From: Actinomycetota bacterium
GTDB lineage: Bacteria > Actinomycetota > Acidimicrobiia > Acidimicrobiales > AC-35
Direction of reading: 5' to 3'
Length of the DNA stretch: 40,340 nt
NCBI GenBank assembly: GCA_005884125.1
Contig: VAXP01000117.1
Coordinates: forward strand, 19,046-59,385
Numbering within the stretch: the stretch's first letter is position 1; each line of letters starts with the position of its first letter. The notes under the pieces were generated by a model. That model saw nothing but the letters and a program-made list of their open reading frames with translations. It was not told where the DNA came from and searched no databases. The position numbers were made by a program, and so were the translations under genes. Positions 1-40,340 of this stretch are shown piece after piece.

Positions 1-68
1 ACGGCGGCGTCGGCGGGGCTCACCGTGCGGGGATCGAAGCCGCACACGGGGCAGGGGCCAGGCTCCAT
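1..68 (-). CDS. DinB-like family protein, N-terminal fragment (runs off the window)
   Basis: Only the first 22 or so codons are present. The minus-strand reading starts at an ATG at 68, preceded by an AAGGA box about 7 bases upstream. It begins MEPGPCPVCGFDPRTVSPAD, with a CPVCGFD knuckle that I recall from the start of actinobacterial DinB-like proteins. DinB-like proteins are small helical bundles, some of them thiol-dependent metalloenzymes, but no catalytic part is visible here. The gene is divergent from the hydrolase at 114 with a 45-base gap, so the two share a promoter region. The assignment rests on a short N-terminal motif only. Confidence 0.5.
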   Translation of the reverse strand, partial: MEPGPCPVCGFDPRTVSPADAA

Positions 69-113
69 CTCACCGTCCTTCGCTCTCGGGCCCTGACGGT
101 AACGTCGCACGCC

Positions 114-1034
114 GTGTCCACGACCATCGCACCCGGCGTGCTGCAGATCGACACCCTCCTCGGCGGCTGGGAGCGCATGACCGCGGGCTACCTGCTGCAG
201 GGAGAGTCTCCCGTGCTGGTGGAGACGGGCAGCCAGAGCTCGGTCCCGGCGCTGCTGCAGGCACTGGCCGAGCTGGGGGTGGGAGCGGGCGACCTGGCCG
301 GCGTGGTCGTGACCCACATCCACCTGGACCACGCCGGCGGCGTGGGCGACGTGGCCCGGGCCTTCCCCGACGCCACCGTCTACGTGCACGAGAAGGGGGC
401 CAGGCACCTGGCCGATCCCTCACGGCTCGTCTCGTCCGCGGCACGCGTGTACGGCGACCTCCTGGACGGGCTCTACGGCCGCCTCGACCCCACACCGGTG
501 GAGCGCATCCACGTGCTGCTCGACGGGGAGGAGCTCAAGGTCTCGCCCTCCCGCACCCTCACCGCCGTCGACTCCCCGGGCCACGCCAAGCACCACCTGG
601 GCCTGCACGACTCGGAGACCGGAGTCCTCTTCGTGGGCGATGCCGTGGGCGTGCGCCTGCCCGACGTGGGCGTGCTCAGACCCGCCACCCCGCCCCCCGA
701 CTTCGACCTGGACCAGGCCGTGGACTCACTGCGGCGCTTCGCGGCGCGCCGGCCCACCGGCGTCGCCCTGGCCCACTACGGCCTGGTACCCAACCACGAG
801 ACCATCCTGCAGGAGGCGGAGGAGACCCTCCGGCGGTGGGCCGAGGTGGCCGAGCGGGCCTGGCGCTCAGGGGAGGACATCGCCGGGGCCCTCGACGCCG
901 CCTTCGGCCCCTCCCTCACCTCGGTCGACCCCGCCCAGCGCGAGAAGCTGGAGACGCTCAACGGCATCCATTCCAACGCGGCCGGCTTCCGGCGCTGGCT
1001 GGAGAACCGAGAGCAGCATTCTCCCCAGCCCTGA
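114..1034 (+). CDS. Metallo-beta-lactamase-fold metallohydrolase
   Basis: A 306-residue protein with the MBL-fold metal motif THIHLDHAGG (H68, H70, D72, H73) and later metal-site motifs around SPGHAKHH and FVGDAVG. This family hydrolyses esters, thioesters or lactones at a di-metal centre; the substrate cannot be read from sequence. There is no signal peptide, so it is probably cytoplasmic. The GTG start at 114 follows a TAACGT box (100-105) by 8 bases and has no clear Shine-Dalgarno, which suggests a leaderless or nearly leaderless message. The stop TGA directly abuts the ATG of the cupredoxin gene (TGAATG), so the two are probably co-translated. Confidence 0.85.
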   Translation: MSTTIAPGVLQIDTLLGGWERMTAGYLLQGESPVLVETGSQSSVPALLQALAELGVGAGDLAGVVVTHIHLDHAGGVGDVARAFPDATVYVHEKGARHLADPSRLVSSAARVYGDLLDGLYGRLDPTPVERIHVLLDGEELKVSPSRTLTAVDSPGHAKHHLGLHDSETGVLFVGDAVGVRLPDVGVLRPATPPPDFDLDQAVDSLRRFAARRPTGVALAHYGLVPNHETILQEAEETLRRWAEVAERAWRSGEDIAGALDAAFGPSLTSVDPAQREKLETLNGIHSNAAGFRRWLENREQHSPQP

Positions 1035-1436
1035 ATGGCCGGGGCCGGGTCCGCAGGGGCGCAGAGGTCGTGGGCCCGCGCCCGGCGTTGGTCCCGGAGC
1101 CGAGGGGCGCCGGGGGCGCTCGCCGCGCTGGCTCTGGTGTGCGCAGGCTGCGGATCGGGCGGGGGTGCGTCGCCCCCCGCGGCCAGCGCCGCCGACGTCA
1201 CCGTGACCCTGCGCAACGTCGCCTTCAACCCGGCGCGGGTGTCGGTGCGGGCCGGGCAGACCGTGCTCTGGCGCTGGGCCGACGGCGGCGTGCCCCACAA
1301 CGTCGACTTCGGTGCGGTGACGAGCGGCGACCCGACCACCTCGGGCACCTACCGGCGCACCTTCGCTGCTCCCGGGTCCTTCCCGTACCGCTGCGACGTC
1401 CACGACGGCATGAAGGGCACCGTCGTGGTCGGCTGA
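1035..1436 (+). CDS. Cupredoxin (plastocyanin-like) lipoprotein
   Basis: A 133-residue exported copper protein. The N-terminus is Arg-rich, followed by a hydrophobic stretch and a lipobox-like LVCAGC, so C39 (or C36) would be lipidated. The mature part has a type-1 copper site: H88 in VPHNV, C120, H123 and M126 in YRCDVHDGMKG. Length and ligand spacing fit a single plastocyanin/azurin-type domain, a one-electron carrier on the outer face of the membrane. It starts immediately after the stop of the MBL-fold gene. The electron partner is unknown; no oxidase gene is adjacent. Confidence 0.85.
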   Translation: MAGAGSAGAQRSWARARRWSRSRGAPGALAALALVCAGCGSGGGASPPAASAADVTVTLRNVAFNPARVSVRAGQTVLWRWADGGVPHNVDFGAVTSGDPTTSGTYRRTFAAPGSFPYRCDVHDGMKGTVVVG

Positions 1437-1509
1437 CCCGCTGCGCCCGCGGCCTGTTCTCGGCCCAAGGGGATTAGGCCGCGGGACATGTGGGAACAGC
1501 TCAGCCCGA

Positions 1510-1830
1510 GTGGCCGTGGGTTCCCCGATGCACAAGCCGGACAAACCGGACGAGCGCCCTCACCGGGGCGCGCCCGGCCCGGAGCAGGATCCGGCCACGT
1601 CCTGGATGACCTTCGCCTACTGCAGGGGCGCCGACCCCGAGGTCTTCTTTCCCCACGACGGCGTGGGCGTGGAGGTGGCGTCGCGCATATGCGTGGGCTG
1701 TCCCGTGCGCGAGCCCTGCCTGGAGTACGCCCTGGCCCATCGCATCGAGGACGGGGTGTGGGGCGGCCTCTCCGAGCGGGCCCGCCGGCGCCTGCTGGCG
1801 AGCCGGGCCGCGACTGGAGGGTCTCGGTAG
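1510..1830 (+). CDS. WhiB-family iron-sulfur transcriptional regulator
   Basis: A 106-residue protein with the four cysteines of the WhiB family: C38, then C61-x2-C64-x5-C70, which bind a [4Fe-4S] cluster, followed by the GVWGG turn (GVWGGLSER) and an Arg-rich tail (RARRRLL). WhiB proteins occur only in actinobacteria and their phages and usually act by binding the primary sigma factor. The start could be GTG at 1510 or ATG at 1528; neither has a strong ribosome site, and both keep all conserved residues. Which WhiB subgroup this is cannot be told by eye. Confidence 0.9.
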   Translation: MAVGSPMHKPDKPDERPHRGAPGPEQDPATSWMTFAYCRGADPEVFFPHDGVGVEVASRICVGCPVREPCLEYALAHRIEDGVWGGLSERARRRLLASRAATGGSR

Positions 1831-1846
1831 TCCGTAGGACCCATCT

Positions 1847-1874
1847 GTCACCGCTAGATCTGGCTAGATGTGAC
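1847..1874. promoter_or_regulatory. 28-bp dyad between whiB and the response regulator
   Basis: A symmetric element GTCAC-N2-CTAG-N6-CTAG-N2-GTGAC lies 16 bases after the WhiB gene and 71 bases before the response-regulator gene. It also contains the direct repeat GCTAGAT twice (1853-1859 and 1863-1869), exactly 10 bases apart. It could be a dimer-binding operator or a weak hairpin. No U-run follows, so an operator is the more likely reading; the binding protein is unknown. Confidence 0.45.
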
Positions 1875-1945
1875 TACAGGCGGGGGAGCCCCCGACCGAA
1901 GACTGAGTCAGGAGCGGTGGGCACCCCGGCCCCACCGAAGCGAGC

Positions 1946-2413
1946 ATGACCGAGCCTGGACAGCCAGTAGAGATGGGCATCGCCGAGGATCTGGCCGGCG
2001 CCGGCGCAGCGCCCGGGGCCGACGGCGAGCCCGTCCGGGTGGTTGTGGTGGACGACGACCACGACGTGCAGGACCTCCTCGAGTTCATGTTCGAGGTCGA
2101 CGGGCGCTTCCAGGTGGTGGGCCGGGCCGGCGACGGGGCCGAGGCCCTCAGCCTGGTCGAGGAGCTCCGGCCCGACGCCGTGGTGCTGGACCTGCAGCTG
2201 CCGGGGATGGGGGGCCTCACCGCCCTTCCCCTCATCCGGCGCCGGGCCCCCGCGACCCGCATCGTCGTGTTCTCCGCCTTTCCCGACCCCTACACCCTGG
2301 TGGACGTGCTCCAGCTCGGCGCCGACGGCTACCTCAACAAGGGCACCACCTGGCAGGAGCTCGTCCCCACCCTGGCCGCGCTCTGCCGGCTCCCGAGCCC
2401 CCTGCCCGCTTGA
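1946..2413 (+). CDS. Receiver-domain-only response regulator
   Basis: A 155-residue protein: about 30 poorly conserved residues, then one complete receiver domain. The acidic pocket is D36-D37 in VVDDDHD, the phospho-acceptor is D82 in VVLDLQLPGM, the switch residue is S110 in VVFSAF, and K132 in YLNKG is the conserved lysine. No output domain follows; only some 20 residues remain after the receiver fold. It should therefore act by protein contact, as CheY-like regulators do. No histidine kinase gene lies in the window. The stop is 72 bases before the MarR gene. Confidence 0.85.
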   Translation: MTEPGQPVEMGIAEDLAGAGAAPGADGEPVRVVVVDDDHDVQDLLEFMFEVDGRFQVVGRAGDGAEALSLVEELRPDAVVLDLQLPGMGGLTALPLIRRRAPATRIVVFSAFPDPYTLVDVLQLGADGYLNKGTTWQELVPTLAALCRLPSPLPA

Positions 2414-2461
2414 GCAGCGGTCGGGCCCCGAGGCGCAGGCGGCGGAGGTAGAGGTGAACTG

Positions 2462-2480
2462 GTTAGTCTGGTAAACTAAC
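2462..2480. promoter_or_regulatory. Palindromic operator and promoter of the MarR gene
   Basis: GTTAGT (2462-2467) and ACTAAC (2475-2480) form a perfect inverted repeat with a 7-base spacer, just upstream of the MarR GTG at 2486. The repeat contains TAAACT (2472-2477), a good actinobacterial -10 box 8 bases before the start codon. This arrangement suggests a leaderless promoter blocked by the MarR dimer itself. MarR autoregulation through such dyads is common; the specific pairing here is inferred from position. Confidence 0.6.
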
Positions 2481-2485
2481 TATCC

Positions 2486-2968
2486 GTGACCGCGCCACGC
2501 ATCCTGGGCCCGCAGCCGAGGCAGGCGAACGAGGGGAGCGGGGGCGAGAGCATCACCGCCATGGCCGCCCGCCTGCGCCTGAGCGCCACCCGCCTGGCCC
2601 GCCAGCTGCGCCAGCAGAGCGACGCCGGTCTGTCGCCCAGCCAGCTCTCGGCCCTGGCCACCATCGGCCTGCGCGGACCCCTCACCCTGGGCGCCCTGGC
2701 CGACCACGAGCGGGTGGCGCCGCCGACGGTGACAAAGGCCGTGGCCAAGCTCGAGGCGGGTGGGCTGGTTCAGCGCCGCCTCGACCCGACCGACCGGCGT
2801 GTCGCTCTGGTGTCGACCACCGCCAAGGGTGAGGCCACCTTGGCCAGGCTGCGCCAGCGCAAGAACGTGTGGCTGGCCGCCCGCCTGGCCGAGCTCGACG
2901 CCGAGCAGCGTGCCCGGCTGGGAGCGGCGCTCGACGTTCTCGACGCGCTCACCCGGGACGCCACGTGA
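2486..2968 (+). CDS. MarR-family transcriptional regulator
   Basis: A 160-residue winged-helix protein. The recognition region LTLGALADHERVAPPTVTKA (about residues 69-88) is followed by the wing motif DPTDRRVALV, both typical of MarR. Flanking helices would form the dimer interface. Its stop overlaps the GTG of the MFS transporter gene (GTGA), so the regulator and pump are translationally coupled. That pairing usually means that a small toxic ligand relieves repression of the efflux gene. The ligand is not predictable. Confidence 0.9.
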   Translation: MTAPRILGPQPRQANEGSGGESITAMAARLRLSATRLARQLRQQSDAGLSPSQLSALATIGLRGPLTLGALADHERVAPPTVTKAVAKLEAGGLVQRRLDPTDRRVALVSTTAKGEATLARLRQRKNVWLAARLAELDAEQRARLGAALDVLDALTRDAT

Positions 2969-4314
2969 CCCGCGTCCGCGTCGCGGCCGGGGAGACCTTC
3001 AGGTCGCTCAGGGTCCGCAACTTCCGCCTCTTCTTCACCGGCCAGCTGATCTCCCAGATAGGCAACTGGCTCACCCTGGTGACCCAGACCCTGCTGGTGC
3101 TGAAGCTCACCAACAGCGGCATCGCCCTGGGTGCGTTGGCCGCGGCCCAGTTCGGCCCCGTGCTCGTGCTCGGCCCCTGGGCCGGGCTCGTGGCCGACCG
3201 CTCGGATAAGCGCAGGCTGCTGCTCATCGTGCAGACCATCGCCATGGCCCAGTCCTTCGCCCTGGCCGCCCTGGCCTTCAGCGGCCATCCTCCGGTGCTG
3301 GCCGTCTACGCGGTGGCCCTGGTCGGCGGCCTCACCGTGTCCTTCGACAACCCCGCCCGCCGGGCCTTCGTGTCCGAGATGGTGCCCGAGACCGACATCA
3401 ACAACGCCGTGTCCCTCAACAGCGCTCTCATGACGTCGTCCCGGGTGGTGGGCCCCGCGCTGGCCGGCCTGCTGGTGGTCACCGTGGGCTTCGGCTGGTG
3501 CTTCCTCGCTGACGGGCTGTCCTATCTGGCGGTGCTGGCCGGCCTGTGGATGATCCGCAGCGGCGAGCTCCGTACCGCGCCGGTGACGGCCAAGGCCAAG
3601 CGCCAGGTCCGAGCCGGGTTGCGCTACGCCCGCAACGTCCCACAGCTCTGGGCTCCCCTGATGATGATGGCCGTCGTCGGCACCCTGTCCTACAACTTCC
3701 AGACCGTCTTTCCGCTCTTCACCACCCGGGACCTGCACGGGACGGGGACCACCTACCCGCTGTTGTTCTCGGTGGTCAGCCTGGGCGCGCTGGCCGGCGC
3801 GCTGGGCACGGCCAGGCGCAGGAGCATCAGCGTCCGGGCCGTTGCGTTGTCCGCGGTCGGCTACGGCGTGGCCATGGCCCTCATGGCGGTGGCGCCCAAC
3901 CAGGCCACGGCCTTCGCGGCGGGAGTGGTGCTCGGCGTGACCAGCATCGCCTTCCTCACCGCGTCCACCGCCATCGTGCAGATCGAAGCGGCGCCGGAGA
4001 TGAGAGGGCGCGTCCTCGCCCTCCAGGCGATGTTGTTCCTGGGCAGCACCCCCATCGGCGGCCCCATCGTGGGCCTCATCTCGCAGCAGCTCGGGGCTCG
4101 CTACGCCATCGGCCTCGGCGCCCTGGCCGCCCTGGGCGCGGGAGCGTGGGGTCTGGCCAAGGCCCGGGGCGCGGTCCCCCGGATGCTCACGGTCAGCCAG
4201 GTGGGGGAGGCCACCGCCGGCGCGCTGCGCGAGAACGCGACGGGCGTGCCCGCCATCAGGACCGCGCCGGCGCCCTCCCCTGTCGACGCAGAGCTCGGCG
4301 CCCGGGTCTCCTGA
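2965..4314 (+). CDS. MFS drug-efflux-type transporter (EntS/TetV-like)
   Basis: About 449 residues if translation starts at GTG 2965, the start chosen because it overlaps the MarR stop. It opens with SLRVRNFRLFFTGQLISQIG, a hallmark of the 12-helix MFS_3/EntS-type exporters, and has the loop 2-3 motif GLVADRSDKRR. Hydrophobic segments are spaced as expected for 12 membrane helices. It is predicted to export small molecules using the proton gradient from the cytoplasmic membrane. The open frame extends further upstream but that part is inside the MarR gene. Confidence 0.88.
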   Translation: MTRVRVAAGETFRSLRVRNFRLFFTGQLISQIGNWLTLVTQTLLVLKLTNSGIALGALAAAQFGPVLVLGPWAGLVADRSDKRRLLLIVQTIAMAQSFALAALAFSGHPPVLAVYAVALVGGLTVSFDNPARRAFVSEMVPETDINNAVSLNSALMTSSRVVGPALAGLLVVTVGFGWCFLADGLSYLAVLAGLWMIRSGELRTAPVTAKAKRQVRAGLRYARNVPQLWAPLMMMAVVGTLSYNFQTVFPLFTTRDLHGTGTTYPLLFSVVSLGALAGALGTARRRSISVRAVALSAVGYGVAMALMAVAPNQATAFAAGVVLGVTSIAFLTASTAIVQIEAAPEMRGRVLALQAMLFLGSTPIGGPIVGLISQQLGARYAIGLGALAALGAGAWGLAKARGAVPRMLTVSQVGEATAGALRENATGVPAIRTAPAPSPVDAELGARVS

Positions 4315-4464
4315 TCCACCTTCCACCGTCGCCGCCGGAGGAATTTCTGGCTCGGCGGTCGACCGGCGCCCGCCGTTCGTAGGGGGCCATCCCGACCCGA
4401 GTGCCGGCCCGCAGAATGCTTTACTTCGGGGCGTGGCCCGTCCTCTGACCGGTAACGGCCCCCG

Positions 4465-5949
4465 GTGAGCGGGTGGTGGTCCGGCGCCGCTCGACGGGCC
4501 CGCGGGGCCATCGTCGTCGTCGCCGTTGTTGTCGTCGCCGGTGGATGCAGCAGCACCAGGCGCGTCGCCCGGCCCCCGGCGCCAACCACCACCGAGCGAA
4601 CCGTCCCCCCGGTGGCGACCTCCGCCGCGCCGACCGTCCCCACGACCGCGGCTCCGGCCGCGGCTCCGGCCGCGAAGGGCGCGGCGGCGTTCGTGTCGCC
4701 GATCAGGCTGGACAACCGGCCCACCCCGGTGGCCGGCGACACCAACGGCGAGATGCCCGCACGCGACCTGGTGGGGGTGGCGCCCAACTGCGTGGCCAGC
4801 CGGGCCGCGGCGCCCAGCCTGGGGCTGCTGTTCGCAACCGCCCGTGACAAGGGCGTCGTCCTCGGCGCCAGGGAGTGCTACCGACCCCTGTCCGGTCAGG
4901 TGGCGGTCAAGCGCAGCGTGACGGCCGCCGGAAACAGCGCCTGCGCCGCGCCCGTGGCCACGAGCCCGTCAGGAGCCCCGAAGGGCACCTCGATGCACGG
5001 GTGGGGCAAGGCCGCCGACTTCACCGACGCCGACGGGAGCGTCGCCTTCGGCTCGCCCGGCGATCGCTTCCTCAACGCCGAGGCCGAACGCTTCGGCTGG
5101 AACCACCCGGGTTGGGCCCGGCCCGGAGGCAGCGCCTGCCCGGAGGCGTGGCACTGGGAGTGGGTCGGCGACGGTGGCATCCTCCACGACTCGCCCATCA
5201 GGGCCGATGTGGTGGCCCTCCTGCCCAGTTCCGACGGCCAGGGGTACTCGACCGTGACTGGCCTCGGCACCGTGACCCAGCACGGCGACGCGCAGGACTC
5301 CGGCTCGGCCGAGCGCTCGACCTTGGCCTGGCTGGTGGTCGGCGGAGCCCGTACGCCCGACGGCCACGGCTACTGGCTGGTGGGCTTGGACGGCTCCGTT
5401 CTGTCCTTCGGCACGGCGGGATCGTTCGGGTCGGCCGGCCCCGGACCGCCGGCCAGTCCGATCGTCGGCATGGCTGCCACCCCCGACGGTCGCGGCTACT
5501 GGCTGGTCGGATCCGACGGGCGGATCTCCGGCTTGGGCGACGCCGGTGCGTTCGGCTCGCCCGCTTCATCGGGGCAATCCCCGCGCCGGCCCGTGGTCGG
5601 GATGGCCGCCACCCCTGGCGGTCGCGGCTACTGGGTGGTGTCGGCGGAGGGCGGCGTGTTCGGCTACGGCGACGCCGGCTTCTACGGGGCGGCATCGGGC
5701 CGGTCCCTGCCCGCGCCGGTGGTGGCCATGGCCTCCACGCCCGACGGTCGGGGCTACTGGTTGGCGGGCGCAGACGGCTCGGTGTACGCCTTCGGGACCG
5801 CCCCGACGCTCGGCTCCGCCGCGGCCAGGACGCTGGCCCAACCGGTGGTCGCCATCGCGCCGACGCCGTCCGGGCGGGGGTACTGGCTCTGCGCCGCGGA
5901 CGGCGGCGTGTTCAGCTACGGCGACGCCGCTTACTACGGAGCCGGCTAG
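4465..5949 (+). CDS. Secreted M15/VanY-type D,D-carboxypeptidase with C-terminal GYWLV repeats
   Basis: A 494-residue lipoprotein. The N-terminal hydrophobic segment ends in VVAGGC (lipid Cys 28), followed by a Thr/Pro/Ala linker to about residue 75. The peptidase part has SMHGWGKAAD (H178, D185) and EAWHWEW (E227, H230), matching the SxHxxGxAxD and ExWH zinc motifs of VanY enzymes that trim the terminal D-Ala of peptidoglycan stem peptides. From about residue 254 there are five clear repeats of about 42 residues, each beginning GxGYWxV and ending near a FGxAxxxGS turn, plus one degenerate first copy; the last is a half repeat. The repeat number suggests a six-bladed propeller for wall or glycan binding, which is inference. 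It starts with GTG, 150 bases after the MFS gene. Confidence 0.85.
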   Translation: MSGWWSGAARRARGAIVVVAVVVVAGGCSSTRRVARPPAPTTTERTVPPVATSAAPTVPTTAAPAAAPAAKGAAAFVSPIRLDNRPTPVAGDTNGEMPARDLVGVAPNCVASRAAAPSLGLLFATARDKGVVLGARECYRPLSGQVAVKRSVTAAGNSACAAPVATSPSGAPKGTSMHGWGKAADFTDADGSVAFGSPGDRFLNAEAERFGWNHPGWARPGGSACPEAWHWEWVGDGGILHDSPIRADVVALLPSSDGQGYSTVTGLGTVTQHGDAQDSGSAERSTLAWLVVGGARTPDGHGYWLVGLDGSVLSFGTAGSFGSAGPGPPASPIVGMAATPDGRGYWLVGSDGRISGLGDAGAFGSPASSGQSPRRPVVGMAATPGGRGYWVVSAEGGVFGYGDAGFYGAASGRSLPAPVVAMASTPDGRGYWLAGADGSVYAFGTAPTLGSAAARTLAQPVVAIAPTPSGRGYWLCAADGGVFSYGDAAYYGAG

Positions 5950-6044
5950 CCCGGTGAAAAGTTCTTGGAACGGAGTTGGTTCCAGCACGCAAGAGGGCGA
6001 ACTGCGAATCGCGTCTCGGCGAATCGAGGCTCTTGCGTTCGGCC

Positions 6045-6287
6045 TCAGCTGGCGCGCGAGAGTGCTCTCGCTGCTTCCTCGGCGCTGATCCGCTCGAAGT
6101 GAACTTGGCCGTCGTCGTCGACCCGACGGATCCGGACCCAGGACCAGAATCGCGCTGTGCCGGCGACTAGAACCGCTCCCTCTACGATCGCCGAAGGCTC
6201 GTCCGCGTGGCGGAGAAGGCTCCAGTTGTACCCTTCGTCGTCCTCGTTGTTGAGGTCCGCTCGCAGGGCGATCGGCGGAGCCGTCAT
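6045..6287 (-). CDS. Conserved hypothetical protein, about 80 residues (downstream partner)
   Basis: Reads MTAPPIALRADLNNEDDEGY at the start and ends in ISAEEAARALSRAS. It looks like a compact acidic alpha/beta protein with no signal peptide or known motif. Its ATG (6287) overlaps the TGA of the upstream gene as ATGA, so the two are translationally coupled. I recall similar short proteins next to the same neighbour in other actinobacteria, but no function is known to me. The high codon third-position GC supports it as a real gene. Confidence 0.7.
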   Translation of the reverse strand: MTAPPIALRADLNNEDDEGYNWSLLRHADEPSAIVEGAVLVAGTARFWSWVRIRRVDDDGQVHFERISAEEAARALSRAS

Positions 6288-6690
6288 CTGGAGCCTCCTG
6301 GAGGTTCGGTCGGGTTGCGGATGATCCTGTGCGGACAGGCGACAAGCCGGGCAACCAGCTCGTCGATGTCCTGATGCACCACATCGTAATGGGGACTCTG
6401 GCCGGTATCCCACAGGTCGAGCCCGCTGGCGAGGACGTCGCCGGCCCGGAACACGACGAGCCACCGCGCCCCGGACAGCTTGTTGGACGCGATCCACGCC
6501 ACATCGAACCCGCCCACCTCGGCGAAGACCGAGACCCCCCAGTAGCCGTGATCTCGAAGTTGTCTACTGCGTCGTCGCGCAGAGCCTCGGGGTCGAGCAG
6601 GTCGCCACGCACGATCAGCGTGGCCGCGTCGGGGACCGGCTCTCCACGCCGGGCCCGCTGCTTCTTCGGTTGGCCGGCCATCAATGGCAT
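6284..6690 (-). pseudogene. Conserved hypothetical gene split by an apparent one-base deletion
   Basis: The N-terminal half starts at ATG 6690 or 6681 (MAGQPKKQRARRGEPVPDAA) and reads well to ...DNFEIT near 6552. The natural continuation, GYWGVSVFAEVGGFDVAW and on to the TGA at 6284, is in another frame. Restoring one G at about 6552, in the run read as ATCACG-GCTAC on the minus strand, joins both halves into a protein of about 135 residues with a continuous sense: cores such as NKLSGARWLVVFRAGDVL and DTGQSPHYDVVHQDIDELV. It is either a recent frameshift or a sequencing error. It overlaps the next gene by four bases. Family function is unknown. A longer start in another frame upstream cannot be excluded. 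Confidence 0.6.
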
Positions 6691-7097
6691 GCTCGCCGCT
6701 TCGGCGGTAGGTCGGGGTGGATGGCACCGACGCGATCGCGAGATCGCCGGCAGGCACCACGACGCGGCGAACGAAATCGCACACCGGGCGGCGCGCGGCC
6801 TTGGGGTCGGTGCAGTAGCGGGACGCCTGGGTGGCGGCGAAGCGAACAACCGCTTGGGCGGTCTTGCTGGGAGCGGGTCGACGCGAACGCGGCGAGTGGC
6901 GAAAGCGCGCTTCAGAGGCCGCGGTTCTCGCACCCCATTCGCACCCCAGTTTTTCGCTCGCACCCCATCCGCACCCCACCATCGCGGCCTCTGCTGGCCA
7001 CGAATGGCGAGTGCAGGACAGCAGCGGCCAGAGGGCTCAGCGGCCTGGAAATGCAGCGTGACCTGGGCCTTCGGTACGAGCACCCAGGTCACGGCCG
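6691..7097. other. 407-base region without an assigned gene
   Basis: The minus strand here has an open frame with coding-like codon use that reads KTAQAVVRFAATQASRYCTD and continues to STPTYRR. It has no recognisable family and no convincing start, and it runs in a different frame into the hypothetical gene below. It may be the eroded end of an older gene next to the tRNA. The region also contains the repeat structure at 6913-6993. I see no integrase, transposase or terminator. Confidence 0.35.
6913..6993. repeat. Inverted repeat enclosing a duplicated 22-bp unit
   Basis: CAGAGGCCGCG (6913-6923) and CGCGGCCTCTG (6983-6993) are perfect 11-base inverted copies. Between them a 22-base unit built from CGCACCCCA blocks occurs twice, at 6927-6948 and 6957-6978, with one mismatch and a 30-base period. 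The structure lies about 105 bases from tRNA-Ser(CGA). It could be a binding-site array, a stable hairpin or the remains of an integration site; no protein is identified for any of these. Confidence 0.55.
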
Positions 7098-7183
7098 CGG
7101 AGGGAGTGGGATTTGAACCCACGGTGCCCAAAGGACACAACGGTTTTCGAGACCGTCCGATTCGGCCGCTCTCGCATCCCTCC
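7098..7183 (-). tRNA. tRNA-Ser (anticodon CGA)
   Basis: An 86-base class II tRNA. The acceptor stem pairs GGAGGGA (7183-7177) with TCCCTCC (7105-7099), and the discriminator base is G, as in serine tRNAs. The anticodon loop CTCGAAA lies between ACGGT and ACCGT arms and gives anticodon CGA (reads UCG). There is a long variable arm, and the T-loop sequence GGTTCAAATCC is standard. CCA is not encoded. It lies 11 bases downstream of tadA on the same strand and is probably co-transcribed with it. Confidence 0.95.
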
Positions 7184-7194
7184 GGCGGCGGAGG

Positions 7195-7668
7195 TTACCC
7201 GGTGCGTTTCGCGGCGAAAAAGGCCTCCAGCAACGCCGCGGCCCGGGAGGCGCCCACCCCCGGGAGAACGGCGACCTCATGGTTGAGGCGGGGGTCCACG
7301 CACACGTTGTAAAGCGACCCGCAGGCTCCGGCCTTGGGATCGGCCGCCCCGAAGACCAGCCGCGCCACACGGGCCGCGACCAGGGCGCCCGCGCACATGA
7401 GGCAGGGCTCGAGCGTGACGAAGACGGTCGCACCTTCGAGACGCCAGCTCCCGGCCGCCCGGGCCGCGTCCTGCAGGGCCAGTAGCTCGGCGTGGGCGGT
7501 GGGGTCGCCCCGCCGCTCGCGTTCGTTGTGCCTGGCCGCGACTACCTCTCCCGCCATGGTCACCACCGCCCCCACGGGGACGTCGCCGTGGGTCAGGGCG
7601 GCCTCGGCCTCGGCCAGGGCCCGCTCCATGGCTCCTTCGTCGCTGATGGCGGGCACCACGGCCAGCAC
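7195..7668 (-). CDS. tadA: tRNA-specific adenosine deaminase TadA
   Basis: A 157-residue zinc deaminase. H59-A-E61 (TAHAELLAL) supplies a zinc ligand and the catalytic glutamate, and C89/C92 in TLEPCLMCAGA complete the zinc site. TadA converts A34 to inosine in tRNA-Arg(ACG) so that one tRNA reads several Arg codons; it is usually essential. The later RLVFGAADPKAGACGS segment is also diagnostic. The GTG start at 7668 gives a slightly long N-terminus; a start nearer MERALAEAE is possible. tRNA-Ser(CGA) follows at once. In many bacteria tadA sits beside SRP RNA-dnaX-recR, which here lie 17 kb away. Confidence 0.95.
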   Translation of the reverse strand: MLAVVPAISDEGAMERALAEAEAALTHGDVPVGAVVTMAGEVVAARHNERERRGDPTAHAELLALQDAARAAGSWRLEGATVFVTLEPCLMCAGALVAARVARLVFGAADPKAGACGSLYNVCVDPRLNHEVAVLPGVGASRAAALLEAFFAAKRTG

Positions 7669-7793
7669 GGTAGGCGCACGCCGGACCGGACCGGGTCGGG
7701 GGCAGGAATCACGACCGCAGCCGTCGAATTCCGGGCCGAGCGGGTCGGACCCGTTCGGGCGGCGCTGGGGCTGTCCGGGCGGGACCTCCCACG

Positions 7794-8915
7794 GTGGAAG
7801 GACAGGTGGGCAGGCCTGGGATCAGGACCGGCGTCGTCGCGGCCGTCGTCACCCTGGTCGCTGCCCTCGTCCTCGGTCCCGGCCCCTCCCGCCACTCCCG
7901 ATCCGGGGTCCGGTCCGTCCGCGGGCCGGCTGTGGCCAGCCGGGCCGGCGACCCCGTGGCCGAGGCAGCCCCGGCTCCACCGGCCGGCGACCTGGCCATC
8001 ACGCCTCCCCCCGACCACTTCGACGCCCCCGTCCAACCCGTCCCACCCCCGCCCGCCTCGCTGCAGCGGGATCCCTGGGCCGGGGTGGTGCCCGCCGGTG
8101 GGACCTGGGCCGTCGTCGTCGGCATCGACCACTACCCGGGCGGGGGACACGACCTTCGCTCGGCGGTCAACGACGCCAAGGACGTGGACCAGGCCCTGGC
8201 CCTGGCGACCGTGCCCGCCGACCACCGCCTCCTCATCCAGAACTCGCAGGCGACGGCGGCGGTCATCGCCTCCTCGGTCGACTGGCTCGCGGCCCACTCC
8301 TCGCCCGACGCCGTGGCCGTGTTCTTCTACGCCGGCCACGTGCGCAAGCTCGGTCCCGACAGCGAGGCCGTGGTGGCCGCCGACGGGGGACTCCTGACCG
8401 ACACCGACCTGGCCGCCCACTTCTCCCGGCTGCGGGCCGGGCGGGCATGGATCGGCATGGCCACCTGCTACGGGGCCGCCTTCACCCGTCTCCTCGCCCC
8501 CGGACGCGTCCTCACCGCCGCGGCCGGGCCCAACCAGCTCGCCTACGAGAACGAGTCCTTCGGTCGCTCCTACCTGGTCGAGTACATGGTGCGCCAGGCC
8601 ATGATCGAGGGCCGGGCCCCGGGCGCGGTGCAGAGCGCCTTCGGCTACGCCCGCGCCGCCATCTCCCGCGACTATCCCGGGCGCGAGCCGGTGGAGATCG
8701 AGGACCAGGCGCCCGCCATCGAGCTGCGCCCGACCGGCGCTCCCGCCCCGCGCCCATCGGCCGCCTCCTCCTCGTCACAGAGCCAGGCGCCGCCGCCGGG
8801 ACCGGGCCCTTCCAGCCCCTCGACCACGGCCCCTCCGTCCGGGGGAGGCTCGGGATCGGGAGGGAGCGAGCCCTGCCGCAGGGTCACCCTGGGCGTCGTG
8901 CGCTGCGGTCCCTGA
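7794..8915 (+). CDS. Exported caspase-fold (peptidase C14-like) protein
   Basis: A 373-residue protein with an N-terminal membrane segment (about residues 12-30) and a Pro/Ala linker, then a caspase-like domain from about residue 100. The first strand and helix read WAVVVGIDHYPG and DLRSAVNDAKDVD, the usual caspase-like opening. The dyad is H182 in FFYAGHVRK and C225 in GMATCYGAA, in place of the classic SGHG and DxCxSG. After residue 300 comes a Pro/Ser/Gly tail ending in a small Cys-containing element. It would act outside the membrane or be anchored to it. Substrate and activation are unknown. GTG 7794 is used; GTG 7806 is an alternative. It converges on the minus-strand gene ending at 8931. 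Confidence 0.78.
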   Translation: MEGQVGRPGIRTGVVAAVVTLVAALVLGPGPSRHSRSGVRSVRGPAVASRAGDPVAEAAPAPPAGDLAITPPPDHFDAPVQPVPPPPASLQRDPWAGVVPAGGTWAVVVGIDHYPGGGHDLRSAVNDAKDVDQALALATVPADHRLLIQNSQATAAVIASSVDWLAAHSSPDAVAVFFYAGHVRKLGPDSEAVVAADGGLLTDTDLAAHFSRLRAGRAWIGMATCYGAAFTRLLAPGRVLTAAAGPNQLAYENESFGRSYLVEYMVRQAMIEGRAPGAVQSAFGYARAAISRDYPGREPVEIEDQAPAIELRPTGAPAPRPSAASSSSQSQAPPPGPGPSSPSTTAPPSGGGSGSGGSEPCRRVTLGVVRCGP

Positions 8916-8930
8916 TCGGATGCGGGCGCC

Positions 8931-9665
8931 TCAGCGGTAGGACGAGGTTCCCTCGACGGAGTAGGAGCCGTACGAGCTCAGGGGCACGCGCCGGGCCACA
9001 CCGGCGCTGGCCCCCGGAGCCAGGCTCGACGTGGCCCGGTCGATGACCGTCGCCGACTCGACCACGGCGCCGTCCCGGCTGAGCGCGAAGGTGACGGACA
9101 GGCCACCGGGGAACGAGATGGGCCGGCCCGAGTTGTTGGTGACCCGGGCCGAGAGCGTGGCCTGGCTGCCCTCGGCCCGCCCCAGCACCTCGAGCGCGAC
9201 GGGGCCCGAGGGAGTGGCCCGGGTGGTTGCGAACGACGACGTGGAGGAGCTCTCGGAGCTGTCGGGCGAGAACACGAAGGTCGAGCGGTTGAAGGAGTGC
9301 AGCGTCACCGGGCCCGCGGGCGCGGCCGGGGCCGGGGCCCGGCGGCCGCTGGCGCGGGAGGTGGCGGTGAGCGGCGCGGCGCGGGCCGGAGGCACCGCCG
9401 CGGTAGGGCTGGCGGCGGGCGGGTTGGCCGCGCCCGCCGGGCTCGGGGGCGCGGCGACCGGCGACGGGGCCTGGGCCCCGGGAGCCGGCGATTGGGGCGG
9501 CGTCGATGGCTTGGTGATCGACTCGCCCAGCACCGAGGGGTGCCGAGCCGATGCCCGGTGGCCGGGACCCTGTCCGGCGCCGAAGGCGGCGAAGGTGACA
9601 GCCGCGCCCACGGCCAGCACCGCGACCAGCGCGACGAGAGTCTTCCCCCGAGCCACGCAGGCCAT
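8931..9665 (-). CDS. Exported protein with Pro/Ala linker and beta-sandwich-like C-terminus
   Basis: A 244-residue protein starting at ATG 9665. Residues about 8-30 form one hydrophobic helix (TLVALVAVLAVGAAVTF), followed by about 90 residues rich in Ala, Pro and Ser. The C-terminal 110 residues alternate as in an Ig-like or FxLYD-type fold, with VTNNSGRPISFPGGLSVTF and a final SSYGSYSVEGTSSYR. This is probably an anchored surface or periplasm-like protein. I do not recognise a specific family. It is last in a minus-strand run of envelope genes that starts at the HxlR gene (gaps of 53, 24 and 51 bases). Confidence 0.65.
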   Translation of the reverse strand: MACVARGKTLVALVAVLAVGAAVTFAAFGAGQGPGHRASARHPSVLGESITKPSTPPQSPAPGAQAPSPVAAPPSPAGAANPPAASPTAAVPPARAAPLTATSRASGRRAPAPAAPAGPVTLHSFNRSTFVFSPDSSESSSTSSFATTRATPSGPVALEVLGRAEGSQATLSARVTNNSGRPISFPGGLSVTFALSRDGAVVESATVIDRATSSLAPGASAGVARRVPLSSYGSYSVEGTSSYR

Positions 9666-9716
9666 GATCGCAGCAGGGGGCGCAGAAGTGGTGCAACGGG
9701 TGGGGTTGGCGCGCCG

Positions 9717-10383
9717 TCAGGGTGTGACGGTCATCGTGACCGGCGGCGCCGCCCACGTCCCGTCCGCCGCCGTCGTGTGCAGGGCGGCCACGGCGTCGTA
9801 GCGCCCGGGCGGGAGGGGCGCCCCGGTTCCGTCGTCGATGGCCTGGAAGCTCACCGGGAGGCGCTTGGCCTCGTGGGGTTGCAGTGTCACCCTGCCCACG
9901 AAGACCTGGGCGCAGGCCTGGGATCCACCCCCGACGCGGCGCCCTCCCTGGCGGAGCGCCTTGGTCGTGGCGCAGCCGTCCGGCTGGGTGTAGCCGAGGG
10001 CATCGCCGGAGCGGTTGACGACGACGAGCGTGCCCGACACCCCCGAGCCCGAGCGGACACTGGTCGACGTCAGCTCGAGGCTGAGACGATGCCTGCTGCA
10101 CGGGGCCGCTTCCGGACGGGCAGGGACCCAGGCCGGAGGAGGAGGTGGTCGGACTCGGCTTCACGGGCGGGGGCGAGCTCGTCGCCGGCCCCCCGGTCGA
10201 TGGCTTCGCGGCGGCTCCGCCGGTGGCGGCGGGCGATCCGCCCGTCGTCGGGGCCGACGTCGCGGTCCCAGCAGGGCCGGTCGGGAGCGAGTCAGAGTGG
10301 GACGCTCCGACGCGACTGTGGGACGACCCGCTGCAGGCGCCGGCCATGGCCAGGGCCAGAAGAGGCGCGATGGTGCGGCGCAC
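9717..10383 (-). pseudogene. Lipoprotein with Ig-like domain, broken by a frameshift
   Basis: Two frames appear to belong to one gene. The first starts at GTG 10383 and gives an export signal MRRTIAPLLALAMAGAC with a lipid-type Cys, then a Ser/Thr/Gly/Pro linker. The second frame gives the folded part, PAWVPARPEAAPCSRHRLSL and on through SGTLVVVNRSGDALGY to TMTVTP and the stop at 9717. The switch lies near 10140-10155, where the DNA is a run of GGA triplets prone to slippage. Neither half makes sense alone: one lacks a domain and the other lacks a start and signal. This is either a frameshift mutation or a sequencing error. The C-terminal domain resembles intracellular-proteinase-inhibitor/Ig-like folds, with Cys pairs. 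Confidence 0.6.
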
Positions 10384-10407
10384 CTCGGCAGCGTAGGAGG
10401 GGACAGC

Positions 10408-10956
10408 TCAGGGGCAGGGCGGCCCGTTGGTTATGCAGCGAGCGTTGGCGTCGGGGAAGCCGGCCTGCTGAAGGCGACGAGCCTGGGTCAGGGCCGCGTC
10501 CCGGCTGGCCAGGTGGGCGCTGACCACGGCCACGAACCCGCGCCGCAGCGACGAGTAGGAGGCGCTTCGAACCATGGCGGCCTGAGGGTCGGAGGCTCGG
10601 GCCGCGGTCAGGGCCACGTTGGCCGCGTCCGTCCCCGCCGGGGTGTCGGGGAAGCTCGCCAGCAGAACCCCCCAAAACGGGTCGGTCGCCGCCGTTCCGG
10701 TCGTTCCCCCCGACGCGGGCACGGGCGGAGGGGGGGCCGTGGCGGGCTGCGGCGCGGCTGCGGCCGCCGGGCCGTTGACCGTGCTCGCGCCCGAACCGGA
10801 CACCACCGCCGATCGCAGGCCGTTCGATCGCGCTGTGCCGCCCTGGTCGTCCCCGACCAGGGCGGCTCCGGCCAGCCCGGTGGCCAGCAGGCCGGCGCAG
10901 ACAAGGAGAAGAACCCGCCGGATCGAACCACCGGGTAAGGAGGCGGTCAGCTGCAC
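10408..10956 (-). CDS. Membrane-anchored protein with SPOR-like C-terminal domain
   Basis: About 182 residues from GTG 10956. Residues about 8-30 form a membrane anchor (IRRVLLLVCAGLLATGLAG), followed by an Ala/Pro linker. The last 90 residues begin FWGVLLASFPDT and contain ASYSSLRRGFVAVVSAHLAS, matching the two-fold pattern of SPOR domains, which bind peptidoglycan stripped of stem peptides at division sites. The chain ends with two Cys. The match is by pattern only. The gene lies between the HxlR gene and the frame-broken lipoprotein, all on one strand. Alternative starts exist further upstream in the same frame. Confidence 0.6.
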   Translation of the reverse strand: MQLTASLPGGSIRRVLLLVCAGLLATGLAGAALVGDDQGGTARSNGLRSAVVSGSGASTVNGPAAAAAPQPATAPPPPVPASGGTTGTAATDPFWGVLLASFPDTPAGTDAANVALTAARASDPQAAMVRSASYSSLRRGFVAVVSAHLASRDAALTQARRLQQAGFPDANARCITNGPPCP

Positions 10957-11009
10957 TTCTGCAATGGTCGCGCGCGCGACGGCCGATGGGCAGTCGCCGA
11001 TGGCGGGGA

Positions 11010-11453
11010 TCAGCGGGTGACGGCGGCCTCGACGTCCCGGGCCTCGACCCACTCGCCGCAATCGGGACACGCGAGCTCGGGCAGCATCACGTGCCCGCAG
11101 GCCTTGTGACGCAGCTCCACTGGGGGCCCCGGTGGACCCGACATCCAGCGGTCGCCCCAGCGCAGGAGAGAGACGACGACCGGATAGAGGTCGCGCCCCT
11201 TCTCGGTGAGCCTGTACTCGAAACGGTCGGGCCGCTGCGAGTAGAGGCGGCGCTCGAGCACGCCGTTGTCGACCAGGATCCTGAGGCGGTCGGCGAGCAC
11301 GGGACGAGGGGCGCCCGTGCGGGCCTGGAAGTCCTCGAACCGCCTGATCCGCATGAAGGCCTCGCGCAGCACCAGCATCGTCCAGCGGTCGCCGACGACG
11401 GACAGGCTCCGGGCCACCGAACAGTCCTGCTGGTCGATCTCGCTCCACCGCAT
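11010..11453 (-). CDS. HxlR-family transcriptional regulator
   Basis: A 147-residue winged-helix protein. The N-terminus has the conserved early cysteine and helix DCSVARSLSVVGDRWTMLVL, then FEDFQARTGAPRPVLADRL as the recognition region and a wing ending in YRLTEKGRDLYPV. The C-terminal 35 residues contain HKACGHVMLPELACPDCGE, a possible small zinc knuckle that basic HxlR proteins lack. A TAAAGT box lies 6 bases before the ATG, implying a leaderless mRNA. It is divergent from the GNAT gene across a shared inverted repeat and is followed on its own strand by three envelope genes. Confidence 0.9.
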   Translation of the reverse strand: MRWSEIDQQDCSVARSLSVVGDRWTMLVLREAFMRIRRFEDFQARTGAPRPVLADRLRILVDNGVLERRLYSQRPDRFEYRLTEKGRDLYPVVVSLLRWGDRWMSGPPGPPVELRHKACGHVMLPELACPDCGEWVEARDVEAAVTR

Positions 11454-11459
11454 GGTGTG

Positions 11460-11500
11460 ACTTTAGTCCGCTTGAATTCAGAAATCGAACGGACTAAGTT
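11460..11500. promoter_or_regulatory. Shared operator and two divergent leaderless promoters (HxlR / GNAT)
   Basis: Arms TTAGTCCG (11463-11470) and CGGACTAA (11490-11497) form a perfect 8-base inverted repeat. On the plus strand TTGAAT (11472-11477), a 17-base spacer and TAAGTT (11495-11500) make a good promoter whose transcript would start at or next to the ATG at 11507. On the minus strand TAAAGT (11465-11460) lies 6 bases before the HxlR ATG at 11453. Both -10 boxes overlap an operator arm, so one HxlR dimer could silence both genes. Confidence 0.65.
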
Positions 11501-11506
11501 CAAATC

Positions 11507-12004
11507 ATGAACGGACTGGCGCCCTTGCCCGAGATCACGGTCCGGCCCCAGGAGACCGACGATGGCGAGCGCCTGCGCCGCCTCTTCGACCGCCTCTCGC
11601 CCGAGACCGTCTACCGGCGCTTCTTCACCCTGTTTCCCGCGCCCCCGCCCAGCGTCCTCCGGCACCTGGGGGCGGTCGACCACTGCGACCACGAGGGCCT
11701 GGTCGCCCTGGAAGGGGACGAGATCGTCGCCGTGGCCCGATGGGACCGGCCGGGCGAGGGCGGCCCCCGGGCGGCCGAGCTGTCGATCCTGGTCGAGGAC
11801 GCCTGGCAGCACCGGGGGCTGGGCCGGGCCCTCATGGGCCTGCTCGTGGCCGAGGCCGCCCGGCGCCGGGTCACGTCGCTGAGCGCCGTCATCCTCACCG
11901 AGAACAGGCCCGCCCGCCGGCTGGCCACCAGCCTGGGCCCTCCGACCAGCGTGGAGATGGACGGCCCCGTGACCCATCTCACCTTCGCTCTCGCATCCAG
12001 CTGA
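11507..12004 (+). CDS. GNAT-family N-acetyltransferase (Pat/AcuA-like)
   Basis: A 165-residue acetyltransferase. The start VRPQETDDGERLRRLFDRLS and then PETVYRRFF resemble the catalytic part of bacterial protein acetyltransferases such as mycobacterial Pat (Rv0998). The acetyl-CoA pyrophosphate loop is QHRGLGRAL, after the strand ELSILVEDAW. A candidate catalytic acid lies in the DHEGLVALEGDE region. Pat enzymes acetylate a lysine on acyl-CoA synthetases; in mycobacteria a cyclic-nucleotide domain is fused in front and controls them. Here the next gene, 30 bases downstream, encodes only such a domain. Transcription appears leaderless from the HxlR-type operator region. Confidence 0.82.
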   Translation: MNGLAPLPEITVRPQETDDGERLRRLFDRLSPETVYRRFFTLFPAPPPSVLRHLGAVDHCDHEGLVALEGDEIVAVARWDRPGEGGPRAAELSILVEDAWQHRGLGRALMGLLVAEAARRRVTSLSAVILTENRPARRLATSLGPPTSVEMDGPVTHLTFALASS

Positions 12005-12034
12005 ACCCAGAGGTAACCGACTCGAGGCCCCAAC

Positions 12035-12538
12035 ATGAAAGACGGTGCCGGCATGGCCCTTTCCAGACCAGCCAAGACCCTCGATCCCAAAGTCACCTTC
12101 CTGCGCGCACTCACCGGCTTCTCGGGACTTCGCGACCGCGACCTCGTCTCGCTGGCGTCGCTGTTCGACGAGGTCCGCCTGGAGGCGGGCGAGCGTCTCA
12201 TCCGGGAGGGCGAGCCCGGCCACGAGCTGTTTCTCCTGGCCGACGGGCTGGCCCTGGTGAGCCTGCGCGAGGAGGCGCTGGCGACGGTCGGGGCGGGGGA
12301 GCTCGTGGGGGAGATGTCCCTGCTTGACCCCGCCCCCTCCTCGGCCACCGTCACCGCACTGACCCCGGTGAGGGCCCTGGTCGCCGGGGCCCGCAGCTTC
12401 GGCGCCCTGCTCGGTCGTCCTGAGGTGATGCGCCTCCTCGCCCTCACCCTGACCCGCCGCCTCCGGGCCTCCCAGGGCTCGCCCGCGCCGTGGCAGCAAG
12501 GCAGGAGCGGGAGCGGGATGTCGCCCGCGCCGCGGTAG
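12035..12538 (+). CDS. Stand-alone cyclic-nucleotide-binding-domain protein
   Basis: A 167-residue protein with one cNMP-binding (Crp-type) domain and no DNA-binding domain. The beta barrel reads VRLEAGERLIREGEPGHELF, and the phosphate-binding cassette is GELVGEMSLLDPAPSSATV. The glutamate of the cassette is present, but the arginine that binds the cyclic phosphate (PRSATV-type in most family members) is serine here, so cAMP binding is doubtful. It lies 30 bases after the GNAT gene and is probably its regulatory partner, equivalent to the N-terminal domain of mycobacterial Pat. ATG 12053 is an alternative start. A short palindrome (12540-12552) follows before the convergent TetR gene. Confidence 0.82.
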   Translation: MKDGAGMALSRPAKTLDPKVTFLRALTGFSGLRDRDLVSLASLFDEVRLEAGERLIREGEPGHELFLLADGLALVSLREEALATVGAGELVGEMSLLDPAPSSATVTALTPVRALVAGARSFGALLGRPEVMRLLALTLTRRLRASQGSPAPWQQGRSGSGMSPAPR

Positions 12539-12559
12539 GCGCCCTAAGGGCGGGCCGCC

Positions 12560-13222
12560 TCAGGACATGCGCCGCTTGCCGCCCGTGGCCCTGCCCGGGG
12601 GCGGGCTGAGCGCAGCCTCGGCCACGGCGGCCACGTCGGGGCCGAGGAGCGTCGCCGGGTCGGTGCCGATCTGGACCAGGGTCATCAGCAGCGACAGGAC
12701 GATGGTCACCAGGCCGTTGGCGATCTGCTGGGCGTCGATGTCGGCCCTGACCTTCCCGGCGAGCTGGTGGGCCCGGATGCGCTCGCCGCTGGCCTTGCGC
12801 AGCTGCTCGAGGGCGGGGATGGAGAGGAGCCTGACGGTGAAGTCGGGTTCGAGCCCGGCCAGGACCCGCCGGGCCAGGGGATGGCGACCGACGGCGTCGA
12901 GCAGGGTGAAGATGAGGGTCTGGCGCCAGTGGTCGAGGTCGTCGTGCTCGACGACGCTGGACAGGCCTTCCTGGATGACGGCGGCGGCGTCCTCGTCCAC
13001 GGCCGCGACGAAAAGGGCTTCCTTGTTGGCGAAGTAGGCGTAGGCGGCGGTGCCGCTGAGCCGGGCGTCTCTCGCGATGTCGGCCACCGATGTGCTCCGG
13101 TAGCCGTCCCGGCCGAAGCGGGCGATGGCGGCCCGGAGCACGGCCTCCCTGGTGCGCCCGCCCTTGGTGCCGGGGGCGCCGACTCCGGGGGTGCCGACGC
13201 CGGAGGCGCCCACCTCTGACAC
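12560..13222 (-). CDS. TetR-family transcriptional regulator
   Basis: A 220-residue repressor. After about 20 Gly/Pro-rich residues comes the HTH region: REAVLRAAIARFGRDGYRST, then SVADIARDARLSGTAAYAYF, ending NKEALF. The C-terminal ligand domain is helical, with QLRKASGERIRAHQLAGKVR. The GTG start at 13222 lies 7 bases from a TATCCT box (13235-13230), itself 18 bases from TTGACA on the minus strand, so the message is probably leaderless. It is divergent from the AurF-like oxygenase gene and most likely controls it and itself. Confidence 0.9.
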   Translation of the reverse strand: MSEVGASGVGTPGVGAPGTKGGRTREAVLRAAIARFGRDGYRSTSVADIARDARLSGTAAYAYFANKEALFVAAVDEDAAAVIQEGLSSVVEHDDLDHWRQTLIFTLLDAVGRHPLARRVLAGLEPDFTVRLLSIPALEQLRKASGERIRAHQLAGKVRADIDAQQIANGLVTIVLSLLMTLVQIGTDPATLLGPDVAAVAEAALSPPPGRATGGKRRMS

Positions 13223-13229
13223 GGACGTC

Positions 13230-13279
13230 AGGATATTTGTTTCTGAGGGATTGTGTCAAACACTCAATTCCTCTAGGGT
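13230..13279. promoter_or_regulatory. Divergent promoters and TetR operator
   Basis: A 19-base imperfect palindrome, outer arms ATTG and CAAT, lies at 13250-13268. The minus-strand -35 TTGACA (13259-13254) is inside it, with -10 TATCCT at 13235-13230 (18-base spacer) for the TetR gene. On the plus strand TTGTGT (13251-13256), 17 bases and TAGGGT (13274-13279) form a promoter for the oxygenase gene, which then has a leader with a GGAGGAG ribosome site. A repressor on the palindrome would cover both -35 boxes. Confidence 0.6.
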
Positions 13280-13318
13280 GGCGGCGCGGTAAGGCCGTCC
13301 TCGTGGGGAGGAGATGCG

Positions 13319-14290
13319 ATGACCGCCACCCAGTCCCCGACCGAGTGGCTCGAACCCCAAGCCGAGCACACGGAGCACACGGCGAGGGTCGAGAGGCTCA
13401 ACGCCGCCTCGCTGCGCCGGATCGTCGAGCCCGACGACGAGGTCACCGGCACGCTGACCAAGGACCAGGTGGTGCCGGACGAGCTGCTGTCCGTCGCCGG
13501 CCTCGGCCTCGACCTGAGCCCCGAGCAGCGCGCCACCCTGTCCCGGGAGGAGCTGGCCTCCATAGTGCGCTTCGGGATCCTGTTCGAGGCCGTGCTCATG
13601 TCCGGCTTCGCCTATCAGCTCGCCCTCAGTCCCGACGTGACCGATCCCCGCTTTACCTACGCCCTGCACGAGATGGGTGAGGAGACCCGCCACTCCCGCC
13701 TGTTCGTCCGCCTCGTCGACGAACTGGCCCCGATGCAGCGCAACCCGCTCAACAGCCGCCTCGCCGCCCGCGTGCGCTCCCGCATGCTCCCGTTGCTGCT
13801 GCGGCGCCCGGCCACGCTCGACGCCTTCGTGCTCGTGGGCGAGGAGATCCCCGACCTGTTCCAGAAACTCATGGCCGAGCATGCCGACACCGACTCCTAC
13901 GTCCGCGACATCAGCCGCTACCACCGCACGGAGGAGGCTCGGCATCTGGCCTTCGCCCGCACCACCGTGGGCGAGCACTACCGGGCCACCTCCTGGACCG
14001 ATCGCTTCGCTGTCCGCTGGATCGTGCCCGCGGGCATCGTGGGCATGTTCGACGCCATCGTCCAGCCCTTCGTCTACGCGACCGTCGGGCTCCCTCCCCT
14101 GCGCACCTGGCTCCGCGTCCGCCGCCTACGGGAACGGGTGGCCATGCGTGAGCAGTGCGCCCGAGCCGTGCTCAACGCCCTGATCGACGGGCGCGTGCTG
14201 AAGCGCGGGCGGGTGCCCGGCCTGTGGCGCCGTGTGGCGGCCGTCGACCGCCATGGGCGGCCCGCGGCGCGGCCCAGCTCTGGTTCCTAG
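13319..14290 (+). CDS. AurF-like diiron oxygenase
   Basis: A 323-residue ferritin-like helical protein. Metal-ligand candidates are E90 in ILFEAVL, the E122-x2-H125 pair in HEMGEETRHSRLF, a glutamate in VGEEIPDLF, and the ExxH in RYHRTEEARHLAF. This spacing fits the p-aminobenzoate N-oxygenase (AurF) family, which oxidises aromatic amines or related substrates at a diiron site. No biosynthetic cluster surrounds it, so the substrate is unknown. ATG 13319 is chosen because a GGAGGAG box lies just upstream. Its stop and that of the convergent Clp-N gene share the four bases CTAG at 14287-14290. Confidence 0.8.
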   Translation: MTATQSPTEWLEPQAEHTEHTARVERLNAASLRRIVEPDDEVTGTLTKDQVVPDELLSVAGLGLDLSPEQRATLSREELASIVRFGILFEAVLMSGFAYQLALSPDVTDPRFTYALHEMGEETRHSRLFVRLVDELAPMQRNPLNSRLAARVRSRMLPLLLRRPATLDAFVLVGEEIPDLFQKLMAEHADTDSYVRDISRYHRTEEARHLAFARTTVGEHYRATSWTDRFAVRWIVPAGIVGMFDAIVQPFVYATVGLPPLRTWLRVRRLRERVAMREQCARAVLNALIDGRVLKRGRVPGLWRRVAAVDRHGRPAARPSSGS

Positions 14291-14862
14291 CCCGCGGCGG
14301 CCGTGCCCGGTCCCGGGTTGAGCTGTTCCCGCACAGAGTCGTAGTCGAGGCCCACGGCGCTGGCCACGGCGGCGCAGCGCCCCGTGGGATCGTGGAGCAG
14401 GGCGACGAGCAGGTGCTCGACTTCCACCCGCCGGTCACCGAGGACGATCGCCTCCATGACGGACTGGGAGATGGCGCGCTTGGCCGCCGGGCCGAACCGG
14501 GCCGCCCGGGGGCGCGGTCCTCGCCGGCGCGGCCCCTGGGCCTGGTCCATGGCGTCCGGCCCGAACACCTCCTCGGCCGAGCGGATGACCTCCTCCAGGT
14601 CGATCCCGAGGCTGGACAGCGCCCGGGCGTCGTCGTCGTCGAGCCCGGCGCCGTCCATGTGGTCGAGGCCTTCGAGGATCTCGACCAGGCGCTGTCGGGT
14701 GATCCCTCTGGACCTGAGCAGCGACGCCGCCTTCGACCCCGAGGCGGCCAGGCAGCCCAGGAGGAGGTGCTCGTCACCCGCTTCCTCCCGGCCCAGGGTG
14801 GCCGCCTCCATCTGGGCCGAGATCATCGCGGCCTTGGCCGACTTACCCAGTCGCTCGAACAC
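14287..14862 (-). CDS. Double Clp N-domain protein without ATPase
   Basis: A 191-residue protein that starts like ClpC: MFERLGKSAKAAMISAQMEA. A first Clp-N repeat (GREEAGDEHLLLGCLAASGS) is followed by a linker and a second repeat with KRAISQSVMEAIVLGDRRVE and EHLLVALLHDP. The AAA+ modules are absent. Clp-N domains bind substrates or adaptors of the ClpC protease, so this may be an adaptor, decoy or sensor of unfolded protein. GTG 14862 has a GGAG box at proper distance. It follows the small HTH gene by 18 bases and is almost certainly in the same operon. Confidence 0.85.
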   Translation of the reverse strand: MFERLGKSAKAAMISAQMEAATLGREEAGDEHLLLGCLAASGSKAASLLRSRGITRQRLVEILEGLDHMDGAGLDDDDARALSSLGIDLEEVIRSAEEVFGPDAMDQAQGPRRRGPRPRAARFGPAAKRAISQSVMEAIVLGDRRVEVEHLLVALLHDPTGRCAAVASAVGLDYDSVREQLNPGPGTAAAG

Positions 14863-14880
14863 GTCTGCTCCTCTGTCCCT

Positions 14881-15126
14881 CTAGTCCCCACCCTGTCGAC
14901 CGGCGTGCTTCTTGTGGACCGTCTGGCGGGTCACGCCCAACTGAGCGGCGATGTCCTGCCACGACCAACCCAGGGCCCGGGCCCGCCGCACCTGCAGGAT
15001 CTCGAGCTTGTCGGCCAGGCGCCTGAGGGCGGCCACGGCTCGGAGGCCCTCGGCCGGATCGGCGCTGGTGGCTCGGGCAGCCGGGCTTTCCGGGATGACG
15101 GAGCCGGCAGAGTCGTCGACGCCCAC
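14881..15126 (-). CDS. Small helix-turn-helix regulator
   Basis: An 81-residue protein. The C-terminal half carries a clear HTH, WSWQDIAAQLGVTRQTVHKK, preceded by a helix LRRLADKLEILQVRRARALG. Small proteins of this type commonly precede Clp-N-domain genes in actinobacteria. The start is GTG at 15126, two bases or so from the predicted transcription start, so the mRNA is leaderless. Two copies of an 18-base operator overlap its promoter, which suggests that it represses itself and the Clp-N gene. Confidence 0.8.
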   Translation of the reverse strand: MGVDDSAGSVIPESPAARATSADPAEGLRAVAALRRLADKLEILQVRRARALGWSWQDIAAQLGVTRQTVHKKHAGRQGGD

Positions 15127-15129
15127 AGG

Positions 15130-15177
15130 CTGTCACCTTAATCTGACAGCCACACCACTGTCAACCGAATCTGACCA
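15130..15177. promoter_or_regulatory. Doubled operator over the HTH/Clp-N promoter
   Basis: On the plus strand CTGTCA-(C or A)-C-N2-AATCTGAC occurs at 15130-15147 and again at 15158-15175, exactly 28 bases apart. The first copy also closes as a dyad CTGTCA / TGACAG (15130-15135, 15144-15149). On the minus strand TTGACA (15164-15159) and TAAGGT (15140-15135), 18 bases apart, form the promoter. One repeat covers the -35 box and the other the -10 box, a layout typical of tight autorepression. Confidence 0.7.
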
Positions 15178-15211
15178 GGAATCCACCGGCCCCCGCGCCG
15201 AGGCCGTAGGT

Positions 15212-15898
15212 CTACCGCGAGCCCGGTGGCGTCGAAGACGGGTCCTCCTGGTCGGCGGGGTCCTTCCCTTCGGCGGGCTCGAAGGCGGCTCCGGCCAGAA
15301 GCACGAACAGCGTCTCGACCAAGCCCTGGTAGCGCTCGGCCCCCTCCTCGTCGGTGGCCGCGTACTGGAGAAGGCCCTGTATGGCGGCGCGCCCGATGTC
15401 GCCCATGTCCCGGGGGGGGATCCTGAGACGGATGCCCTGACCCACGATCTGGTCCTCGATGAAATGGGCCACGATCTCCCCCGTGCGCCGGTCGGCCTCG
15501 GCCAGTCGCCGGCGCGCTGCGGGGTTGCGCAGGGCGTTGAGGCGAAGCTCCAGCTCCAGAGGCATGAGCTCCAACGACAGGGTCCGTTTGAACACGGCCC
15601 CCGCGCTCTGGGCCACCCCCAGGAGGTCCTCGGAGGCGACGACCACCTCCTCGGCGAACTCAGCCAGCTGGTGGGCGATGAAGCGGTCCATGACCGCCAG
15701 GAGCAGCTCTTCCTTGCTCCCGAAGTTCGAGTAGATGGCCCCCCGGGTGAAGCCGGCCTCGGCCGCGATCTCCTCCATGGACGCGCCGGTCACGCCCTTC
15801 TTGGCGAACACCTCGGCCGCCGCCTCGACCAGCGCGTCGCGCGTCATCTGCCGGCGCCGCTCGGGCGTCAGCTTCTCGCCGGGCATGCCCCGCATCAT
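15212..15898 (-). CDS. TetR/AcrR-family transcriptional regulator
   Basis: About 228 residues from ATG 15898 (or 15895). The HTH region reads TRDALVEAAAEVFAKKGVTG, then SMEEIAAEAGFTRGAIYSNF and GSKEELL, a strong TetR signature. The C-terminal domain is helical, with ELELRLNALRNPAARRRLAEAD. The last 20 residues are acidic and Pro-rich. An open frame continues upstream of 15898, but that part is AT-rich promoter DNA. It faces a palindrome-rich intergenic region and a possible small plus-strand gene at 15951. Its target is not known. Confidence 0.88.
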   Translation of the reverse strand: MMRGMPGEKLTPERRRQMTRDALVEAAAEVFAKKGVTGASMEEIAAEAGFTRGAIYSNFGSKEELLLAVMDRFIAHQLAEFAEEVVVASEDLLGVAQSAGAVFKRTLSLELMPLELELRLNALRNPAARRRLAEADRRTGEIVAHFIEDQIVGQGIRLRIPPRDMGDIGRAAIQGLLQYAATDEEGAERYQGLVETLFVLLAGAAFEPAEGKDPADQEDPSSTPPGSR

Positions 15899-15912
15899 GA
15901 CCGAATTCACAC

Positions 15913-15977
15913 TTGACTCCAAGGGACAAGACTGTATCGTCAATGCAGTTATGTATGTCTCATACGCTACTGTACAG
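15913..15977. promoter_or_regulatory. Promoter and palindromes upstream of the TetR gene
   Basis: On the plus strand TTGACT (15913-15918), a 16-base spacer and TATCGT (15935-15940) form a promoter pointing at 15951. GTATG-TCT-CATAC (15953-15965) is a perfect 5+3+5 palindrome, and CTGTACAG (15970-15977) is a perfect 8-base palindrome. The stretch is clearly less GC-rich than its surroundings. The palindromes are candidate TetR operators. Confidence 0.5.
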
Positions 15978-16169
15978 GACGACCCCGGCGAGCAGGCCGA
16001 GGAGGTCCAGCGGTGGGTGCAGCGCCGGCTCGGCTTCGAAGCCTGGCTTCGCGGCCTCCACGCCCGGCGCCCGGGCTCGCCGCCCTCCTCCCCGCGGTCC
16101 GATCCTCCCCCCTCAGCCCGGGACGCCGACCACGCCGGCGCCCCCGCGGTGCGTGCGGTGGCCGTCTGA
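15951..16169 (+). CDS. Possible 72-residue protein of unknown function
   Basis: An ATG at 15951 lies 10 bases after the -10 box of the plus-strand promoter at 15913-15940. The reading starts MYVSYATVQDDPGEQAEEVQ and continues through RRLGFEAWLRGLHARR to a Pro/Ser-rich tail. Twenty codons in a row from GAC at 15978 end in G or C, which is strong coding bias for this genome. The middle would form an amphipathic helix. I recognise no family. It could be a real small gene divergent from TetR or the remnant of a longer one. Confidence 0.35.
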   Translation: MYVSYATVQDDPGEQAEEVQRWVQRRLGFEAWLRGLHARRPGSPPSSPRSDPPPSARDADHAGAPAVRAVAV

Positions 16170-16213
16170 GCAATTTGGCGCCGCCCAACCTCGCTTCGTA
16201 GCGTCTGTCACCG

Positions 16214-16588
16214 GTGCAACCCGCGGCGAAGCGTCGTGTTCTGGGGCTGGTCGCGGTGCAGACGGCCGACGCTGTGTTCAATGCGGTCCCCAACCAGTGG
16301 GTCAGGGACGACCTCGATCATCTCGGCTTCCCGCAGGGCCTGCGCCTGGTCCTCCCGGTGGTCAAGAGCGCCTCGGCGACAGGATTGCTGGCGGGGCTCA
16401 GACGGCCCCGACTGGGGCGGCTCACGGCTGGCGCTCTCGTGGCGTACTTCATCGCAGCGATGGGCTTCCACGCCCGGGCCAGGGACACCCTCCTGCGCTA
16501 CCTGCCGGCGGCGGGAATGCTGGCCTGGTCAGCGATGGCCTTCCGCGCCTATGGGTCGACGGAGGTCAAGGACGCCGGCGAGGGCTAG
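16214..16588 (+). CDS. DoxX-like small membrane protein
   Basis: A 124-residue protein with about four hydrophobic segments: LGLVAVQTADAVFNAV, GLRLVLPVVKSASATGLLAG, LTAGALVAYFIAAMGFHARA and LPAAGMLAWSAMAFRAYG. The order and the FHARARD loop match the DoxX-like family of small membrane proteins of uncertain function, some tied to redox stress. GTG 16214 follows TAGCGT (16199-16204) by 9 bases. It stands alone between the TetR region and a methyltransferase remnant. Confidence 0.7.
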   Translation: MQPAAKRRVLGLVAVQTADAVFNAVPNQWVRDDLDHLGFPQGLRLVLPVVKSASATGLLAGLRRPRLGRLTAGALVAYFIAAMGFHARARDTLLRYLPAAGMLAWSAMAFRAYGSTEVKDAGEG

Positions 16589-16604
16589 GCCCCGGCCCGG
16601 CGAC

Positions 16605-16775
16605 TGGACGGGCTTCTCGAAGACCGCAAACTGGTGGGTGCCGTCTGCGGTGAAGGGCTCGGTCTTCCGGCCCGCCTAGCGTTGCGCCAGGCGCAGCCTG
16701 GCCACCCGTCCCATCAGCTCCAGCTCGGACGGCCAGACGTAGCGGTACCGGGCCGAGCGGCGCACCCGTGGCCGT
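16605..16775 (-). pseudogene. C-terminal remnant of a SAM-dependent methyltransferase with in-frame stop
   Basis: On the minus strand, one frame reads RSARYRYVWPSELELMGRVA, then RLRLAQR, a TAG stop (16678-16676), and continues AGRKTEPFTADGTHQFAVFE and KP. Together this matches the C-terminal end of class I methyltransferases, where the pattern is YRYVWPSELDLMA...RWGGW..EPFTA...HVSV. The stop sits exactly where a Trp is expected, so TGG has probably become TAG. The catalytic N-terminal part is missing, and upstream sequence is the furA promoter. It is a dead fragment, possibly left behind when furA-katG arrived. Confidence 0.65.
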
Positions 16776-16810
16776 GGACCTCCACTCGGGAACTGGCATC
16801 GTGCCAGATC

Positions 16811-16839
16811 TAGACCTACTCCAGCATGGGGGCTAGGGT
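16811..16839 (+). promoter_or_regulatory. Leaderless promoter of furA-katG
   Basis: TAGACC (16811-16816), a 17-base spacer and TAGGGT (16834-16839) form a -35/-10 pair that would start transcription at about the A of the furA ATG at 16846. There is no Shine-Dalgarno. A classical AT-rich Fur box is not visible, though AGATCTAGA-type sequence overlaps the -35 region. Confidence 0.55.
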
Positions 16840-16845
16840 CCGAGC

Positions 16846-19609
<2,764 letters not shown>

Positions 19610-19624
19610 TCGACGTTCCCGGTT

Positions 19625-19655
19625 TGGTGGCCGGTTCGACCTGAACCGGCCACCA
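19625..19655 (+). terminator. Strong hairpin after katG
   Basis: TGGTGGCCGGTTC (19625-19637) and GAACCGGCCACCA (19643-19655) are perfect 13-base complements with a 5-base loop, starting 15 bases after the katG stop. No U-run follows, which is common for actinobacterial terminators. It could also protect the 3' end of the message. Confidence 0.75.
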
Positions 19656-19763
19656 GACCACCACTCGCTCGCGGCGCCGCTCGTTGGCACAGGGCGGCGC
19701 CGTCCGACCGTCCTTGAGATGCCCCCGCCTGTTACGCGGGCGGCGGCGAGCTGTCCGGTGGGA

Positions 19764-19800
19764 AGGTTTCGGGGGCCCGTGACAGGTTTCGGGCGCCCGT
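19764..19800. repeat. 17-bp direct repeat, 20-bp period
   Basis: AGGTTTCGGG-(G or C)-GCCCGT occurs at 19764-19780 and 19784-19800 with one mismatch. It lies in the 281-base gap between katG and the ABC transporter gene, about 90 bases before the latter. Near one helical turn times two, the period suits side-by-side binding of a regulator. No other function is visible. Confidence 0.5.
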
Positions 19801-19890
19801 AGCAAGGAGTCTGGTCGCCGGCAGCGAAATTGGACGGTGGACCCGTCCGCGCCCTGACTACTGTGCCGTGGACGGCTGGGGAGGCTGCCG

Positions 19891-20757
19891 GTGAGTGCCG
19901 AGCTGACGATGGACGGCGCATGCGCCGTGGCGGCGCGGGGCCTGGTCAAGGAGTACCGCCGCGGTGAGGTGGTCGAACGGGTGCTCGCCGGCGTGGACCT
20001 GGACGTCCGCAGGGGCTCCTTCGTGTCGGTCATGGGCCCGTCTGGTTCGGGCAAGTCGACGCTCCTCCATCTACTCGGAGGGCTGGACCGTCCGGACGCC
20101 GGCGAGGTCCTCCTCGACGGGTCGCCGCTGTCGTCGTTGAGCGACGAGGATCGCACCCTCCTGCGGCGGGGCAGGATCGGCATCGTGTACCAGTTCTTCA
20201 ACCTGGTACCGGTGCTTAGCGTGGACGAGAACATCGCCCTGCCGGCGGTGATCGCCGGCCGGCGCGAGCGTGCCTACCGGGGGAAACTGGACGAGATAGT
20301 CGAGCTCGTAGGCCTGGCCGACCACCGCACCAAGCGGCCGGACGAGCTCTCCGGGGGCCAGCAGCAACGGGCGGCCATCGGGCGGGCCCTGTTCGTCGAG
20401 CCGGCTGTCCTGCTGGCCGACGAGCCCACCGGCAACCTGGACTTCCGCAGCGGAGCGGACATCCTGGCCCTGTTCGTGGAGGCGCAGTGCAGCTTGGGGC
20501 AGACGATCGTGATGGTCACCCACGATCCCCGCAGCGCGGCGCACGGCGAAGAGGTGCTGCTGCTGCGGGGCGGGTCGATGGCGGGGCCCCTGGTCCTCAA
20601 CACCCGTTGCCGCGACGCGGCCCGAATCGATCGCAGCCACGAGGCCCGGTCACGGGCCGTGTTGCGGTGGCTCGAGCAGCAGGAACAGCTCGACGACGCG
20701 GCGGTGCCTCGTGACCCCGGTACGCGCGTCCAAGGTCCGGCGACCCTCAAGGTCTGA
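19891..20757 (+). CDS. ABC transporter ATP-binding protein (MacB/LolD type)
   Basis: A 288-residue nucleotide-binding subunit: Walker A GPSGSGKST, Q-loop in VYQFFNLVPVLSV, signature LSGGQQQR, Walker B VLLADEPTGNLD and H-loop MVTHDPRS. The FFNL and TGNLD patterns are typical of the MacB/LolD/FtsE group that powers FtsX-like permeases. About 60 extra C-terminal residues after the H-loop domain are unusual and rich in Arg and Gln. GTG 19891 has a GGGGAGG box 8 bases upstream, and TACTGT (19859-19864) may be its -10. The permease gene starts 6 bases after its stop. Confidence 0.93.
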   Translation: MSAELTMDGACAVAARGLVKEYRRGEVVERVLAGVDLDVRRGSFVSVMGPSGSGKSTLLHLLGGLDRPDAGEVLLDGSPLSSLSDEDRTLLRRGRIGIVYQFFNLVPVLSVDENIALPAVIAGRRERAYRGKLDEIVELVGLADHRTKRPDELSGGQQQRAAIGRALFVEPAVLLADEPTGNLDFRSGADILALFVEAQCSLGQTIVMVTHDPRSAAHGEEVLLLRGGSMAGPLVLNTRCRDAARIDRSHEARSRAVLRWLEQQEQLDDAAVPRDPGTRVQGPATLKV

Positions 20758-20763
20758 CTCCTC

Positions 20764-23292
20764 GTGCGGTCGCTCTCCACCCTGGCCTACCGGGGCCTGG
20801 TCGCACGCCGGGCCCGCTACCTGCTGACCGCGGCGGGGACCATGCTCGGAGTGGCCGCCCTCTTCGGTGTTCTGGTGACCGCAGGCGTGACATCGCGCGC
20901 CCTCAGCGACACTGTGCACGGCTGGGCCGGGCGCGCCGACGTGGTGATCGGACCAATCGGTTCCTACGACTCCGTGCTCCCGGTGGGCGTGGACACGCGG
21001 GTAGCCAGGCTGCCGGGAGTCGAGCGCACCACCAGCACCCTGGGCATACGTAGCCTCCTGCAACGCGGCCTCGCCCCCAAGGCTGATGGCATGCCGCCCG
21101 ACCTCTCGCAGGATCAGATCGTGTTCCTGCAGGGGGTGGACCTGCCGAGCTACGCGCCGCTCCATCCCTTCACGCTCGTCGATGGCCGCCAGTTCCATCC
21201 GGGTGGGCGCGAGATGGTCGTCACCCGATCGCTGGCCGGTCGCATGCACCTGCGGGTGGGCCAGATGGTTGCCATGGCCACGCCCACCGGCGCCGTCCAG
21301 ATGGCCATCGCGGGGGTAATCGGCGACACCGGGGCGGGCCAGGCGGACAACGGCGGAGTCGCCTACACGTCGCTGCCCACGGCCCGGGCCATGTACGGAA
21401 GAGCGGACGCCTACAACGGCATGGATGTGGTCCTGACCAAGGGCACCACGCCCCGGGCCTGGATCGACCAGCACCGCGCCGCCCTGGGCGACCGGGTGGC
21501 CATGCAGCCCGCCTCCCAGATAGCCGGGGGTTTCCGCACCTTCGTCGCCGCCGTGAACGCCGCCCTGGGGCTGATCTCGGTTATCGCCCTTTTCGTCGGC
21601 GCCTTCCTCATCTTCCTCACGTTCTCGCTGGCCGTGGCCGAACGCACCCGGCTCTACGGCACCCTCCGGGCCCTGGGCGCCGTTCCCCGCCAGGTCCGCA
21701 GGGTGGTGGTCGTCGAGGCCGCGCAACTGGGACTGGTCTCCTCGCTGGCCGGAATCGTGCTGGGCTACGGCCTGGCCGCGGCCGGGGTCGGGTTGGTGGG
21801 CTCGCTGCTGCGTGTGAACCTGCCGCCCTTGGGCTTTCCCGCCGGCGCGGCCGTGGTCAGCGTGTTGATCGGCACCGTCGTCAGCGTGACCGCGGCCTGG
21901 GTGCCGGCCCGGCGGGCGGCGGCGGCGAGCCCGGTTGCGGCCATGCGGGAGGGCCAGGCGGCCGACGAACGGCGCCGGCGGATCTGGCCCCGCGCCGTGG
22001 TCTTGACAGTCGGGATGGCCTGCATCTTCAGCCGGGCGCCCACGGGCGTGCGCAGCCTGGGCGCCATCCTGGTGCTCCTCGGCGCCGTGCTGCTCGTCCC
22101 CTTCCTGCTCAGCCCGCTGGCCCGCATGCTGGGTCCGCTCACCCGCCGCCTGACGCGCGGTGTGGGCGACATCGCGGTCATGCACCTGGTGAAGGAGCGA
22201 AGCCGCTCTGCCTACACGCTGGCCCTGATCATGGTCGTGCTGGCCATGATCCTGGCGGTGGGGGCGAGCAACCTGGCCATGAACCACACCCTGGACCAGG
22301 TGCTGACGCGCCAGGCCGGCAGCGACATGCAGGTGGCCGCGCCGGGCGCCTTCGACCCCGGCGTCGCCGACCAACTGGCCGCGGTCAAGGGCGTCGACCG
22401 GCTCTCCCCCGTGCGCTTCGGCCAGACCGATGTGCTGGACGGTGCCCGCAGCACGAACACATTCCTAACCGTGATCGACCCGGCCTCGTACTTCCGCGTC
22501 GCCAACTTCGACTGGGTCCAGGGCGATACCGCCAGCGCAGGCAGCGCGCTCAGCGCGGGCCACGCGGTGCTGCTGCCCGATGCGACGGCCTCGGGAATGG
22601 GTGTCAGGCGAGGCCAGCGGATCACACTTCGTACCAACCTGGGCGTGGAGCGGTTCACCGTGGCCGGCACCTACGCCCAGCTGGGCAACGGCTTCGGCGT
22701 GATCGCCAGCACCGCCGACCTGTCCCTCTTCGGCTCCGGGCGGCCCAACGCCTTCCTCGTCTCGGTCAAGGCCGGCGCCGCCCCGGACACCGTGCGCAAG
22801 GCCATCATCGACCGCATCGGCGCGCACCAGCCGCTGCTCGTGCAGACCGCGGCGATGCTCAGGGCGCAAGCCCACTCCCAGCTGCGGGGCTTCTTCTCGC
22901 TTGCCTACGCCATGCTGGTGCTGGCCGGGGCGACGGGGATGCTCGGCCTGGCCAACACCCTGGTGTTCTCCGTGCTACTGCGCACCCGGGAGATCGGCAT
23001 GCTGCGCTCCTCGGGCGCGGTCCGCAGCCAGATCCGCGGCATGGTGCTGGTCGAGGCGGCCACCTTGGCTCTGGTCGCCTTCGTGCTGGCCATCCCGCTG
23101 GGCTCGTTGCTGGCCGCCGGTCTGATCGCGGGACAGAGGGCCACCTTCGGGTTCACCGTCCACTTCACGTTCCCCTGGCGCCTGGTGATTCCCGTCGGTC
23201 TCATCGCCCTGATGATCGCCGCGGTGGCGTCGCTGTTGCCGGCCCGACGGGCCGGGCGCATCGAGGTGGTAAGCGCCCTGCGGTTCGACTGA
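20764..23292 (+). CDS. FtsX-like ABC permease, two-module type
   Basis: An 842-residue membrane protein with the duplicated FtsX/MacB layout. The first helix (YLLTAAGTMLGVAALFGVLV) precedes a large outer domain with LPGVERTTSTLGIRSLLQRG. Three helices follow near residues 265-380, then two near 415-450, and a second module begins near 480 (YTLALIMVVLAMILAVGAS) with its own outer domain (about 505-705) and three last helices. About ten helices in total suit the DUF214-like exporters of lipids, peptides or lipoproteins. GTG 20764 is used. The substrate is unknown; the ATPase gene is directly upstream. Confidence 0.88.
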   Translation: MRSLSTLAYRGLVARRARYLLTAAGTMLGVAALFGVLVTAGVTSRALSDTVHGWAGRADVVIGPIGSYDSVLPVGVDTRVARLPGVERTTSTLGIRSLLQRGLAPKADGMPPDLSQDQIVFLQGVDLPSYAPLHPFTLVDGRQFHPGGREMVVTRSLAGRMHLRVGQMVAMATPTGAVQMAIAGVIGDTGAGQADNGGVAYTSLPTARAMYGRADAYNGMDVVLTKGTTPRAWIDQHRAALGDRVAMQPASQIAGGFRTFVAAVNAALGLISVIALFVGAFLIFLTFSLAVAERTRLYGTLRALGAVPRQVRRVVVVEAAQLGLVSSLAGIVLGYGLAAAGVGLVGSLLRVNLPPLGFPAGAAVVSVLIGTVVSVTAAWVPARRAAAASPVAAMREGQAADERRRRIWPRAVVLTVGMACIFSRAPTGVRSLGAILVLLGAVLLVPFLLSPLARMLGPLTRRLTRGVGDIAVMHLVKERSRSAYTLALIMVVLAMILAVGASNLAMNHTLDQVLTRQAGSDMQVAAPGAFDPGVADQLAAVKGVDRLSPVRFGQTDVLDGARSTNTFLTVIDPASYFRVANFDWVQGDTASAGSALSAGHAVLLPDATASGMGVRRGQRITLRTNLGVERFTVAGTYAQLGNGFGVIASTADLSLFGSGRPNAFLVSVKAGAAPDTVRKAIIDRIGAHQPLLVQTAAMLRAQAHSQLRGFFSLAYAMLVLAGATGMLGLANTLVFSVLLRTREIGMLRSSGAVRSQIRGMVLVEAATLALVAFVLAIPLGSLLAAGLIAGQRATFGFTVHFTFPWRLVIPVGLIALMIAAVASLLPARRAGRIEVVSALRFD

Positions 23293-23415
23293 CGCGTCGG
23301 GGGGACTCGCCCGCAGTGCCGCTCTGCTCCGGAAACGGCACCTGGAGGGCAGGCCCGATGTGCCCTGCCTTCCGCGCCGAGATGCCACGGGGGCTCGGCA
23401 CCGTACCCTCTCGCG

Positions 23416-24105
23416 ATGACCGACTTCACGCCCCCGACCACCGAGGAGGCGCTGGCGCGCCTCACGATGCCGATGGCCGACGCGATGAGGACCCAGCGCG
23501 CCGTCCGGAGGCTCCACACCGCGCCAGTCGACGTGGACCTGGTCTACGAGCTGCTCGAACTCTCCCTGAAGGCGCCCACAAGTTCGAACAGCCAGGACTG
23601 GTCCTACGTTGTGGTCACCAGCCGTGAGCAGAAGGAGCGGCTCGCCAAGCTCTACCTGCCGCTCTTCCGGATCTTCGGTCCGATCGAGCGACGCAGGGCC
23701 GCCGGCGACGAGAAGGCCCAGCGCCAGATGGCGCCGGGCCAGTGGCAGGCCGAGCACTTCGCCGACATCCCCCTGCTCGTGGTTCCCTGCTACGAGCGGA
23801 ACCTGAAGCACCGCCCGGTCGGCCGGCCCCAGATCTCGGTCTCGTCGTTCTACGGCTCAGTCTTCCCGGCGGTGCAGAACCTCCTGCTCGCGTGTCGGGC
23901 CGTCGGCCTGGGTGCTTCGCTCCAGACGCTACCGATCTGGATCGTGCCGGTCGCTCAGCGCATGCTCGAACTACCTCGGAAGATGGTGCCCGTTTGCGTT
24001 GTCCCGATCGGCTGGGCGAAGGGGAACTACGGCCCGACGACGCGCCGCCCTATCCGTGACGTGGTTCACATCGATCGGTACGGCAACCAGCCGTACCGCA
24101 GGTGA
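23416..24105 (+). CDS. Nitroreductase-family flavoprotein
   Basis: A 229-residue FMN-dependent oxidoreductase. The FMN-phosphate motif is MRTQRAVRRLHTAPVDVD at about residues 23-40, then LKAPTSSNSQDWSYVVV, the second FMN contact. Near the end GLGASLQTLPIW and the PVCVVPIGWAKG strand complete the fold. Such enzymes reduce nitro groups, quinones or enones with NAD(P)H; the natural substrate is unclear. A TACCCT box (23404-23409) lies 6 bases before the ATG, so the mRNA is probably leaderless. It is separated from the ABC genes by 123 bases. Confidence 0.85.
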   Translation: MTDFTPPTTEEALARLTMPMADAMRTQRAVRRLHTAPVDVDLVYELLELSLKAPTSSNSQDWSYVVVTSREQKERLAKLYLPLFRIFGPIERRRAAGDEKAQRQMAPGQWQAEHFADIPLLVVPCYERNLKHRPVGRPQISVSSFYGSVFPAVQNLLLACRAVGLGASLQTLPIWIVPVAQRMLELPRKMVPVCVVPIGWAKGNYGPTTRRPIRDVVHIDRYGNQPYRR

Positions 24106-24238
24106 CGCCATCGGACGGAGCGGCCTGATCCATGCGCAAGCGGGCACCGTCTCCGCGGGGCAGCAGGCGAAGGGGCGCAGTCGACTTTGGCTTGGAGGCT
24201 GGTTGGCGATCCGACGGCGCCCGTCCAGCCCTGCCCGC

Positions 24239-24676
24239 TCAAGCGGAGAGCGTCAGCTCTGCCCGATCGCGCTCTACGAGCTCCCCCCCTGGGGCACCAA
24301 AGGACCAGACGTAGTCCAGCCTCCCGGGCGCCGGAACCGAGATCTTGATCGCGAGAGGGAAGGGCGAGGACTCGCCACCCAGGACGAACACCCCGGGCTC
24401 GCTCTCGCGAAGCACCGCCACGGTGTCGGCGTGGATATGCCCTGTGACCAGGACCGACCCGCCGCCGTGGGTCCGTCCGAGAACGGCGTGCTCGGCGTGA
24501 CCACGGACAACGTCCGGGTTGTCGGCATTGAACGACTCGTAGTCGAACGCCACGCCGGCGCCACCGGGCAGCGGCGTCACCACGATCCTGGCGGCGCTCA
24601 CCCTCCCCGAGGTCGGGTCTCGGTCCAAGCCGACGTACTCACCCGGATGCGCAACCAGATCTTCGATGATGCCCAT
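24239..24676 (-). CDS. Hypothetical protein, 145 residues, beta-rich
   Basis: Starts MGIIEDLVAHPGEYVGLDRD and ends in DRAELTLSA. Alternating segments such as ARIVVTPLPGGAGVAFDYES and GGSVLVTGHIHADTVAVL, and a final LDYVWSFGAP strand, suggest a small beta barrel or lipocalin-like fold. There are no cysteines or signal peptide. It resembles the pattern of small-molecule-binding barrels, but I do not recognise a named family. It is encoded between the nitroreductase (convergent, 133-base gap) and tRNA-Ser(GGA). Confidence 0.65.
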   Translation of the reverse strand: MGIIEDLVAHPGEYVGLDRDPTSGRVSAARIVVTPLPGGAGVAFDYESFNADNPDVVRGHAEHAVLGRTHGGGSVLVTGHIHADTVAVLRESEPGVFVLGGESSPFPLAIKISVPAPGRLDYVWSFGAPGGELVERDRAELTLSA

Positions 24677-24791
24677 GCCGGCACACTATGTCGCGACGCC
24701 CGTGTCCCGGGCCGGGCCCACCCGCGCCGGTCAGCCGATGGGAGCCCGGCGCCGGGGCGCGCCCGTGCCCGCCTTGACCTGCGGTTTTCAG

Positions 24792-24876
24792 CGGAGAGGG
24801 TGGGATTTGAACCCACGGTGAGTTTCCCCACACACGATTTCCAGTCGTGCCGATTCGGCCGCTCTCGCACCCCTCC
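24792..24876 (-). tRNA. tRNA-Ser (anticodon GGA)
   Basis: An 85-base class II tRNA. GGAGGGG (24876-24870) pairs with CCTCTCC (24799-24793) with one G-U, and the discriminator is G. The anticodon loop CTGGAAA between CACGA and TCGTG gives anticodon GGA (reads UCC and UCU). A long variable arm and the standard T-loop are present. CCA is not encoded. Both tRNA-Ser genes in the window share about 20 identical bases at each end, as expected for serine isoacceptors. Confidence 0.95.
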
Positions 24877-24916
24877 TGGGAGCCTCCGAGGCTATCGTCG
24901 GGACCGGGCCCGTCGC

Positions 24917-25033
24917 CCCGTGCGACGGCTGGGCCCTGCGCAACGGGATCCCGTGAACCGAGTCAGGGCCGGAAGGCAGCAGCTCTCAGCGGGTCCTCCC
25001 GTGTGCCGCAGTCAGCCTGGCCGTCGCACCGGG
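24917..25033 (+). ncRNA. ffs: Signal recognition particle RNA (4.5S type)
   Basis: The conserved apical domain GTCAGGGCCGGAAGGCAGCA, with its GGAA tetraloop and the AGCAG asymmetric loop, lies at 24962-24981. The outer stem pairs GTGCGACGGC (24920-24929) with GCCGTCGCAC (25020-25029), and CCC with GGG just outside. The length of about 110 bases fits the short bacterial SRP RNA without an Alu domain. It binds Ffh and guides ribosomes making membrane proteins to FtsY. It lies immediately upstream of dnaX, the classic bacterial position. End points are estimated from the stem. Confidence 0.92.
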
Positions 25034-25083
25034 TGACGGGCCCCCGCCGATAGGCTCGCCCTGGTGGCCGACGGGGCGGACGA

Positions 25084-26865
25084 GTGGTGAGCGAGCCCGA
25101 TCAGACGGGCGCGGAGACCGGCTACCGGTCGCTGTACCGCCGCTACCGGCCCCAGCGCTTCGCCGAGGTGAGGGGGCAGGACCACGTCGTCGGTGCGCTC
25201 CGCAACGCCGTGCGGGAGGGGCGGGTCGGGCACGCCTACCTGTTCAGCGGTCCCCGGGGCACCGGGAAGACCTCCACGGCCCGCATCCTGGCCAAGGTGC
25301 TCAACTGCGCCGAGCCCCGGGACGGCGAACCCTGCTGCGTGTGCGCCTCGTGTGTCCAGGTCCAGGTTGGCTCCTCTCTGGACGTGGTCGAGCTCGACGC
25401 AGCGTCCAACAACGGCGTGGAGGCCATGCGGGACCTGGTGGCCCGGGCCTCGCTCGGCACTCCCGGCCGGTGGAAGGTCTACATCGTCGACGAGGTCCAC
25501 ATGCTGTCCACCGCCGCGTCGAACGCCCTGCTCAAGACCCTCGAAGAGCCACCGGGCCACGTCGTGTTCGTGCTGGCCACCACCGACCCGCAGAAGGTCG
25601 TTCCCACCATCCGCAGTCGCACACAGCATTTCGAGTTCCGGCTGCTGGCCGCCGACGTCCTCGGCGAGCTCGTGCACGAGATCAGCGCCAACGCAGGCCT
25701 CGAGCTGGCCGAGGAGGCCCTGGGGGCGGCCGTGCGCAGGGGACGCGGGTCGGCCCGTGACGCGCTGTCCGCCCTCGAGCAGGTGGCGGCGGGTGGAGAG
25801 GTCGACGACGAGGTGGCGTCGCTGCACGAGCTGGTCGGCGCCCTCGTCGAGCGGGACAGCGCCCGGGCCCTGTTGGCGGTGGCCACGGCCTGCGCCCAGG
25901 GACGCGACCCCCAGCGGTTGGCCGTCGACCTGGTGGCCCACCTGCGCAACGGCTTCCTGGCCAGATTGTCGCCCGAGGTGGTCCCGCTGCCCGACGCGGA
26001 GCGCACCGTCGCCGCGGAGGAGGCCGACGGGCTGGGGCTCGCCGCCCTGGTCCGGGCCATGGAAGTCCTGGGCCAGGCCCTGGTCGACATGCGGGAGGCG
26101 CTCGACCCTCGGGTCTGCCTGGAGGTCGCCCTGGTACGCCTGACCCGGGCCGAGGCGGACACGTCGCCCGCCGCGCTGGTCGAGCGCATCGACCGGCTGG
26201 AGCAGAGGCTGGCTACCGGCCTGGGCGGGGCCGGACCCCAGTCGGGCGGCCCTGCCGCCCCGCCTCCGCCGGTCCCGACGACCGAGCCCGGCGCGGGTCC
26301 GAAAGGGCCCCGTGCCGCCCTGGGCGCGGTCCGCAAGCAGGGGACGGGCGGCCCCGGACCGGCGCCCTCCAGCCCCCCGGAGGCCTCCGAGCCTGAGCGA
26401 CAGCACGACCAGGGGGGCGCGTCGCAGGCGTCGCCGGGCCCGCCGGCTTCGACCCGTGCGCCTGCGGGTACCGGTGCCCTGCCCACGCGGGACGAGCTGA
26501 CGGTGGCCTGGGGCGATCACGTGTACCCCTCGCTGGCGGGTCCGGCCCGCACCAGGTTCGGCGCGGGCCGGTTCGTCAGCGCCGACGTCGACGCCGCCGT
26601 GTTCGCCCTCCCCAACGCCGTGCACCGGGACCGGTGCGAGGAGCGGCGGGCCGACGTGGAGGCTGCGTTGGCCGCCCACTTCGGCCGCCCCGTCCCCCTG
26701 CGCCTGGTGGTGGAGGAGCAGGCCTTGCCCGGGTTTGGCGCCCCCGAGGTCCCCGAGGCCAGGGACGAGGACGTCGACCTCGATGGGCTGCAGGACGCAC
26801 CTGCGGCGATAACGTCGGCCGCCGAACGGGTCAAGCAGGCCTTCCCCGGGGCCCAGGAGGTCTGA
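25084..26865 (+). CDS. dnaX: DNA polymerase III subunit gamma/tau
   Basis: A 593-residue clamp-loader ATPase. It opens LYRRYRPQRFAEVRGQDHVV, has Walker A GPRGTGKT (residues 56-63), a zinc module C75, C84, C87, C90, and Walker B YIVDEVHML. The sensor 1 region is VFVLATTDPQKV and the arginine finger is in TIRSRTQHFEF. Domain III follows, then a Pro/Gly-rich linker (about 385-465) and a short tau-like tail. GTG 25084 is followed by a second GTG at 25087, either of which could start. It is followed without a gap by ebfC and then recR. Confidence 0.96.
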   Translation: MVSEPDQTGAETGYRSLYRRYRPQRFAEVRGQDHVVGALRNAVREGRVGHAYLFSGPRGTGKTSTARILAKVLNCAEPRDGEPCCVCASCVQVQVGSSLDVVELDAASNNGVEAMRDLVARASLGTPGRWKVYIVDEVHMLSTAASNALLKTLEEPPGHVVFVLATTDPQKVVPTIRSRTQHFEFRLLAADVLGELVHEISANAGLELAEEALGAAVRRGRGSARDALSALEQVAAGGEVDDEVASLHELVGALVERDSARALLAVATACAQGRDPQRLAVDLVAHLRNGFLARLSPEVVPLPDAERTVAAEEADGLGLAALVRAMEVLGQALVDMREALDPRVCLEVALVRLTRAEADTSPAALVERIDRLEQRLATGLGGAGPQSGGPAAPPPPVPTTEPGAGPKGPRAALGAVRKQGTGGPGPAPSSPPEASEPERQHDQGGASQASPGPPASTRAPAGTGALPTRDELTVAWGDHVYPSLAGPARTRFGAGRFVSADVDAAVFALPNAVHRDRCEERRADVEAALAAHFGRPVPLRLVVEEQALPGFGAPEVPEARDEDVDLDGLQDAPAAITSAAERVKQAFPGAQEV

Positions 26866-27231
26866 GTGCCCTCGAACCAGCCCGACTTCGGCGACCTCCT
26901 CCGCCAGGCTCAGCAGATGCAGCAGCAGCTTGTCGAAGCCCAGGCAGCAGCGGCGGAGCAGCTCGTCGAGGGTCACGCCGGAGGCGGCGTGGTGAGGGTG
27001 GCGGTCACCGGCGCCATGGAGTTCCAGTCCGTGCACATCGACCCGTCCGCGGTCGATCCCGCTGACGTCGAGATGCTGGAGGACCTGGTCTTGGCCGCCT
27101 TGCACGACGCCGTGGCGCGGGTGCAGGAGCTCAACCAGGAGGCGCTGGGCGGGTTCGGCAACACCCTTGGCGCGCTGGGCGGCGACCCTGAGGCCCTGGG
27201 CGGGCTGGGCGGGCTGGTCGGCCCGGAGTGA
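26866..27231 (+). CDS. YbaB/EbfC nucleoid-associated protein
   Basis: A 121-residue DNA-binding protein. The helical N-terminus [20 protein letters not shown] precedes a short sheet, [20 protein letters not shown], then [20 protein letters not shown], the hallmark order of the YbaB/EbfC family. The C-terminus is a Gly/Leu-rich tail ([15 protein letters not shown]). It forms dimers that coat DNA and is usually found between dnaX and recR, as here. The GTG starts directly after the dnaX TGA, with GGAGG inside the dnaX end as ribosome site. Confidence 0.93.
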
Positions 27232-27262
27232 CGCCCGGCCCTGGCGGACCCGGACCTCGCTG

Positions 27263-27862
27263 ATGTACGCCGCCCCCGTCCAAGAGCTGATCGACGAGCT
27301 GGGCCGCCTCCCGGGCATCGGTCCCAAGTCGGCGCAGCGCATCGCCTTCCACCTCCTCAAGCTGTCGCCCGAGGACGCCCTGCGACTGGCTGCGGCCATC
27401 TCGGCCGTGAAGGAGCGCATCCGTTTCTGCACCCGCTGCTTCAATGTGTCTGAAGGGGAGCTGTGCGAGCTGTGCACCGACAGCAGGCGCGATCCCACCT
27501 TGGTCTGCGTGGTCGAGGAACCTCGCGACATCGTGGCCGTGGAGAAGACCCAGGAATTCCGGGGGCAGTACCACGTCCTCCAGGGCGCCATCAGCCCCAT
27601 CGAGGGCATAGGTCCCGACCAGCTGCGCGTTCGTGAGCTGCTGTCGAGGATCGAGACCGAGGGCGTGGCCGAGGTGATCCTCTGCACCAACCCCAACCTG
27701 GAGGGCGAGGCCACCGCCATGTACCTGGCCCGCCTCCTGAAGCCCCTGGGCCTGCGGGTGACCCGCATCGCCAGCGGTCTACCCGTGGGGGGGGACCTGG
27801 AGTACGCCGACGAGCTCACGCTGGGCCGGGCCCTGGAGGGCCGCCGAGAGGTGGAGGCCTGA
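27263..27862 (+). CDS. recR: Recombination protein RecR
   Basis: A 199-residue protein. The N-terminal helix-hairpin-helix is [19 protein letters not shown], followed by the zinc finger C56-x2-C59...C68-x2-C71 and a Toprim domain starting [14 protein letters not shown]. The last part has the Walker B-like [20 protein letters not shown]. RecR works with RecO to load RecA at gaps. The start at ATG 27263 is chosen because [20 protein letters not shown] is the usual RecR beginning. A hairpin follows the stop at 27873-27895. Confidence 0.96.
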
Positions 27863-27872
27863 GGCCCTCGGT

Positions 27873-27895
27873 CCCGGCCGGGGTGAGCGGCCGGG
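27873..27895. terminator. Hairpin between convergent recR and thiolase genes
   Basis: CCCGGCCG (27873-27880) and CGGCCGGG (27888-27895) form an 8-base stem with a 7-base loop, 10 bases after the recR stop and 7 bases beyond the thiolase stop on the other strand. No U-run. Symmetric, so it could serve both directions. Confidence 0.55.
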
Positions 27896-27902
27896 GGTTG
27901 CT

Positions 27903-29087
27903 TCAGGCCAGCGAGCGCAGGAGCAGGGCGTCGCCCTGGCCGCCGCCGCCGCACAGGGCGGCCACGCCCAGCCCCCCGCCCCGCCGGCGCAGCTCCAGCA
28001 GGAGCGTGAGGGCCAGGCGGGTGCCCGACATCCCGATGGGATGGCCCAGGGAGATGGCGCCGCCGTTGACGTTGGTGACGTCGTCGCCTATGCCCAGGTC
28101 GTCCATGGACGCCAGTCCCACGGCGGCGAAGGCCTCGTTGAACTCGAACAGGGAGACCTCGCCCACGCTTTTGCCCACCTTCTCCAGCGCCTTGCGGGTG
28201 GCCCGGGAGGGCTGGGTGAGCAGGGAGGCGTCGGGACCGGCGACCTGGCCGTAGCTGACGAACTCCCCCAGGGGCGTGACGCCCAGCTGGTCGGCCCTGG
28301 CGCGCGACATCACCACGACCGCGGCCCCGCCGTCGGAGATCTGGCTGGCGTTGCCCGCGGTGATCGTGCCGTCGGCCTCGAAGGCGGGCTTGAGCTTGGC
28401 CAGGTTGTCGACCGTCGTGCCCGGACGGACGCCCTCGTCGGTGTCGACCAGGATGGGGTCGCCCCGGCGCTGGGGCACTTCGACGGACACGATCTCGTCG
28501 GCCAGGCGCCCCTCCTTCTGGGCCGCGGACGCCCGCTCGTGGGAGGCGGCGGCGAAGGCGTCCTGGCGATCCCGGGCCACGGTCTTGGCCTTGAGGTAGC
28601 GCTCGGTGCCTGCGCCCATGGCGCAGACGTCGAAGGCGCAGAACAACCCGTCGTACATCATGGAATCGACGATCGTCTTGTCGCCCATGCGCAGGCCGGC
28701 CCTGGCCTCGGGCAGCAGGTAGGGGGCGTTGGTCATGGACTCCTGACCGCCGGCCACGACGATGTCGGCGTCGCCCGCCGCGATCATCTGGTCGGCCAGG
28801 TAGATGGAGTTGAGACCGGAGAGGCACACCTTGTTGACGGTGGTGGCCGGGGTGGTCATGGGGATGGCGGCCTTCACCGCGGCCTGGCGGGCGGGGATCT
28901 GTCCCGCGCCGGCCTGCAGCACCTGGCCCATGAGGACGTAGTCGACCTGGTCGGGCGCCACTCCGGCCCGCTCCAAGGCGGCCTTGATGGCGATCCCCCC
29001 CAGCTCGGCCCCACTGAAGCCGGCCAGCGCCCCCGAGAGCTTCCCGATCGGGGTACGGGCCCCCGCCACGATGACCGAACCAGGCAT
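27903..29087 (-). CDS. Acetyl-CoA C-acetyltransferase (thiolase)
   Basis: A 394-residue degradative/biosynthetic-type thiolase. The nucleophile is C88 in VNKVCLSGLNS, and the second pair is H349 in GGAISLGHPIGMSG and C379 in ALCGGGGQG. FNEAFAAV and the DGGAAVVV motif are also typical. It joins two acetyl-CoA to acetoacetyl-CoA, the entry to the ethylmalonyl-CoA pathway or to polyhydroxybutyrate. The start at ATG 29087 has GGAGG upstream, and TAGACT (29123-29118) is a likely -10. It is divergent from ccr across 108 bases, so both may be co-regulated. Confidence 0.94.
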   Translation of the reverse strand: MPGSVIVAGARTPIGKLSGALAGFSGAELGGIAIKAALERAGVAPDQVDYVLMGQVLQAGAGQIPARQAAVKAAIPMTTPATTVNKVCLSGLNSIYLADQMIAAGDADIVVAGGQESMTNAPYLLPEARAGLRMGDKTIVDSMMYDGLFCAFDVCAMGAGTERYLKAKTVARDRQDAFAAASHERASAAQKEGRLADEIVSVEVPQRRGDPILVDTDEGVRPGTTVDNLAKLKPAFEADGTITAGNASQISDGGAAVVVMSRARADQLGVTPLGEFVSYGQVAGPDASLLTQPSRATRKALEKVGKSVGEVSLFEFNEAFAAVGLASMDDLGIGDDVTNVNGGAISLGHPIGMSGTRLALTLLLELRRRGGGLGVAALCGGGGQGDALLLRSLA

Positions 29088-29182
29088 GCGCCACCTCCAG
29101 ACAGGACGAGTCCACCAAGTCTATGAAGGGCGGCGCCGCGGTGGCCAAAGGTGCCAGGGTGGAGCCGCCGCCGGGCCACGGG

Positions 29183-29188
29183 TAGTTT
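29183..29188 (+). promoter_or_regulatory. -10 box of the ccr gene
   Basis: TAGTTT lies 7 bases before the ATG at 29196 with no Shine-Dalgarno between them, implying a leaderless message. A weak -35, TGGAGC (29160-29165), is 17 bases upstream. This is the same pattern as at furA, the GNAT gene and pccB. Confidence 0.45.
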
Positions 29189-29195
29189 GCCGAGC

Positions 29196-30536
29196 ATGCG
29201 AGCTTTTCTCGAGGCCATCGAGGCACGGGCACCCGGCGAGGAGCTGGCCGCCATCCCCTTGCCCGACACCTACCGGGCCGCGGTGGTGCTCAAGGACGAG
29301 GTGGGCATGTTCGAGGGCCGGCCCTCGGAGCAGAAGGATCCTCGCCAGTCGCTCCACGTCCAGGAGGTCCCCGTCCCCGAGCTCGCCCCGGACGAGGCCT
29401 ACGTGGCCGTGATGGCCAGCGCCATCAACTTCAACACGGTCTGGACCTCCATCTTCGAGCCCCTGCCCACGTTCGGGTTCCTGGAGAGGCTGGGCAAGGA
29501 GAGCCGCTGGGGTGCCCGCCACAACCTGCCCCACCACGTGGTCGGTTCGGACGCCTCGGGCGTTGTCGTCCGCGTGGGCTCGGCCGTTCGCAACTGGAAG
29601 CCCGGCGACCGGGTCGTCATCCACTGCAACTACGTCGACGACCAGGACCCCTCGGCCCACGACGACGCCATGCTGGCTGCCAACCAGCGCATCTGGGGTT
29701 TCGAGTCCAACTTCGGCGGCCTGGCCGACCTCACCGTGGTGAAGGCCAACCAGATCATGCCCAAGCCCGCCCACCTGAGCTGGGAGGAGGCGGCGTGCAA
29801 CGCCCTGTGCAACTCCACCTCCTATCGCATGCTGGTGGGGCGCAACGGCGCCCGCATGAAGCAGGGTGACACCGTGCTGGTGTGGGGAGCGACGGGAGGG
29901 CTGGGCGGCTACGCGGTGCAGTACGTGCTCAACGGCGGGGGGATCCCCGTCGGCGTGGTGAGCTCGCCCGAGAAGGTCAAGCTGCTGGAGGACCTCGGCT
30001 GCGAGGCGGTGATCGACCGCAAGGCGGCCGGCTACCGCTTCTGGAGCGATGAGCACACCCAGGACGAGCGCGAGTGGCGCCGCCTGGGCAAGGACATCCG
30101 CAGCCTGGTCGGGGAGGACCCCGGCATCGTGTTCGAGCATCCCGGCCGCCAGACCATGGGGGCCTCGGTCTTCGTCTGCGCCCGGGGCGGGACGGTCGTC
30201 ACGTGCGCGGCGACCTCGGGCTACATGATCGAGTACGACAACCGCCATCTGTGGATGAAGCTGAAGACCATCAAGGCCAGCCACTTCGCCAACTACAGGG
30301 AGGCGTGGGAGGCCAACGCCCTCATCGCCCGGGGGATGATCCAGCCCATCCTGTCGGCGGTGTACCCGCTCGAGCAGACCGGTGAGGCCGCCTACCAGGT
30401 CCACCACAACCTGCACGAGGGCAAGATCGGCGTGCTCTGCCTGGCTCCCCGCGAGGGTCTGGGCATAGACGACCCCGAGCTGCGGGCCAAGGTGGGCGAG
30501 GACCGCATAACCCTGTTCCGCCGCCACGGCGCATGA
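29196..30536 (+). CDS. ccr: Crotonyl-CoA carboxylase/reductase
   Basis: A 446-residue medium-chain-dehydrogenase-family enzyme that reduces crotonyl-CoA with NADPH while fixing CO2, giving ethylmalonyl-CoA. The CO2-pocket residues described for the Kitasatospora enzyme (N81, F170, E171, H365) have counterparts: N80 in SAINFNTVW, F169-E170 in IWGFESNFGG and H363 in ASHFANY. The NADPH-binding loop is WGATGGLGGYAVQYV. Keeping all four supports true carboxylation instead of plain reduction. ATG 29196 gives the usual family N-terminus. The stop overlaps the epimerase ATG (ATGA). Confidence 0.95.
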   Translation: MRAFLEAIEARAPGEELAAIPLPDTYRAAVVLKDEVGMFEGRPSEQKDPRQSLHVQEVPVPELAPDEAYVAVMASAINFNTVWTSIFEPLPTFGFLERLGKESRWGARHNLPHHVVGSDASGVVVRVGSAVRNWKPGDRVVIHCNYVDDQDPSAHDDAMLAANQRIWGFESNFGGLADLTVVKANQIMPKPAHLSWEEAACNALCNSTSYRMLVGRNGARMKQGDTVLVWGATGGLGGYAVQYVLNGGGIPVGVVSSPEKVKLLEDLGCEAVIDRKAAGYRFWSDEHTQDEREWRRLGKDIRSLVGEDPGIVFEHPGRQTMGASVFVCARGGTVVTCAATSGYMIEYDNRHLWMKLKTIKASHFANYREAWEANALIARGMIQPILSAVYPLEQTGEAAYQVHHNLHEGKIGVLCLAPREGLGIDDPELRAKVGEDRITLFRRHGA

Positions 30537-30937
30537 GCGCTCTCACCGAGCTCGACCACGTCGGCATAGCCGTGCACGACCTCGAGGCGGCGGTGAGCTG
30601 GTATGCGGAGATGTTCGGGGCCACCGTCGCCCACCGCGAGCGCATCGAGTCCGACGGTGTGGACGAGGCCCTCATCAAGGTGGCCGACTCCTACATCCAG
30701 CTCCTGGCGCCCTACACGGACTCCTCCCCGCTGGCCAAGTTCCTGGAGAGGCGGGGAGAGGGCATCCACCATGTGGGCTACCGCGTCGAGGACTGCGACG
30801 CGGCCCTGGAGGACGTGAAGGCCAAGGGGGCCCGGGTGGTCGACGAGCATCCCCGCACCGGGAGCCGGGGCACGACCGTCGCCTTCCTCCACCCCAAGTC
30901 GGCCTTCGGGACCCTCATCGAGCTCGTCCAGGAGTAG
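30533..30937 (+). CDS. Ethylmalonyl-CoA/methylmalonyl-CoA epimerase
   Basis: A 134-residue protein of the vicinal-oxygen-chelate fold. Metal ligands are H9 (LDHVGIAV), Q56 (YIQLL), H80 in GIHHVGYRV and E130 (LIELVQ). The enzyme interconverts the 2R and 2S forms of ethylmalonyl- and methylmalonyl-CoA so that the B12 mutases can use them. It overlaps ccr by four bases, an arrangement that points to ethylmalonyl-CoA as one of its substrates. Length is normal for the family. Confidence 0.93.
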   Translation: MSALTELDHVGIAVHDLEAAVSWYAEMFGATVAHRERIESDGVDEALIKVADSYIQLLAPYTDSSPLAKFLERRGEGIHHVGYRVEDCDAALEDVKAKGARVVDEHPRTGSRGTTVAFLHPKSAFGTLIELVQE

Positions 30938-30954
30938 GCGCGGGTCGGGCGCCG

Positions 30955-31884
30955 GTGAAGGTCCATCTGGTCGACGGCACCTTCGAGCTCTTCCGCCACC
31001 ACTTCGGCCGGCCCGGCCACGTGACGGCCGAGGGCCGGGAGGTGGCCGCCACCAGGGGCGTGCTCACCTCGCTGCTGGGGATGCTGTCGTCCGGCGCCAC
31101 CCACCTGGGCGTGGCCACCGACCACGTGGTCGAGTCGTTCCGCAACGGGCTGTGGCCCGGCTACAAGACGAGCGAGGGCATGCCCCCCGAGCTCCTCCAG
31201 CAGTTCCCCTTGCTGGAGGAGGCGGTGGCCGCCCTGGGGCTCGTGGTGTGGCCCATGGTCGAGCTGGAGGCGGATGACGCCATGGCCTCGGCCGCGGCCG
31301 TGGCCGCCGAGGACCCCGAGGTGGAGCAGGTGCTCATCTGCACCCCGGACAAGGACCTGGCCCAGGCCGTTCGGGGCAGGCGCGTCGTGCAGCTCGACCG
31401 GCGCCGCCCGCCCTCGGCCCGGGGCGACCCCGACCGCCGCGGGTCGCAAGCGTCGGCCGGGACCGTGGTGGACGAGGCCGGCGTCGTCGCCCGCTTCGGG
31501 GTCCCGCCCGAGTCGATCCCCGACTGGCTGGCCCTGGTCGGCGACTCGGCCGACGGCTACCCGGGCCTGCCCGGCTGGGGGCCGCGCTCGGCCAGCGGGG
31601 TGCTGGCCAAGTACGGGCACCTGGAGGCCATCCCCGACCAGCCCTGGCGCTGGGACGTGGACGTCAGGGGGGCGACCTCGCTGGCCGCCACCCTGGTGGC
31701 CCAGCGGGACATGGCCCTTCTCTTCCGGGACCTGGCCACCCTGCGCATCGACCGCTCCCTGTTGGGCGGGGTGGGCGAGCTCCGCTGGCGGGGGCCTGCT
31801 CCCGAGCTGGCCGAGCTGTGCCGGCGCATCGACGCCACGCCCCTGGCCGAGCGGGCTGCCCGGCTGGCCCCCGCGCCGGGATGA
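30955..31884 (+). CDS. 5'-3' exonuclease / flap-endonuclease-like protein
   Basis: A 309-residue PIN-like nuclease. Acidic metal residues appear in HLVDGTFELFR, VELEADDAM and CTPDKDL. The helix-3-turn-helix region is GDSADGYPGLPGWGPRSASG, which grips the flap DNA. It corresponds to the 5' nuclease module of DNA polymerase I as a separate protein; no polymerase domain follows. An Arg/Pro-rich insertion (about residues 143-165) interrupts the usual core. GTG 30955 starts 18 bases after the epimerase stop, so it may be transcribed with ccr and the epimerase. Confidence 0.85.
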   Translation: MKVHLVDGTFELFRHHFGRPGHVTAEGREVAATRGVLTSLLGMLSSGATHLGVATDHVVESFRNGLWPGYKTSEGMPPELLQQFPLLEEAVAALGLVVWPMVELEADDAMASAAAVAAEDPEVEQVLICTPDKDLAQAVRGRRVVQLDRRRPPSARGDPDRRGSQASAGTVVDEAGVVARFGVPPESIPDWLALVGDSADGYPGLPGWGPRSASGVLAKYGHLEAIPDQPWRWDVDVRGATSLAATLVAQRDMALLFRDLATLRIDRSLLGGVGELRWRGPAPELAELCRRIDATPLAERAARLAPAPG

Positions 31885-31893
31885 GGACCGGGA

Positions 31894-32631
31894 TCAGCCG
31901 TTCCCCAGGGCGGGGGGAAGGGGGCGGGCCAGGGCGTCGTCCAGGAGCTCGAGGTAGCGGCTGCGGCTGACCTCCACCACCCCCAGGCTGCGCAGGTGGG
32001 GGGTGACCCACTGCACGTCGAGGAGCGAGGCTCCCCCCTCCTTCAGCATCCCGACCAGGGTCACGAGGGCCACCTTGGAGGCGTCGGTGGCCCGGTGGAA
32101 CATGCTCTCGCCCGCGAAGAGCCCCCCGATGGCGACGCCGTAGAGGCCGCCGGCCAGCTGGCCGCCGGGCCCCCGGGCCTCCACGCTGTGGGCCCAGCCC
32201 AGGTGGTGGAGGCGGACGTAGGCGTCGCGGATGTCGTCGCTGATCCATCCCCCGGCCCGACCGGGATCGGCGCAGGCGGCGACCACATCCTCGAAGGCGG
32301 TGTCGACGGTGATCTCGAAGCGGCCGCAGGCCCGGCGCAGGGAGCGGCTGACCCGGAGGCCGCCGAGGGGGAGCACGCCCCGAGGGTCGGGTGACCACCA
32401 GGCCAGCACCCGTCGGCTGCTCCCGGCGCCCACGCCGGGGGTGGGCACGTCCACGGGCATGGGGAAGGCCCCGGAGCGGTAGGCGGCGAGCAGCGTCCCC
32501 GGCTGCAGGTCGGCGCCGATGCCCACGAGGTCGCCGTCCTCCCCGTCCCCGTCGCCCCGTCCGCCCCCTCCGCTCGGCCTCATGCGGTCGGGCTGGAAGG
32601 CCCAGGGCGACGGCGGCGGCTCGATCGGCAC
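31894..32631 (-). CDS. aat: Leucyl/phenylalanyl-tRNA-protein transferase
   Basis: A 245-residue enzyme from GTG 32631 (MPIEPPPSPWAFQ), chosen because family members start this way; GTG 32646 would add five residues. It has the Aat core: GADLQPGTLLAAYRSGAFPM, WWSPDPRGVLPL, the acceptor-site region GWAHSVEARGPGGQLAGGLY, and GLFAGESMFHRATDASKVAL. Aat adds Leu or Phe to proteins with N-terminal Lys or Arg, marking them for ClpS-ClpAP/ClpC decay. It is divergent from pccB with only about 31 bases between start codons. It ends 9 bases from the convergent nuclease gene. Confidence 0.93.
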   Translation of the reverse strand: MPIEPPPSPWAFQPDRMRPSGGGGRGDGDGEDGDLVGIGADLQPGTLLAAYRSGAFPMPVDVPTPGVGAGSSRRVLAWWSPDPRGVLPLGGLRVSRSLRRACGRFEITVDTAFEDVVAACADPGRAGGWISDDIRDAYVRLHHLGWAHSVEARGPGGQLAGGLYGVAIGGLFAGESMFHRATDASKVALVTLVGMLKEGGASLLDVQWVTPHLRSLGVVEVSRSRYLELLDDALARPLPPALGNG

Positions 32632-32662
32632 TCCAAAGAGTGTCACCGGTACCGTTGCCCCT

Positions 32663-34216
32663 ATGCCTGACCATCCCATGAACGAGCGCATCGAGGAGCT
32701 GGCGGCGCGCAAGGACCAGGCCCGCAAGGCGGGCTCGCCCCGCGCCGTCCAGCGCCAGCACGACCGGGGCAAGATGACGGCGCGCGAGCGGGTCGAGTAC
32801 CTCCTTGACGAGGGCAGCTTCCAGGAGCTCGACATGCTCGGCCGCCACCGCGTGGGAGAGGCGCTGGCGGAGCGGCCCTACACAGACGGCATCATCACCG
32901 GCTTCGGCACCATAGAGGGCCGGCGGGTGTGCCTCTTCAGCCAGGACTTCACCGTCTTCGGCGGAGCGCTGGGGGAGGTCTTCGCCGAGAAGGTCCACAA
33001 GGTCATGGACCTGGCCAGCTCCCTGGGGGTCCCCATCATCGGCCTCAACGACGGCGCCGGCGCCCGAATCCAGGAGGGGGTGGTATCCCTCGCCATGTAC
33101 GGCGGCATCTTCCACCGCAACGTGCAGGCCTCGGGGGTGATCCCCCAGATCAGCGTCATCATGGGCCCCTGCGCCGGGGGCGCGGTGTACAGCCCGGCCC
33201 TCACCGACTTCGTGTTCATGGTGCAGGACACGTCCTACATGTTCATCACCGGGCCCGACGTGGTGAAGTCGGTCACGGGCGAGGACGTGACCCACGAGCA
33301 GCTGGGCGGGGCCATGACCCACGCCACCCGCTCGGGCGTGTGCACGTTCGTGGCGCCCGACGACAAGGCCGGCTTGGAGGACGTGCGCTACCTGCTCTCC
33401 TTCCTGCCGCCCAACAACCTGGAGGAGCCGCCCTGGGTGCAGCCCACCGACGACCCGGTCCGGCCCTGCCCGGGCTTGATCGACCTCATGCCCTCCAGCT
33501 CCAACCAGGCCTACGACATGCGCAGGGTGATCACCACCGTGCTCGACGACGGCGAGTTCTTCGAGTACTCGCCCCACTGGGCCGGAAGCCTGGTATGCGG
33601 GTTCGGCCGCCTCGACGGCCACGTCGTGGGCATCGTCGGCAACCAGCCCCAGATCCTGGCCGGCGTGCTCGACATCGACTCCTCCGAGAAGGGGGGCCGC
33701 TTCGTGCGCACGTGCGACGCCTTCAACATCCCCCTCGTCACCTTCGTGGACGTGCCCGGGTTCCTGCCCGGTACCGACCAGGAGTACGGGGGGATCATCC
33801 GCCACGGCGCCAAGCTGCTCTACGCCTTCTGCGAGGCCACCGTGCCCAGGATCCAGCTCATCACCCGCAAGGCCTACGGCGGCGCCTACGTGGTCATGAA
33901 CTCCAAGTCGATCGGCGCCGACCTGGCCTACGCCTGGCCCTCGGCCGAGTTCGCGGTCATGGGCGCCAGCGGCGCGGTCGAGATCCTCTACCGCCGGGAG
34001 CTGGCCGAGGCCTCCGACCCCGTGGCCCGGCGGGCCGAGCTGGTCGAGGAGTACTCGGAGCGCCACGTCAACCCCTGGGCCGCGGCCGAGCGGGGCTACG
34101 TCGACGACGTCATCGACCCGGCCGACACCCGCGCCGTGCTCGTGCGCAGCCTCCACATGCTGCGCAGCAAGCGGGAGGAGCTGCCCAAGCGCAAGCACGG
34201 GAACGTGCCCCTTTGA
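32663..34216 (+). CDS. Propionyl-CoA-type carboxylase, carboxyltransferase (beta) subunit
   Basis: A 517-residue biotin-dependent carboxyltransferase with two crotonase-fold halves. The first half has GLNDGAGARIQEGVVSLAMY and GPCAGGAVYSPALTDFVFMV; the second has VDVPGFLPGTDQEYGGIIRH and TRKAYGGAYVVMNSKSIGAD, the CoA and carboxybiotin pockets. An aspartate follows the YSPALT motif (as at Asp422-type selectivity positions, not mapped here). It fixes CO2 on propionyl-CoA (perhaps also acetyl-CoA), giving methylmalonyl-CoA. TACCGT (32650-32655) 7 bases before ATG suggests a leaderless mRNA. The epsilon-subunit gene overlaps its stop. The biotinylated alpha subunit is not in the window. Confidence 0.93.
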   Translation: MPDHPMNERIEELAARKDQARKAGSPRAVQRQHDRGKMTARERVEYLLDEGSFQELDMLGRHRVGEALAERPYTDGIITGFGTIEGRRVCLFSQDFTVFGGALGEVFAEKVHKVMDLASSLGVPIIGLNDGAGARIQEGVVSLAMYGGIFHRNVQASGVIPQISVIMGPCAGGAVYSPALTDFVFMVQDTSYMFITGPDVVKSVTGEDVTHEQLGGAMTHATRSGVCTFVAPDDKAGLEDVRYLLSFLPPNNLEEPPWVQPTDDPVRPCPGLIDLMPSSSNQAYDMRRVITTVLDDGEFFEYSPHWAGSLVCGFGRLDGHVVGIVGNQPQILAGVLDIDSSEKGGRFVRTCDAFNIPLVTFVDVPGFLPGTDQEYGGIIRHGAKLLYAFCEATVPRIQLITRKAYGGAYVVMNSKSIGADLAYAWPSAEFAVMGASGAVEILYRRELAEASDPVARRAELVEEYSERHVNPWAAAERGYVDDVIDPADTRAVLVRSLHMLRSKREELPKRKHGNVPL

Positions 34217-34407
34217 CCCCCACCGCGCCATCGCCCGAGGAGCTGGCCGCCATCGTGGCCGCGGTGGAGATGTGCTGGCCCCGACCGGCGCCGGCCCCGG
34301 CCCCGGCGGCCGAGTCCCCGCCCGCCTGGCGTTTCTCGGGCCGGTGGTGGGCCCAGCCCCTGGCTCTACGCCGCGAGCGGCCGTGGGCCGCGGGCCGGCC
34401 CCGGTGA
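34213..34407 (+). CDS. Acyl-CoA carboxylase epsilon subunit
   Basis: A 64-residue protein starting at TTG 34213, which overlaps the pccB TGA as TTGA. It begins LTPTAPSPEELAAIVAAVEM and contains AWRFSGRWWAQPLALRRERP. The PEELAALVA helix and the W-x-x-SGRWW end are the pattern of the small epsilon subunits (AccE/PccE) that stabilise actinobacterial acyl-CoA carboxylases. The short length and the TTG start make it easy to miss. A Pro/Ala-rich spacer joins the two conserved parts. Confidence 0.75.
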   Translation: MTPTAPSPEELAAIVAAVEMCWPRPAPAPAPAAESPPAWRFSGRWWAQPLALRRERPWAAGRPR

Positions 34408-34432
34408 GCAGGGCCCGGCGGGTGCCCCGGCC

Positions 34433-35482
34433 ATGACCGGGGCCCTGGCCGAGGTCACCACGGTGGCGGACGACGAGATCGTGGTGCACGTCCCTACCGC
34501 CCCCGGGCTCGAGGACGACGGGAGGGTCCGGGTGGTGCGGCGGGTGGGTCTCGATCCTGACAGCGACCACGACGTGGAAGGCATGAAGGTGCGCACCCTG
34601 GCCCGGCCCCCGGGGGAGCGGCTGGCCACGGTGGCCACGGTCAACGACGTGCACTTCGGCGAGATCGAGTGCGGGGTGATCGAGGGTCTCGAGCTGGGCC
34701 CCGTGCTCCGCGTCGGTCCGGGCGAGCCGCCCTACCCGCAGACGATGAACCGGGCCGCGGTGGCCGAGATCGTGGTCCTCGGGCCCGACGCGGTCGTGGC
34801 CAAGGGGGACCTGACCACGCACGGGACAGAGGAGGAGTTCCGCACCTTCCTCGACCACTACCAGCCCGCCTTCGGGGACCGGCTCCACTACGTGCGAGGC
34901 AACCACGACGCCTACCAGGGCGCCACCTTCGCCTCCGACGCGCCGCTGGAGGTGACCCTTCCCGGCGTCATCCTGGCCATCCTCGACACCGCCGTACCCG
35001 GGCTGGCCTCAGGCGGGGTGAGCGCCGAACAGCTGGACTGGCTGGACGAGTTGGGCGGGCGGGCCGACCGGCCCGTGCTGGTGTTCGGTCACCACCACCC
35101 CTGGGCCCCCGGGTCGCCGAGCCGCCCCGAGGGCTACTTCGGCATCCACCCCGACGACTCCGAGCGCCTGGTCGAGGTGGTGGCCCGCCGGCCCAGGCTG
35201 GTCGGCTACTTCGCCGGCCACACCCACCGCAACCGGGTACGGCGCTTCCCCGCCACCGGGCCGGTGCCGTGGGTCGAGGTGGCCAGCGTCAAGGACTTCC
35301 CGGGCAGTTGGGCCGAGTACCGGGTGTTCGAGGGCGGCATCCTCCAGATCCACCGGCGTATCTCCTCGCCCGAGGCCCTGGACTGGTCCGAGCGCACCCG
35401 GGCCCTGTTCGGCGGGATGTACCCCTCTTATGCCTTCGGCCGGGTCGAGGACCGGTGCTTCGCCATCTCGGCGGCGCGCTGA
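34433..35482 (+). CDS. Calcineurin-like metallophosphoesterase (CpdA-like)
   Basis: A 349-residue two-metal phosphoesterase. The five motifs are visible in order: VNDVHFG, AKGDLTTHG, VRGNHDAY, FGHHHPW and FAGHTHRNR. The first 60 residues precede the core and look like a small beta domain. CpdA/Icc-like enzymes cleave cAMP or similar phosphodiesters, and a link to the cyclic-nucleotide-domain gene at 12035 is possible but unproven. There is no signal peptide. It starts 25 bases after the epsilon subunit and may be in the carboxylase operon. Confidence 0.85.
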   Translation: MTGALAEVTTVADDEIVVHVPTAPGLEDDGRVRVVRRVGLDPDSDHDVEGMKVRTLARPPGERLATVATVNDVHFGEIECGVIEGLELGPVLRVGPGEPPYPQTMNRAAVAEIVVLGPDAVVAKGDLTTHGTEEEFRTFLDHYQPAFGDRLHYVRGNHDAYQGATFASDAPLEVTLPGVILAILDTAVPGLASGGVSAEQLDWLDELGGRADRPVLVFGHHHPWAPGSPSRPEGYFGIHPDDSERLVEVVARRPRLVGYFAGHTHRNRVRRFPATGPVPWVEVASVKDFPGSWAEYRVFEGGILQIHRRISSPEALDWSERTRALFGGMYPSYAFGRVEDRCFAISAAR

Positions 35483-35497
35483 CCATTGATTCAATGG
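35483..35497. terminator. Short palindrome after the phosphoesterase gene
   Basis: CCATTGA-T-TCAATGG is a perfect 7-base inverted repeat immediately after the TGA of the phosphoesterase gene, in a short AT-rich gap of 105 bases between convergent genes. The one-base loop means that a real hairpin would open to three or more bases. A weak terminator or a protein site. Confidence 0.3.
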
Positions 35498-35587
35498 CCC
35501 GAACTGACTAGTCCGTCAACCATTCCGAGTCATATCCGCCTAGTTATCCCCCGGCGGTGGAAACCTTGGGGACATCCAGTGGGTGGC

Positions 35588-36337
35588 TCAGCTGAGGTCG
35601 GCCCGGGCCACCTCGACCTGGCCGAGGCCCGATCCCGACTCGGCCCGGCAGGCGCGGGCCAGGGCCCCCCGGGCCCGGGCCAGGATCTCCTCGGCGGCCA
35701 GGCCGTGGCTGGGGTAGGCGGCGACGCCGGCGGCCAGGCGCCGTACCGGCCCGGGCGAGCCGCCCCGGCTGGCGCTCCCGCGGGCCAGGGCGATCTGGAG
35801 ACGCTCGGCCGTCCAGACCCCACCCTCCTCGCTGGTGTCCTCGAGGAGCAGGGCGAAGGTGGCGGGCCCGGTGCGGCAGGCGATGTCGGCCTCCCGCAGG
35901 GTGCGGCGCAGCACGGAGACGAACTGGCGCACGGCCTCGGTGCGGGCGCCACGGCTGACGACATCGGGCCCCAGCTCCACGTCGAGCAGCACCACGGTCA
36001 CGGGCCAGAGGTGACGGCGGCCCGAGGCCACCCTGCTGTCCAGGGCCAGCTCGAAGAAGCGCCCGTCGGGCAGCCCGCTCTCCTCGTCGACCACGTCGCG
36101 GGCCTTCTGCTCGGCCGCCAGCTGCAGGTCGCGCATGCTGGTGAGGGCGGCCGCGGAGGCCGCTTCCTCCTCGGCGGCGCGGACCCGGTGCAGGAGCAGG
36201 GCGCTGGCCCCCGCGGCAAACAGAGCGCAAAGAGCAGCCACGCCGGCCAGGGCGGGGACGGAGAAGACGATGGCCCCCACGCCGGCAGCCAGGCCCGCCA
36301 GCCCGCTCAGGAGCCCAGGCAGCACTCGCCGGTCCAC
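35588..36337 (-). CDS. Membrane protein with degenerate GGDEF domain
   Basis: A 249-residue protein. Two N-terminal membrane segments (LLSGLAGLAAGVGAIVFSV and LAGVAALCALFAAGASALLL) are followed by a short coiled stretch and a GGDEF-like domain that opens DEESGLPDGRFFELAL, where active enzymes have D-x-LTGLxNRRxF. The strand PVTVVLLDVE is normal, but the catalytic GGDEF loop is replaced by TGPATF. The end AAGVAAYPSHGLAAEEILAR is typical of GGDEF. It therefore cannot make cyclic di-GMP and may instead bind nucleotide or partners. It ends convergent to the phosphoesterase gene. Confidence 0.75.
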   Translation of the reverse strand: MDRRVLPGLLSGLAGLAAGVGAIVFSVPALAGVAALCALFAAGASALLLHRVRAAEEEAASAAALTSMRDLQLAAEQKARDVVDEESGLPDGRFFELALDSRVASGRRHLWPVTVVLLDVELGPDVVSRGARTEAVRQFVSVLRRTLREADIACRTGPATFALLLEDTSEEGGVWTAERLQIALARGSASRGGSPGPVRRLAAGVAAYPSHGLAAEEILARARGALARACRAESGSGLGQVEVARADLS

Positions 36338-36425
36338 GCCTTCCCATCGGCCGGAGGCCGCCCAGAATCAAGTGCTCGGACCGGTTTGCCCGCATGACCG
36401 CGGCCTTTTGTGCCGGCCCGGCCGG

Positions 36426-38346
36426 TCAGGCCCCGATGGGCGTGCGCCGGCGCCGCTCCACCAGGTCGGCCAGCTCGGCCATGATGCGGCTGAGGGCGAA
36501 GTCCTTCGGCGTGTAGACGGCGGCCACTCCGAGCTCGGCCAGCTTGGGCTGGTCGGCCTCGGGGATGATCCCCCCGACCACCACCGGCGCCCCCACCCCG
36601 GCCTCCCGCAGCCGGCGGATCACCTCGGGCACCAGATCCAGGTGGCTGCCGGAGAGGATGGACAGGCCCACCAGGTCGACGTCCTCGTCCCTGGCCGCCG
36701 CCGCGATCTGCTGGGGCGTCTGGCGGATCCCCTGGTAGACGACCTCGAAGCCGGCGTCACGGGCGGCCACGGCCACCTGCTCGGCCCCGTTGGAGTGGCC
36801 GTCCAGTCCGGGCTTGGCCACCAGCAGGCGGGGAGGTCCCCCGGCCATGACCCGCACCCGCGCCGCCACCTGAGCCAGCTGGTCGCCGTGCCTGCCCACC
36901 GCCGCGGCCACTCCCGTGGGGGCGCGGTACTCGCCGAAGACCTCCCTCAGGGCGCCGGCCCACTCGCCCGTCGTCCCCCCGGCATGGGCCAGGGCGATGG
37001 TCGCGGGCATGACGTTCTCCTCGGTCCCGGCCACGCGGCGCAGCTCGTCCAGCGCCCGCGTCACGGCCGTGGCGTCGCGCTGGGCCCGCCAGCGTCCCAC
37101 CTCCTCCCGCAGCTCGGACTCCACCGCGGGGTCGACCTTGAGGAAGCTCTCCGCCCCGGCCAGGGGGGAGGGCGCGCTCTCGGTAAAGCAGTTGACCCCG
37201 ACCACGGGCAGGTCGCCCGACTCGATGCGCCTGGTCCGGTCGGCATGGCTGCGCACGAGCCTGCCCTTCAGCTCGTCGATGGCGGCGAAGGCGCCACCGA
37301 GGGACAGCACGTCGTCGAGCTCCGCTTGGGCGGCGTCGACGAGCTCGGCCGTCTTGGTCTCCATCACCTTGGAGCCCTCGAAGATGTCCTCGTGCTCGAG
37401 CAGGTCGGTCTCGTAGGCCAGCACCTGCTGCATGCGCAGGGCCCACTGCTGGTCCCAGGGCCGGGGCAGGCCCAGGGCCTCGTTCCAGGCCGGCAGCTGG
37501 ATGGAACGGGCCCGGGCGCCCTTGGAGAGGGTCACGCCCAGCATCTCGAGCACGATGCGCTGCACGTTGTTCTCGGGCTGCACCTCGGTCAGGCCCAGCG
37601 AGTTGACCTGCACGCCGTAGCGGAAGCGGCGCAGCTTGGGGTCGGTGACGCCGTAGCGATCGGCGCAGATGCGGTCCCACATGCTGGTGAAGGCCCGCAT
37701 CTTGCAGGTCTCCTCGACAAAGCGGATGCCGGCGTTGCAGAAGAACGAGATACGGCCCACCACGGCGGGGAACTCGTCCTGGTCGACCTGGCCCGACTGG
37801 CGCACGGCGTCGAGCACGCCGATGGCGTCGGCCAGGGCGTAGGCCAGCTCCTGCACGGGCGTGGCCCCCGCCTCCTGCAGGTGGTAGCTGCACACGTTGA
37901 TGGGATTCCACCGGGGGATGTGCTTGACCGTGTAGGCGATGAGGTCGACGGTCAGGCGCCGGCTGGGCTCGGGCGGGAAGGCGTACGTTCCCCGGGACAG
38001 GTACTCCTTGATGATGTCGTTCTGGGTCGTGCCCGCGAGCACGCTGGGGTCGGTCCCCTGGTCCTCGGCGTTGGCCACGTACAGGCCCAGCAGCCACGCC
38101 GCGGTGGCGTTGATGGTCATGGAGGTGGTGAGCTCGCCCACGGGTATGCCCTGCAGGAGGTGCTCCATGTGGCCCAGATGGGCGATGGGAACGCCCACCT
38201 TCCCGACCTCGCCCCCGGCTCGGGAGGTCGAAGGCGATCGACAGACCCGTCTGGCCCTTGGCCAGATTGCTCCGGTAGAGCTCGTTCGACGCCCGGGCCG
38301 TCGAGTGGCCGGAGTAGGTGCGCATCACCCACGGTCGATCCGCCAT
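36426..38346 (-). CDS. ecm: Ethylmalonyl-CoA mutase (B12-dependent), reading frame broken near the N-terminus
   Basis: Coenzyme-B12 mutase of the single-chain MeaA/Ecm type. From ATG 38346 the first frame reads [20 protein letters not shown] and ends properly at LSIAFDLP near 38240. The rest, [20 protein letters not shown] to the stop at 36426 (about 590 codons, ATG 38198), is in another frame. Family members have about a dozen residues (TQTGYD... type) between DLP and GEVGKVG that are missing here, so roughly 35 bases are lost. The C-terminal B12 domain is intact: [19 protein letters not shown] and VVGGIIPE. Neighbouring ccr, epimerase and carboxylase genes favour Ecm over methylmalonyl-CoA mutase. 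As written the gene cannot give a full enzyme. Confidence 0.82.
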
Positions 38347-38430
38347 GGGTCCATTGTCCTGCGCCGCTCCACCCGTTGTCATACCGGCGGGGCCTCCCCT
38401 GCGACGCGCCGCAGCACCGGCGCGGCGGGC

Positions 38431-39288
38431 TCAGCGGCGCCCGTACTCGTAGAAACCCTTGCCCGACTTGCGCCCGAAGAGCTCGGCCGAGACCATGCGC
38501 CGCAGCAGGGGCACGGGGGCGTAGTTGGGATCGCGGAACTCGTCGTAGAGGGCATCCAGGATGGCCAGGCTGGTGTCCAGCCCCACCAGGTCGAGCAGGG
38601 CGAAGGGCCCCATCGGGAACCCGCAGCCGCCCTTCATGGCCGTGTCGATGTCCTCCTTGGAGGCAACCCCCGACTCGAGCAGGCGCACGGCGTTGTTGAG
38701 GTAGGGGAAGAGCAGGGCGTTGACCACGAAGCCGGCCTGGTCCTTGACCTCCACCGGCTCCTTGCCGCAGGCGGCGGCGAAGGACCTGGCCTCGGTGATG
38801 GTCTCCTCGCTGGCCGTGAGGGGGCGCACGATCTCCACCAGCGACATCACCGGGGCGGGATTGAAGAAGTGGATCCCGCACACCCGGTCGGGCCGGCCCG
38901 TCTGCATGGCCAGCTCGACGACCGGGAGCGTGGAGGTGTTGCTGGCCAGGATGGTGCTCTCCCCGCACAGGCGGTCGAGCTCGGTGAACAGGTGGCGCTT
39001 GGCCACCATGTCCTCCACGATCGACTCCAGCACCAGGTCGCAGTCGGTCAGGTCGCGCAGGTCGGAGGTCACCGCCACCCGAGCCAGGGTGGCGTCACAG
39101 TCCTCCTGGGTGATGCGCTCCTTCTCCACCTGGCGCCGCAACGACTTCTCCAGCCCGGCCAGCATGGAGTCGGCGGTGGCCTTCTGCCGCGAGCGCAGCA
39201 CGACCTCGAAGCCGTTCCTGGCTGCGCACTCGGCCACGCCCGAGCCCATGATCCCTGAACCGACGATCCCCAAGCGCTTGATGGTCAT
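38431..39288 (-). CDS. 3-Hydroxybutyryl-CoA dehydrogenase
   Basis: A 285-residue NAD(P)-dependent dehydrogenase. The Rossmann motif GIVGSGIMGSGVAE is at residues 6-19, the acidic strand EVVLRSRQK follows, and the catalytic region is IHFFNPAPVMSLVEIV, with Ser/Thr-rich ASNTSTLPV before it. The C-terminal helical domain (NNAVRLLESGVASKEDIDTA, then GPFALLDLVG) is complete. It reduces acetoacetyl-CoA to 3-hydroxybutyryl-CoA, the step after the thiolase in this window. ATG 39288 is chosen because MTIKRLGIVGSG is the usual start. It lies 84 bases upstream of ecm on the same strand. Confidence 0.93.
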   Translation of the reverse strand: MTIKRLGIVGSGIMGSGVAECAARNGFEVVLRSRQKATADSMLAGLEKSLRRQVEKERITQEDCDATLARVAVTSDLRDLTDCDLVLESIVEDMVAKRHLFTELDRLCGESTILASNTSTLPVVELAMQTGRPDRVCGIHFFNPAPVMSLVEIVRPLTASEETITEARSFAAACGKEPVEVKDQAGFVVNALLFPYLNNAVRLLESGVASKEDIDTAMKGGCGFPMGPFALLDLVGLDTSLAILDALYDEFRDPNYAPVPLLRRMVSAELFGRKSGKGFYEYGRR

Positions 39289-39358
39289 GGCCGCACACAC
39301 TACCGAGCGGTAGGTTCCCGGCCCGAGGCCGGGCCCCGGGTCGATAGCGTGTCCCGCG

Positions 39359-40021
39359 GTGCCCGACCCGCTGGCCACGCTGCATCAGGGGATCGATGCC
39401 GCCCTCGAGCGGGCCGGCCTGCGGCATCGCCGCAGCGCCCTGCTGGCCTCGGCCACCGGCCAGGTGGTCGAGCTGGGAGCGGCGACGGGGGCCAACCTCT
39501 CCCTCTACGACGGCGACCGGGTGGCGATGGTCGTGGCCCTGGAGACCCATCCCGGGCTGCGCCGGCGCCTGCTGGCCCGGGTGGCGGGCGCGCCCGTCCC
39601 CGTCGAGGTGCACGAGGCCGGGATCGAGGACTGCGGCCTGCCCGACGCCTACGCCGACACGGTCGTCAGCACCCTGGCCCTGTGCCGGGAACCCGACCTG
39701 GTGCGGGCCCTGCTCGCCGTGCGCCGGCTGCTCCGGCCCGAGGGCAGCCTGCTCTTCCTGGAGCACGTGCGCACCCCCGGACCCCTGGGCGGGCTGCAGC
39801 GGGTGGCGTCCCCGGGCTGGTCCCGCCTGCGCCACGGGTGCCGCCTCGACCGTGACGTGCCCGGCGCGGCCCGGGAGGCGGGCCTGGACGTCACCGAGTG
39901 CGAGAGCTTCACCCTGCGCCCGCCCAACCCAGTCCTGCGCACCGCGGTGGTGGGCTCCGCCCGGCCCCGGCCGGCGGGGGCCGGCCCCGGCGAGGACGGC
40001 GCGGGCCCGGAGGGCGGGTGA
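39359..40021 (+). CDS. Class I SAM-dependent methyltransferase
   Basis: A 220-residue methyltransferase of the UbiE/METTL7-like group. Motif I is VVELGAATGANLSLY, the acidic end of strand 2 is in VALETHPGL, and motif II-III read DAYADTVVSTLALCREPDLV and LLRPEGSLLFLEHVR. It ends in a Gly/Pro/Ala-rich tail of about 25 residues. Substrate unknown. GTG 39359 follows TAGCGT (39345-39350) by 8 bases, so the mRNA is probably leaderless. It is divergent from the dehydrogenase gene and runs into the S51-like gene with a 4-base gap. Confidence 0.85.
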   Translation: MPDPLATLHQGIDAALERAGLRHRRSALLASATGQVVELGAATGANLSLYDGDRVAMVVALETHPGLRRRLLARVAGAPVPVEVHEAGIEDCGLPDAYADTVVSTLALCREPDLVRALLAVRRLLRPEGSLLFLEHVRTPGPLGGLQRVASPGWSRLRHGCRLDRDVPGAAREAGLDVTECESFTLRPPNPVLRTAVVGSARPRPAGAGPGEDGAGPEGG

Positions 40022-40025
40022 GCCG

Positions 40026-40340
40026 GTGACGGGCTCGGCGGGCACGGTGGCTCTGGTGGGAGGGGCGGAGTGGCGGGAGAAGTGCAGCTTCGACGCCGAG
40101 CTGCTCCGGGCCTCGGGCGGGACCGAGGTCCTGGTGCTGCCCACCGCGGCCGCCTACGAGCACCCCGAGCGGGCGGTGGAGACGGCGGCCCGGCACTTCT
40201 CCTCCCTGGGGGGCACCGTCCGCGGCCTCATGGTCCTGCGCCGCCCCGACGCCGAGGCGGCCGAGAACGTGGAGGCGGTGCGGGCCAGCCGCTTCATCTA
40301 CATGGGAGGAGGCTCCCCCCTCCACCTGCGCTCGGTCCTC
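40026..40340 (+). CDS. Peptidase S51/cyanophycinase-like protein, N-terminal part (runs off the window)
   Basis: 105 codons are present from GTG 40026. It reads TVALVGGAEWREKCSFDAEL, then TEVLVLPTAAAYEHPERAVE and RFIYMGGGSPLHLRSVL. The opening VALVGGG-type strand and the FIYMGGGSPLHL loop match the class I glutamine-amidotransferase-like fold of S51 peptidases and cyanophycinases; the catalytic serine lies beyond the edge. It starts 4 bases after the methyltransferase stop, so the two are probably one operon. Confidence 0.65.
   Translation, partial: MTGSAGTVALVGGAEWREKCSFDAELLRASGGTEVLVLPTAAAYEHPERAVETAARHFSSLGGTVRGLMVLRRPDAEAAENVEAVRASRFIYMGGGSPLHLRSVL

Follow-up and report, generated by a model that had tools for sequence, protein, structure and literature searches.

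Does the pair of genes at positions 11507-12538 of the window (the whole stretch of 40,340 nucleotides that was analyzed) represent a split version of the cAMP-controlled acetyltransferase Pat? The initial annotation had read the pair in this way, as a dedicated two-protein acetylation switch in which the GNAT and CNB modules of Pat are encoded separately. The features that bear on this question are as follows:

11010-11453, minus strand: HxlR-family transcription regulator (P0003; PF01638, 9.5e-24)
11454-11506, no strand assigned: intergenic region between the HxlR and GNAT genes, with a conserved core at about 11472-11501, TTGAATTCAGAAATCGAACGGACTAAGTTC
11507-12004, plus strand: stand-alone, Pat-like GNAT acetyltransferase (P0001)
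12035-12538, plus strand: stand-alone CNB-fold protein lacking the cyclic-phosphate arginine (P0002)
12296-12352, plus strand: degenerate phosphate-binding cassette (PBC) of P0002, GELVGEMSLLDPAPSSATV

The arrangement of the pair was as first described. P0001 (165 amino acids) and P0002 (167 amino acids) are encoded by separate adjacent genes on the plus strand, in one frame and with the GNAT gene first, and both the coordinates and the 30-base gap, which contains an in-frame TGA and an in-frame TAA, match exactly; the sensor gene is thus separate from the GNAT gene and lies in the same putative operon. Adjacency by itself is weak evidence, because with 43 PF00583 and 7 PF00027 profile matches in the window's genome about 0.1 adjacent same-strand GNAT/CNB pairs are estimated to occur by chance. 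The conserved HxlR context of the locus is stronger evidence. Another CNB/GNAT adjacency was observed in the same genome (L161, contig C91, 3283-5567), where a generic GNAT gene overlaps by 4 bp the gene for a CNB-PDZ protein of 597 amino acids, whose PBC likewise lacks the Arg (GFGPQPALV). The CNB-PDZ protein is kept in relatives and the GNAT beside it is not, and this overlap was dropped as support for a functional pair on account of the absence of the pairing in relatives.

P0001 resembles the catalytic domain of Pat, as had been proposed. It matched Acetyltransf_1 of Pfam (8e-12), and GNAT was the only type of Pfam match over its 165 residues, as in the single-domain type IV enzymes. The NCBIfam model NF058543 ("acetyltransferase Pat") aligned through its GNAT part with P0001 (75 bits) and through its CNB part with P0002 (56 bits); as separate proteins both scored under the whole-protein cut-off of 460 bits, and so did the fused CNB-GNAT relatives in the order (236-312 bits). 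The top PDB match of P0001 was MtPat (4ava, 6.5e-17), and 4nxy, an acyl-CoA-synthetase-type entry which we take to be Streptomyces PatA, was also among the best. The catalytic Glu235 of MtPat aligned with E91 of P0001 (11777-11779) and is conserved. P0001 is most likely a stand-alone (type IV) Pat-like protein acetyltransferase with acyl-CoA enzymes as predicted targets, and lysine acetylation is the activity expected from its similarity to Pat domains. It resembles the AcuA and RpKatA type in its size of about 165 amino acids, in containing only a GNAT domain and in its Pat-like sequence, but P0001, known here from its sequence, has a divergent HxlR regulator and is not part of an acu operon.

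The GNAT phylogeny, which had been suggested as a check on the Pat reading, set P0001 apart from Pat in the best trees. P0001 fell within a clade of 23 rows, mostly stand-alone GNATs (95/93), and MtPat and the CNB-fused GNATs formed a separate clade in two trees (100/99 and 100/100). The four HxlR-linked GNATs, those of the window and of genomes G025, G219 and G412, formed one clade (100/99). In the best tree, GNAT domains of actinobacterial ACT-GNATs (AAPatA/MaKat), in whose members the ACT domains were confirmed, adjoined the group of P0001 (93/88), but P0001 itself has no ACT domain. In AU tests, joining the whole HxlR-linked GNAT group to Pat gave p values of 0.12 and 0.34 and was not rejected, whereas joining the window GNAT alone was rejected (p 0.021).

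P0002 is a CNB-domain protein by both profile and fold. It matched cNMP_binding (PF00027) with 6.8e-17, and its AlphaFold model (pLDDT 88) has an ordinary CNB fold that matched the CNB domains of CRP, PKG and Pat about equally. When P0002 was compared with about 40 CNB relatives in the order, S102 (12338-12340) was found to occupy the cyclic-phosphate Arg position of the PBC, in agreement with the earlier claim that a serine replaces the cAMP-binding arginine. Most of these relatives retain the Arg, and it is kept in 6/6 of the fused relatives aligned (L121-L126). The same position is occupied by Ser in the window and by His in the two other HxlR-linked CNBs, and these three proteins form one clade (96/87). 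P0002 should not bind cAMP in the canonical way, judging from this residue, because the Arg neutralizes the cyclic phosphate in PKA (PMC10959531). Regulatory subunits of kinetoplastid PKA, like P0002, have a polar residue in place of the PBC Arg, and such CNBs can bind nucleosides (PMC10959531), but they possess a ribose-binding Glu where the alignment places S95 of P0002, and a kinetoplastid-type nucleoside pocket was rejected for P0002 on account of this missing Glu. With six class III cyclase matches, cAMP or cGMP signaling is plausible in the window's genome; these cyclases give no link to P0002.

Compared with MtPat and MsPat (Rv0998/MSMEG_5458, type III cAMP-GNATs), the window proteins represent the same CNB and GNAT superfamilies and keep the catalytic Glu. 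However, in MtPat and MsPat the CNB is fused N-terminally to the GNAT domain and the PBC has Arg, whereas the window has two ORFs with stop codons between them, the GNAT first and Ser in the PBC. P0002, like P0001, was outside the Pat group in the best trees, and its placement with the Pat CNBs was not formally rejected (AU p 0.32). Descent of the pair from a broken fused Pat was discarded on the disagreement of the best trees, though the AU tests were not decisive, and "split Pat" does not appear to be the best reading of the gene pair. Searches of relatives for the two arrangements gave different answers: a CNB gene beside the GNAT was found in 0/31 neighborhoods of GNAT relatives, and fused Rv0998-like CNB-GNAT proteins were found in seven of the 198 genomes of the order (L121-L127; threshold E<=1e-40). 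cAMP-sensing acetyltransferases were held in 2017 to be restricted to mycobacteria (PMC6434083), and the fused proteins of this order extend beyond the mycobacteria named there.

The context that the GNAT gene shares with its relatives is the regulator gene. The gene for P0003 is divergent from the GNAT gene and is the member of the locus that is conserved, with orthologs in five other genomes that are 71-82% identical. In a search of 395 genomes of the class, strong matches to P0003 were present in only three, namely the window's genome, G412 and G445. Cys11, Cys119, Cys129 and Cys132 are invariant across the six orthologs, and the N-terminal cysteine was present in 6/6; in some HxlR proteins similar cysteines serve as redox sensors. 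The region between the divergent genes is also conserved, with 44/52 bases identical to the window in G219 and 35/50 in G025, scores reached by 0/2000 shuffles in either comparison. An alignment of the six genomes was invariant in 32 columns, among them GTTC, AAC and CTA/GTTC blocks; some of these columns lie in the HxlR start codons, and the sequence is conserved in front of differing first genes. A near-perfect dyad in the window, GACTTTAGTCC/GGACTAAGTTC, was marginal against shuffles (21/500) and is not common to all six genomes. An HxlR domain and a conserved intergenic sequence, the two marks of an HxlR regulator with a divergent target, were both found here. The region 11454-11506 is a probable operator and bidirectional promoter to which HxlR would bind, the operator and the operon being predicted from conservation and spacing.

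What faces this regulator differs among the six genomes. The divergent operon consists of GNAT and CNB genes in the window, a GNAT gene alone in three genomes (G025, G219 and G412), a CNB gene alone in one and thioesterase and CNB genes in one. The GNAT genes most closely related to that of the window (61%, 57% and about 50% identity) are likewise divergent from the HxlR ortholog; what comes after them is an SDR gene in convergent orientation, a MOSC gene or, from our reading of the sequence, a convergent aminotransferase-like ORF, and not a CNB gene. In G445, the HxlR gene is faced by a CNB gene and no GNAT gene; this CNB is 42% identical to P0002, with Arg changed to His in its PBC (...VPHWSSVV). 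In G005 (L176, 6948-8362), the HxlR ortholog (74%) is divergent from a 4HBT hotdog thioesterase gene that overlaps by 4 bp the gene for an Arg-less CNB (L063, PBC ...LPHDTTV). L063 had appeared as the sister of P0002 in an earlier tree, before its HxlR neighbor was known. At the thresholds used, a P0001-like stand-alone GNAT was not found in G005 or G445, and among the G025 CNBs examined no Arg-less CNB of the HxlR-linked clade was found. The CNB clade therefore adjoins the HxlR ortholog in three genomes, which belong to different families, and the GNAT does so in four; in a simple post-hoc model the chance that at least 3/6 HxlR loci have a nearby CNB is roughly 3e-6. The comparison covers six loci, and the completeness of at least two genomes besides the window's (G025 and G219) is just 80-81%. 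Nevertheless, the Arg-less CNB appears to recur as a partner at the HxlR locus rather than to be a dedicated GNAT subunit; its occurrence with the GNAT, with a thioesterase and alone shows that serving the GNAT cannot be its sole role. A literature search on CNB-linked thioesterases and on acetyltransferases with CNB domains in Acidimicrobiia yielded nothing relevant. In G219, the gene after HxlR codes for an AMP-forming acyl-CoA synthetase with PLTASGK at its C-terminus. PLTASGK fits PX4GK, an acetylation target motif.

We conclude that the locus is probably one version of a conserved HxlR divergon in which a stand-alone acetyltransferase and a non-canonical CNB occur in a variable operon. 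HxlR and the shared intergenic operator would control a small divergent operon of changing content, and a metabolite or a redox/electrophile signal may cause HxlR to be released from the operator or rearranged on it. The acetyltransferase then produced would acetylate lysine residues in metabolic enzymes; AMP-forming acyl-CoA synthetases are the most plausible targets, as suggested by one neighborhood, that of G219. The co-expressed CNB may act ligand-free or with a ligand other than cAMP, and its target may be an acyl-CoA enzyme or some other partner.

The best surviving alternative to the divergon, although a doubtful one, is that the CNB serves the HxlR circuit itself or some other enzyme as a scaffold or regulatory partner, binds either a non-cyclic ligand or no ligand, and shares with the GNAT nothing more than its regulation. 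That the CNB accompanies HxlR irrespective of the GNAT agrees with this, as does the nucleoside binding of kinetoplastid PKA CNBs with polar Arg replacements (PMC10959531), but S95 in place of the Glu leaves a ligand switch of the kinetoplastid type unsupported as far as the alignment can tell. The two-protein Pat of the initial annotation, in which the CNB would bind the GNAT in trans, gate it and sense a ligand other than cAMP, is unlikely, gating in trans as such being possible. The genes are 30 bp apart on one strand, both modules score against NF058543, the CNB does gate the GNAT in type III Pats (PMC8556138) and a common origin of the GNAT group and Pat was not rejected at p 0.12 and 0.34. 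Against it, three orthologous loci have the GNAT but no CNB and two have the CNB but no neighboring GNAT, the examined CNBs of G025 include none of the Arg-less clade, G005 and G445 gave no P0001-like GNAT at the thresholds used, and the best trees put both parts outside the Pat groups; with no CNB in 31 GNAT neighborhoods and a CNB without GNAT in two genomes, a dedicated switch is not supported.

The nearest precedent for a sensor in trans also suggests caution about assuming that the CNB gates the GNAT. The acuA/acuB genes of B. subtilis, like those of the window, encode a GNAT and a small nucleotide-sensor-like protein in one operon, and regulation of the acetyltransferase in trans was suggested for AcuA/AcuB (PMC8556138) and later not found (PMC13121692). 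AcuB, the sensor of the acuABC operon, is a CBS/ACT protein, whereas P0002 is a CNB. The ligands of AcuB are adenine nucleotides and its target is the deacetylase AcuC, which it inhibits; it has no effect on AcuA, and this too argues against the two-protein Pat (PMC13121692). Still less probable is a broader form of switch, in which the degenerate CNB would be an exchangeable trans subunit, with a new ligand, for whichever acyl-CoA enzyme its operon encodes, the acetyltransferase in the window and the hotdog thioesterase in G005, as a two-protein acylation switch. Also improbable is that GNAT and CNB are functionally unrelated chance neighbors, as the numbers of GNAT and CNB matches in the genome (43 and 7) and the unconserved L161 overlap might suggest; simple chance adjacency, favored after the 0/31 result, was dropped when HxlR-facing Arg-less CNBs were seen in G445 and G005, since CNBs of this clade adjoin the same HxlR ortholog in three genomes of different families and the GNAT does in four.

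As a version of the HxlR divergon, the locus reveals a small subgroup of CNBs that lack the Arg and are linked with a single regulator, in which the departure of a CNB from cyclic nucleotides can be tested. A putative stand-alone lineage under HxlR control would be added to the allosteric and multidomain protein acetyltransferases already described. A further lesson is that adjacent modules should not be taken for a split fusion unless the orthologous loci are checked.

Additional GNAT fusions and neighboring genes were observed. The window's genome contains a candidate multidomain Pat in a 936-codon open frame (L117, contig C104, 2273-5080), in which an N-terminal GNAT is fused to CoA-binding, Succ_CoA_lig and ATP-grasp domains that form an acyl-CoA-synthetase-like part. 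In an Anaerolineales genome, an acetyl-CoA hydrolase/transferase is fused with a GNAT (L008, 4570-6480). Downstream of the pair, at 12560-14290 of the window, lie a gene for an AurF-like diiron N-oxygenase and, divergent from it, a TetR regulator gene.
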